Positions 1-40,515 of a DNA stretch of 40,515 nucleotides are shown piece after piece. Numbering within the stretch: position 1 is the stretch's first letter; the number at the start of each line of letters is the position of its first letter. The position numbers and the translations under genes are program-made. Origin of the DNA: a virus; IMG/VR virus record IMGVR_UViG_3300022745_000076, positions 1-40,515 of that record; one strand, given 5' to 3'. The notes under the pieces are model-generated. The model saw only the letters and a list, made by a program, of their open reading frames with translations, made no database searches and was not told the DNA's origin.

Positions 1-139
1 GCCAACCTCTCGGGCGCCAACCTCTCGTGCGCCAACCTCTCGTGCGCCAACCTCTCGGGCGCCAACCTCTCGTGCGCCAACCTCTCGTGCGCCTACCTCT
101 CGTGCGCCAACCTCTCGGGCGCCTACCTCTCGGGCGCCA
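1..139. repeat. Left copy of 139-bp terminal redundancy
   Basis: Bases 1-139 match 40377-40515 at every position but one (C127 versus G40503). The match lies inside the 15-bp coding repeat array, but the order of unit variants also agrees across all nine full units. Joining base 40376 to base 1 keeps the pentapeptide gene in frame. This points to a circular assembly overlap, though a genuine short direct terminal repeat is not excluded. Confidence 0.85.
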
Positions 140-210
140 ACCTCTCGGGCGCCAACCTCTCGCGCGCCGACCTCTCGTGCGCCGACCTCTCGCGCGCCGA
201 CCTCTCGGGC
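1..210 (+). repeat. 15-bp tandem coding repeat, 14 units
   Basis: Fourteen consecutive 15-bp units of the form GCC-NAC-CTC-TCG-NGC. Only the first base of codon 2 (A, T or G, giving Asn, Tyr or Asp) and of codon 5 (G, T or C, giving Gly, Cys or Arg) varies. All other bases, including wobble positions, are identical between units, which implies recent expansion or ongoing slippage rather than protein-level conservation alone. Confidence 0.95.
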
Positions 211-477
211 GCCAAGTGGCGAGGCGGCGTCACGATCAACCGCGCACCACTGCAAATCAGCGGCCTGCACTGGATCGTCTACATCCTTGACAAGCACATG
301 CAGATCGGCTGCGAACTGCATTCGCTGGCCGAATGGCGCACGTTCGATGACGCCCGCATCGTGCAGATGGATGGCCGCGATGCACTTCGTTTTTGGCGCC
401 AGAACAAGACTGCACTGCTGGCGCTGGCCGAGGCCGATGGCCGTGGCGCCGCCGAAGCGCAGCCCGTCGCCGCCTGA
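1..477 (+). CDS. Pentapeptide-repeat protein, C-terminal part
   Basis: No start is present here; the gene begins at 40206 and continues across the circular junction. The joined product is 215 residues: 42 N-terminal residues, 17 pentapeptides of type A(N/D/Y)LS(G/C/R), and an 88-residue C-terminal domain starting KWRGGV. The A(N/D)LXX repeat folds as a right-handed quadrilateral beta-helix, and family members such as MfpA and Qnr mimic DNA and bind gyrase. The C-terminal part (...MQIGCELH...[10 protein letters not shown]...FWRQNK) resembles the tail found on many phage pentapeptide proteins. It is the first gene of the rightward operon, so an early host-takeover or counter-defence role is inferred; the target is unknown. 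Confidence 0.9.
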
Positions 478-493
478 CACCACGGGAGCGGCC

Positions 494-733
494 ATGAACC
501 TCCGCAGCGCACCCGGCTACGGCGACCAGAGCACCTGGGCACCCTGCAACGGCCACCCAAACGACCCGCGCACGCCGGACGACGACTTCGAGCAAGACGT
601 CCGCGCCAGCCTCGAAGAAGCGCGCGCCAGTCTGCTGATGATCGAAAAGATGCTGGACGACCCGCGCGGCTACAGCCGTCAGGCCGTCGAATCGCTGATG
701 CACGAGGCGGCCGGCTGGCTGGCGACGGAATGA
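494..733 (+). CDS. Small acidic hypothetical protein (79 aa)
   Basis: The ATG at 494 follows a GGGAG ribosome-binding site 17 bases after the pentapeptide stop. The product (MNLRSAPGYGDQSTW...) is acidic, with a helical C-terminal half rich in Glu and Ala from about residue 30. No membrane segment or known domain was recognised. It overlaps the next gene by ATGA, so the two are probably translated together. The function is unknown. Confidence 0.75.
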   Translation: MNLRSAPGYGDQSTWAPCNGHPNDPRTPDDDFEQDVRASLEEARASLLMIEKMLDDPRGYSRQAVESLMHEAAGWLATE

Positions 734-930
734 GCGCCCAGCACTTCGACAACGCCCTCCACATGATGGAGGTCTACGGCGGTAGCTTCGTGCGCTCGCT
801 GGTGGCCTGCTACTACTGCGCCGACTCGACGAACCGAGCAAAGCTGCGCGAGGCGTTCGCCGAGTACTTTGACAGGTACGAGCGCGACTTCGCCGACTGG
901 AAGCGCGGCCAACAGGAGCGCGCCGCATGA
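730..930 (+). CDS. Small hypothetical protein (66 aa)
   Basis: It starts at the ATG overlapping the previous stop (ATGA at 730-733) and ends overlapping the next start in the same way. The product (MSAQHFDNALHMMEVYGG...) is helical, with an aromatic and charged C-terminal half (YFDRYERDFADW). No cysteine cluster, signal peptide or membrane helix is visible. It probably belongs to the set of small early phage proteins of unknown function. Confidence 0.75.
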   Translation: MSAQHFDNALHMMEVYGGSFVRSLVACYYCADSTNRAKLREAFAEYFDRYERDFADWKRGQQERAA

Positions 931-1100
931 CCTACCACCTGACCCTAGGCGCCGGCCGCGCCCGCCTCTACTGGACCGGCAACCGCTGGGTTGCAGACAG
1001 GATGTCGGCGCTGATCGTGACCGAGTGGGGCGCGGAGATTCAGCTGGGCATCGCCTGCCGGACGCATCCGGAGGCTGTGGCTACGGAGTGGGGGCGGTGA
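927..1100 (+). CDS. Small hypothetical protein (57 aa)
   Basis: The ATG at 927 overlaps the preceding TGA and the stop overlaps the next ATG (TGATG at 1098-1102). The product (MTYHLTLGAGRARLYWTG...) looks like a compact beta-rich fold with Trp residues. Gene support comes mainly from the tight start-stop coupling on both sides and from strongly GC-biased third positions. The function is unknown. Confidence 0.65.
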   Translation: MTYHLTLGAGRARLYWTGNRWVADRMSALIVTEWGAEIQLGIACRTHPEAVATEWGR

Positions 1101-1345
1101 TGAACAGTTATCTGTGGACGCTGTTGGTGTTGTTCTCGATCAGCTTTTTCTCTCGGCTGTACCGACTTGTGAGCGGCAACTTCAGTCTTACGCCAACAGG
1201 CACCGCAATGGACCTGTGTTTTGACATTGCGCTTGTCTGTTGGACGGCCGCGCTGTTGTTTGGGGCAAACCATGACCGAAGCCGACACCGCCGACCTGTA
1301 CGACGAGGCCGATCACGTTATCGAATGGGCGGCAGAGAACGCTGA
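1100..1345 (+). CDS. Small membrane protein (81 aa)
   Basis: The start overlaps the previous stop. Two hydrophobic segments are visible, at about residues 4-18 (LWTLLVLFSISFF) and 37-54 (LCFDIALVCWTAALLF), followed by a very Arg-rich cytoplasmic-looking tail. The tail lies where the next gene (1272-1409) overlaps in another frame by 74 bases, so its odd composition partly reflects the overlap. The function is unknown; a membrane-acting early protein such as a superinfection-exclusion factor is one possibility. Confidence 0.6.
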   Translation: MNSYLWTLLVLFSISFFSRLYRLVSGNFSLTPTGTAMDLCFDIALVCWTAALLFGANHDRSRHRRPVRRGRSRYRMGGRER

Positions 1346-1409
1346 CCGCATCGGCCTGCACCAAGCGCTGAACGAGGTTCAGGCGCCTACACCGGAGGAA
1401 AAGCAATGA
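1272..1409 (+). CDS. Small acidic hypothetical protein (45 aa)
   Basis: The ATG at 1272 opens a frame with good coding bias (MTEADTADLYDEADHV...) inside the 3' end of the preceding gene. The product is strongly acidic and predicted helical. It ends with ATGA overlap into the next gene. The upstream frame start at 1221 was rejected because that part overlaps a more convincing membrane-protein frame. The function is unknown. Confidence 0.65.
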   Translation: MTEADTADLYDEADHVIEWAAENADRIGLHQALNEVQAPTPEEKQ

Positions 1410-1555
1410 CCCCTCGCACCCTCGCAGACTGCCGCTTCAACGTCGGGTATCCGGTGATTGAGCGTCACTCATCCGGCCGCATTCGTGGCGCTGTGCTGGC
1501 GTATGCCATCGGCATCGTCGGGGCGCTGGTCCTCGTTCACTGGTGGAGCACCTGA
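1406..1555 (+). CDS. Small single-pass membrane protein (49 aa)
   Basis: The ATG at 1406 overlaps the previous stop; an upstream GGAGG (1394-1398) lies inside the preceding gene. The product has a polar N-terminus and one clear transmembrane helix at about residues 28-46 (AVLAYAIGIVGALVLVHW), with only the short tail WST after it. The next gene begins two bases after the stop. The function is unknown. Confidence 0.65.
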   Translation: MTPRTLADCRFNVGYPVIERHSSGRIRGAVLAYAIGIVGALVLVHWWST

Positions 1556-1556
1556 C

Positions 1557-1817
1557 ATGGCAATCATCCTGGATGACCCGCACACCCTGCCCGGCGCCGA
1601 GCCCAACCCGCTGACGGCCGAGCAACCGGCCGCCTTCCGCGCGACCGCGACCGAAGCGCAGTTTCAGGCCGGAGGCGAAGGCGACGACTTGTCGGGCGCC
1701 CGCGGCATCGTGATCGGGCTGCTGATCACAGCCGTTGCCGCCGCCGTTGTTGGCGTGGCCGTGCTGGTATGGCGCGCCGGGCCTGACTTGCTGCAGGGCT
1801 TCACGCTGCTGCGCTAA
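1557..1817 (+). CDS. Small membrane protein (86 aa)
   Basis: It begins at an ATG two bases after the preceding stop. The first 48 residues are polar and acidic, followed by a strong transmembrane helix at about residues 50-70 (IVIGLLITAVAAAVVGVAVL) and a short amphipathic end. It is the last gene of the first block and is followed by an 87-bp structured gap. The function is unknown. Confidence 0.7.
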   Translation: MAIILDDPHTLPGAEPNPLTAEQPAAFRATATEAQFQAGGEGDDLSGARGIVIGLLITAVAAAVVGVAVLVWRAGPDLLQGFTLLR

Positions 1818-1826
1818 ACCATCAAC

Positions 1827-1881
1827 GGCCCGCGATAGCCACGTAGGGCGGCGGTCGGGCGGCGGCCAACTACGCCGGGCC
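1827..1881 (+). promoter_or_regulatory. Structured intergenic element
   Basis: The 87-bp gap before the next gene can fold into a long hairpin: GGCCCG (1827-1832) pairs with CGGGCC (1876-1881) and CGTAG (1842-1846) with CTACG (1870-1874), around a GGCGG-rich inner loop. There is no T tract, so a simple intrinsic terminator is unlikely. A ribosome-binding site (GAGGAG) follows at about 1894-1899. An attenuation or mRNA-stability role is possible but inferred. Confidence 0.35.
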
Positions 1882-1904
1882 ACCCTTTAACCTGAGGAGT
1901 ACAC

Positions 1905-2012
1905 ATGAACATCCTGCACGACCTGAAGCATGCCCTCTCTGCCGCGCTGCGTGCGTGGCGTGAGGCCCGAGCGCTGCGGAACGGCGCGAATCCCGATCAG
2001 GTGGCTTTCTGA
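1905..2012 (+). CDS. Small basic helical protein (35 aa)
   Basis: The ATG at 1905 is preceded by CTGAGGAG at good spacing, and the stop overlaps the next ATG (TGATG). The product (MNILHDLKHALSAAL...) is a basic amphipathic helix rich in Arg and Ala. The strong ribosome-binding site and the coupling suggest it is translated and also loads ribosomes onto the recombination genes behind it. The function is unknown. Confidence 0.6.
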   Translation: MNILHDLKHALSAALRAWREARALRNGANPDQVAF

Positions 2013-2680
2013 TGGCCGACAACATGACTCTGTGGCGCCGTGTATGCGTCACCGATCCCGCTGCCGTGAAGCCGATCACCGGTAAGCAGTACAGCGGCAA
2101 CAGTCCCAAGCCGTACTGGATCGTCGAACGACTCACCGCCGAATTCGGGCCGTGCGGCATCGGATGGGGCTTCACGATCCTGAATGAGCGCATGGAGCGC
2201 CTGACCGATACCGATGTGCTCCATGTGGCTGTGGTGCGCTTCTGGTACGTGCTGGATGGCGTGCGCGGCGAGCTTGAGCAGATCGGACAGACCAAGGCCG
2301 TCTATGAGAAGTCGAAGGGCGGCTTCATGGTGGACGAGGACGCCCCGAAGAAGTCTGTCACCGATGCACTGGTGAAGTGCGCCAGCTACATCGGGTTCGC
2401 GGGCGACATCTTCAGCGGCCGGTGGGACGACTCCAAGTATGTGGCCGAGGCTCGCGCCGAGTGGGAGGGCCGCAAGCGCGAAGACAACCCCGAGCGCGCC
2501 GCGTGGCTGGCTGATCGTCACGCCGACATCATGGCCGCCACGAACGTCGGTGAATTGAGGGCCGCTTTGAATGGTGCCGTGAAGGTGGCGCTTGAGCAGA
2601 ACGACAGCGCCGCAGTGGATCAACTCAACGCATGGGCCGAAGAGAAGCGCGCCCAGGCCAAGCCGAAGGTAGCAGCATGA
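2012..2680 (+). CDS. Probable single-strand annealing recombinase (Rad52-like)
   Basis: A 222-residue protein with a core (LWRRVCVTDPAAVKPI..., FGPCGIGWGF, APKKSVTDALVKCASYIGF) that resembles phage annealing proteins of the Rad52 superfamily. Such proteins anneal complementary single strands during phage recombination. The Lys-Lys-Ser-x-Thr-Asp-Ala segment (about residues 114-120) leading into a Gly-Phe helix is the best-matching part. The C-terminal 60 residues are helical and charged, perhaps binding a partner. The following genes encode Gp157, an HNH-like protein and NinB, a typical recombination neighbourhood. The family call is from memory of motif pattern; the gene itself is certain. 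Confidence 0.6.
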   Translation: MADNMTLWRRVCVTDPAAVKPITGKQYSGNSPKPYWIVERLTAEFGPCGIGWGFTILNERMERLTDTDVLHVAVVRFWYVLDGVRGELEQIGQTKAVYEKSKGGFMVDEDAPKKSVTDALVKCASYIGFAGDIFSGRWDDSKYVAEARAEWEGRKREDNPERAAWLADRHADIMAATNVGELRAALNGAVKVALEQNDSAAVDQLNAWAEEKRAQAKPKVAA

Positions 2681-3171
2681 CCGCACTTTTCGCCATCGCC
2701 AACGAGTACCGCGCTACGGCGCTGACCCTCGCTGATCTTGACCTCGACGCCCAGACCGTAGCCGACACGCTGGAAAGCATCAGCGGCGAACTGGAAACCA
2801 AGGCGCAGGCTGTGGCCTACATGGTCCGCAGTTTCGAGGCCGACGCCGCCGCGATCAAGCAATGGGCCAATGACGCGGCCGACCGCGCCAAGGCAACCGA
2901 GGCCCGCGCCGATCAGCTGCGGGCCTACCTCGCCCGCTGCTTGGAGGCGACCGGTATCGAGAAGGTGGAAGGCCCCGGTATCCGCATCGGCTGGCGCGCG
3001 TCGTCGGCCGTGGTGATCGACGAGCCCGACCTGATCCCGGCCGAGTTCATGCGCCAGAAACCGCCCCCGCCGGCGGAACCCGACAAGACCGCGATTGCCG
3101 CCGCTGTGAAGGCCGGGGCAACGGTGCCGGGCGCCCACGTCGAGATCCGCCGCAACTTGCAAATCAAGTGA
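2677..3171 (+). CDS. Siphovirus Gp157-like protein
   Basis: The 164-residue product starts at the ATG overlapping the previous stop. It shows the Gp157 pattern: an N-terminal helix, DTLESISGELETKAQAVAYM, a long coiled coil (about residues 45-90), then LEATGIEKVE and a strand ending SSAVVIDEPDLIP. Gp157 proteins are common in phage recombination operons beside annealing proteins. In Streptococcus phages Gp157 has been linked to phage resistance, but the molecular role is unclear. It overlaps the next gene by ATGA or GTGA. Confidence 0.85.
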   Translation: MTALFAIANEYRATALTLADLDLDAQTVADTLESISGELETKAQAVAYMVRSFEADAAAIKQWANDAADRAKATEARADQLRAYLARCLEATGIEKVEGPGIRIGWRASSAVVIDEPDLIPAEFMRQKPPPPAEPDKTAIAAAVKAGATVPGAHVEIRRNLQIK

Positions 3172-3503
3172 TGCTCTTCCCGAAATTCCGCTACTGGCGC
3201 AGCAAGAGCTACCTGCGCTGGGTGGCGTCTTTGCCGTGCGTCGCCTGCGGGATTGAGGGCTACAGCCAAGCGGCGCATTCCAACCAGGCCAAGCACGGCA
3301 AGGGCAAGAGCGTGAAGGCGTCCGACGAATTCACGTTTCCCTTGTGCGCACCTCACGGCGGGCACATGGGGTGCCACCAGATGCACGACCTTGCTATTGG
3401 CTGGACGAAAGCCGAGCGAGACGAAACCGAGGACCGCTACATCGCGCGCACATGGGCTGATGCTCAAGCGCACGGGTGGCACGAAAAGCGAGAGGCAGCA
3501 TGA
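3171..3503 (+). CDS. HNH-like nuclease, DUF968/Ref-like
   Basis: A 110-residue protein with LPCVACGIEG near residue 20, then AAHSNQAKHGKGKSVKASD and LCAPHGGHMGCHQMHD at about residues 61-77. The paired Cys-x2-Cys and the His/Cys-rich second half match a zinc-stabilised HNH fold as in phage Ref and DUF968 proteins, which cut DNA to stimulate recombination. It lies between Gp157 and NinB. The start is either GTG 3168 or ATG 3171, the latter overlapping the upstream TGA and chosen here. Activity is inferred from the family. Confidence 0.75.
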   Translation: MLFPKFRYWRSKSYLRWVASLPCVACGIEGYSQAAHSNQAKHGKGKSVKASDEFTFPLCAPHGGHMGCHQMHDLAIGWTKAERDETEDRYIARTWADAQAHGWHEKREAA

Positions 3504-3898
3504 CCACGCACGCAACGACGCTGTGGAACGCACAGCAGGGCCACCAGACCATCCAAGACCTTTGGGCATGGATGAAGCCTCGCCTGATCGCCGGGCGCAA
3601 GCTCCACCTGTCCATCAAGGACAGCACCCGCAGCACTGAGCAGAACGCCCTGTTGCATGCCGCGCTGACCGACATCAGCAAGCGGCGCCAGTGGGCCGGG
3701 CAGCGTCAGGACGTGGAGACGTGGAAGCGCCTCTTCACTGCGGCATGGCTTCGAACCAAGGGCGAGCCGACGACGATCCTGCCGGCGCTGGACGGCAACG
3801 GCATTGACGTGGTGTTTCGTCGCACATCAACGCTCACCGTCGCCGAGTGCTGCGACTTGATCGACTACATCCAGGCTTGGGACGCTCAAGCCGCTTGA
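3500..3898 (+). CDS. ninB: NinB-like recombination protein
   Basis: A 132-residue protein with the NinB pattern: STEQNALLHAALTDIS at about residues 45-60, a WKRLFTAAWLR helix, LPALDGNGIDVVFRRTS, and a final TVAECCDLIDYIQAW. NinB (Orf of lambda) assists recombination by helping annealing or strand-exchange proteins load on SSB-coated DNA. Length and motif order match the family. It starts at an ATG overlapping the previous stop and closes the recombination block; a 116-bp gap follows. Confidence 0.9.
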   Translation: MTTHATTLWNAQQGHQTIQDLWAWMKPRLIAGRKLHLSIKDSTRSTEQNALLHAALTDISKRRQWAGQRQDVETWKRLFTAAWLRTKGEPTTILPALDGNGIDVVFRRTSTLTVAECCDLIDYIQAWDAQAA

Positions 3899-4014
3899 TT
3901 CCCCGGGCGACCCCCATGCACGAGCGCCGATCCTCCCCGGCAACACGCATTTGCATGGCCGAGCAATCGGCGCCCGCTTCTACACCCAGGACTGACCCAC
4001 AAGGAGAGGACACG

Positions 4015-4647
4015 ATGAGCAACACCCTTGATGCGCTGATGGCGCAGATCAAAGACTTCGCCAACGGCATTGCAGCGCTGACGGTCGAGCCGACCGCCGA
4101 ATGGGCCGACGAGTGCAACAAGCGCTTGACCGCGCTGGAGTCCGCCCTGTCCTCCGCGCTGGCCGCCCGAGTGCCGGCGGGGCCGGGCGAATACGTCACG
4201 CGGCAAAGCGCGCTGTCGGCAATCGGACACCTCTCACTTTCCAACAGCCCCGGCCGCGAGGAGGACGCAATCGCCATGCTCGCCGCCGCTCCCCCTGCTC
4301 CCGCCGAGGTGGCTGCGGAGCCGGTGGCGTGGCTGTATGACCGCGCGCAATGGGTGGATGGCGATCCGCCCGGCGGAGGGTGGCGTCCGACTGTGTCGCT
4401 GTGCGCGCCGGACGAGACGTGGGTGGTGGTGCGGAACTTGACGCCCCTCGTCCCGCAGTCGTTGCAGAAACCGCAACAAGTGGCCACGCAGAAAGCGCAG
4501 GCGCTGACGGCGGAGCAGATTGCAGACATGGCGCGCGACGAGGAACTACTGCTGATCTGCGACGGCCTCGACAGCCTGACGGAAATCGTGCGTTGCATCG
4601 AGCGCGCCCACGGCATCCCCTCGCCCAGCGCTGGAGACCAGGCATGA
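4015..4647 (+). CDS. Hypothetical protein (210 aa)
   Basis: The start is set by an AAGGAGAGG ribosome-binding site at 4001-4009; an in-frame upstream ATG (3916) lacks such a site. The N-terminal 45 residues are helical, the centre is Ala/Pro-rich, and the middle contains EPVAWLYDRAQW...LTPL, a short beta module common in small phage proteins of unknown function. The C-terminal 60 residues are helical again (EQIADMARDEELLLICDGL). It overlaps the next gene by ATGA. Confidence 0.75.
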   Translation: MSNTLDALMAQIKDFANGIAALTVEPTAEWADECNKRLTALESALSSALAARVPAGPGEYVTRQSALSAIGHLSLSNSPGREEDAIAMLAAAPPAPAEVAAEPVAWLYDRAQWVDGDPPGGGWRPTVSLCAPDETWVVVRNLTPLVPQSLQKPQQVATQKAQALTAEQIADMARDEELLLICDGLDSLTEIVRCIERAHGIPSPSAGDQA

Positions 4648-4982
4648 AACCGCACCCGATTTCCTACAACGGCGGCCCGCTGTCGCGGGACGAGTTCGGC
4701 CTCAGGACCAAGCGTGGCGGCGGCCTCAACCCGGAGGGCGTCGACGCGATCGTGTTCTATTGCCCGAGCGGCGCGAACCGAATCTGCGAGATCCCGGTGA
4801 CGCTCGGACCGCCGCTTGACGCCGACGCGCAGGGCGTGCACCGCTGGCATTGGGACGGCAACATGCAGGCGCCGACCCTCACGCCAAGCATTGGGTGTGA
4901 TGCCCGATGCGGGTGGCACGGAAACATCGTTGCCGGCAGAGCCACGAACGGCGCGGCCGGCACGGGAGGCGCCAATGGCTGA
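4644..4982 (+). CDS. DUF6527-like protein (112 aa)
   Basis: The product contains RWHWDGNMQAPTLTPSI followed by CDARCGWHGNI, a pattern matching the small DUF6527 family found in phages and islands, with Cys and His residues that could bind a metal. Residues 18-40 are Gly/Arg-rich. The C-terminal stretch after GNIVAG is low in complexity and overlaps the next gene. The biochemical role of the family is unknown. Translation is probably coupled to both neighbours. Confidence 0.65.
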   Translation: MKPHPISYNGGPLSRDEFGLRTKRGGGLNPEGVDAIVFYCPSGANRICEIPVTLGPPLDADAQGVHRWHWDGNMQAPTLTPSIGCDARCGWHGNIVAGRATNGAAGTGGANG

Positions 4983-5316
4983 CGAGAACACGATGGCCGA
5001 TTCGAGCCAACACAACGATCTGCCGGCGGCAGTGGAGGCGGCAATCGCTGACCTGAAGCCCGAGACCATGAAGCGCGGCGGCCGGTACAACTGGAAGGGC
5101 CAGCCGGAGCGGCTGATCTACCTCGGCCGCGAGCTTGGCTGGCACCAATTCCATTGGTCTGACGACCCGAAGCGGCGCCGCGTGTGGTGCGAGGTGCTGG
5201 ACGCCGATCTGCACATGCTGGAAGAGACGCCCTGCGGTTGCCCTGAGGGCATGTGCGGGAGCAATCCGACCGGGTGCCGCATGGTGTCCGAGGTGGCTGG
5301 GGGTGAGCATGGCTGA
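4975..5316 (+). CDS. Hypothetical protein with Cys-rich C-terminus (113 aa)
   Basis: The ATG at 4975 lies just inside the end of the previous gene (8-base overlap). The product has RYNWKGQPERLIYLGRELG, which looks like a small beta module, and a Cys-rich end (CGCPEGMCGSNPTGC) that could bind zinc or a cluster. The module suggests a small nucleic-acid-binding or adaptor protein, but no family is certain. It directly precedes and overlaps the PP-loop enzyme by 8 bases. Confidence 0.7.
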   Translation: MADENTMADSSQHNDLPAAVEAAIADLKPETMKRGGRYNWKGQPERLIYLGRELGWHQFHWSDDPKRRRVWCEVLDADLHMLEETPCGCPEGMCGSNPTGCRMVSEVAGGEHG

Positions 5317-6076
5317 CCGCATCGTCTGCCAGTTCTCGTGCGGCGCCGCGTCAGCGGTGGCCACGAAACTCGCCATCGCCGCCCACGCTGGAACGCGGGT
5401 AGTGGAGGTCATCAACGCTTTTTTGCTGGAGGAGCACCCGGACAACCGCCGGTTCGCCGCCGACGCCGAAGCGTGGTTCGGGTGCCCAATCCACACGCTG
5501 CGCGACGAGCGCGACGGCGCCAGCACGATCCGGGTGTTTCGGCGCAAGCAGTTCATGATGGGGCCGCGCGGAGCGCCGTGTTCGCGTGCCCTGAAGCGCG
5601 ATCTGCTGGACGGGTGGAAGCAGCCCGGCGACGTGATGGTGTTCGGATACACCGCCGAGGAGTCCGACCGGCTGGAAGACTTCCGCGACCGCAACCCGGA
5701 CCGCCCAGTCATCGCCCCATTGATCGACGCCGGGCTGACCAAAGAAGACTGCAAGGCCATGGTGCAACGGGCAGGGATCGAACTGCCGCTGATGTACCGC
5801 CTCGGCTACGACAACGCCAACTGCATCGGGTGCGTGAAAGGCGGTGAAGGCTACTGGCGTGCAATCCGCGAAGACTTCCCGGAGCAGTTCGAGGCCAACT
5901 GTCTGGTGCAGGACGAGATCGGACCGGGGTCGTGGTTCCTGCGCTACCGAAGCGGCCCGCGGAAGAACGAGCGCTTCCCGCTGCGCGAACTGCCGGCGGG
6001 CGAGCCCAGGCGCAACGAGGCACTGCCGTCGTGCAGCTTCTTCTGTGAGATGGCCGAACAGGAATACAGCGCATGA
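5309..6076 (+). CDS. PAPS-reductase-like PP-loop protein
   Basis: A 255-residue protein of the phage phosphoadenosine-phosphosulfate-reductase-like group. The PP-loop at residues 9-16 reads FSCGAASA instead of the usual SGGKDS, a variant I associate with phage members. Further conserved features are VFGYTAEESDR (about 111-121), a Cys-x2-Cys with CIGCVKGGEGYW (172-183), and Cys 91 and Cys 242/246. True PAPS reductase chemistry is unlikely: there is no sulfate pathway nearby. PP-loop ATPases adenylate or thiolate substrates; QueC, which makes preQ0, and DndC, which acts in DNA phosphorothioation, belong to the same broader fold. Beside the radical SAM, TGT-like and transporter genes it is a candidate for base modification (inference). 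Confidence 0.8.
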   Translation: MADRIVCQFSCGAASAVATKLAIAAHAGTRVVEVINAFLLEEHPDNRRFAADAEAWFGCPIHTLRDERDGASTIRVFRRKQFMMGPRGAPCSRALKRDLLDGWKQPGDVMVFGYTAEESDRLEDFRDRNPDRPVIAPLIDAGLTKEDCKAMVQRAGIELPLMYRLGYDNANCIGCVKGGEGYWRAIREDFPEQFEANCLVQDEIGPGSWFLRYRSGPRKNERFPLRELPAGEPRRNEALPSCSFFCEMAEQEYSA

Positions 6077-6114
6077 CCCGCCGCACCCCCACCGGAGCCC
6101 CCGACCATGGTTGA
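6073..6114 (+). CDS. Possible 13-aa linking ORF
   Basis: A very short frame whose ATG overlaps the PP-loop gene stop (ATGA at 6073-6076) and whose stop overlaps the next gene's first codons (start 6107). It may simply carry terminating ribosomes to the next start. The protein product itself is doubtful. Confidence 0.25.
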   Translation: MTRRTPTGAPDHG

Positions 6115-6346
6115 CCCTCTGACCGTTGCCGACGTGCGCCGTGCCGCGTTTGAACTGTGCGAGTTCTTCGAGGACGTGCGCGACCTGCCGAACGACTCGC
6201 GCGATGTGGAGCGCTTCAAGGCCGGCCAGCGCTACGCCGCCAAGCGCATCCGCCAGGGCCTCGGGACGTGGCTCACCGACGAAGAGAACAAGCGCAGCGC
6301 CGAGCGCCGGGCCGAGAAAGAGCGCCTGCTGGGAGGCGTCCTGTGA
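6107..6346 (+). CDS. Hypothetical protein (79 aa)
   Basis: The product is mostly helical and charged: residues 10-30 (RRAAFELCEFFEDVRDLP) and 38-79, which are rich in Arg, Lys and Glu (RFKAGQRYAAKRIRQGL). No membrane helix or metal site is visible. It sits between the PP-loop and radical SAM genes and overlaps the next start by one base (TGATG). It could be a small partner protein of the cluster, but nothing shows this directly. Confidence 0.65.
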   Translation: MVDPLTVADVRRAAFELCEFFEDVRDLPNDSRDVERFKAGQRYAAKRIRQGLGTWLTDEENKRSAERRAEKERLLGGVL

Positions 6347-6567
6347 TGCCTGACCTCCTGCAAGACCGCGCCCTGTCGCGCCGCCCTCGCGCCTGGATGC
6401 GCCGGTGGTATTTCGACGGAGAGACGCCGCACAAAGAACGCAACGCACAAGGGCGGATTGCATGGCCTACAAAATTCAAGTTTTTGCCCGTTACGCCGCA
6501 TCGGGTTTTGTCCGACGACGTGCCCTTGTATGCAGGCGACGACGCGCGCGACTTGGCCGCGCCATGA
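6346..6567 (+). CDS. Small phage protein (73 aa)
   Basis: The ATG at 6346 overlaps the preceding TGA. The product has WMRRWYFDGETPHKE followed by GRIAWPTKFKFLPVT and DDVPLY, a pattern seen in small conserved phage proteins of unknown function. The region 6430-6560 is less GC-rich at third positions than its neighbours. The ATGA overlap into a 23-codon frame continues the coupled series. Confidence 0.6.
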   Translation: MPDLLQDRALSRRPRAWMRRWYFDGETPHKERNAQGRIAWPTKFKFLPVTPHRVLSDDVPLYAGDDARDLAAP

Positions 6568-6635
6568 CCAACCGCGCCCTGTCGCGCTGGCTGCGTGCGC
6601 GCTGTATCTGCTGGCACTCTTGGGGCCGCGAATGA
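6564..6635 (+). CDS. Possible 23-aa linking ORF
   Basis: Its ATG overlaps the previous stop and its stop overlaps the radical SAM start, both as ATGA. The peptide (MTNRALSRWLRARCIC...) is basic and Trp/Cys-rich. It may act mainly by keeping ribosomes on the message, but a real micropeptide is possible. Confidence 0.35.
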   Translation: MTNRALSRWLRARCICWHSWGRE

Positions 6636-7537
6636 CGTGGTCTGGCGGGTTCGCAGAATGGACCGAAGGCGACATCGCCTATCTGTCCGTCGCGTTCACA
6701 TGGCTGCTGGACAAGGCCTATGCGCGCGCCCTGTGGTATCGGGCGCTGGGGTATCGCGTGCGTGCAGGCGGGCCGGCGCTGTTCCTGGTAAAGATGCGGC
6801 ATGAACTGTCCGACGTTGCCGAGCTTGGCGGCGATGCGCCGGACGCGATCGCGCACCACAACCCGCAGGCCACCATCGCCAGCCGGGGCTGTCCTGTCGG
6901 GTGCCACTTCTGCATCGTGCCGGCGATGGAAGGCCGAGAGTTCACGCTGCTGCCGGATTTCCCGGTGCGGCCGGTCCTGTGTGACAACAATCTGAGCGCC
7001 CTACCGGCCGACTACCAGAAGCACATCATCGACCGCTACCGCGCAGAGGGTGTGCCGTTGCTGGATGCGAATAGCGGTTTTGAGCCCGCCACCTTCACGC
7101 CCGACGTCTATGCGCGTTGGGCGCCATTGCTGAACGCCGGCCGCGGGCCGTGGCGCTTTGCGTTGGACGAGACGCACGAACTGCCCGACGTGCTCCGCGT
7201 GATGCGGATGCTGCACGCCGAGCCCGCCAAGCGAAAGCGGGTTTATGTGCTGATCGGGAATGAGCCGTTCGCCAAGTGCATGGCGCGCATCCAAGCCGTG
7301 ATCGACGGCGGGTGTGAGCCTCACGTCCAACCGCTGATGAAGCTCAATGCGCTGCACCGGGAACCTTGGGTGCGGCACGACTGGACGGCACAGAAGCTGC
7401 GCGACGTGGCGCGCTGGGCCAATGGGTGGGTCTGGAAAAAAGCCCCGTTTACCGAGTACGACCGCAGCATGAGCAAGAGCCGCGCCACCCCGGTATACGA
7501 CGATCAACAAGGCCTGTTTGCCGAGGCAACACCATGA
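6632..7537 (+). CDS. Radical SAM enzyme
   Basis: A 301-residue protein with a radical SAM cluster motif at residues 87-94: Cys87-x3-Cys91-x2-Cys94 within ASRGCPVGCHFCIVPAMEG. This binds a [4Fe-4S] cluster and S-adenosylmethionine to make a 5'-deoxyadenosyl radical. The flanking SRGCP...FC.VP...G resembles MiaB-like and B12-associated radical SAM enzymes more than QueE. Downstream there are barrel-like stretches (VLCDNNLSALP, GVPLLDANSGFEP, RFALDETHEL, VYVLIGNEP). There is no second Cys cluster or TRAM domain, so it is not a normal MiaB. Next to a TGT-like enzyme and a deazaguanine-type transporter, modification of a nucleobase is the leading idea (inference). Confidence 0.88.
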   Translation: MTWSGGFAEWTEGDIAYLSVAFTWLLDKAYARALWYRALGYRVRAGGPALFLVKMRHELSDVAELGGDAPDAIAHHNPQATIASRGCPVGCHFCIVPAMEGREFTLLPDFPVRPVLCDNNLSALPADYQKHIIDRYRAEGVPLLDANSGFEPATFTPDVYARWAPLLNAGRGPWRFALDETHELPDVLRVMRMLHAEPAKRKRVYVLIGNEPFAKCMARIQAVIDGGCEPHVQPLMKLNALHREPWVRHDWTAQKLRDVARWANGWVWKKAPFTEYDRSMSKSRATPVYDDQQGLFAEATP

Positions 7538-7581
7538 CCCACTGCAATCGCTGGCGTGGGCTGGCGGGGAGCAAGACGTGA
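7534..7581 (+). CDS. Possible 15-aa linking ORF
   Basis: The ATG overlaps the radical SAM stop (7534-7537) and the stop overlaps the GTG start of the TGT-like gene (GTGA at 7578-7581). It is only 15 codons, so a functional peptide is unlikely; a ribosome relay between two genes of the same cluster is plausible. Confidence 0.3.
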   Translation: MTHCNRWRGLAGSKT

Positions 7582-8327
7582 TCCATTACCACGGCCTGCC
7601 CATCACCCCGGCATCAGCAGCTGTGCGCGCGGTTGATGCCGGACACGCCTTCGTGAGCTTCGCGCATTCCGATCAGTTGGGCGTCGCCGCTGAAGTGTGC
7701 CAGTCGTTTGCGGTGGACAACGGCGCGTTTTCGGCGTGGAAGAAAGGCGAGCCAGTGCAGGACTGGCGCGGCTTCTATGAGTGGGCCTCCTCCTGCAAAC
7801 GAATCCCGTCGTGCGACTTTGCCGTCGTGCCTGACGTGATCGACGGCGGCGAGTCCGACAACGACGCGCTGTTGACCGAGTGGCCATTGCCGCGTTGGTT
7901 TGGCGCCCCGGTGTGGCATATGCACGAAAGCCTGGATCGCCTTGAGCGGCTGGCAAGCGCTTGGCCGCGAGTATGCATCGGCAGTTCTGGCGAGTTCGCC
8001 ACCATTGGCACGGCCGCATGGTGGGGCCAGATTGCACGGGCTATGCGCGTGGTCTGCAACGACGACGGCGAGCCGCTGGTGAAGTTGCACGGGCTGCGGA
8101 TGTTGAACCCCGAGGTGTTTACTCGCCTGCCGTTCAGCAGCGCCGACAGCACCAACATCGGCCGCAATATCGGCATTGACCAGACATGGCGAGGCAACTA
8201 CATGCCGCCCAACAAAGACACCCGCGCCGCAGTCATGCGCGCCCGGATCGAATCGCAGAACGCACCGACGCGATGGGCGTTCAACGTGCCAGAGTTTCAA
8301 CCCGCAGACCAAGGAAGCCTGCTATGA
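7578..8327 (+). CDS. TGT/DpdA-like transglycosylase (DUF7221-type)
   Basis: A 249-residue protein starting at GTG 7578 behind GGGGAG (7565-7570). Motifs are AVDNGAFSAW (45-54), VPDVIDGGESDN (84-95), PVWHMHESLDRL (111-122), CIGSSGEF (133-140), GLRMLNPEVFTR (172-183) and SSADSTN (187-193). This is the pattern I know from phage proteins annotated as queuine-tRNA-ribosyltransferase-like. Those proteins belong to the TGT superfamily, which exchanges guanine for a 7-deazaguanine. In DpdA the target is DNA rather than tRNA. Asp86 and Asp190 are candidate catalytic residues; the zinc site of bacterial TGT was not seen. The radical SAM gene lies upstream and the transporter directly downstream, overlapping by ATGA. 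The DNA-target assignment is inferred. Confidence 0.75.
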   Translation: MIHYHGLPITPASAAVRAVDAGHAFVSFAHSDQLGVAAEVCQSFAVDNGAFSAWKKGEPVQDWRGFYEWASSCKRIPSCDFAVVPDVIDGGESDNDALLTEWPLPRWFGAPVWHMHESLDRLERLASAWPRVCIGSSGEFATIGTAAWWGQIARAMRVVCNDDGEPLVKLHGLRMLNPEVFTRLPFSSADSTNIGRNIGIDQTWRGNYMPPNKDTRAAVMRARIESQNAPTRWAFNVPEFQPADQGSLL

Positions 8328-8809
8328 CGCTGACCATTGCCGCCATGATCTATGCCGCCACGCTGACGCTGGCGAACTTGAGCATTGCCTACTTCGGCCC
8401 CGCGTCGATTCCGGTCAATGCTTTTGTGCTGATCGGCCTAGACTTGGCATTGCGGAACTGGCTTGCGCTCAAGATGAGCGCGCGTCAGATGCTGGCACTG
8501 ATCGCCGCCGCTGCGGCCATGAGTTGGGCGCTGAACCCGGCTAGCGGTCGGATTGCTGCGGCATCGTTCGCGGCTTTCGCGCTGTCGGCGTTGGCAGATT
8601 GGGCAGCCTTCCGGCTGGCGCGTGGCGCATGGTTGAAGCGCTGCCTCGGAGGCGTAACGATTGGCGCTGCGGTGGACTCGTTGGCGTTCCCTCTGCTGGC
8701 TGGGTTCTCGCTGGCATATGCGCCGGGGCTGTTTGCCGCGAAGGTGGCCGGCGGCGCTGTGTGGGCGTGGGCGCTGTCGCGCGTCGTGAGGGCCGAAGGG
8801 AGCGCCTGA
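8324..8809 (+). CDS. VUT/YhhQ-like queuosine-precursor transporter
   Basis: A 161-residue, almost wholly hydrophobic protein with about five or six membrane helices. Family marks are TLTLANLSIAYFGP near residue 14, IPVNAFVLIGLDLALRN (28-44), ASFAAFALSALADW (about 79-92) and VTIGAAVDSLAFP (about 111-123). These match the VUT family, whose member YhhQ imports the 7-deazaguanine preQ0 (and preQ1). Phage members are shorter than the roughly 220-residue bacterial YhhQ. It overlaps the TGT-like gene, which strongly suggests that the transporter feeds that enzyme. Expression would put it in the host inner membrane. Confidence 0.85.
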   Translation: MTLTIAAMIYAATLTLANLSIAYFGPASIPVNAFVLIGLDLALRNWLALKMSARQMLALIAAAAAMSWALNPASGRIAAASFAAFALSALADWAAFRLARGAWLKRCLGGVTIGAAVDSLAFPLLAGFSLAYAPGLFAAKVAGGAVWAWALSRVVRAEGSA

Positions 8810-8811
8810 CC

Positions 8812-9078
8812 ATGACCGAAGACCGCAAGCCCGCCACCCCAGCCGATGCCGAGACCCTGGCGAAGAAAGCCGTCGGCGACTACCTGACCGCCTGCCGCCT
8901 GTCGAGCCCCGACCCTGTAGCGATGGGGAACTACCTGATGAAGCTTGCCAGCGTCACCGGCGTGATGATGGCCAACGCCGAGGGCGCGGACATCGCCTTC
9001 GACCGGCTGCTCGGCACCGCGCAGTTCGTGCTGAAGACCATGCCGAAGAAGCCGGCGCGGCTGCATCCGGTGCAGTGA
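8812..9078 (+). CDS. Hypothetical helical protein (88 aa)
   Basis: It starts two bases after the transporter stop and ends one base before the next ATG. The product (MTEDRKPATPADAETLAKK...) is predicted helical, with a moderately hydrophobic central helix (MGNYLMKLASVTGVMMA) that is not clearly a membrane segment. No motif was recognised. It may belong functionally to either neighbour. Confidence 0.7.
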   Translation: MTEDRKPATPADAETLAKKAVGDYLTACRLSSPDPVAMGNYLMKLASVTGVMMANAEGADIAFDRLLGTAQFVLKTMPKKPARLHPVQ

Positions 9079-9079
9079 C

Positions 9080-9601
9080 ATGCCGACCCTGACCCTCACC
9101 CCGCGCCGCGTCCGATTCAACATCGACGAGGCCAGCGCAGCGGCCGACGCCTGGGGCTTCAACTGCGGCCCCGGCGCACTCTGCGCCGTTCTCGACCTGA
9201 CGCCCGACGAGCTGCGGCCGAAGCTGGGCGACTTCGAGACGAAGGGCTACACGAACCCGACGCTGATGGCCTCCGTTCTGCGCGCGCACGGTGCGCGGCA
9301 CCGCGAGGTCTATCGCAGGGACGCTCCGGGCGCTCGGTGCCGCCTTCGGTTCGGGCTGATGCGGGTTCAATGGGCTGGCCCGTGGACGCGGCCGGGAGTG
9401 CCGATGGCGGCCCGCTACCGGCAGACGCATTGGGTGGCGATGGCCGGGGATCAGGTCTTCGACATCAATGCCATCTGCGTCGGCGGTTGGATCGACCGCG
9501 ACGAGTGGGAGATGCGGCTGGTGCCGTGGCTGATCCGCGAGGCGTGCCCGAAAGGGTCGGGCGAGTGGCGGCCTACGCACGGGCGGGAAGTGGAGCGGTA
9601 G
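9080..9601 (+). CDS. Cysteine-peptidase-like (C39-type) protein
   Basis: A 173-residue protein with FNCGPGALCAVLDL (Cys29), THWVAM (His117) and QVFDINA (Asp128), a Cys-His-Asp arrangement like papain-fold C39 peptidases. The length and the short N-terminal extension would suit a stand-alone domain. No signal peptide or zinc site is visible. It could process a protein, act as an amidase, or be catalytically unused. It is the nearest non-membrane gene to the lysis cassette on the opposite strand, so a cell-wall role was considered, but a simple endolysin is not supported. Confidence 0.6.
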   Translation: MPTLTLTPRRVRFNIDEASAAADAWGFNCGPGALCAVLDLTPDELRPKLGDFETKGYTNPTLMASVLRAHGARHREVYRRDAPGARCRLRFGLMRVQWAGPWTRPGVPMAARYRQTHWVAMAGDQVFDINAICVGGWIDRDEWEMRLVPWLIREACPKGSGEWRPTHGREVER

Positions 9602-9603
9602 GC

Positions 9604-9873
9604 ATGCAACAACCCCTGATCCTCACCGCTGACGAACTGCACGCGCTGACGGGATACCGGCAGCCGGCGCGGATGGTCGCGTGGCGCACGGCGCGCTGGC
9701 CGCACGCTTCACGCGGCGCGATCGTGCCGGGCCGACCTACTTCTGCGCCTGATCCGCCTTCGCCTCTACCGCCCGCTGCACCACGTTGGCGAACGCGAAC
9801 GCGCCGAACGTCCACTGAAGCAGATTCACCCAGGCCGCCGCGTCGAGCTTTCCGAACCACAGCAAAACGGTAG
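9604..9873 (+). CDS. DUF4224-like protein with run-on C-terminus
   Basis: Residues 1-35 (LTADELHALTGYRQPARMVAW) match the start of the small DUF4224 family, winged-helix-like proteins commonly found just before phage integrases. After about residue 40 the sequence becomes Pro/Arg-rich and unlike the family. That part overlaps the convergent membrane gene (9737-9934) by 137 bases, so the natural 3' end may have been replaced by a deletion or frameshift. It is the last gene of the rightward operon. No integrase follows. Confidence 0.6.
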   Translation: MQQPLILTADELHALTGYRQPARMVAWRTARWPHASRGAIVPGRPTSAPDPPSPLPPAAPRWRTRTRRTSTEADSPRPPRRAFRTTAKR

Positions 9874-9934
9874 CCGTGGCGAAGATCAGCAGCGCGAAGA
9901 GCCAGCGCCGGCCGCCGATGGCCTCGTAGTTCAT
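9737..9934 (-). CDS. Small membrane protein of lysis cassette (65 aa)
   Basis: The ATG at 9934 overlaps the previous stop (ATGA). Two membrane helices are visible, at about residues 10-28 (WLFALLIFATATVLLWFG) and 35-53 (WVNLLQWTFGAFAFANVV), and a charged end (EAKADQAQK). Its position at the end of five coupled membrane genes fits a holin, antiholin or i-spanin-like role, but no coiled coil long enough for a spanin is present. Confidence 0.7.
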   Translation of the reverse strand: MNYEAIGGRRWLFALLIFATATVLLWFGKLDAAAWVNLLQWTFGAFAFANVVQRAVEAKADQAQK

Positions 9935-10218
9935 GGTCGGTGGTCCGGGTTGAAGTTGAATGCCTGCGGCTCGGCATGACGCCACCAGTACGACCCGCCG
10001 AGCCACGCGGCAGCGCCCAGCAGCGCCACGCCGTGCAATGGCCCCAGTTCGTGCGTGAGCGCTTCGCATCCGACCCAGGATGCAGCGGCAAAGCCGAGGA
10101 AGTGGATCAGCCCCATCGCCGGGTGGTCGCGCTTGATGCTGAACGCGTCCATGCGGCAGAAGTAGCCGGCGACGACGATGCAGGCCAGCAACCCGGCAGC
10201 GATCTGCGCCCCGGTCAT
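9931..10218 (-). CDS. Small membrane protein of lysis cassette (95 aa)
   Basis: Three hydrophobic segments are visible: about residues 4-20 (AQIAAGLLACIVVAGYF), 33-52 (MGLIHFLGFAAASWVG) and 60-78 (LHGVALLGAAAWLGGSYW). It is coupled by ATGA to both neighbours. Size and topology fit a class I holin or antiholin. The assignment among the adjacent candidates cannot be settled from sequence. Confidence 0.7.
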   Translation of the reverse strand: MTGAQIAAGLLACIVVAGYFCRMDAFSIKRDHPAMGLIHFLGFAAASWVGCEALTHELGPLHGVALLGAAAWLGGSYWWRHAEPQAFNFNPDHRP

Positions 10219-10595
10219 GGCCGCCCGCCCTTGCCAGTCACGCGGTCGGCCACGCTTCCCCACAGGCCAGCGCTGCGGGCTTCGAGCATGGTGATGAGGC
10301 CCCGGACCAGCAGCACCAGCACCGGCGTGGCCACGAACGCTGCGAGCTTCATTGCGTCGCCGTCCGAAGCGAAGTACCTGACCCCCACCGCGTGCCCGAT
10401 GATCGGCCCCAGGGGCAGCGCACAGGCAGCACAAGCCAGCGAGCGCCACCGTCCGATGGAACTGGCGAAGAGCACAAACATGCCGGCGCCGAGGGAGGCG
10501 AAGAACAACAACCACGGGTCGATCCCCGCCGCAGCGAGCCCGGCCCCCACGCTGGCGAGCGTGAACCCTTCAGCGGCGGTCTGCGCGGCGGCCAT
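10215..10595 (-). CDS. Probable holin or related membrane protein (126 aa)
   Basis: The product has about four hydrophobic stretches, including FTLASVGAGLAAAG (11-24), WLLFFASLGAGMFVLFASSI (28-47), LACAACALPLGPIIG (53-67) and LAAFVATPVLVLLVRGL (84-100). A charged C-terminal tail (ARSAGLWGSVADRV) follows. The arrangement is typical of phage-encoded holin candidates in GC-rich hosts. It starts at ATG 10595, 26 bases inside the end of the upstream gene. Confidence 0.7.
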   Translation of the reverse strand: MAAAQTAAEGFTLASVGAGLAAAGIDPWLLFFASLGAGMFVLFASSIGRWRSLACAACALPLGPIIGHAVGVRYFASDGDAMKLAAFVATPVLVLLVRGLITMLEARSAGLWGSVADRVTGKGGRP

Positions 10596-10980
10596 CTCGT
10601 AACCCCTGCGCGACGTAGGCCGCCCCCCAAAAAGCGATGGCGATGCTCGCCCATGTCGCCCACGGGCCGAAAGCCGCCTCCCCCACCGTCTGGCCCGGCG
10701 GCAGCTTCACCATGCGATCCATCGGCAGCGCCAGTCGGGACGCGGCCATCATGCCGCCCTCGTAGGCCGGCCACAGTAGTACCCGAGCAATGACCGACAG
10801 GCCGCACTCGTAGGCCACCCATGCAGCGAAGAGCCACAGCGCGCACCGCTCGATCCCACCGGCCACGTACTCCACGCCGGGCTGATACAGCGACAGCGCC
10901 GAGGCGACGTGCTGCGGCGAGATGTACAGCGCCGCGATGCCGACCGCCAGGCCGACGGCGGCCACCGGTTCGCGGCTCAC
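10570..10980 (-). CDS. Membrane protein of lysis cassette (136 aa)
   Basis: The GTG at 10980 overlaps the preceding stop (GTGA) and sets the start; an in-frame upstream extension has no coding bias. Hydrophobic segments lie at about residues 6-20 (VAAVGLAVGIAALYI), 47-70 (CALWLFAAWVAYECGLSVIARVLLW) and 109-127 (WASIAIAFWGAAYVAQGL). No known domain was recognised. It precedes the probable holin gene and overlaps it by 26 bases. Confidence 0.65.
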   Translation of the reverse strand: MSREPVAAVGLAVGIAALYISPQHVASALSLYQPGVEYVAGGIERCALWLFAAWVAYECGLSVIARVLLWPAYEGGMMAASRLALPMDRMVKLPPGQTVGEAAFGPWATWASIAIAFWGAAYVAQGLRDGRRADRR

Positions 10981-11114
10981 GGGGTGTCGCCGTTTCCGCC
11001 AGCGAGGTTGCCGAGGATGCGGCCAATCTTGGCGCGCCAGCTTCCGGCCGGGCCGGTGTTGACGACTGCCAGGACGGCGCGGTAGCCGAGGATGGTCAGG
11101 GCGATGGTGAGCAT
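10977..11114 (-). CDS. Small single-pass membrane protein (45 aa)
   Basis: The first gene of the lysis cassette starts at ATG 11114. A TGAGGAG ribosome-binding site overlaps the upstream tailspike stop and is separated from the ATG by a run of eight C on this strand. One N-terminal hydrophobic helix (LTIALTILGYRAVLAVV) is followed by a Gly-rich polar tail. A signal-anchor or pinholin-like role is possible. The GTGA junction couples it to the next gene. Confidence 0.6.
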   Translation of the reverse strand: MLTIALTILGYRAVLAVVNTGPAGSWRAKIGRILGNLAGGNGDTP

Positions 11115-11126
11115 GGGGGGGGCTCC

Positions 11127-13319
11127 TCAGTTTGCGGTGGTGATGCGCCAGCTTGTGCCGTCGCTCTGCAGCGTCGCCCACTTGCCAGCCGTGGCCGCCA
11201 GGATGGCCGTCCCCGCCGCGCCACCAGCCAGCGGCACGACGTTCGATGATGCGGAGGTCACGGTCCCAGCGAACTCGGTCTTGATGACCAGCTGCCGGTT
11301 GACGTAGGCCGATGCGGACGGAAGGGTGTAGACCGATGCCGCCGTGGTTTGCACGATCGTGGTGTCCTGCTCCGCCACCGTGTACGTCGCACCGGTGTTC
11401 ACGGTCAGGTTCTTGACCGACTCACCGAAGTTCAAGAACGCGCCAACGTCCTTGTTGGTCCGGACGCCGCCGCTGATGCCGTAGATGTCGACGTTGCGCA
11501 GGTTCAGCACCGATGTGTTCAGGGCCTGAACGCCGGCCGACGTGGTCGCCGTCACGAAGCCGCCAGACGCATAGACGCGCGTTCCCGACCCCTGCACGTC
11601 AATGCCCACCGCGGCGCCGTTGACGAAGCAGCCATGCACCTGGTGCGTGCCGCCGGCCAAGAACAGGAAGGCCGAACTGGCGATGTTGCGCGTCTGGAGG
11701 CCGAACGCGCACACGTTCGCGCCGTCGTCGACGCGGAGCCCGTAGTCGGCGCCATCGATCACCCCGCCGATGATGTTCACGCCGATCACGTTGCCAGAGC
11801 CGATGCGCCGCACCCACACCGCGCCGCCACTTCCGTAGCCGCTGCCGGTGTTGGCGTACAGGTTCGCGCCGATGATGGTCGTGTCGTAAAGGTTGCCCGT
11901 CGATGCCAGGGTGGCGACCGCAATGCCGCCAGTGCTGGGTGCGTCCCAGTTGTAGCTGGTGATGCCGGCGATGGTGTTGCCGCGGCGATCCGTCGACAGG
12001 GAGACCGTCACGGCAGCCGGCGACGCGCAGTTGTAGGCCGTGCACCCGCTGATCACCGAGAAGTCGGAATCCTCGATCACGAAGCCGGTGTCGTAGCAGT
12101 TGGCCGCGATGCAGCCCGAGATGACGTTCTGCTGCCCGCTGGTGTAGATGCCATCCGAGGTCTTCGCCGCCGTGCCGCCGCTCAGCGCGCGACAGCCGTT
12201 GACCCTGACCCGCGTCCCCTGCCCGATGGCGATGCACACAGCCGAGATGCCGCCGAACCCGAGGGTGTTGCGCGACGTCACGTTGTCGAGCGTGCAGTCG
12301 GTGCAGGAGGCCAGATACGGGCCGTGGTAGCGCACGGTCTGCGTGTGGTCGGCCGCGCGGGCGGCCTGGTTCATGTCGAACTCCAGATCCCTGATCACCA
12401 CGCCGGTGCGCCCGGTGGCTGTGATGATGAACTCGTACTCCGAGGTCGTGGCCGACTTGATCTTGCCCCGCCCGTGCAGCGTGACGTTGTCCACGCCGAC
12501 GGTCAGCGTCGACGACACGCGATAGGTGCCGGCCGGGAAGTGGAGCGCTTCGTACGGGCTCAAGGCGGTAAGGGCCGCCTGGATCGCACTCGTGACGTCG
12601 AGCGTTTCCGTGTTGGCCAGCACGTCGGCCCGCTGCGCCGAAGTGAGGAAATCGAACACGGAGACCGCGCGCGAATTGACCTCGTGCTGTGTCGTGGCGA
12701 CGGCGCCGGTCAGCACGCTTTTCACCGCGAGGAGCGCGTCGTTCTTCGTGACGTCCAAAGCGTTGGCCAGGTCAGCCAGGGCGGCGACGACAGCAGCAGA
12801 TGCCGCCGCCGACAGCGCTCGGTTTTCCGTGTCGGATTCGTTGATCGCCGCCTGGACGTCGGTTGCCGCAATGGTTCCCGTCGGCGCGAATGCAACTGCT
12901 GACGCGGCCGTTGCCGAGCCCAGCGTGAACAGCATCCACTTTCCGGCCGCCAGGTCGGTGGCGAACGTGCCCGCCGTGTGCGGCACGGCGCAGATGTAGG
13001 TGTTCCCGCTCTGCGACGCCAGATCCTTGAGCGCGTAAACCGTGGCCGTCAGCCACGACCCGCGCGGCGTAGCCCCATAGGCCACGAGCAGCGCCAGCAC
13101 ATCGCTTGCCAGTGTGTGCAACTTCACCCGGCCATCGCGGATTTCCCCGTCGTCGCGTTGGTTCAGCGACAGGTTTGCGAGCACCCCCGAAAGCGTGGTG
13201 GCTACCGCCGCGAATTCGGCATCGAGGGCCGCCGTCCTGACCGTCGACCGGCCGCCCACATTGGCGACCTCGTCATCAGAAAAGTCGGTGGCAGGGGCGT
13301 AGGCTGCGGGCTGGCTCAT
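11127..13319 (-). CDS. Tailspike/tail fibre with beta-helix (730 aa)
   Basis: The N-terminal part (about 1-230) contains ATDFSDDEVANVGGRSTV and Ala-rich helical stretches, likely for virion attachment or trimerisation. From about residue 250 to 640 it has right-handed beta-helix repeats: FPAGTYRVSSTLTV, a series of Asn/Gly/Ser-rich turns, and VISGCTAYNC-type rungs. This fold is used by phage depolymerase tailspikes. The C-terminal 100 residues are beta-rich and may be a trimerising cap. It is the second of two beta-helix proteins here, lying 5.2 kb from the first. It probably binds or degrades a surface polysaccharide; catalytic residues were not identified. Confidence 0.85.
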   Translation of the reverse strand: MSQPAAYAPATDFSDDEVANVGGRSTVRTAALDAEFAAVATTLSGVLANLSLNQRDDGEIRDGRVKLHTLASDVLALLVAYGATPRGSWLTATVYALKDLASQSGNTYICAVPHTAGTFATDLAAGKWMLFTLGSATAASAVAFAPTGTIAATDVQAAINESDTENRALSAAASAAVVAALADLANALDVTKNDALLAVKSVLTGAVATTQHEVNSRAVSVFDFLTSAQRADVLANTETLDVTSAIQAALTALSPYEALHFPAGTYRVSSTLTVGVDNVTLHGRGKIKSATTSEYEFIITATGRTGVVIRDLEFDMNQAARAADHTQTVRYHGPYLASCTDCTLDNVTSRNTLGFGGISAVCIAIGQGTRVRVNGCRALSGGTAAKTSDGIYTSGQQNVISGCIAANCYDTGFVIEDSDFSVISGCTAYNCASPAAVTVSLSTDRRGNTIAGITSYNWDAPSTGGIAVATLASTGNLYDTTIIGANLYANTGSGYGSGGAVWVRRIGSGNVIGVNIIGGVIDGADYGLRVDDGANVCAFGLQTRNIASSAFLFLAGGTHQVHGCFVNGAAVGIDVQGSGTRVYASGGFVTATTSAGVQALNTSVLNLRNVDIYGISGGVRTNKDVGAFLNFGESVKNLTVNTGATYTVAEQDTTIVQTTAASVYTLPSASAYVNRQLVIKTEFAGTVTSASSNVVPLAGGAAGTAILAATAGKWATLQSDGTSWRITTAN

Positions 13320-13345
13320 GCGCCGTACTGTGGACGCCCGCGGCT

Positions 13346-13364
13346 GGCGTTTTCCCCACGAATG
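13346..13364. repeat. 19-bp repeat GGCGTTTTCCCCACGAATG, copy 1
   Basis: Identical over 19 bases to 30011-30029. On the minus strand it reads CATTCGTGGGGAAAACGCC and lies about 27 bases before the start of the tailspike gene at 13319. It lies in the 155-bp gap that also holds the start of a rightward gene. A shared late-gene control element is suggested. Confidence 0.7.
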
Positions 13365-13377
13365 GCAAGGGCCGGCC

Positions 13378-13383
13378 TACACT
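13378..13383 (+). promoter_or_regulatory. Candidate -10 box of moron promoter
   Basis: TACACT (four of six matches to TATAAT) ends six bases before the ATG at 13390, so transcription would begin at or very near the start codon and give a leaderless message. No good -35 box is visible at standard spacing. Confidence 0.35.
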
Positions 13384-13389
13384 CGCGCG

Positions 13390-13590
13390 ATGCTCGATTT
13401 CCTCAGCAGCTTCCCGTTCAAGCGGCTCCTGATCTTCGCCGGGATCGTCTTCGTCGTGGCGTTCTTCCGTCGCCTCATGGGCTTCGACGATCCGCCAGCG
13501 CAGGGGCCGGCACCCGGTAGAACAGACTCTGCACCGCCGGGCTCGCCAGAAGCTGCGAAACCGCTCCCGGTTGTTGAACGCCTCCGGTAG
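13390..13590 (+). CDS. Isolated rightward small membrane protein (66 aa), moron-like
   Basis: This frame lies opposite to all surrounding genes. Its first 28 codons (13390-13474), in the gap between two leftward genes, have the strong C/G third-position bias of real genes here. The product has one membrane helix at about residues 14-30 (LLIFAGIVFVVAFF) after a basic segment, then a Pro-rich tail (DDPPAQGPAPG...). The last 116 bases overlap the end of the 13475-15667 gene. A TACACT box six bases upstream suggests separate, perhaps leaderless, expression. The function is unknown; lysogenic conversion or exclusion roles are typical of morons. Confidence 0.45.
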   Translation: MLDFLSSFPFKRLLIFAGIVFVVAFFRRLMGFDDPPAQGPAPGRTDSAPPGSPEAAKPLPVVERLR

Positions 13591-15667
13591 CCAAGGCATC
13601 GGCAGCGGCGTTGGCGTCCGACAGGGCCTGAGCGAGCCGGCTGGCCTTGCTGTCGCGCATGGTCGTGCGCAGCCAGTCGATGCCGGCACCGCCGAACGGG
13701 ATTTTGTCCACCGCCAACTTGGCCGCGGAACTGTCCAGCAATCCGAGCTTCAGCGCGTTGTTCGCGTTCTGGTAGGTGTTCGACCCGCGCGACATGCCGG
13801 CCGCGGCGGCCGCCTCGCTACGCCGGATGTCCTGCGCGATGCGCGTCAGCATGTCCACTTGGTCAGGCTGAAACGCGCGTTCCAGGCCCGGGCGCATGGC
13901 ATCGACCCAACGCGCGAACTTCGTCCCCAGCTTGCCGCCGGCATCGGCCGTGTTGGCGCCCTCGGTGGTGACCATGCTGCGAAATTGACCCAGCAGCGAC
14001 GGGTTGTCGTCGATCAGCTTGCGCAGACTCTGCACGTCTTCGGCGAGGCCGGGTCGGTTGCCCCAGAAGAGCGAGGCGACTTCGCCGCCCTCGCGCGCCG
14101 GCGCGCCGTTGCGTACCTGGAAAATGGACGCCTGCGGGCCGGCGTGGAACCGGTCCATCTTGGCGGCGTGGGAGGCGTTGGCCTCGGTCCACTGCGCCAG
14201 CGCCTCAGGGCCGAGGTGCGCCCTGATCGCCTCATCGAGCGCCGTCTTCTGCGCATCGAGCGCCGCCGCTGCCTGCTTGTCGCCGGCCTCTCGTGCTTTC
14301 GACCACTGCTCGTTCAGGGACGAGCGCATCCGAAGCACTTCGTCCCATGCGGCCGGTCGCGTCAGGTCGGGCACGCCAGCGCCCCACATCGACGGGCCGG
14401 CAGGGCCAGCCGGGCGCGACAACTCCTCGGCCTTCGCAGCGAACTGCCGCGGCATGGAGTTGTCGCCCACCGAGCCCGCGCCGGTGAACTTGTTGGCCGC
14501 TGCGCGCATGTCGGCGACCGGCAGCGGGATCGCCTCCGCGCCGTTCGGGTCGATTGCCCCGTACTGGCCGCGAATGGCCCGCGTGGCCTGCGCCTCCTCG
14601 GCCTGCGCGTACCGCTGCAGCGCCGTTCCGGTATCCGCCCGCGCCGTCGCGTACCCGGCCGGAGCCGTCGGAGCCACGCCCTCCAGCGCAGCCAGCCGCG
14701 CAGCGTTCTGCGCCGCGTAGGCGTCCTTGATCGCCGACCCGCCACGGGTGTCCGACACCACGCGCTCCAGGATCCCGGCTTGCGGCGTGCCCAGCACCTG
14801 GGCCGCGGTCGGCGTCGAGCCCGGCACCAGCTGCTGACCGGCACGGAGCGCCGCGATGGCCTGCTGTACCGCATCAGGCGTGTTCAGTTCCAGCGCCCGA
14901 CCGATCTCCCCCCCGGTGCGAGCCGCCTGCCCACGAACGGCATTGCGCACGCCGTCGGCCACGGCCCCACCGACCCTGGCGACACCCTGCGCGACAGCCG
15001 GCATCACTGCGCCGACGGCTGCGCCGGTGCCGACGCTTGAAGGGTCAACCAGCGACGCCGAGGCGCCACCAACAGCCGCGCCCCCGGCCGCTCGGAGGGC
15101 TTGACCGCCCCAGCCTGTGACGCCGCCCGCACGCATGCCCGCAGTCGCCACAGCGTCCGCCAGAGGGGCCAGGGCGGGAGACACGCGGGCCGCCGCTTTG
15201 ATGGGCGCCGCCAGAGCGCCGCCGACTGGCAGCGTCGCGAGAACTTCGCCGCCGACCTCTCCTACGCCAGTCGTGAGGGGATTCGCTTCCTTGTACGGCT
15301 TCAGTTCGCCTTCGAGCTTTGCGCGCCCCGAAGCTGCATCGTTCACCAGCCAGTCGCCCGCGCGCTGGATCATGCCCTTCGGCTGTCCGGCAACCAGCCC
15401 CGACAGCGTGGGCGCCGGGGCCAATGCGTCGCCGACGGCCTGCACGCCCTTGCCGATGTAGTGCTGCAGGCCGAGGGCCGTCTGCCCGACGCCCTTGCCG
15501 ACGCCGGCCGCCAGCGAAGCCACGTAGCCCGGCTCGCTGTCCTTCGATTGCGTCATCTGCGCGCGAATCGTCGCCACCCGCTGTTTCAACTCGGGCGCAT
15601 CTGCCGGCGTCTCGTCGGGGATGTTCTGGATCGTGATCCCGTCTTGCGTGGTGATCGAGTAGGGCAT
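13475..15667 (-). CDS. Large internal/ejection virion protein (730 aa)
   Basis: It starts MPYSITTQDGITIQNIPDETP, a short N-terminal motif (SI.TQDGI.I.NIPD) common in podovirus internal proteins, followed by long Ala/Gly-rich and helical regions with several hydrophobic stretches (about residues 50-230). Such composition is typical of P22-type ejection proteins that form a channel in the cell envelope. No lytic transglycosylase motif was found. It lies at the end of a series of four consecutive leftward virion genes, next to the tailspike. Confidence 0.75.
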   Translation of the reverse strand: MPYSITTQDGITIQNIPDETPADAPELKQRVATIRAQMTQSKDSEPGYVASLAAGVGKGVGQTALGLQHYIGKGVQAVGDALAPAPTLSGLVAGQPKGMIQRAGDWLVNDAASGRAKLEGELKPYKEANPLTTGVGEVGGEVLATLPVGGALAAPIKAAARVSPALAPLADAVATAGMRAGGVTGWGGQALRAAGGAAVGGASASLVDPSSVGTGAAVGAVMPAVAQGVARVGGAVADGVRNAVRGQAARTGGEIGRALELNTPDAVQQAIAALRAGQQLVPGSTPTAAQVLGTPQAGILERVVSDTRGGSAIKDAYAAQNAARLAALEGVAPTAPAGYATARADTGTALQRYAQAEEAQATRAIRGQYGAIDPNGAEAIPLPVADMRAAANKFTGAGSVGDNSMPRQFAAKAEELSRPAGPAGPSMWGAGVPDLTRPAAWDEVLRMRSSLNEQWSKAREAGDKQAAAALDAQKTALDEAIRAHLGPEALAQWTEANASHAAKMDRFHAGPQASIFQVRNGAPAREGGEVASLFWGNRPGLAEDVQSLRKLIDDNPSLLGQFRSMVTTEGANTADAGGKLGTKFARWVDAMRPGLERAFQPDQVDMLTRIAQDIRRSEAAAAAGMSRGSNTYQNANNALKLGLLDSSAAKLAVDKIPFGGAGIDWLRTTMRDSKASRLAQALSDANAAADALATGGVQQPGAVSQLLASPAVQSLFYRVPAPALADRRSP

Positions 15668-15674
15668 GGCCGCC

Positions 15675-17183
15675 TCAGTAGTTCACGGTCACGGTGCGGC
15701 CGGACGCGGAGCCTGGCTTGCCGGGCGCGGCCGGCAAGCCAGGCGCGACAACGGGCGCCGCCGGCTGACCGCCGATGCGCTGACGCAGCGTTGCGGCCTG
15801 ATCCTCGTAGCCCTTCATCCGGTTCGCCATCTCGCGCTGCAGCAGCTTCACGTTGCCCTCGTACTGCGGCTGCGTCATCGACGTGGTGAGGAGCGCGCTC
15901 GCCTTCTTGCGAGCCTGATCCGACACCGGGCCCGATCCCAGGCCGCCGGACATGATCTTGGCGTACTCGTTGACGAACGTCTCGTTCGCGGCGGCAAACT
16001 GCGTCGCCTCGGGGGAGCCCGTCCCGGTCCGCAGCGCCTGGATGCCGGCGTTCAGCAGCGGCACGCCGGTGCGGTCCATCTTCTTCGATAGGTCAAGCGC
16101 GATGTCGGCGTTCGCGTTGGCGGTCTGCTCGAAGGCTGCCGACATGGCTTGCGCCTTGCTCAGTTGACTGAGGGACGACGCGGCGGCTTTGGCGTCAAGC
16201 TGGTTGGCACGCTGGTTGCCCGGCGTGCCGAGCGCCAGCTCTGCCGCGCGGTTCAGGATCGCGGTGCGACCGATCGAGCCCTTGGCGCCCATGGCCATCG
16301 GCGGCAGCGTGCCGTCGGTGTTGTACCGAATGGCCGCGTTCTCCACCGCGGCCGGGCTCAGCTTCGACGCCGCGTCGGGCGAGGTCAGCTCGGCAGTCTC
16401 GGCGCGCAACTTCGCGGCCTGGGCCGTCTGCGCGCTGGCGCCCGCGTACTGGTGCGCCGCCGCCGCCGCCTGCTCCTTGGTCTTCGCGCCGATCAGCCCG
16501 ATGTTGCCTTGCGCCAGGCCGCCCGATTCGTTCAGGCCGCCGCCAAACAGGTCCAGCACCGCGCCATTCTCGCCAGCGTGGTACAGCGGCTTCGCTTCGA
16601 CCGCGGCCTGCGCGCGCCCGACGGCGGCCGGCGTCTGCGTGCCGGCCAACACCTGATCGCCCAGGTCCTGCGCGCGGTACAGCCCTTGCGCCTTGGCCCA
16701 CTGCTCCGGATTCACGTCCTTGTCGGCCACGGCCACCGGCAGGAAGCGCGACAGCGCCTGCCCGATGCGGGACGACACCTCGGGCGAGAACTGCTGCGAG
16801 CCCACGCCCATGCCGCCATCCTCGGCCGGCGGACCCATCGGAACCTGAGGCGCCTGCCCGGTGGTCAGCTTCTGACGGTAGGCGTTGAGCGTAGGGACGT
16901 CGGTCCCGGAATAGGCCGCTAGCGCGGCGTCCACCAGCCCCGGCCGCGCCTTCGCCCGCTCGTCAGCCGCTGCGACGGAAGCCGCCTGCGCCTCGTGCAG
17001 CCCCGCAGCAGCGTCTGACGCGCGCACCTGCGCCAGCGCCCGCGCAATGTTGGACTGCGCGCCCAACTCGGAATCGTAGGCATCCTGGTACGACTGGCCG
17101 CCGCCCAGGATCGCGCCCAACGCTTTGCCGAGCCCCGTGGACGCGCCCCGAGCGCCAGCCGAGAACGTGGTGAGCTTGCCCAT
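15675..17183 (-). CDS. Internal/ejection virion protein (502 aa)
   Basis: It starts MGKLTTFSAGARGASTGLGKALGAILGGGQ-type at ATG 17183 and is rich in Ala, Gln and Lys with long helical stretches, as in internal virion proteins injected with DNA. The C-terminal part (about 440-502) is Pro/Gly-rich. There are no cysteines or enzyme motifs. It lies one base from the next gene. A structural or DNA-ejection role is inferred from position and composition. Confidence 0.7.
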   Translation of the reverse strand: MGKLTTFSAGARGASTGLGKALGAILGGGQSYQDAYDSELGAQSNIARALAQVRASDAAAGLHEAQAASVAAADERAKARPGLVDAALAAYSGTDVPTLNAYRQKLTTGQAPQVPMGPPAEDGGMGVGSQQFSPEVSSRIGQALSRFLPVAVADKDVNPEQWAKAQGLYRAQDLGDQVLAGTQTPAAVGRAQAAVEAKPLYHAGENGAVLDLFGGGLNESGGLAQGNIGLIGAKTKEQAAAAAHQYAGASAQTAQAAKLRAETAELTSPDAASKLSPAAVENAAIRYNTDGTLPPMAMGAKGSIGRTAILNRAAELALGTPGNQRANQLDAKAAASSLSQLSKAQAMSAAFEQTANANADIALDLSKKMDRTGVPLLNAGIQALRTGTGSPEATQFAAANETFVNEYAKIMSGGLGSGPVSDQARKKASALLTTSMTQPQYEGNVKLLQREMANRMKGYEDQAATLRQRIGGQPAAPVVAPGLPAAPGKPGSASGRTVTVNY

Positions 17184-17184
17184 G

Positions 17185-17769
17185 TCAACGTCCCGACCAG
17201 CCCGAGCGTGCAGCCGCATTGCCCGCCGACGTGACCGCCTTGCCAAGCTGCCCGTACCACGGCATCGGCGTCGAGTCGGCGTCCATGCTGGCCGCCTGCG
17301 CGTCCTGGCGGTTGGTTGAGTACATCGAGCCTAGCGCCTCGGCCAGCGCCGAGCGCCGCAGCCCTTCGCCCTGCTGTACCTGACCGACCGAGCGCGTTTT
17401 CGCCGCCGCGCGAGCAAGTGCCGTCAGCCGGTTGCCCTCGCTCAGCGCGCGGTCGGCCTTCGCCGCGAGGAATGCCTGCGACTGGTTGCCGCCATCGGCC
17501 GCGGTGTCGATCAGGTCGGCGCCGCTCAGGTCTTTCTGCGTCTGCGCCGCGGTCTGGTCTTCGGCCGCCTGCATGGCTGCCATCCGCGCAGCCGGCGCCA
17601 TCGTCTGCGCTTCGTTCAGCACATCCGCCGAGCCCTGCTGCTGCACTTTGGCCGACCGGTTCAGCTGATCGTTGAGGATGCGCTGCCGCTGCCGCTGCTG
17701 CGATTCGATGCCGGCCATCTCCAGGCCCGATCCCAGGCCGTTGCCGGCGGTCGCCAATGCTGGCCCCAT
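17185..17769 (-). CDS. Probable internal virion protein (194 aa)
   Basis: The ATG at 17769 is preceded by AAGGAG at good spacing. The product (MGPALATAGNGLGSGLEMAG...) is helical, with heptad-like Gln/Arg stretches (ESQQRQRQRILNDQLNRSAK) and a Gly/Ala-rich N-terminus that could associate with membranes. It belongs to the consecutive group of ejection-type genes. No enzyme motif was recognised. Confidence 0.7.
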   Translation of the reverse strand: MGPALATAGNGLGSGLEMAGIESQQRQRQRILNDQLNRSAKVQQQGSADVLNEAQTMAPAARMAAMQAAEDQTAAQTQKDLSGADLIDTAADGGNQSQAFLAAKADRALSEGNRLTALARAAAKTRSVGQVQQGEGLRRSALAEALGSMYSTNRQDAQAASMDADSTPMPWYGQLGKAVTSAGNAAARSGWSGR

Positions 17770-17783
17770 GTCGTTCTCCTTGT

Positions 17784-18431
17784 TCAGCCCGTCGACGACA
17801 GGCTGCCGCTCGTGCCGCGTGGGATGTAAGCGCCGCCGTTCTGCTGCCACCACGCATTTGCCGCCGAGCGCCCCTGCGACGCCTGGCTCTTCTGGTACAG
17901 CAGCCCGGCATTCGCGAACAGGTCGCCGATGCTTGATCCTGTGGCGTCGGCCGCCGCCTTGTCGCTGTTGACCTTCATCTGCCCGAGCGCGCTGCCCACC
18001 GCGCTGCCCTGATCCATGCCGCTGTCGATCGACTGGAGAAGCTGCAGGCGGGCCGCAGTGTCGTTGCCGCGCAGATCAGCCGCGGTCGCATCAGCCTTCG
18101 CGCCAAGGTCGGTCAGGCCCTGGGTGTAGGTGCGACCAAGCAGCGCGTTCTGATCCACGTCCACGCTGCCGCCGTTCAGGCCCTTCGCGAACAGCTCGAA
18201 CTTCAGGTTGCGCCCGGCCGCTCCTCGCTGCTCGTCGACGCGCGTCTTGCCGGCGCTGAAAGCATCGCCGCGCACCTTACTGTAAAGCGCATCCGCCGCG
18301 GTCTTGTTGGCCTGCGCGGCAGGGGTGTCGCCAACTCCGAACAACTCGTTGAGCTTTGCGCGAGCGGCAGCCTTGTCGCTGTCGATTGCGTTCTGTCGAT
18401 CCTGATATCCGCCATCACCGCCGCCGCCCAT
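17784..18431 (-). CDS. Probable internal virion protein (215 aa)
   Basis: It begins MGGGGDGGYQDRQNAIDSDKA, a Gly-rich start often seen in phage ejection proteins, and continues with alternating short helices rich in Asp, Ala and Gln. It ends in a Ser/Gly-rich tail. There are no hydrophobic spans or catalytic motifs. It follows the first tailspike gene after 40 bases of spacer and is separated from the next gene by 14 bases. Confidence 0.7.
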   Translation of the reverse strand: MGGGGDGGYQDRQNAIDSDKAAARAKLNELFGVGDTPAAQANKTAADALYSKVRGDAFSAGKTRVDEQRGAAGRNLKFELFAKGLNGGSVDVDQNALLGRTYTQGLTDLGAKADATAADLRGNDTAARLQLLQSIDSGMDQGSAVGSALGQMKVNSDKAAADATGSSIGDLFANAGLLYQKSQASQGRSAANAWWQQNGGAYIPRGTSGSLSSTG

Positions 18432-18471
18432 GTTGTCCTCGTGTTTGTGAATTGCTGCCGATGGCGCGAAG

Positions 18472-20547
18472 TTATGCGTAGAAGTTCGAATCCGTGCCGC
18501 CGCCGATGGCGGTGGTGTTGCCGGTAAACGTCGGAGTGCTGCCGCCGAACATCCGGTTGCGCAGGAAGTGGACCGTCGTCGCTCCGGTAGCAGGCGGGAC
18601 GATCGGCGCGTCCGCAGCGTTGGCCATAGCGATGAAGTTGTCGTTCACGCTGATCTGGAAGCCCGACCAGGTGATCGCGGTCTGATTGAAGCGAATGCCC
18701 GTCGCGCCACCGGTCGGCCGCGTGCTGATGTTGATGTTGTTGCCGTTGCAGGTCAGCGTGCCGGCCGTCACGCCGTTGGCGTACAGGTCGATTGCGATCC
18801 ACGCCGCGCCGACGGTCGAACTGACGGAGATGTTGTTCCCACTGATGTCCAGGCCGCGCGAGCCGCTGGCGGCCAGCGCATAGATCGCGTGCGGAGACGT
18901 GCCGCCCGATGCAACCCCTTGGTTGCTCAGGTTGTTGCCGGTGATCTTGACGTTCGTCTGCAGGCCGCCGACGCTGATCCCCATCCGGCCGCCGCTGATC
19001 GTGTTGCCCTCGATGGACGAATCGCTCAACGCCCCAATGGAAATGCCGTTCAGGGAGTTGTTGTTGTTCAACGGGAGGCTGATCGTGTTGCCTTTCACCG
19101 TCAGCCGCTTGCAACCGCCCGACGACGCAACGGCCATGATCACCGCCGTCAGATTGGTGTTCGTCGAGCCGTTGACGTTGGAGAGGCCCTGGGCGTTGAA
19201 GGTGTTGCCGACGACGGTCACGTCGGTCGCGTCGATGCCGATGTAGAGCGCCGAGTCGGTGAAGGTGTTGCCGGTCACCGTGGTGTTCGTCGACGCGCCG
19301 CCGCCAGACGCGCCTTTGATTGCGGTGAGTTCCAGATTGACGCCGGAGGCATCGGGCACGTCGCGGCCGCATGCCTTGACCGTGTTGCCGGTGATCGTGG
19401 AGTTCTTGCCCGAGCTGTACACATGCCAGGCGCCGCCGCCGCAAGACGAGAACACGTTCCCGGTGATGCTGATGTCCGTGTCGTTGGAGTCGACCGCCGC
19501 GAATCCCCAGCGGGTAGCGGTGTCCATGACGTTGTTCGCCACGACGGATCTGAACGGCCCATTGCTCGTGCACACCGGCCCAGACTGGTAGGTGTGCTGG
19601 TACTGGTCAATCGTCGGCGTCGTCGCGCCAGTGGCTTGCGTGACGTTCAGGAAGCTGTTGCCGGTGACGATGCAATCACCCGTCGCGCTCACCGACCCGC
19701 CGATGTGGAAGCCATTCCCGAACCCGTTTTCGACGTGGTTCTTGATCGCCTTGAAGAACGGTGCGGACGCCAGAAGAACCGTGTCGCACGGTGCGTTCTT
19801 GAACGTGTTGTTCAGCAGCCGCAATGAAATGCCAGAGACATGGAGCATGCTGTGGCACGACCACGCTTGGCGCAGGCCGTTGGCGATCCGGGCCGCCCCG
19901 TTGCCATCGAACATGCCGTTGCGGATCGTCAGGGGCGCGACGCCGGTCAGCGTGCTGGCAGACCCCTGAAGGTACATGCAGGCGTTGTCGTGCTGCACGA
20001 AGGCGCCTGACGTGACGCTGGTAGCGGACGAGTCGAAGGTGATCGCGGGAACTGTCAACGTGTCGCCGACCACCGCAGACACAGGGATGCCACTGGCGAA
20101 TGCGAGGCCGCTGTACGCCGACGAGTGCAGCGACACGTAGTCGCCGGCCTGGAATAGCGCCCCTTGTCCAGCCTGGAGCGGGATGCTTGTCGCCCCCGCA
20201 CTCACGCCAGCGCTGGTGGTTGCCGCGGTGACTTCGGGTCGGACCTGGATCGTTGAGCCGCGCAAGTCAATCAGGCTCGGCAGCGTGCCGAAGTAGACGA
20301 CCTGTGCGCCCTTGCCGCCGACCACGTAGGTCTGGCCAGACGGGAACTCGACTCGGCCGCCATTGGCCGCCACGAAGGCGGCGATGATGGCCGCCGCGTC
20401 TGTGGCTGGGACGCCCGTGGCGGGCGCGACATAGCCGACCTTGCCTTCTCCGGCCGCCATCGCAGCCATCTGCCCAAACAGCCCATTCGAAGCCTGATCC
20501 GGCGGAGTCACCCATTGCCCATTCGGCCCAACGTATCCACCTGACAT
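18472..20547 (-). CDS. Tailspike with beta-helix (691 aa)
   Basis: After a short N-terminal region (MSGGYVGPNGQWVTPP...), residues about 45-75 read VPATDAAAIIAAFVAANGGRVEFPSG, the classic pectate-lyase-like start that precedes a right-handed beta-helix. Repeating Asn/Gly turns (VTGNSFLNV, ISGNNISVSS, ITGNNLSNQG) extend almost to the end. The short N-terminus suggests a different attachment mode from the other tailspike (11127-13319). It is probably a receptor-binding depolymerase or lyase; catalytic residues cannot be assigned. Confidence 0.85.
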   Translation of the reverse strand: MSGGYVGPNGQWVTPPDQASNGLFGQMAAMAAGEGKVGYVAPATGVPATDAAAIIAAFVAANGGRVEFPSGQTYVVGGKGAQVVYFGTLPSLIDLRGSTIQVRPEVTAATTSAGVSAGATSIPLQAGQGALFQAGDYVSLHSSAYSGLAFASGIPVSAVVGDTLTVPAITFDSSATSVTSGAFVQHDNACMYLQGSASTLTGVAPLTIRNGMFDGNGAARIANGLRQAWSCHSMLHVSGISLRLLNNTFKNAPCDTVLLASAPFFKAIKNHVENGFGNGFHIGGSVSATGDCIVTGNSFLNVTQATGATTPTIDQYQHTYQSGPVCTSNGPFRSVVANNVMDTATRWGFAAVDSNDTDISITGNVFSSCGGGAWHVYSSGKNSTITGNTVKACGRDVPDASGVNLELTAIKGASGGGASTNTTVTGNTFTDSALYIGIDATDVTVVGNTFNAQGLSNVNGSTNTNLTAVIMAVASSGGCKRLTVKGNTISLPLNNNNSLNGISIGALSDSSIEGNTISGGRMGISVGGLQTNVKITGNNLSNQGVASGGTSPHAIYALAASGSRGLDISGNNISVSSTVGAAWIAIDLYANGVTAGTLTCNGNNINISTRPTGGATGIRFNQTAITWSGFQISVNDNFIAMANAADAPIVPPATGATTVHFLRNRMFGGSTPTFTGNTTAIGGGTDSNFYA

Positions 20548-21014
20548 TACGCACCCCCAGCCGAAGCCCAGACCTCAATTGACTCGCCGCGCGAGCCCGC
20601 ATGCGCGCGGACACCCTCAAGCGTCAAGCCCAGCGCCTCGGCGAACCTTGAAGCCTCAGCCCACCCGCTCAAGACATGCGCTTCCACGCGGTGCACGCCA
20701 GCCCTCGGCGCACTAGCAATGACTGTGCGCGTTGTCCGCAGGGCTTTTCGCCACGATGCGGGTGACATGCCGGGCCGAGCCACAAGCCACAACACGCCAA
20801 GCCACGGCTGCGGCATCGACAGGCCACCGATGGCCGCCGGGATGCCATCCTGCAGCAGCGTCCAGGCCGCGCCGTGAGCGCGCCACCGGTCCACCGCAAA
20901 CCATTCCCCCGGCTCCTGGCCACATGCGGCGCGAATGCATTCGGCGTCCATCTGGCGCATGTCGGACACCACCGCCAGCGCATCGGCCAGCGCCAGGTCG
21001 CGCAGCTGGATCAC
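20547..21014 (-). CDS. GNAT-fold-like virion-associated protein (155 aa)
   Basis: The GTG at 21014 overlaps the nozzle stop (GTGA). The sequence has a GNAT-like layout: RDLALADALAVVSDMRQMD, GIPAAIGGLSMP in the middle, and a C-terminal RVEAHVLSGWAEASRFAEALGL like the second half of acetyltransferases. Podoviruses of the T7 and P22 kinds often carry a GNAT-like internal protein here. Acetyl-CoA-binding residues are not convincing, so a structural role is as likely as enzymatic activity. It shares base 20547 with the tailspike start. Confidence 0.6.
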   Translation of the reverse strand: MIQLRDLALADALAVVSDMRQMDAECIRAACGQEPGEWFAVDRWRAHGAAWTLLQDGIPAAIGGLSMPQPWLGVLWLVARPGMSPASWRKALRTTRTVIASAPRAGVHRVEAHVLSGWAEASRFAEALGLTLEGVRAHAGSRGESIEVWASAGGA

Positions 21015-22219
21015 CCCGTCTGCACCGTCAGCGAGTGGAAGTAGAGCGAGGCCATGTCCAGCGTGAACGCCTCGTCTGCCGAGTGGCGGAACCGCGGCGC
21101 GATGGCTGCACACGTCACCTCGACCGGGACCAGCGTACCGGGCCGGCTGTCGCCCGTGACTTGCTGCGCGATGGTCTCTTTGCCCTGGTCGCGCGGATCG
21201 TACAGATAGCTCACCGTCGCCGTGCCCGAAAACACGTAGTCGGCGCCATAGAACATCTTCTCGACGCCGGGCATCTTGGCATCTTGGTAGGCCATCTGCA
21301 CGTCGACATCGATCAGCGCGCCGTTGTCGGTGTAAACGGCTGAGTCCAATTCGTACAGCGACGTCTCATCGCGCACGTAGACCCTGCCGGCCAGCGTGGC
21401 AATCGCCTTGATCGCGATCGGGAACGTGTACTCGCTCCACGCCGCGAGCTTGCTGGACCGACTGAAGCTGTAGGCGAACACGCGCGACCCACCAGACCCG
21501 TCCGAGTAGACAACCCAATACTGCCCAAACTGAGGAATCCATGCCGCGATGACTGGCTGCCCGTTCACATCAGCCGTTGCCGCGTCATGCGTCGCCTGGG
21601 CCTCGCGCACAAGGACATCGACAGGCACGCCGACGTCCGTCTCGTCGAAGCGGTTCACCACCTCCTGCACGCTCATCGAGCGCACGCCGAAAGCGCTGGC
21701 GAAGGTCAGGTCCCGGTAGAAGCTCGCCAAGCTCTGCGCGTGCTCCGTCCCGACGCCGTACATCCGCCGACGAATGGCGTTCGCCGTCGGGTCGGTAGCC
21801 ACATCCCAGACTTGCGAACCATCGGAGAAAAACACGACCAACGTGTCTTCGAACGTGCCGACCGCAGTCGGGTCGGCCGTCGTGTCCTGCTGCAGCGACA
21901 CAGGCAAGAACCCCGCGTCGCTGGCCGTCGTCCAGTCGCGCGCCGCGCCGGCAGCGCAGTACCGCACGACACTTGACCCAATGCCGTAGATCCTGCCGGC
22001 TGCCTTCGTGACGCTGGCCCCATGGGGGCAGTTCGAATCGGCGATGATCGTCGAGCCGGCGCCGTCGACGTAGTGGTGCCTCGTGATGTACTGCCAACGC
22101 AGCACCGACGGGCCACTGATGCCGGGCGGGTAGGCGACGCCAACGAGCGCGAAATGCTGGGCCACCACATACGGATAGCCCTGGTACATCCCGGCCCAGA
22201 GAACCGCGGTGATGCTCAT
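21011..22219 (-). CDS. Tail nozzle/hub protein (P22 gp10-like), main part
   Basis: A 402-residue, beta-rich protein with repeated Trp/Tyr/Gly blades (VGTFEDTLVVFFSDGSQVWD, FGQYWVVYSDGSGGSRVFAY, LAGRVYVRDETSLYELDS) suggesting the beta-propeller of podovirus nozzle or tail-tube-B proteins, which extend the portal-adaptor complex. It lacks the usual N-terminal segment (GGLDRRL...), which is encoded by the preceding overlapping frame (22216-22503). Next come a GNAT-like protein and the tailspike. Confidence 0.7.
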   Translation of the reverse strand: MSITAVLWAGMYQGYPYVVAQHFALVGVAYPPGISGPSVLRWQYITRHHYVDGAGSTIIADSNCPHGASVTKAAGRIYGIGSSVVRYCAAGAARDWTTASDAGFLPVSLQQDTTADPTAVGTFEDTLVVFFSDGSQVWDVATDPTANAIRRRMYGVGTEHAQSLASFYRDLTFASAFGVRSMSVQEVVNRFDETDVGVPVDVLVREAQATHDAATADVNGQPVIAAWIPQFGQYWVVYSDGSGGSRVFAYSFSRSSKLAAWSEYTFPIAIKAIATLAGRVYVRDETSLYELDSAVYTDNGALIDVDVQMAYQDAKMPGVEKMFYGADYVFSGTATVSYLYDPRDQGKETIAQQVTGDSRPGTLVPVEVTCAAIAPRFRHSADEAFTLDMASLYFHSLTVQTG

Positions 22220-22503
22220 GCGGCCCCGCTGTAGCCGGTCAAGGTGAACGCGGCCACACCATCAGGCGCCGTGAACGTCGAGCCGCTTTCAACGAACACG
22301 CACAGGACGCCATTCATCGCGGCCAAGCCGACACTTCCGCTCAAGCCGGCACTGACGAGCTTCAGGCCGGGCCGTTTGGCGATCTTCTTGCCGCTGGTGA
22401 TGTAGGCGTTCTTCAACTCCCAGAGCCGATTCGCATCCTGCACGCCGATCGGAAGACGCCGATCCAGGCCGCCAGAAAACTCCTTGTAGGTGATCGCCGG
22501 CAT
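22216..22503 (-). CDS. Nozzle-type N-terminal segment (95 aa)
   Basis: The product (MPAITYKEFSGGLDRRLPIGVQDANRLWELKNAYI...) resembles the beginning of podovirus nozzle proteins. It ends in a stop that overlaps the next ATG by four bases (ATGA), and the remaining blades are in the following gene. Either this phage naturally makes the nozzle from two chains, or a frameshift split one gene. The clean coupling and lack of degeneration favour two real proteins. Confidence 0.65.
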   Translation of the reverse strand: MPAITYKEFSGGLDRRLPIGVQDANRLWELKNAYITSGKKIAKRPGLKLVSAGLSGSVGLAAMNGVLCVFVESGSTFTAPDGVAAFTLTGYSGAA

Positions 22504-22505
22504 GT

Positions 22506-23186
22506 TCAGACGTCCCGTCCGACGACGGCCGGCTTGCGCTCGATCTCGCGCGACTCGTCGCGGCGGTACACGCCATCGGACGAGAACGACTGGCCGCGGA
22601 GCGAGGCCATCAGCGACGACAGTTGCCCCTCGTATAGCTTTGCATCCGGGTGCCGGTAGTGCGCCTTCGCATTGGTCATCGCGTGCAGCAGGATCATCTC
22701 GTCATCCAGCGTTGCGCGGTCGCCGGCCGTCGTGAACGGCTGCAGATCGGCCACGTACCAGAAGCGGATCGTGTAGATCTGATTCGCGATCGGGTACAGC
22801 AGAAGCTGAGCGTACCGCTCGCATCGCACCGGGTACGACTTGACCGCCATCTTCGACCAGTCCTCAGTGCGGATGCCTTCGGGGATGCGTCGCCACTGCC
22901 CGTTGTAGACCGTCTCGATCCGCAACACCCGGCGATCCCGCACGCACGAATGCGAGGCATCCATCGTGCCGGCTGTCGGATAGTCGAGCCGGTTCTGATC
23001 GACGCCGAGGCTCTTGTCCGCGTAGTCGATCAGGTGCTTCCAGTCCTGCGCCCAGTAGAGCTGGGTCTGCCCGTTGCGCAGGAAGGACCGCAGCAGCATC
23101 TGCGCGGCCCCGTTTGCGCCCTGGGCGCCCATGCCGAGCCGAGCCAGAAGCTCGGACTCCAGTTCGCCGAGGGTGCGGTAGGTCAT
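22506..23186 (-). CDS. Head-to-tail adaptor / tail tubular protein A-like (226 aa)
   Basis: The N-terminus (MTYRTLGELESELLARLGMGAQG) and the middle (VYNGQWRRIPEGI..., YPVRCERYAQLLLYPI, YTIRFWYVADLQPF, TLDDEMILLHAMTNAKAHY) match the layout of T7 gp11-like and P22 gp4-like adaptor proteins, which form a dodecameric ring under the portal. Length about 200-230 residues is usual. It lies between small connector genes and the nozzle genes, the normal podovirus order. Confidence 0.8.
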   Translation of the reverse strand: MTYRTLGELESELLARLGMGAQGANGAAQMLLRSFLRNGQTQLYWAQDWKHLIDYADKSLGVDQNRLDYPTAGTMDASHSCVRDRRVLRIETVYNGQWRRIPEGIRTEDWSKMAVKSYPVRCERYAQLLLYPIANQIYTIRFWYVADLQPFTTAGDRATLDDEMILLHAMTNAKAHYRHPDAKLYEGQLSSLMASLRGQSFSSDGVYRRDESREIERKPAVVGRDV

Positions 23187-23188
23187 GG

Positions 23189-23407
23189 TCAGGCCTTGGG
23201 TTTCTTGGCCGCCTTCTTGGCCGCCGGCTGGCTGACCGCCTCGGACCCGGGCGACACTTCTCCGACAGAGGGCTCGATCGCCTCCGGAACTTCGACCACA
23301 TGCCCGGCGGCGCGCAAAGCTTCCACCGCGTCCATGTCCGCCACGTCCTTCGGGATCTTGGTTGCGCCGCCGTCGCGGATGATCATGACCAGCATGTGGC
23401 TCTCCAT
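23189..23407 (-). CDS. Small virion-region protein (72 aa)
   Basis: The ATG at 23407 overlaps the stop of the preceding gene (ATGA). The product starts MESHMLVMIIRDGGATKIPK, with DVADMDAVEALRAAGHVVEV in the middle, and ends in a Lys/Ala-rich tail (AAKKAAKKPKA) typical of nucleic-acid-binding or disordered extensions. Its position between capsid and adaptor genes suggests a head-completion role, unproven. Confidence 0.7.
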   Translation of the reverse strand: MESHMLVMIIRDGGATKIPKDVADMDAVEALRAAGHVVEVPEAIEPSVGEVSPGSEAVSQPAAKKAAKKPKA

Positions 23408-24021
23408 CAGGTGCCGAGCTCGACGCCGACGTCTTCGGCGAGCTTCACGAGTTGGGCATGTTCCAGGCCGTGGAACGCGGCGTGAGCCTTTGCCGCCTCT
23501 TCGCGCTCGGCCGGCGTGCTGTCCTTGGTGGCGATGGGCAGTGCGTGGCCCCACGCCAAGATCAGGTCGCGCAGTTGCGCGGGCGGCAGATCGGTGATCT
23601 TGGCCGAGCCCAGCGTGCGAGCGAACAGGCCCGCCTTGAACCGGCCGAAGATGTTCTCGACCCAGGTCTGATTCACCTCGGGATGCTTTCCGTACACCGC
23701 GGCAAGCCGCTCGTACTCGGCCTCGGGATTGCCGATGAACGCATAGTCCAGGCCCGCCGATTCGCTCGGCCGGCGCGCGGCGTCCTGGCGCTTGTTGTAG
23801 ACCAGCATGTCAGGCGCAGCGCGCGCCGAAAAGCCTTCATCCAGCGCGGCGCGATCGGTCTCTTCCGCGTTGCCTTCGCCGTGGATGGCTTCGAGGATCG
23901 GGATTTCATGCCGCCACACGACGCGCGGCGTCGAAGTGGTCTGATCGCGCCGGATCGTCACGAGCACGCGGCGCGATACGTTGGTGTTGTCGAAGGCTTC
24001 GGCGGGTTTGCGAGTGGCCAT
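23407..24021 (-). CDS. Head-region protein (204 aa)
   Basis: The ATG at 24021 follows AAGGAG at good spacing. The product is soluble and helical at the C-terminus (REEAAKAHAAFHGLEHAQLVKLAEDVGVEL). Its position, between the major capsid gene and the adaptor gene, is that of a head-completion or decoration protein. No domain was recognised. A 127-bp spacer with a hairpin separates it from the capsid gene. Confidence 0.7.
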   Translation of the reverse strand: MATRKPAEAFDNTNVSRRVLVTIRRDQTTSTPRVVWRHEIPILEAIHGEGNAEETDRAALDEGFSARAAPDMLVYNKRQDAARRPSESAGLDYAFIGNPEAEYERLAAVYGKHPEVNQTWVENIFGRFKAGLFARTLGSAKITDLPPAQLRDLILAWGHALPIATKDSTPAEREEAAKAHAAFHGLEHAQLVKLAEDVGVELGT

Positions 24022-24114
24022 GCTGGCTCCTTGTTGGTCGGCGGTCAAAAAGGGGCCGGCGTTTAGCCGACCCAAACCCACACCACCGCCTGGAGCATGG
24101 GCAACTGCAATCGG

Positions 24115-24140
24115 GCGGGCCGCCCTTGAAGACGGCCCGC
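24115..24140 (-). terminator. Hairpin after major capsid gene
   Basis: An 8-bp GC stem (GCGGGCCG/CGGCCCGC) with a 10-base loop lies nine bases past the capsid stop on the coding strand. No T tract follows, so partial termination or 3'-end protection of the capsid message is more likely than full termination. The rest of the 127-bp gap holds the ribosome-binding site of the next gene. Confidence 0.4.
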
Positions 24141-24148
24141 ACGTCACA

Positions 24149-25207
24149 TCAGGCCAGCGCGGCCACGCCGTGAGCGTTCGAGCGGTTGACGGTCACCGCA
24201 CCGCGCCAGGTGATGGCGAAGTAGTACTCGTACCGGTCATAGGCCCGCGGCGGCTTGCGCGTCACCATGTCGTGCCCTGAAACCGGGCGCAGCTTGATGA
24301 ACTGGCTGTTCAGCATGTACAACCGCTTTTCCCACGGGGTCGACGGCGCATAGCGGGCGTCCAGTTCCTGGAACTCGGGCGACCATTGGATGTCGACGCC
24401 CTGGAACGTCAGCATCTCGGTGCCGCCCTCGACCTTCTTGGTGTTGGACGGGCCGAAGTCCATCCGGCCGAAGGTGTTCAGCACGAAGTTGCGATAACCG
24501 TCGATGAACGTCGAGCCGGCGACCATCAGGTCGGGCCGGCCGCCGTTCCGGGTGCACTGCCGGAACATCACTTCCATGTTGTTCAGGATCGTGCCGGTGC
24601 TGGTCGTGGTGGTCAGGCCGGTGCTGACGTTGTTGCGCCAGTACGCATTCGCCGCCACGCTGCGATCGATGCCGCCCACGGTGCCGCTGGTGGGCGTCAG
24701 CGAGATCAGGCCGTCGAGGCCGGTGATCGCGTCCGACGATTGCGTGCCGTCCAGGTGCAACTGGTACGAGAACTGCTCCTGGAAGCCCAGGCGCAACACC
24801 TCGGCTTGCTCTTCCAGCAGATTGGTGAGCTGGATCTTCTCGGCGTCGGTCGCCGACGTGGCCTTGCTGGCATCGTCGATGACGATGATGCCGTTCTGCG
24901 CGAGGCGGTCTTCGTCCAGCGCCAGGCCGTCATGGCACGAACGCCAGGCGTAGTTCGCCTGCTCGTTGGTCACGCGGCGGTTGTAGGTCACGACGCTGCT
25001 GCCGTTGAACCACTGGAAGTTGCTGGCGTAGGTCTTGCGCAGCTGCTCGACCACGTACTGCTTGGCGCCGGGCGCCTCCTTCTTCTTGGCCTGAAGGGCC
25101 TTCAGCAGGGGGCGCTGCATGGCAACCTGGTCGACGGGATTCGCGGCCAGGAAGAAATCGAGGCCGACCTTGCCGGCGTCGAGGATGTCTTGAGCGGAAA
25201 ACGGCAT
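24149..25207 (-). CDS. Major capsid protein (352 aa)
   Basis: The ATG at 25207 follows a GGAGG ribosome-binding site. The product (MPFSAQDILDAGKVGLDFFLAANP...) has the features of an HK97-fold coat protein: LDGLISLTPTSGTVGG at about residue 165, followed by NNVSTGL, NGGRPDLMVAGSTFID (about 223-238) and a C-terminal YYFAITWRGAVTVNRSNAHG. It is flanked by scaffold and head-completion genes and is the likely most abundant virion protein. The separate long 5' spacer (25208-25391) suggests added control. Confidence 0.85.
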   Translation of the reverse strand: MPFSAQDILDAGKVGLDFFLAANPVDQVAMQRPLLKALQAKKKEAPGAKQYVVEQLRKTYASNFQWFNGSSVVTYNRRVTNEQANYAWRSCHDGLALDEDRLAQNGIIVIDDASKATSATDAEKIQLTNLLEEQAEVLRLGFQEQFSYQLHLDGTQSSDAITGLDGLISLTPTSGTVGGIDRSVAANAYWRNNVSTGLTTTTSTGTILNNMEVMFRQCTRNGGRPDLMVAGSTFIDGYRNFVLNTFGRMDFGPSNTKKVEGGTEMLTFQGVDIQWSPEFQELDARYAPSTPWEKRLYMLNSQFIKLRPVSGHDMVTRKPPRAYDRYEYYFAITWRGAVTVNRSNAHGVAALA

Positions 25208-25391
25208 GGAAGCCTCCGAAAGCGTTGGACAGGGCCGAAGCCCGTTGCTGCCGACGACGACCCGGCGACACGTCACACACGCTGGCGGCGAGCCCAGCTT
25301 TCAGCCTGTGTGCCCGTTTGGGGATTTCTCCCCCAGGCCGGGACCATGCCTGTTGTGCGGTGCGCGATGCCGCGTTACGCACCCGGCATCG
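25208..25391. other. 184-bp spacer upstream of capsid gene
   Basis: No convincing gene is present on either strand. It holds a small hairpin at 25320-25333 (on the minus strand GGGGA-GAAA-TCCCC, a GAAA tetraloop) and the capsid ribosome-binding site near 25213. There is no T tract. It may affect processing or translation of the capsid message; no clear promoter was seen. Confidence 0.45.
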
Positions 25392-26435
25392 CTACCGGTT
25401 CCACATGGCCTCGTACATCGACGTCGGGCGCGCCTGGGGCTGCGCACCGGCGCCGGTCGGACGAAGCGCCGCGGGTGCTGCCGCAGCGGGCTGCCGGAAT
25501 GCACCGGCGGCGTTCTTGAGGATTTTGTACTGCGCCTTTACGACGGACGCCCACGACTGCGGCGGCACGCCTTGAAGGAGTGTCGGGATGTGCGGCAGCA
25601 GTTGCGCCTCGATGGCCGGAGCGTCCAGATCGGCCGCAGCGGTCTGCTTCCACCACGTATCGACGTCGGCCTGCGCGGTCTGCACAGCCTGCTGTTGCGC
25701 GGCCTGCTGCTCGAACTGCTGGCGCTGCGACTGGTCGGCCTGCTGGCGCTGCTGTTGCATGTGCCGAAGACGGGCCGTCTCGATCGCGTCAGACTCGGCG
25801 ATTTGCAAGCCGTCCACCTTCTGGCGCAGATCGGGGAAGCTGGCCAGCGGATCGGCGGCGCTGCCGTAGCTCTTGCCAGTCATCAGGGCCAGTTGCTGAA
25901 GCTGCCCCAGCAGAAGCTGTTCGGCCGCCTGGTAGTCGCCGCGGTTGATCGCGCCGATGAAGCCCACGGCCTGCTCGAACTGGTCCTGCTTGATGCCGTT
26001 GGCCTGGAACGTCTCGCGGATGTAGCCGACCTGGCTCTCCATCGCTTGCGCGCGCTCGGTCAACTCGCGGTTCGTCGTGGCGAGCTTCTGGAAACGTTCC
26101 TGCGCCTTCTGGCCCAACCCCTCCGGCATCGCCGTGATGTCCTCGGGCGCAGCCGGATCGGCGGGCTTCGGGGCTTCAAACTTGGCGACTTGCGCGGCCT
26201 CCGCGGCAGCCTTCTCGGCGGGAGAGGCGAAGCGCCCCAGCTCGTCGCGGCTCCAGTGCTTGTTCAGCGCGTCCAGCATCGTCGCCGGAGCGGCAGCCGG
26301 CTCAGACGCGACCGGAGCGGGCGCCGGAGCGGCTGCCGACGTTGCGGTCTCGACAACGGGAGAGCCCCCCAGGTCGCCGCCCTCACCATCGGCGGGGCGG
26401 CGGTACACATGGCGGATCAGGCGGCGAATGATCAT
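25392..26435 (-). CDS. Scaffold protein (347 aa)
   Basis: A Gln/Ala-rich, mostly helical protein with coiled-coil stretches (KLATTNRELTERAQAMESQVGYI, and a Gln-dominated segment at about residues 230-260) and a flexible Pro/Ala-rich N-terminal region. This composition and its position between portal and major capsid fit an internal scaffold that guides procapsid assembly. The C-terminus (RPTSMYEAMWNR) may bind coat protein. The start at ATG 26435 lies 55 bases below a degenerate copy of the 19-bp repeat. Confidence 0.75.
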   Translation of the reverse strand: MIIRRLIRHVYRRPADGEGGDLGGSPVVETATSAAAPAPAPVASEPAAAPATMLDALNKHWSRDELGRFASPAEKAAAEAAQVAKFEAPKPADPAAPEDITAMPEGLGQKAQERFQKLATTNRELTERAQAMESQVGYIRETFQANGIKQDQFEQAVGFIGAINRGDYQAAEQLLLGQLQQLALMTGKSYGSAADPLASFPDLRQKVDGLQIAESDAIETARLRHMQQQRQQADQSQRQQFEQQAAQQQAVQTAQADVDTWWKQTAAADLDAPAIEAQLLPHIPTLLQGVPPQSWASVVKAQYKILKNAAGAFRQPAAAAPAALRPTGAGAQPQARPTSMYEAMWNR

Positions 26436-26489
26436 GGCGGTTTGGCGTATGCAGTCGTTGTGTCGCGAGGATGCCCGCTCAGGCTTCGT

Positions 26490-26504
26490 GTTTTCTCAAC
26501 GAAT
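26490..26504. repeat. Degenerate copy of late-region repeat
   Basis: GTTTTCTCAACGAAT matches GTTTTCCCCACGAAT of the two 19-bp copies at 13 of 15 bases. It lies in the 68-bp gap between the portal and scaffold genes, upstream of a leftward gene as in the other two cases. Confidence 0.4.
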
Positions 26505-28789
26505 CAACCCTGCGGCGGCAGATGCGGCTGTTCGCCGGGCTCCATCGCCTCCACCGGCGCGCCCATCATCGCGGCCACGGCCGCATGCGCCGCGGGGACA
26601 TCTTCCCCGGCCTCGGGGTAAGCCGCATCGCTGCGCTGGTCCTGGGCGTCCAAGCCGTCAAGTACGCCAACGACCCCCGCAGGCTCGGCCGGCACGGGTT
26701 GCAGCGCCTTGGCCGCTGCGTTGATCCGCGCCACCTCGACCTCGGCCGCCGCCTTGATTCGCGCCACCTCTTCGGCCGACTCCACTGAAGCCGCGGCGGT
26801 GATCTGCGCCTTCTGGATGTCGGCATCGCGGTCGGCCGCCTTGTCCTGCAGCGCCTTCTCGCAGTCGGCGAGCTTCTGCTGCAACTCTTGCACCATCTGC
26901 TTGGCCTGGTCGAGCATCTCGGGCGTGACCTTGAGCCCACCCTGATCCTGCTCGCCTTCCTTCGGCGCCGGCAAGAACTGCGCGATGTCCACCCGCTCAT
27001 CGAACCGACGCAGCGTCTCGCGCACGAGCTCGATCACCGCTTCGGCCATGTCGTTCTGTCCCGACTGGCGCAACTCCGCGACCTGGGCCATCGCCTTCTC
27101 GATCACCGGCAGCAGCTTCGTCCAGCGGTCCTGCTCCTGCAGTCGGTCGGGCTTGCCGGTCGAGCCGCCGCGCACGCCGAGCGACACCTGCTTGAACACC
27201 TGATCGGCAGTCCACGCGGGCCACTGAGCATTCGGCCCGGCAATCTCGATTACGTCCTGCGGCGAAAGTTTGCGCAGGCACATCTCCAGCGCGTAGGTGC
27301 CGACGTCGGTCAGAAGGTCTTCGATCACATCGGTGCGTTCGGCGCTTCGGCCGCGCAGACCCTGCGCCAGGATCTCGGCTTCCGTCGCCGTCTTGGCCTT
27401 CAGCACCGCGCCGCGGGCAGCGTCACCACCGCCGACGAGCATCTCCATGTCCGTGCGCGGCGCGCTGGTGTCGTAGTTCTCCGGCCTGATCTGCGCCAAC
27501 TGGCCCGACCAAATGTCCTCGTTCAGCGGTCGACCCGACCCGCCTTCGACCATGACCACATCGGACCCCTGCCGGTTCGCGATGCGCTCCACGTCGGCCG
27601 GCGTCAGCGCCCCACCCTTGCGAACCACGTTCAGCGGCAGGCTGCTGCGGCGGTCGCGCTCGAAATCGTCCCGCGTTCGGTTGTACTCCTTCACGACCTC
27701 GCAGGTCAGGCCGACATCCGACAGCGGGTAGAAGCCGCCATCCACTTCATTGAAGGCCAGCAGGAAGAAGCAGTACCAGCGCTTCCCGGTCCAGTCCGGA
27801 GAGTACGACTCACGACAGAATCCCTCGTCGCCCTCGCACACCGTGTGCACGCGGTTGGCGGTCTGGTCCCAGATTTCCCACACCCGCAGCAGCTGCGCCC
27901 GCGTGTCGGCATTCGGCGCACCGTTGCCGCCAGCCGGGCCGGCCTTGGCCTCGGCGTAGATGCGCCCCCTCTTCGGCTCATAGCCGAATCGCTTCTGGAA
28001 GGCATCACGCGTCATCCATATGCCATGCGCCAGGGCCTCGGCGCGCTCGTAGTCGGTGATTTCGAGCACCGACGGATCGAGGACGAGCATGTCGTCCGGC
28101 ATCACAAAGTCAAGCACCGGTCCGCGAGCGACGACGACCTCGGATTGCGTCTGAAGCCCGGCCAGCGTTTCGCGCAGCTTCGCCACCTTCAGTTCGTTGT
28201 CGCCAGCCGCCTGCGGGTCGTCCAATTGCTGACGCTGCAATGACAACTGGTCGAGGTTGTCCTGCGTGTCCTTGATCTGATTGATCACGACCGGATCGGC
28301 GCGGCGGTCTTCCTGCCAGGCCAACTTCCACCAGCCGATGCCGTTGGTGTAGGCGCTCGTCAGCAGCCGCTTCGCGCGCTTCTTGAGCTTCGCGCCCTTG
28401 ACGAGGTAGTGGCCGAGCACCGTCTCAGCAGTGCCGCCGAACTCCTTCATCAACGGCAGCCGATCCTCGGGGACGGCCGTCGTCGGCTCCACCGAATATT
28501 CGGGGTCCTTCGCATAGACCTGGGGCCGCATGGCCGCCAAGTTCGCAAAATGCAAGTTGGTGCGCAGCCGCTTCCCCGTCTCGGGGTCAATGCCGCGTAG
28601 CCAGCGCCGGTTCTCTTCGAACTCCTTCAGCGCCTTTTTCTGTTGTTCCGTGGCCTGGGCCGTCTCGATGCGCTTGAGCCAGTCGCGCGCCAGCGCCTTG
28701 TCTTGCTCGCTCACCACGCGGTCAGGCGCGGCCGAGCCCTGCGGCTGCTGGATCGCTCCCGGATCGCCGGGCATCGAGACGTCGGCCAT
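26504..28789 (-). CDS. Portal protein, P22-like (761 aa)
   Basis: A long portal in the size range of P22 gp1. Features include KALKEFEENRRWLRG (about 45-60), LHFANLAAMRPQVYAKDPEY (about 79-98), a central FVMPDDMLVLDPSVLEITD, and a C-terminal third of charged helices (QMVQELQQKLADCEKAL) like the barrel of large portals. It forms the dodecameric DNA entry pore, binds the terminase and the adaptor, and would be at the unique vertex. It lies between a head-region gene and the scaffold gene. Confidence 0.85.
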   Translation of the reverse strand: MADVSMPGDPGAIQQPQGSAAPDRVVSEQDKALARDWLKRIETAQATEQQKKALKEFEENRRWLRGIDPETGKRLRTNLHFANLAAMRPQVYAKDPEYSVEPTTAVPEDRLPLMKEFGGTAETVLGHYLVKGAKLKKRAKRLLTSAYTNGIGWWKLAWQEDRRADPVVINQIKDTQDNLDQLSLQRQQLDDPQAAGDNELKVAKLRETLAGLQTQSEVVVARGPVLDFVMPDDMLVLDPSVLEITDYERAEALAHGIWMTRDAFQKRFGYEPKRGRIYAEAKAGPAGGNGAPNADTRAQLLRVWEIWDQTANRVHTVCEGDEGFCRESYSPDWTGKRWYCFFLLAFNEVDGGFYPLSDVGLTCEVVKEYNRTRDDFERDRRSSLPLNVVRKGGALTPADVERIANRQGSDVVMVEGGSGRPLNEDIWSGQLAQIRPENYDTSAPRTDMEMLVGGGDAARGAVLKAKTATEAEILAQGLRGRSAERTDVIEDLLTDVGTYALEMCLRKLSPQDVIEIAGPNAQWPAWTADQVFKQVSLGVRGGSTGKPDRLQEQDRWTKLLPVIEKAMAQVAELRQSGQNDMAEAVIELVRETLRRFDERVDIAQFLPAPKEGEQDQGGLKVTPEMLDQAKQMVQELQQKLADCEKALQDKAADRDADIQKAQITAAASVESAEEVARIKAAAEVEVARINAAAKALQPVPAEPAGVVGVLDGLDAQDQRSDAAYPEAGEDVPAAHAAVAAMMGAPVEAMEPGEQPHLPPQG

Positions 28790-28792
28790 CGG

Positions 28793-29407
28793 TCAGCCGG
28801 TGATGGTCGGGTAGATCGAGCCGGAGGTGTAGGCCGAAACCGTCGCGTGCACGTAGCGGTTCAGCTTCACTTCCAGTTCCAGGCCGGCCATCGCTGCGGT
28901 CTGCGCGATCACGCTGGTTGCCTTGGTCGACGAGCTCGCCGACGTGGCATTGGTGTTGGTCACGCCGGTGGCGCCGTTGCCCTGCACCGGAGCAACCACA
29001 GTGCCCAGCAGGCTGTTGTCGTTGGCCGCGAACTCGGCGTACGACTCGAAGCCGGTCAGCGTCAGCGAGCCCACCAAGTTGCCGCCGAGCGAGATCACGG
29101 CCGCATGCCCGCGCATCAGGCCGGGCGCCTGGTCGAAGATGGTCGCGACGCGCGGCGTGCCGCCGTGCGTGCCGTTGCCCACCGAGCCCAGCAGTTGCGC
29201 CGTGTTCGTGCCGGTGAAGTTCAGCGTCCACTCGCCATTGGCCGCGGTGTTGCCCGTGATGCCCGCGATGGCGATGCGATCGCCGGTCTTCTTGCCGTGG
29301 CCGGCGCCGAGGGTGATGACGATCGGCGTCGCGTTGGTCGAGCCCGAGATGGTGATGGTGTCCGCGGCCGAGCCGGCAGTACCCAGGGAGGCGAGGCGTT
29401 GAGCCAT
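28793..29407 (-). CDS. Beta-rich head-region protein (204 aa)
   Basis: The product (MAQRLASLGTAGSAADTITISGSTNATPIVITLG...) is rich in Thr, Gly, Ala and Asn and predicted all-beta, like virion decoration or fibre domains. It lies just before the portal gene. No membrane segment or catalytic motif was recognised. A head decoration protein or fibre is possible; similar small beta proteins occur between terminase and portal in some podoviruses. Confidence 0.7.
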   Translation of the reverse strand: MAQRLASLGTAGSAADTITISGSTNATPIVITLGAGHGKKTGDRIAIAGITGNTAANGEWTLNFTGTNTAQLLGSVGNGTHGGTPRVATIFDQAPGLMRGHAAVISLGGNLVGSLTLTGFESYAEFAANDNSLLGTVVAPVQGNGATGVTNTNATSASSSTKATSVIAQTAAMAGLELEVKLNRYVHATVSAYTSGSIYPTITG

Positions 29408-29484
29408 GATGAAAGTCCTTCAGTCGCGGCAGAGAACGGCCCTGCAATCCGGGTGCAACATGATGGCCAGCACCGGCCGGGAAC

Positions 29485-29985
29485 TCACTTCGTCGGCGCC
29501 TCGTCCAAGCCGCCAACCGTCAACACGATGTCATCCCCGCGCAGCTTGCGAATCGCCGCCGCGTCGCGCACGAATTCGTCGGAGGTGTCGGCCGGCGCAG
29601 CGGTGGACAGGTCCAGCCGGCGCACAGGCCCGACAGACTCAAGCCGCGCCTTCGCGGCCTCGGCTTCGATGTAGACCGCTTGCTCGCCATCCAGCGCGGT
29701 GATGGTGTCCATCAGGCCCAGCGAGGCAATCGCATCGGCCGCGCCACGGTCGTCCGCATGGACGATGATCACCTCACCGCCGACCGTCGCCCCGCCGCGC
29801 ATGTCGCCAACGGCTTTGCCGTCCAGCATGCCGCCCACCGTGTAGGACCAGCAACGTTCGCCGTCGGTATCGAACCAGTCGTGCTCGAAGATGACGCAGG
29901 GCTCGACCAGCCGGCGCAGATCCTGCGCGGTCAGACGCTGGCGGAACTCAAAGGCGGGCGCGACGTTGGCGGCTGCAATGCTCAT
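29485..29985 (-). CDS. Hypothetical protein between terminase and portal (166 aa)
   Basis: The ATG at 29985 (MSIAAANVAPAFEFRQRL) is used; an in-frame upstream start at 30024 is less likely because that part contains the repeat at 30011-30029. The product has an alpha/beta appearance with WSYTVGGMLDG and EVIIVHADDRGAADAIASLGL. The family was not recognised. It is separated from the terminase by a 46-bp gap with the 19-bp repeat and from the next gene by 77 bp. Confidence 0.65.
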   Translation of the reverse strand: MSIAAANVAPAFEFRQRLTAQDLRRLVEPCVIFEHDWFDTDGERCWSYTVGGMLDGKAVGDMRGGATVGGEVIIVHADDRGAADAIASLGLMDTITALDGEQAVYIEAEAAKARLESVGPVRRLDLSTAAPADTSDEFVRDAAAIRKLRGDDIVLTVGGLDEAPTK

Positions 29986-30010
29986 ACGCCCATTGAGCCG
30001 CAGACGGCCG

Positions 30011-30029
30011 GGCGTTTTCCCCACGAATG
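30011..30029. repeat. 19-bp repeat GGCGTTTTCCCCACGAATG, copy 2
   Basis: Identical to 13346-13364. It lies 26 bases upstream of the leftward gene starting at 29985 and just downstream of the large terminase stop. The same distance and orientation to a start in both copies suggest a regulatory role. Confidence 0.7.
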
Positions 30030-30031
30030 CG

Positions 30032-31495
30032 CTACTTCTGTGCGAGCACCCATTCCAGCGTGAACGGCTTCGGCCCGCTCGGCGTGCGCTTGCGGGCTAC
30101 CCGGCTGATCGGCCGCGCCATGCAGGCATAACGGGTGTCGTCGCCCGCATGGTCCTCACCATCGGTGTCCACGTCCTCCAACCGGTTCTTGTCGTGCTGC
30201 AGCGCCGGCACCGTCCGCCGCCAATCGGTGCAGTCCTCGGTTACGAAAAGCATCGGCGGCTCGTCCTCCGCCTCTGGGCCGTTGATCGCGCCACCGATCC
30301 GGGCGCGCACCTGTGCCCAGCCCGTCGCCCGCGTATTGTCGGCCGGCTGGAACCGCGGCCCCACCATCGCATCCGGCTGCTTCGGGTCGCACTTCAGCAT
30401 CTTCTCGGCCAGCGACGGGCCGCCGTCTTCTTTCCACAGCGACGGGTCGGCTACCGACAGCTGCTCGTCGATCTTCTCGTCTCGCTCGCGCTCCTTGATG
30501 CCACGACCGACCGCTTCGGCGCTCATCTTCAGGCCGACATTCGGCTCCCCAGGCTTGCAGCCGTACCACTCGCGATAGCGCACGATCGACCCACGGGGAA
30601 GCATGCGCTCCGACCCGTCGCGCAGCGTCAGCCAATGGTCGTCGTCCACGATGGCCCACCAGCCCACCGAGAACGGCCGCGCGCTGCCCCAGTCGAACGA
30701 CCTGTACCGCGTCCAGTGTTTCGGCGGCGACCAACGCGGCAGGTAGATCGCGGGCGTGATGTTGTCGAAGAACGCCCCAGCCACGATGTCCCAGTTGCCC
30801 TCAAGCCACGCCTGGCGCAGCGCCTCGTTCCCACCCGTGGCCGCCAAGATGCGGGTCCGATAGCCCGGGTCGTTGCGCATCAAGATCGCGTTGTCCGACA
30901 TGCGCGACGGCACGAACATCCGCGTGAAGCCGGTTTCCGGGTCGGTAAACGGCATCATGGGCGCCGCCGCGGTGATGTAGCGCGCCTTGACCCAGACATG
31001 CCCGATGCCGCCAGGGTTGCCGGTGAGCCGGACCCGGCACGGCACGCCATAAGCGCTTCGAAGCGTCGACAGCATCTTGAGCAGACCGGCCGGCGTGGCG
31101 TACTCGGTCACCTCGTCAAAGCTGATCCCGGTGTACTGGTGCCCGTGGTAGCGGCCATAGTCCTTGTCGTTCTCGATGTAGCGCATCTTCACACTGGCAC
31201 CGTTCGGCCAGTACCAGCACGACGAGAACGGGTACTCGGCGCTCGGCTGAGTCTTGAAGACGGCACCCTCGCCCGGAAACACCTCCATCGCGCGGGCTTG
31301 CAACTCCTCCAACTCGGGGAACGTCTTGCGGAACATGATCCCGCGCCAGTGCTTGCCGTAGGTCAGCGCACCGTCTTCCTGAAACCCGATCTGCAGGTCA
31401 GATTTCCCGCCGCCGCGCTCACCGCCATAGAACAACTCGTCGCACCAGTCGGCCGACCACGCGATCTCCTGGGCGCCTTTCTGCGGAAACCACAT
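30032..31495 (-). CDS. terL: Large terminase subunit (487 aa)
   Basis: The N-terminal ATPase has Walker A FYGGERGGGKSD (about residues 22-33) and Walker B GISFDEVTE (about 123-131). The C-terminal nuclease domain begins with RSFDWGSARPFSV, a typical first acidic residue of the RNase H-like terminase nuclease. Length is usual. It packages DNA into the procapsid through the portal. The ATG overlaps the small terminase stop (ATGA), and the two subunits act as a complex. The packaging strategy (headful or fixed ends) cannot be told from sequence alone. Confidence 0.93.
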   Translation of the reverse strand: MWFPQKGAQEIAWSADWCDELFYGGERGGGKSDLQIGFQEDGALTYGKHWRGIMFRKTFPELEELQARAMEVFPGEGAVFKTQPSAEYPFSSCWYWPNGASVKMRYIENDKDYGRYHGHQYTGISFDEVTEYATPAGLLKMLSTLRSAYGVPCRVRLTGNPGGIGHVWVKARYITAAAPMMPFTDPETGFTRMFVPSRMSDNAILMRNDPGYRTRILAATGGNEALRQAWLEGNWDIVAGAFFDNITPAIYLPRWSPPKHWTRYRSFDWGSARPFSVGWWAIVDDDHWLTLRDGSERMLPRGSIVRYREWYGCKPGEPNVGLKMSAEAVGRGIKERERDEKIDEQLSVADPSLWKEDGGPSLAEKMLKCDPKQPDAMVGPRFQPADNTRATGWAQVRARIGGAINGPEAEDEPPMLFVTEDCTDWRRTVPALQHDKNRLEDVDTDGEDHAGDDTRYACMARPISRVARKRTPSGPKPFTLEWVLAQK

Positions 31496-32055
31496 CAGGC
31501 CAGCCCGTGCGCTTTCTTCCAGTCTTCCAGGCCCAGGCGCTCACGGATCGGTGCCGGCTTGTCCTCCTGGTCGCCGCTGTTCGCCTTCGCTACCGCGTCT
31601 TTGCTGGCACTGATCAGGTTGGACGGCAACACGCCGGCCTCGTTGCCAATCTTCAGCAGCGCGGCCACGCCCTGCAGCGCTTCCCGATCCTTCAGGGGAT
31701 CTGTGTCGTCGATCTTGGCTGCCTGACCATTGGCCAGCGCATGCAGACGGTGCGCCGTCTTGGCGCCAAGTTCGGCCGCCGCGGCCATGCTTCCACTGAT
31801 GTTGCGCAGCTTCTCGGCCAAACTCAGGGCGCGGTACTGCTGCGCAGTCGGCAGCGCATCCAGAGCCGTCTGAGCCTTCGCCACCTGTTCCGCAACGTTC
31901 CGCACTTGTTCCGGCTGTTCCGAAACACTGAGGCGCATGATCGTCGCCGGGCCCACGCCGAATTCACGCGCCAGCGCCCGAACCCCATCGCCTTCAACCA
32001 GCCGACGCGCAACTTCTGCGCGCTGCGCCGGGCTCAACTTGCTAGGCCTGGCCAT
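31495..32055 (-). CDS. terS: Small terminase subunit (186 aa)
   Basis: The N-terminal 45 residues form a helix-turn-helix (SPAQRAEVARRLVEGDGVRALAREFGVGPATIMR), followed by helical oligomerisation segments and a charged C-terminus (EDKPAPIRERLGLEDWKKAHG) likely to contact the large subunit. It would recognise the packaging site. The start at ATG 32055 overlaps the preceding stop. Order and coupling with terL make the call strong. Confidence 0.85.
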   Translation of the reverse strand: MARPSKLSPAQRAEVARRLVEGDGVRALAREFGVGPATIMRLSVSEQPEQVRNVAEQVAKAQTALDALPTAQQYRALSLAEKLRNISGSMAAAAELGAKTAHRLHALANGQAAKIDDTDPLKDREALQGVAALLKIGNEAGVLPSNLISASKDAVAKANSGDQEDKPAPIRERLGLEDWKKAHGLA

Positions 32056-32363
32056 CAGTCCCCCAACCCCACGAACCCGAGCCTCCGCTGCTCTCCGGTC
32101 TTTGTCAACATGTCCACCTCCAGCCTGATGTCGTACTCCGCCTGATGCCTGCGGTACTCATCGGGGGCGTGCTTGGCCAGCAGTGCCAGCACGATCCGCG
32201 CGTCCGACTCCTTCGGTTCGCCGCCGTCCTGCCAATGCTTGACCGCCCCAACATCACGCCCACAGACCCGCGCAACCTCATGCATGCTGACGCCGTAGCG
32301 CATCAGGGTCCGCAGCACCCAGAACCAATCGCGTCGGCGCTTGACGACAGGCGCAGTGGTCAC
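32055..32363 (-). CDS. Small HTH protein before terminase (102 aa)
   Basis: The GTG at 32363 overlaps the upstream lipoprotein stop (GTGA); another GTG at 32369 is in frame. The product has RTLMRYGVSMHEVARVCGRDVGAVKHWQ, a helix-turn-helix-like segment, and a helical C-terminal half (HAPDEYRRHQAEYDIRLEV). It may regulate the late genes or assist packaging. No family was recognised. It overlaps terS by ATGA. Confidence 0.6.
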   Translation of the reverse strand: MTTAPVVKRRRDWFWVLRTLMRYGVSMHEVARVCGRDVGAVKHWQDGGEPKESDARIVLALLAKHAPDEYRRHQAEYDIRLEVDMLTKTGEQRRLGFVGLGD

Positions 32364-32521
32364 GCGCACACCTCAGATGCAGCGCACGCGACTGGCAGCG
32401 CTCGAATGTCGGGTGGTCCGACGAAGTCGACCGAGCCACCACCACAGCCGCCCAGCAATGCAAACAGCAGCACCAGCGGCGACCAACGGCCACGGCCGGG
32501 AGGGACGAGGGTCACGGTCAA
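32360..32521 (-). CDS. Small lipoprotein (about 53 aa)
   Basis: A short frame starting TTG 32521 (overlapping the upstream TGA) or GTG 32515. It has a basic N-terminus, a hydrophobic segment LVLLFALLGG and a lipobox-like LGGC with the Cys at about residue 26. The mature part is short and Val/Pro/Ala-rich with two more Cys. Outer-membrane lipoproteins of this size include o-spanins, but this one is far from the lysis genes and low in proline. A surface or exclusion role is possible. Confidence 0.45.
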   Translation of the reverse strand: MTVTLVPPGRGRWSPLVLLFALLGGCGGGSVDFVGPPDIRALPVACAASEVCA

Positions 32522-33108
32522 GGCGATGCCTCCAGCTGACCCGCGGCCCGGTAGGCATCCCACATCCGCAGGTTGGCCAGCCGCGCGATGTCGATGGCCT
32601 GCGCTGGCGTCAGGCGCGCGGCGTCCTTGTTGGGCGTCGCGCGGCGCTCGCAGTGCACGGCGATCGGCGTCTGGCTGCTGCGCTGCTCGCTCAGCAACAG
32701 CAGCCCAGAGGCCGGCGACGGCATGAACTCCATCAGCCCGTCTCGCCACAGGTCCAGCGGCATGGCCACGTAGTGCTTCCAGACTTTCGGCGGCCACGGC
32801 CGATGGGTGGCGTCGTAGATGGCGTCCTGCACCTCGTGCGTCAGCAGTCCGGCGCTGTTGAAGACGGGCCGGCGCTCGGTCATTCCTGCGAACCGTCGGT
32901 GCCACCACTTGTCCTTCTTGGCGTCGGCCTTGAAGTCGGCGCGGCTGATCTTGACCTCGACGTCGATGATGCGCAGGTCGCGCGTCACCGCCAGCACGTC
33001 GCATTCGTGGCCGGTCCAGTTGCAGCGGTCCACCAGCACGACGCACTTCTTGGCCAGCGTCTGCAGCGCGATGGCGCGCGCGATCTTGCCCTCGCTCCAC
33101 GCGGTCAT
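32518..33108 (-). CDS. MmcB-like PD-(D/E)XK nuclease-fold protein (196 aa)
   Basis: The N-terminal half has ECDVLAVTRDLRIIDVEVKIS (Asp37 and Glu51-x-Lys53), the typical layout of PD-(D/E)XK nucleases, and DKWWHRRF later, like MmcB-type and DUF-type repair proteins. A role in DNA cleavage, repair or host DNA degradation is inferred. The C-terminal part is helical with LTPAQAIDIARLANLRMWDAY. It is coupled by ATGA to the RuvC-like resolvase gene, which fits a recombination or branch-processing unit. Confidence 0.7.
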   Translation of the reverse strand: MTAWSEGKIARAIALQTLAKKCVVLVDRCNWTGHECDVLAVTRDLRIIDVEVKISRADFKADAKKDKWWHRRFAGMTERRPVFNSAGLLTHEVQDAIYDATHRPWPPKVWKHYVAMPLDLWRDGLMEFMPSPASGLLLLSEQRSSQTPIAVHCERRATPNKDAARLTPAQAIDIARLANLRMWDAYRAAGQLEASP

Positions 33109-33692
33109 GCGAACTCCGCCTGCCCGAACACCGCCAGCAGCAGGGCGTCGGAGCGGTTGTGGTGCTTCACCAGCCGCAGCTGCTCGGCCAGCGCCGGGAA
33201 GCGCTCGATGGCCAGCCCACGGGCGTGCGCCTTCTTGCGGCTGACGAATTGGGCCGGGTTCTCGTCGGCGGCGCGCTTCAGCTTGTCCATGCCGAAGTGC
33301 TTCTGCCAGGCCTGCGGCTGCACGGCGTGGAGCGTCAGCCGGCTGATGTCGACGACGGCCTCGACGATCCCGCGCGAGCGCATCAGGCTGCCCTGGCTGT
33401 GCATGGTGTTGCCGTGGGCGCCGCCGTTGCCCATGGGGCGCGGCTTGACGTCCTCGATCACCACGATGGCCGACTCGCCGGCGGGCACGAACTCGCGCAT
33501 GGCGTAGAGAAGCGCGCGGCCGTCGATGCGCATCGGCTGCGTGATCGTGGGCTTCTCGCCCCTGGCCTTCGCCTTGCGCTTCACGGGCTCGCCGTCTGCC
33601 GTCAACGGCAGGTCGCGCACCCGGGCCGCGCCGCGGCTGTCCACAGCAGCCAGTGCGCCGGTGAGGCCGATGTCGATGGCCAGGACGATCAT
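33105..33692 (-). CDS. RuvC-like Holliday junction resolvase (195 aa)
   Basis: RNase H-like motifs are IDIGLTGALA with Asp7 near the start, AIVVIEDV with Glu80, and KHHNRSDALLLAVFG with Asp182 near the end, the same order as RuvC. Many phage resolvases of this type resolve branched DNA before packaging. ATG 33692 overlaps the previous stop. The phage-type family lacks the long C-terminus of cellular RuvC. It is followed directly by the MmcB-like gene. Confidence 0.85.
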   Translation of the reverse strand: MIVLAIDIGLTGALAAVDSRGAARVRDLPLTADGEPVKRKAKARGEKPTITQPMRIDGRALLYAMREFVPAGESAIVVIEDVKPRPMGNGGAHGNTMHSQGSLMRSRGIVEAVVDISRLTLHAVQPQAWQKHFGMDKLKRAADENPAQFVSRKKAHARGLAIERFPALAEQLRLVKHHNRSDALLLAVFGQAEFA

Positions 33693-33925
33693 GCTGCGGC
33701 TCCTTCGCGCTGCGCCACCGGCTGTGTGCACTGGCTGGCGCGGTGGCCGGCCTTGCCGCAGCGGGTGCACTGGTTGTCGGTCGTCGATGCCCGCGCGCGT
33801 TCCGGATCGTCCTTGCCCGGCCGGCACAGCCGTTCGGCCGGGTCGGCATCGTGCGAACCCGGTGCGTACAGCCCGCACCGATCGCGCATGCGGCACCAGC
33901 CACCCATGCAGCTCATCGCGGTCAC
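33689..33925 (-). CDS. Zinc-knuckle protein (78 aa)
   Basis: It starts at GTG 33925, overlapping the upstream stop (GTGA). Near its C-terminus it has CTRCGKAGHRASQC, a CCHC zinc knuckle (Cys-x2-Cys-x4-His-x4-Cys), the single-stranded nucleic-acid-binding motif of retroviral nucleocapsid proteins. The N-terminal half (CMGGWCRMRDRCGLY) contains three further Cys. It could bind replication or recombination intermediates. It is unusual to see this motif in phage, but small examples are known. Confidence 0.7.
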   Translation of the reverse strand: MTAMSCMGGWCRMRDRCGLYAPGSHDADPAERLCRPGKDDPERARASTTDNQCTRCGKAGHRASQCTQPVAQREGAAA

Positions 33926-34263
33926 GCTGGCACCTCGTCGACGGTTTGCGGGCGCTCGCGCCGAACGGCACGCCACGCGGCGCGCTGAACCGGCGACAGG
34001 TCTTCGCCGGCCTGCTCCCGATGCCACAGCGCCCAGGCCCAGACGCGGCCCGCCGGCACTTCGCGCGGCACGGGCGGCAGTTTTGCGGGCCACGGATGCC
34101 CCTCGCGGCACCAGTCGTCGTGGCACTGCCTGCACTGCCCGCCGAGCGCGGACAGCGTGGGGTGCGGCGTGTCGTAGCCGCACTTGCGGCACGGCAGCAG
34201 CGATGCGGAAGCCGCAATCTGCGGCGGCACACCGTGCGGCGGCATGTGTTCGGATCGGCTCAT
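33922..34263 (-). CDS. Zinc-finger-like protein (113 aa)
   Basis: The product carries LLPCRKCGYDTPHPTL and GGQCRQCHDDWCREGH, giving paired Cys-x2-Cys sites typical of zinc ribbons. The C-terminal half (VWAWALWHREQAGEDLSPVQRAAWRAVRRE) is helical. It lies between the replication-initiator-like gene and the zinc-knuckle gene and is coupled to both. A DNA- or RNA-binding role is likely, perhaps in replication. Confidence 0.65.
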   Translation of the reverse strand: MSRSEHMPPHGVPPQIAASASLLPCRKCGYDTPHPTLSALGGQCRQCHDDWCREGHPWPAKLPPVPREVPAGRVWAWALWHREQAGEDLSPVQRAAWRAVRRERPQTVDEVPA

Positions 34264-35267
34264 GCGGTCCTCGTCAGGCTGGCCGTGACCTCGCGCAACT
34301 TCGCGGCGGCTTCTCGGCGGATGGCGATCGACTCGGGCGTCTGGCGGCCGGAGTCTTCGGCGGCCCGCTTCTCGGCCTCGGCGCGCTGCCGGGCAACGTA
34401 GGCGGCAGTCGGCTCGCCGGGAACGGTGGCGGCTGGCGATGCCGCCGGCACGGCGCCGCGCTGTGCGGCCTCTCTGCGCCGGCTCTCGACGGTGCGGAGC
34501 ACGTAGGCAAACCGCGCCGGCTTGCCGGCCTTCACGATCTCGGCCGCCGTGTCGCCGATGTCCTCCGGGGTCACGCCGGCGTCCAGCAGCCGCAGCAGGT
34601 CGGGGTGAGACGGGTTCACGTCGTGGACGTTGGCCCCCCGGCACAGCAGGCAGGCCCGGCCGGCGACGGACGGCGACGGGGGCGGCGGGTCGTCGCGATC
34701 CGGCGGCGGGTCTTCGCCCCCCGGGCTTCCGGGCGGGTCGGTTGGAAGATCGCCGCCAGCGCCAACGGTGGTGGAGTCAGCACCGACCTGGATAGAAGGT
34801 ATTGCAGATGCAGATGCAAATGCAGGGGGGGGTTGTTTGTCGGGTGGAAGGGGGGTTTTTTCACCCCCCTCGCCTGCCTTTGGTCTCCCCCCCTTCGCGC
34901 CGTGCGCGGCACCCTTCGCGCCGTGCGCTGCGCCGGCGTGGCCGCCGTTCGCGCGGCGCTCACGGATGTCTTCGTCGCGCACCATCCGGCGGCTGAAGAT
35001 GGCGCCGCTGTTGGCCCTGGAGAAGATGCCGGCCGCTTCCAACTCGGCCACCAGCGCTGCGCATTCCTTCGGCGTGATGCCGACAAGGCGCGCCAGCTGT
35101 GCCGGCCGCATCGGCGCCGCGCCGACCATCAGGTGGCCGTATGGCTCGCAGTCGTGCATGAGGCAGTTCATCTCGTGCCACAGACCGCGAGCGGCGATCG
35201 AGCACGCCTGCAGCGCGGTGTCGCGGCGCCAGTCGCCCCAGTAGTACTGCGATGCAGGGCGCTTCAT
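34260..35267 (-). CDS. Replication-initiator-like protein (335 aa)
   Basis: The N-terminal 80 residues (YYWGDWRRDTALQACSIAARGLWHEMNCLMHDC..., then LARLVGITPKECAALVAELEAAGIF) match the winged-helix start of phage O-like and DUF1376-like proteins that bind the origin or load a helicase. A long Pro/Gly/Asp-rich linker (about 105-205) leads to a helical C-terminus. The linker contains homopolymer runs (minus strand near 34851-34866). An O-like role is inferred; no P-like helicase loader or DnaB was seen. Confidence 0.65.
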   Translation of the reverse strand: MKRPASQYYWGDWRRDTALQACSIAARGLWHEMNCLMHDCEPYGHLMVGAAPMRPAQLARLVGITPKECAALVAELEAAGIFSRANSGAIFSRRMVRDEDIRERRANGGHAGAAHGAKGAAHGAKGGRPKAGEGGEKTPLPPDKQPPPAFASASAIPSIQVGADSTTVGAGGDLPTDPPGSPGGEDPPPDRDDPPPPSPSVAGRACLLCRGANVHDVNPSHPDLLRLLDAGVTPEDIGDTAAEIVKAGKPARFAYVLRTVESRRREAAQRGAVPAASPAATVPGEPTAAYVARQRAEAEKRAAEDSGRQTPESIAIRREAAAKLREVTASLTRTA

Positions 35268-35299
35268 CGTGTGCCCGCCGTCGGCCTGGTGGTGTTCAT
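35264..35299 (-). CDS. Possible 11-aa linking ORF
   Basis: Its ATG overlaps the methyltransferase stop and its stop overlaps the replication-protein start, both as ATGA. The peptide itself is unlikely to be functional, but it closes a 28-base gap and may pass ribosomes on. Confidence 0.3.
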   Translation of the reverse strand: MNTTRPTAGTR

Positions 35300-36171
35300 G
35301 CGGCCTCGGCGAACAGATCCACCGTCTTCGCGACAGCGCCCGCCAAGTTCTCGCGCGACTGAGCGAAGTAGCTCGCCTTCAACTCCGCGCCGACGAACCT
35401 GCGGCCCATCTGCACCGAGACGTAGCCCTCGCTGCCGATGCCCATGAACGGGCTCAGCACGATGTCGCCCGGGTTCGTCCACAGCATGATCCCGCGGCGG
35501 ATCACGTCCAGCTGCAGCGGGCAGATGTGGCGCTCGTCGTCGTGCTCGCGGGCGCTCATGTACTGAAGGGTGTCGGACGGGTTGATGTCCATCCACACCG
35601 GGCTGGCCACCTTCTGCCACAGGTCCACCGGGTACTCGGAGCCGTGCGTCACCCGCTCGCACTCGCCTGGCGCCCGGACGGTGATGAGGTAGTCCGGGAT
35701 GCCCTGCCGGCACATGGCGGCGTTCTCGCGCACGCTCTTGTGCAGCAGGCCCAGGGCCTTGGTACGCTGCATCGCGGTCACGGGGTCTTTCCAGATCGTG
35801 GCCTTGGCGTGGAAGATGAACCCGTGCCGCTGGAATGCCCGCAGCAAGTCGCCCGGGAAGTCCTTCAGGCCGATGTACCCGTCTCGCTCCTTGCTGGCCG
35901 GCATGTCCATGCAGTGGAAGCTGATGTTGCGGCCCGGCTTAATGACGCGGCGCAGTTCGGCGATGAGGTAGTCAAAGTGCTCGAAAAACTCCGCGTCGTC
36001 GCGCACGTTGCCCATGTCGCGCGGGCTGTTGGAGTAGGTGTACAGCGACGCGAAGGGCGGGCTGAAAATCGAGTAGCCCACCGACTGATCCGGCAACCCG
36101 CGCAGCACTTCCACGCAGTCGCCGTGGTAGATCGCGTACTTGTCGGTGATGACTTGATCGAGGCAGTTCAT
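35296..36171 (-). CDS. DNA methyltransferase, N4-cytosine/N6-adenine type (291 aa)
   Basis: The catalytic motif IV SPPF is at residues 37-40 near the N-terminus, and the SAM-binding motif FMGIGS is at 242-247 near the C-terminus, which is the beta-class order with the target-recognition region between. Ser at the first position of motif IV favours N4-cytosine methylation, though N6-adenine enzymes with this motif exist. It overlaps the helicase gene upstream by ATGA. No restriction nuclease partner is visible, so protection against host restriction or origin control is likely. Confidence 0.85.
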   Translation of the reverse strand: MNCLDQVITDKYAIYHGDCVEVLRGLPDQSVGYSIFSPPFASLYTYSNSPRDMGNVRDDAEFFEHFDYLIAELRRVIKPGRNISFHCMDMPASKERDGYIGLKDFPGDLLRAFQRHGFIFHAKATIWKDPVTAMQRTKALGLLHKSVRENAAMCRQGIPDYLITVRAPGECERVTHGSEYPVDLWQKVASPVWMDINPSDTLQYMSAREHDDERHICPLQLDVIRRGIMLWTNPGDIVLSPFMGIGSEGYVSVQMGRRFVGAELKASYFAQSRENLAGAVAKTVDLFAEAA

Positions 36172-37550
36172 GCGGCTTCCTTCAGGAATGCGGGCACGGC
36201 CACGCGCTGGCCGGCCTCATAGGTGTTGGTGGTGCGCGTGGTGCCCGTCACTTCGGCCATAACGGCATCGCGCGTCTCGGCGCTCAGGCTCTCGGCCATC
36301 GCCACTGCGTCGCGCTCCTTGCGCTTCAGGTTCGCCACCACGGCGCCCTCGGCCGTGCTGGTGAAAATGTGGACGTGCACGTCGCGCTTCTGGCCAAAGC
36401 GCCAGCAGCGGCGCACGGCCTGGTAGTACGCCTCGTAGCTGTCGGTCACACCGACGAACGCCATGCGGGCGGCGTGCTGCCAGTTCAGGCCGAAGCCGCA
36501 GATCGACGGCTTGCTGACCAGCACGCGAATGCGCCCGGCCGCGAAGTCTTCCAGCCGCTGCGTCTTCACGTCCGGGTCGTCAGCGCCCGCGATCTGCACA
36601 GCGCCGTCGATGGCCTTCGTGAGTGCGTCACCCTCCGCGTTCAGGTCGCACCAGACAACCCACGGTTGCCGATCCGCGTTGACGATCGACGCACACTCGG
36701 CCACGCGATCGGCCATGCTGGCGCGCCGCGCGTCCCGGCGCTCGCTCAGCGTCTGCGCCTCCATCGCGAAAAGCATGCCGTTCGTCGGCATGTCCGTCTC
36801 GACTGTGTGCTGGTGCAGGTGCAGCGGCGGCAGCGCATAGGCGGCGCCGTCGAACCCCAGATCGGACGGCCTGCGGATCAGCGCGCCCCAGGTGCACACC
36901 CAGCGCCAGAACAGTTGCCGAGCATGGCCCTTCAGCCGCCAGACGCTGGTGTCGCCGCCGTCGTGCGTGAAGAACTCGGCCAACATCTCCTGGCGGGTGC
37001 ACGCGCCCAGGAATTCGGCATGCGTGCCCAGCTCGGTCCAGTCGTTCGGGGCCGGCGTGGCGGTCGCGCAGAGCTTGAACGGGGTATCTCGGAACGCCTC
37101 GGTCAACTGGCCGAACGTCCGCGCGTCGTGGTGCTTGATGATGCTCGACTCGTCCAGCACCACCGCCCCGAATGCACTCGCGTCGAAGCGGTGCATCCGG
37201 TCATAGTTCGTGATGTTGATCCCAGGGCCGACCTCTGCGCCGTCGCGGCACACGTTGACCTGCAGGCCCAACTCGGCGCCCTCGCCGGCCGTCTGCGAAG
37301 CCACCGCCAGCGGCGCCAGGATCAGCGCCGGCTTGCCGGTGTGGCGCACGACGGCATCGGCCCACGCCAGCTGCATCCGGCTCTTGCCGAGGCCCGTGTC
37401 GGCGAAGATCGCCGCCCGGCCGCGCTTGATGGCCCACGCGGTCAGCGCCTGCTGGTGCGGGAACAAGGAGGGTGGCAGCGTCACCGAAGACGCGATGCCG
37501 GTCGGCGGGATGCGCGTCAGCTTGCGCGTGATGTAGTCGCTGTAGCTCAC
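36168..37550 (-). CDS. SNF2-type helicase (460 aa)
   Basis: It starts at GTG 37550, overlapping the upstream stop (GTGA). Motifs are DTGLGKS (51-57, motif I), VVLDESSIIK (motif II, DESS in place of DEAH), LCATATPAPND (motif III), and QAVRRCWRFGQ (motif VI), the SNF2/superfamily 2 set. Residues 25-45 (LPPSLFPHQQALTAWAIKRG) are the Q-like motif. It remodels or translocates along duplex DNA. Coupling to a methyltransferase gene is common in phages of this kind and suggests joint action on DNA. Confidence 0.85.
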   Translation of the reverse strand: MSYSDYITRKLTRIPPTGIASSVTLPPSLFPHQQALTAWAIKRGRAAIFADTGLGKSRMQLAWADAVVRHTGKPALILAPLAVASQTAGEGAELGLQVNVCRDGAEVGPGINITNYDRMHRFDASAFGAVVLDESSIIKHHDARTFGQLTEAFRDTPFKLCATATPAPNDWTELGTHAEFLGACTRQEMLAEFFTHDGGDTSVWRLKGHARQLFWRWVCTWGALIRRPSDLGFDGAAYALPPLHLHQHTVETDMPTNGMLFAMEAQTLSERRDARRASMADRVAECASIVNADRQPWVVWCDLNAEGDALTKAIDGAVQIAGADDPDVKTQRLEDFAAGRIRVLVSKPSICGFGLNWQHAARMAFVGVTDSYEAYYQAVRRCWRFGQKRDVHVHIFTSTAEGAVVANLKRKERDAVAMAESLSAETRDAVMAEVTGTTRTTNTYEAGQRVAVPAFLKEAA

Positions 37551-37963
37551 GCCGCCCCACCCTTCCCGCCCGCCATCTCGACCCGGCGCCAATTCCCCGG
37601 CCTGACGATGCCCTGCACCGCATCCAGATACCCGCGCTCGATCACGAATGCAGGCGGATTCGCCGGCCTATGCGCGGCCCAGGCTGGCGCCACCGAGATC
37701 GTCTCCACGGCGATGATGGGTAGGTTCCCGCGCTTGATCAGCCGCGTCCCGCTCTCGACCGCGAATCCGTTGTCGATCAGCCAGCGCCACAGGCCGGTGA
37801 CCGTCCTGCTTCCCGACCTGTGCGCGCCGATGGCCTCGCCCAGTTCCACGCGGGTGATGTTGGGCTGTGAGCGCAAGGCTTTGAGAGCATCGCCGATGGT
37901 GTCCCACGGGCTGCGGTGCTCGGTGGCTGGCGGGTCTGCCAGCTTGTGGGTGTAGCTGCTCAT
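37547..37963 (-). CDS. Hypothetical protein (138 aa)
   Basis: The ATG at 37963 overlaps the previous stop. The product starts MSSYTHKLADPP, then has a winged-helix-like segment (DALKALRSQPNITRVELGEAIGAHRSGSRTVTGLWRWLIDNGF) and a basic C-terminal half. A DNA-binding or regulatory role is suggested. It is directly followed by the helicase gene (GTGA). Confidence 0.65.
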   Translation of the reverse strand: MSSYTHKLADPPATEHRSPWDTIGDALKALRSQPNITRVELGEAIGAHRSGSRTVTGLWRWLIDNGFAVESGTRLIKRGNLPIIAVETISVAPAWAAHRPANPPAFVIERGYLDAVQGIVRPGNWRRVEMAGGKGGAA

Positions 37964-38535
37964 GCTCGCGCTCCCGCCAGCGTCGCGCCCAGCGGCAGCG
38001 CGCGGAAGATGCTCGGCGTCGTCGCGGGGTCGGCGGTGAAGCGCATGTCCCGTCCGCTCGGGCACATGGTGATGCGCGCATGGCTCAGATCCACCGCGCC
38101 CTGGGGTTGCATGGCCTTGATGGCGCGCGATGTGTCCACGGGCGCAGCAACCCCTAGCTTCGACTTCGCCACTTCGAGCAACGCGGCTCGTTTTGCCTTC
38201 TTCCTCTCGGCGCGCTTCTGCTCGTACCGGGCATTCGACTCCGCGCGGCGGCTCACGTTTGCCGCCAGCATCGCCGCGCGTTCGGCGTCCACCTTGACGC
38301 TGAACTCCTCGGCCTCGACCCGATTGCCGAAGATGCGCATGGCGTTGCAGGTCGCCAGCCGCACACCGAACACCTGCCCCGTGCGGCGCAATCCGCCAAG
38401 GGCGTCATAGACGGCATTGCCGCAGGCGCCGGTCTCGGCTTGGGCTTCGGCTGACGTGATGCCACCGGGGCGGCGAGCCAGTTCGAGGAGTCGATACCGC
38501 AAAGGAATCGGGTTAGGCACTGTACGAATCTCCAT
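37960..38535 (-). CDS. HTH-containing protein (191 aa)
   Basis: The first 50 residues (YRLLELARRPGGITSAEAQAETGACGNAVYDALGGLRRTGQVF) read as a winged helix-turn-helix of the MarR-like kind. A basic helical centre (RRAESNARYEQKRAERKKAKRAA) follows. The ATG at 38535 overlaps the end of the 23-codon frame upstream (TGATG); an alternative GTG start lies at 38595. A regulatory role in early or late leftward transcription is likely. Confidence 0.65.
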   Translation of the reverse strand: MEIRTVPNPIPLRYRLLELARRPGGITSAEAQAETGACGNAVYDALGGLRRTGQVFGVRLATCNAMRIFGNRVEAEEFSVKVDAERAAMLAANVSRRAESNARYEQKRAERKKAKRAALLEVAKSKLGVAAPVDTSRAIKAMQPQGAVDLSHARITMCPSGRDMRFTADPATTPSIFRALPLGATLAGARA

Positions 38536-38606
38536 CAACCGATGTAGGGAATTCGCTTGCCCATGCTCACGGTGTAAGCGGCCAGCCGGGTCCACGATGA
38601 GGGCAT
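38535..38606 (-). CDS. Possible 23-aa coupled ORF
   Basis: The frame (MPSSWTRLAAYTVSMGKRIPYIG) fills most of the 78-base gap between two leftward genes. Its stop overlaps the next ATG (TGATG at 38533-38537). The peptide reads as an amphipathic stretch ending in a Gly. Coupling supports translation; the function is unknown. Confidence 0.4.
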   Translation of the reverse strand: MPSSWTRLAAYTVSMGKRIPYIG

Positions 38607-38613
38607 GTCCACT

Positions 38614-38829
38614 TCACGCACTCCCGCCCGGCTCGACCATTGCCAGCGCCACGTCAGCGGCGATGCGCTCGGCCTGGGCCATCAGCGCGAGGCCGTCCAT
38701 GAGCTGCCGGTAGTGCCACGCCGAGGCATGGGTGCGCTCACGGCGGCCCGGGATGGAGCGCATCGGGCGGTGTCGCACGATGGCGAGGCGGCTTCGAGGC
38801 ATGAACGCAAGGCGGTAGGTGCGGTGCAT
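38614..38829 (-). CDS. Small basic hypothetical protein (71 aa)
   Basis: It begins at ATG 38829 directly after the previous stop. The product (MHRTYRLAFMPRSRLAIVRHR...) has a basic N-terminal half and a helical, less charged C-terminal half (LMDGLALMAQAERIAADVALAMV). No motif was recognised. It may be a small nucleic-acid-binding regulator of the leftward operon. Confidence 0.6.
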   Translation of the reverse strand: MHRTYRLAFMPRSRLAIVRHRPMRSIPGRRERTHASAWHYRQLMDGLALMAQAERIAADVALAMVEPGGSA

Positions 38830-39078
38830 TCAATCCCCCGGAACTTCGGCGCCAAACGTCCTGCACTCGGCCATCATTCGGTCGATGGCCGCGCGGATGT
38901 GGGGCCACTCGCTCGGGTCGATGTTGATGGTCTGCTCACCCTTGGCCTGCGACTGCATGACGGCTACGAACTCATCGCCGCCCTCGTCTGCAATCGAGAC
39001 GACGGTGGCCATTTCGGACCACAGGGGCTCGCCAGCGGGGACGACGGTCACGGATGTGATGCGGGTCTCGGCGCTCAT
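38830..39078 (-). CDS. Hypothetical protein (82 aa)
   Basis: The ATG at 39078 overlaps the previous stop (ATGA). The product (MSAETRITSVTVVPAGEPLWSEMATVVSIADEGGDEFVAVMQ...) is acidic and appears alpha/beta, ending with a helix (EWPHIRAAIDRMMAEC). No known domain or metal site was found. The next gene starts directly at its stop. Confidence 0.65.
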   Translation of the reverse strand: MSAETRITSVTVVPAGEPLWSEMATVVSIADEGGDEFVAVMQSQAKGEQTINIDPSEWPHIRAAIDRMMAECRTFGAEVPGD

Positions 39079-39446
39079 GCCTGCACCCCCTCGGGGGTGG
39101 TGACGTGAGCGGCTTCTGCGGCCATGCGCTGAAGCACTTCCATGTGCGAGGTCGGGAAACCCGAACGCTTCAGCGCAAGCACGACGGTCATCCGGTGCAT
39201 GCCGAACTCGTCGCCGATCTGCTTCGTGTTGAAGCCGGCCTTCAAGCGCTCGTAGTACAGCGGAGCCCGCTCGTCGAGTGCGGCGCCCTTGTCGTCCTTC
39301 GTGCCGTTGATGCCAAGGATGGTCATCGCGCAAGCGACGGCATTCATGGACCGGCCCAACTTCTCGGAAATCTGCTTGTACGACAGCCCTTGCTTGCGCC
39401 ACTCGCGCAGTTCGGCCTCGGTCGTTGTCTTCTTCTTGGCGCTCAT
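39075..39446 (-). CDS. Double-HTH regulator (123 aa)
   Basis: Two helix-turn-helix-like segments are visible: LREWRKQGLSYKQISEKLGRSMNAVACAM (about residues 13-41) and LKAGFNTKQIGDEFGMHRMTVVLAL (about 68-92). The N-terminus is Lys-rich (MSAKKKTTTEAE). It directly follows the Cro-like gene, with an ATGA overlap, in the position of a CII-like or late regulator. Its target is not visible. Confidence 0.7.
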   Translation of the reverse strand: MSAKKKTTTEAELREWRKQGLSYKQISEKLGRSMNAVACAMTILGINGTKDDKGAALDERAPLYYERLKAGFNTKQIGDEFGMHRMTVVLALKRSGFPTSHMEVLQRMAAEAAHVTTPEGVQA

Positions 39447-39706
39447 GCTGCGGCCCTCGCCTTGCGCCCGCCCTTGGATGCCTCCACCACGGCAGTGATG
39501 CCGAAGTGGTCGCACAGCGCTTGGACGTGCTGCATTCCGGGGTTGTCACGGTCCCCATACGCCAGCTTTCGCAGCGAGTGAGATGTGATGCGCCGGTCGC
39601 CCACAAGGCCAGCCGCTGCGCTCGCTGATTCCGCGATGCCGGGCCACTGAGAAGCCCCGGCCGCCTTCAGGCGTTCGCGGATGATGGAAAGGATCGGTTG
39701 CGCCAT
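39443..39706 (-). CDS. Cro-like repressor (87 aa)
   Basis: A small protein (MAQPILSIIRERLKAAGASQWPGIAESASAAAGLVGDRRI...) with the compact HTH layout of Cro/CI-type regulators and a short acidic end. It is the first leftward gene and faces the CI-like gene across a 76-bp operator region. The promoter -10 box at 39715-39720 lies only eight bases before the ATG, and no ribosome-binding site is visible, so a leaderless message is likely. A GTG at 39727 is in frame but would lie upstream of the -10 box. Confidence 0.7.
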   Translation of the reverse strand: MAQPILSIIRERLKAAGASQWPGIAESASAAAGLVGDRRITSHSLRKLAYGDRDNPGMQHVQALCDHFGITAVVEASKGGRKARAAA

Positions 39707-39714
39707 GGTCAGCG

Positions 39715-39743
39715 ACTGTAATCCCACTTACGGGATAACACAA
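39715..39743 (-). promoter_or_regulatory. Leftward sigma70-like promoter
   Basis: On the minus strand, TTGTGT (39743-39738), a 17-base spacer and TACAGT (39720-39715). The second operator of the left pair (39722-39735) lies inside the spacer, and the other just upstream of the -35. This geometry is the same as in the rightward promoter, so repressor binding should block both. Confidence 0.65.
39722..39735. promoter_or_regulatory. Operator TCCC-N6-GGGA, left pair, copy 1
   Basis: TCCCACTTACGGGA, a perfect inverted TCCC/GGGA with a six-base centre, lying between the -35 and -10 of the leftward promoter. It is likely bound by the CI-like and/or Cro-like protein. Confidence 0.7.
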
Positions 39744-39744
39744 G

Positions 39745-39758
39745 TCCCCCGAACGGGA
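39745..39758. promoter_or_regulatory. Operator TCCC-N6-GGGA, left pair, copy 2
   Basis: TCCCCCGAACGGGA, 23 bases after copy 1, about two helical turns, so both sites face the same side of the helix and could bind repressors cooperatively. It ends 25 bases before the CI-like start and may also affect that gene. Confidence 0.7.
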
Positions 39759-39782
39759 TTCTTGTTCCGGCACCATCGCGCC

Positions 39783-40058
39783 ATGCGACCACGAGACATC
39801 GTGGCCGCTAACTTGATCGCTCTCATGCAACAGCGGGCCGACCTAGATCGGCTCCCGAAGCTCACCAAGGCGACGGGTATCTCTAATGGGACGCTGGATC
39901 GGTGGCGCCGCGCTGCGGTGTCTGCCGGGGTGGACGAGTTGCAGCCCCTCGCCGAAGCTTTCGGGCTAGAGGTGTGGGAACTGCTGGTGCCCCCAGAGGA
40001 AAGGGAAGCACTCCGCGCCCTGCGTGCCGCCTTGAAGTTGACGGCCGGCAAACGCTAG
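39783..40058 (+). CDS. CI-like repressor, HTH only (91 aa)
   Basis: The product (MRPRDIVAANLIALMQQRADL...) has a helix-turn-helix region LPKLTKATGISNGTLDRWRRAA and continues AGVDELQPLAEAFGLEVWELLVP, the usual layout of phage XRE-family repressors. It has no LexA-like peptidase domain, so RecA-triggered self-cleavage is not expected. It is flanked by operator pairs on both sides and ended by an intrinsic terminator three bases after its stop. No clear ribosome-binding site or promoter of its own was seen. Confidence 0.75.
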   Translation: MRPRDIVAANLIALMQQRADLDRLPKLTKATGISNGTLDRWRRAAVSAGVDELQPLAEAFGLEVWELLVPPEEREALRALRAALKLTAGKR

Positions 40059-40060
40059 CG

Positions 40061-40086
40061 CACCTGGCGCAACGCTAGGTGTTTTT
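40061..40086 (+). terminator. Intrinsic terminator after CI-like gene
   Basis: CACCTGGCG-CAA-CGCTAGGTG is a nine-base-pair stem with one G-U pair and a three-base loop (40061-40081), followed by TTTTT (40082-40086). It ends the repressor transcript before the rightward operator region. Confidence 0.85.
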
Positions 40087-40102
40087 ACCTACGCCCAAAA
40101 AA

Positions 40103-40116
40103 TCCCACTTTTGGGA
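40103..40116. promoter_or_regulatory. Operator TCCC-N6-GGGA, right pair, copy 1
   Basis: TCCCACTTTTGGGA, a perfect inverted repeat ending two bases before the -35 box of the rightward promoter. It has the same half-sites and centre length as the left-hand operators. Confidence 0.7.
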
Positions 40117-40117
40117 C

Positions 40118-40146
40118 TTGCGCGATCCCGTTTATGGGACCAGAAT
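40118..40146 (+). promoter_or_regulatory. Rightward sigma70-like promoter
   Basis: TTGCGC (40118-40123), a 17-base spacer and CAGAAT (40141-40146). The boxes are weak (three and four matches) but the spacing is ideal and an operator fills the spacer. It would start the rightward operon about 50-55 bases before the pentapeptide gene. Confidence 0.6.
40126..40139. promoter_or_regulatory. Operator TCCC-N6-GGGA, right pair, copy 2
   Basis: TCCCGTTTATGGGA, 23 bases after copy 1, lying inside the spacer of the rightward promoter. A repressor bound here would exclude RNA polymerase. Confidence 0.7.
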
Positions 40147-40205
40147 ACATCCCATCGGCTCGCAACACCCACCACATCGGCGGGGGCGGGTCGGGGAGAT
40201 GCAGA

Positions 40206-40515
40206 GTGCCGACGATCACGATTCGCAACCGCTGGACCGATGCCGTGCTGTACACGCACGAGACCACGGTGGAGCGCCAAGCGTCTGGGCTGGCAACGCG
40301 GGATGCGCTAGAAGCGGCGGTGAGGTCGCGCGCCAACCTCTCGGGCGCCAACCTCTCGTGCGCCTACCTCTCGTGCGCCAACCTCTCGGGCGCCAACCTC
40401 TCGTGCGCCAACCTCTCGTGCGCCAACCTCTCGGGCGCCAACCTCTCGTGCGCCAACCTCTCGTGCGCCTACCTCTCGTGCGCCAACCTCTCGGGCGCCT
40501 ACGTCTCGGGCGCCA
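40206..40515 (+). CDS. Pentapeptide-repeat protein, N-terminal part
   Basis: It starts at GTG 40206 behind GGGGAG (40193-40198); an ATG at 40199 is in the wrong frame and ends soon. The first 42 residues ([20 protein letters not shown]...) are the N-terminal domain also found on other phage pentapeptide proteins, followed by the repeat array. The frame runs off the window end and continues at base 1 once the 139-base overlap is removed. The N-terminal domain plus pentapeptides plus the 88-residue end give about 215 residues. Confidence 0.9.
40332..40515 (+). repeat. 15-bp tandem coding repeat, 12 units plus 4 bases
   Basis: This is the same unit as at 1-210, and its last nine units duplicate the window start. 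After merging the ends the array has 17 units. The true number may be higher, because short-read assemblies collapse perfect tandem repeats. Confidence 0.95.
40377..40515. repeat. Right copy of 139-bp terminal redundancy
   Basis: This is the partner of bases 1-139. The single mismatch (G40503) lies 12 bases from the contig end, where assembly errors are common. Removing one copy gives a unique length of 40,376 bp. Confidence 0.85.

Follow-up and report, generated by a model that had tools for sequence, protein, structure and literature searches.

We identified, in a 40.5-kb virus record of IMG/VR that was analysed at its full length (the window), two overlapping genes that on the evidence of their sequences quite likely make up a minimal cassette for salvaging a 7-deazaguanine and modifying DNA with it. 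The first (7578-8327, plus strand) encodes a 249-amino acid (aa) protein, probably a member of the phage DpdA family and predicted to exchange guanine for 7-deazaguanine in DNA, and the second (8324-8809, plus strand) encodes a 161-aa Vut_1/YhhQ-type (VUT) protein that is preQ0-transporter-like and probably imports a 7-deazaguanine base. The transporter would take up this base, most likely preQ0 or preQ1, topping up the host-made pool during infection, the DpdA-type enzyme would swap guanines of the phage DNA for the imported base by a TGT-like exchange via D47 and D190, and the modified DNA would probably blunt host nucleases. We infer the substrate and direction of transport, DNA rather than tRNA as the target, the final base and the protective role.

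Gene layout and the two proteins of the predicted cassette

The start and end of the window fall within the same pentapeptide-repeat frame (1-477 and 40206-40515; [10 protein letters not shown] units), which suggests a circular genome opened inside this repeat. Recombination genes (exonuclease family, Gam, HNH and Orf/NinB) occupy its left part and are followed by genes for a PP-loop (PAPS-reductase-like) protein (5309-6076), a radical SAM protein (6632-7537), the DpdA-like protein and the transporter, all on the plus strand, with the structural genes on the opposite strand. Codon-usage gene calling recovered all four, trimming the start of the DpdA-like gene, whose GTG start is backed by close relatives beginning MIHYHGLP. 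The first-pass annotation had described a coupled operon of four genes, and each of its frames and overlaps can be read from the sequence: ATGA at 7534-7537 joins the radical SAM stop to a 15-codon frame (7534-7581, plus strand), GTGA at 7578-7581 joins that frame to the DpdA-like gene, and ATGA at 8324-8327 forms a 4-base overlap between the DpdA stop and the VUT gene. The coupling holds for these genes but does not extend to the PP-loop gene, which is separated from the radical SAM gene by two small genes (6107-6346 and 6349-6567) and is therefore not directly coupled to it. The 15-codon frame is a local feature; in 15 relatives no such frame precedes DpdA, and the idea of a conserved leader was dropped for this reason. 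Downstream of the transporter a 173-aa protein (9080-9601; NCGPGALCA...THWVAM...DIN) resembles a Cys-His-Asn cysteine protease or transglutaminase and has no match among Pfam or PHROG profiles.

The identity of the 249-aa protein as TGT/DpdA-like is borne out by its match to phrog_887 'queuine tRNA-ribosyltransferase' (4.6e-72) and by its phage relatives. A tblastn search returned matches in 104 phage records including Pantoea phage MED16, whose gp38 is 39.4% identical across 93% of the query length. A search started from a related phage protein likewise gave 104 records, Salmonella phage 7-11 among them, with organism counts that match those of the first search, and the family profile recovers the 7-11 protein. 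The protein can be aligned with those of MED16 and HK106 in a 40-member alignment in which D47 (DNGAF), D86 and D190 (SADSTN) are invariant. By motif order (DNGAF/SADSTN against DSGGF/FDCVLPTR of TGT) D47 and D190 would be the TGT catalytic pair. The sequence blocks listed in the first-pass annotation are all present, VPDVIDGG and SADSTN in the 249-aa protein and the CX3CX2C motif (GCPVGCHFC) in the radical SAM protein.

The AlphaFold model of the 249-aa protein is a confident barrel (pLDDT 86) which in Foldseek matches viral queuine-transglycosylases with E down to 1e-8. Thirty matches have E ≤ 0.001, one of them a protein from phage nt-1, and the sole named function among them is queuine tRNA-ribosyltransferase, the rest being uncharacterised or unnamed. 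Against the PDB, the archaeosine TGT (arcTGT) 1j2b ranks second (E 9e-3) amid generic TIM barrels, a match that is weak alone. Similarity to the TGT fold, proposed earlier as the test of this assignment, is thus present in the predicted structure. Profile searches, likewise proposed, gave a divided result: phrog_887 identified the family, but the Pfam TGT profile (PF01702) matched none of the 40 members, a PDB profile search with the family returned no match and comparison of the family profile with 8 TGTs yielded no link, so that the connection to TGT is drawn from fold and family. No conserved Cys/His set corresponding to the C-terminal TGT zinc motif (CxCx2C...H) occurs in the 40-member alignment, which with the missing Pfam match indicates that the protein is not a canonical TGT.

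The 161-aa protein matches phrog_4899, a family of no assigned function (2.2e-25), and Vut_1 (7.4e-5), and its hydropathy is consistent with several transmembrane helices. Its own scores fall under the curated cut-offs of the Vut_1 and YhhQ models and so sequence does not fix the transport substrate. All 25 aligned relatives match Vut_1 (best 1.8e-13), 23 of the 25 match the YhhQ model NF008406 and 20 match TIGR00697, in keeping with the VUT/YhhQ-like identity first given to it. phrog_4899 thereby gains a predicted function, 7-deazaguanine uptake.

Linkage of DpdA with transporters and supply of the precursor

DpdA and VUT genes form a recurrent, conserved two-gene cassette in dozens of phages. 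Among 90 DpdA loci, comprising viral and bacterial contigs with adequate flanking sequence, 35 have a VUT gene within about 1.1 kb of DpdA, and in the reverse search DpdA adjoins the transporter in 9 of 11 transporter loci; the survey of gene co-occurrence suggested at the outset thus supports the pairing. Both gene orders are found, DpdA-VUT as in the window and VUT-DpdA in, among others, isolates of the Drexlerviridae, and the pair is also present in the isolates Lg3, LHE71, Phleasolo, PEAT2, Tbat1_6, Phc, RCIP0319 and AB3P2; of these, LHE71 is an Escherichia phage with E. coli K-12 as its recorded host. On a DpdA tree of 65 rows, obtained by a short search, VUT adjacency changes at least 15 times. 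One contig (L047, 2559-5497) carries two tandem DpdA-VUT pairs.

Profile searches of the whole window record found no FolE (PF01227), QueD/PTPS (PF01242) or QueC (PF06508), the PP-loop protein included, and a single seed-derived profile found no QueE, in agreement with the absence of synthesis genes noted from the letters. The VUT-bearing records searched likewise gave no match to FolE, PTPS or QueC, with two contigs that carry QueD as the positive controls. QueD/PTPS occurs near DpdA in 16 of the 90 loci, but in 0/35 with VUT compared with 16/55 without it (Fisher p 1.6e-4, uncorrected for relatedness of the loci). QueE was found near DpdA once among the 90. The QueD/PTPS-like gene lies directly upstream or downstream of DpdA in L018, L044, L031-L040, L050, L194, L204 and L211, in the order QueD-DpdA-QueE in L050. 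In L039 and L040 the order is QueD-DpdA-PP-loop, which suggests that the PP-loop protein could replace QueC there.

An undescribed protein of about 80 aa (CPxN...VE...GxHExIAD...FGG...HHGVxIxT) was present near DpdA in 42 of the 90 loci, 13 of these also with VUT. It lies beside DpdA, often overlapping it, at L199:7756-8001, L020:1830-2066 and about 50 other loci, and matches no Pfam family. In comparison with QueF its active-site Cys and Glu align (hhalign E 0.0015, probability 16%) and the QueF Asp is missing, making it a candidate QueF-like deazaguanine enzyme. These alternative occupants of the slot beside DpdA come from 7-deazaguanine metabolism, which favours precursor supply as the role of the slot.

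Of 22 hosts carrying related prophages, 20 gave a QueC-family match over the cut-off, a strong one in 19, and all 8 prophage hosts sampled for QueF and TGT carry both. Uptake would therefore not be essential in those 20, and as the sampled hosts mostly make preQ0 it would add to the supply or compete with host use. The idea that the transporter compensates for preQ0-deficient hosts is for the same reason unsupported in general; an actinobacterial host lacking a convincing QueC does carry a DpdA+VUT locus (L209).

The abundance of QueC among hosts, together with the broad definition of Vut_1, the scores under the cut-offs and the dpdA genes of 7-11 and MED16, which have no adjoining transporter, could also be accommodated if DpdA acts as predicted on a precursor made entirely by the host and the VUT protein carries another purine or vitamin-like solute. 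We regard this as unlikely, given the recurrent adjacency to DpdA in both gene orders, the mutual exclusion with QueD and the fact that the best curated matches of the transporter are preQ0/preQ1 transporters.

A reading in which the phage TGT and a transporter of Q precursors adjust tRNA during infection, rather than modify DNA, appears quite unlikely. It would agree with the PHROG and GenBank name, queuine tRNA-ribosyltransferase, and with TGT-QPTR fusions of bacteria, which act for tRNA (PMC11130926). Against it, virion DNA of 7-11 and MED16 carries dADG with no other pathway gene in these phages (PMC6884629, PMC8306585), the DpdA protein lacks the TGT zinc motif and the hosts sampled have a complete TGT of their own. 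It is the membership of the same DpdA family as 7-11 and MED16, whose DNA carries dADG, that leads us to read the cassette as one of DNA modification. Uptake of a deazaguanine followed by insertion into DNA was also the core of the earlier proposal, and this part, with the base taken up or supplied by the host, is well supported by the conserved DpdA-VUT pair, the relatives with dADG DNA and the synthesis genes not found.

Radical SAM and PP-loop neighbours

The radical SAM gene, its start best set at ATG 6632, encodes a protein matching phrog_9298 (2.8e-9) and Pfam Radical_SAM (0.012), the latter spanning the cysteine motif. No QueE-like match (seed-based profile) and no PDB profile match were obtained. 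Its model (pLDDT 69) gives weak and mixed Foldseek matches, CysS 9n1c and AprD4 amid TIM barrels; the N-terminal half is Rossmann-like, and radical SAM families of the B12 type are among the best of the weak matches. Eleven close viral relatives (L002-L012; 64-75% identity) lie in unrelated phage contigs, none lies near DpdA (0/11) and no partner gene is conserved among them. Relatives were likewise absent from the loci retrieved with the DpdA and transporter queries and from the host-genome loci. We therefore class the protein as an orphan of the radical SAM class.

The PP-loop protein matches the PAPS reductase family phrog_424 (1.5e-48), and none of its 80 close relatives lies within 6 kb of DpdA. 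One relative in Pseudomonas phage vB_Pae_U5 (PP003917.1, 34261-35061; L234) is annotated 'integrase', probably in error. The PP-loop protein found directly after DpdA and beside QueD in L039 and L040 is of a different type from that of the window, and a QueC-like role is possible for some PP-loop proteins.

The first-pass annotation had gone further in suggesting that the radical SAM and PP-loop proteins may add another modification, perhaps one not yet described; four genes would then make up the pathway, and the salvaged deazaguanine would be turned into a further base. The four genes share a strand and are tightly spaced, the radical SAM stop is linked to DpdA via the 15-codon frame, deazaguanine pathways include a radical SAM enzyme, QueE, and a PP-loop enzyme, QueC, and other PP-loop proteins adjoin DpdA in L039, L040 and L027. 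With relatives of both proteins unlinked to DpdA, no QueE-like match and two genes between the PP-loop and radical SAM genes, such a four-gene pathway is very unlikely; the additional modification is unsupported and was dropped. Both genes are probably independent early-region cargo outside the cassette, and it is most improbable that the radical SAM protein acts further on the inserted deazaguanine and so gives this phage, which would make no precursor itself, a novel base in its DNA.

Significance and comparison with known systems

Phage DpdA and phages with dpdA only were already known, as were phage YhhQ homologs, reported to show no correlation with particular groups of phages (PMC6884629), and one phage transporter in a synthesis cluster (PMC6266253). 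Our literature search, incomplete for key recent work, found no earlier report of a stand-alone DpdA-transporter cassette. We read the cassette as a genuine salvage variant of the way in which phages modify their DNA with 7-deazaguanines and, as the DpdA-VUT pair recurs in dozens of phages, some viruses may import the base for their DNA armour rather than make it. If so, phages would carry interchangeable supply modules (VUT, QueD or the QueF-like protein) around one insertion enzyme, and phage DNA modification and nuclease resistance would hinge on deazaguanines in the surroundings.

The closest counterparts are Salmonella phage 7-11 and Pantoea phage MED16, in which dpdA is the only pathway gene, dADG was detected in virion DNA by mass spectrometry and the source of the precursor, host or environment, was left open (PMC6884629, PMC8306585). 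They share with the window the DpdA family and the lack of synthesis genes but have no transporter adjoining dpdA; a transporter-DpdA cassette without FolE, QueD and QueC offers a candidate answer to the question of precursor source in such phages. Pantoea phage Vid5 has, within a que-tgt cluster, a Vut_1-superfamily protein predicted to transport preQ0/preQ1, thus resembling the window in both transporter and TGT-like gene, but it carries three of the four preQ0 synthesis genes (PMC6266253), and the MED16 paper made a separate DpdA profile for it. Phages 9g, nt-1 and CAjan (DpdA1/DpdA2, full pathways) likewise insert 7-deazaguanines into DNA by a transglycosylase but encode preQ0 synthesis genes (PMC6884629), whereas FolE, QueD and QueC were not found in the window by profile search. 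The bacterial YhhQ/QPTR transporters (COG1738) and TGT-QPTR fusions show the same transporter family in functional pairing with a transglycosylase (PMC11130926); the transporter of the window differs in being short (161 aa), in scoring under the curated cut-offs and in having as its partner a predicted DNA enzyme.
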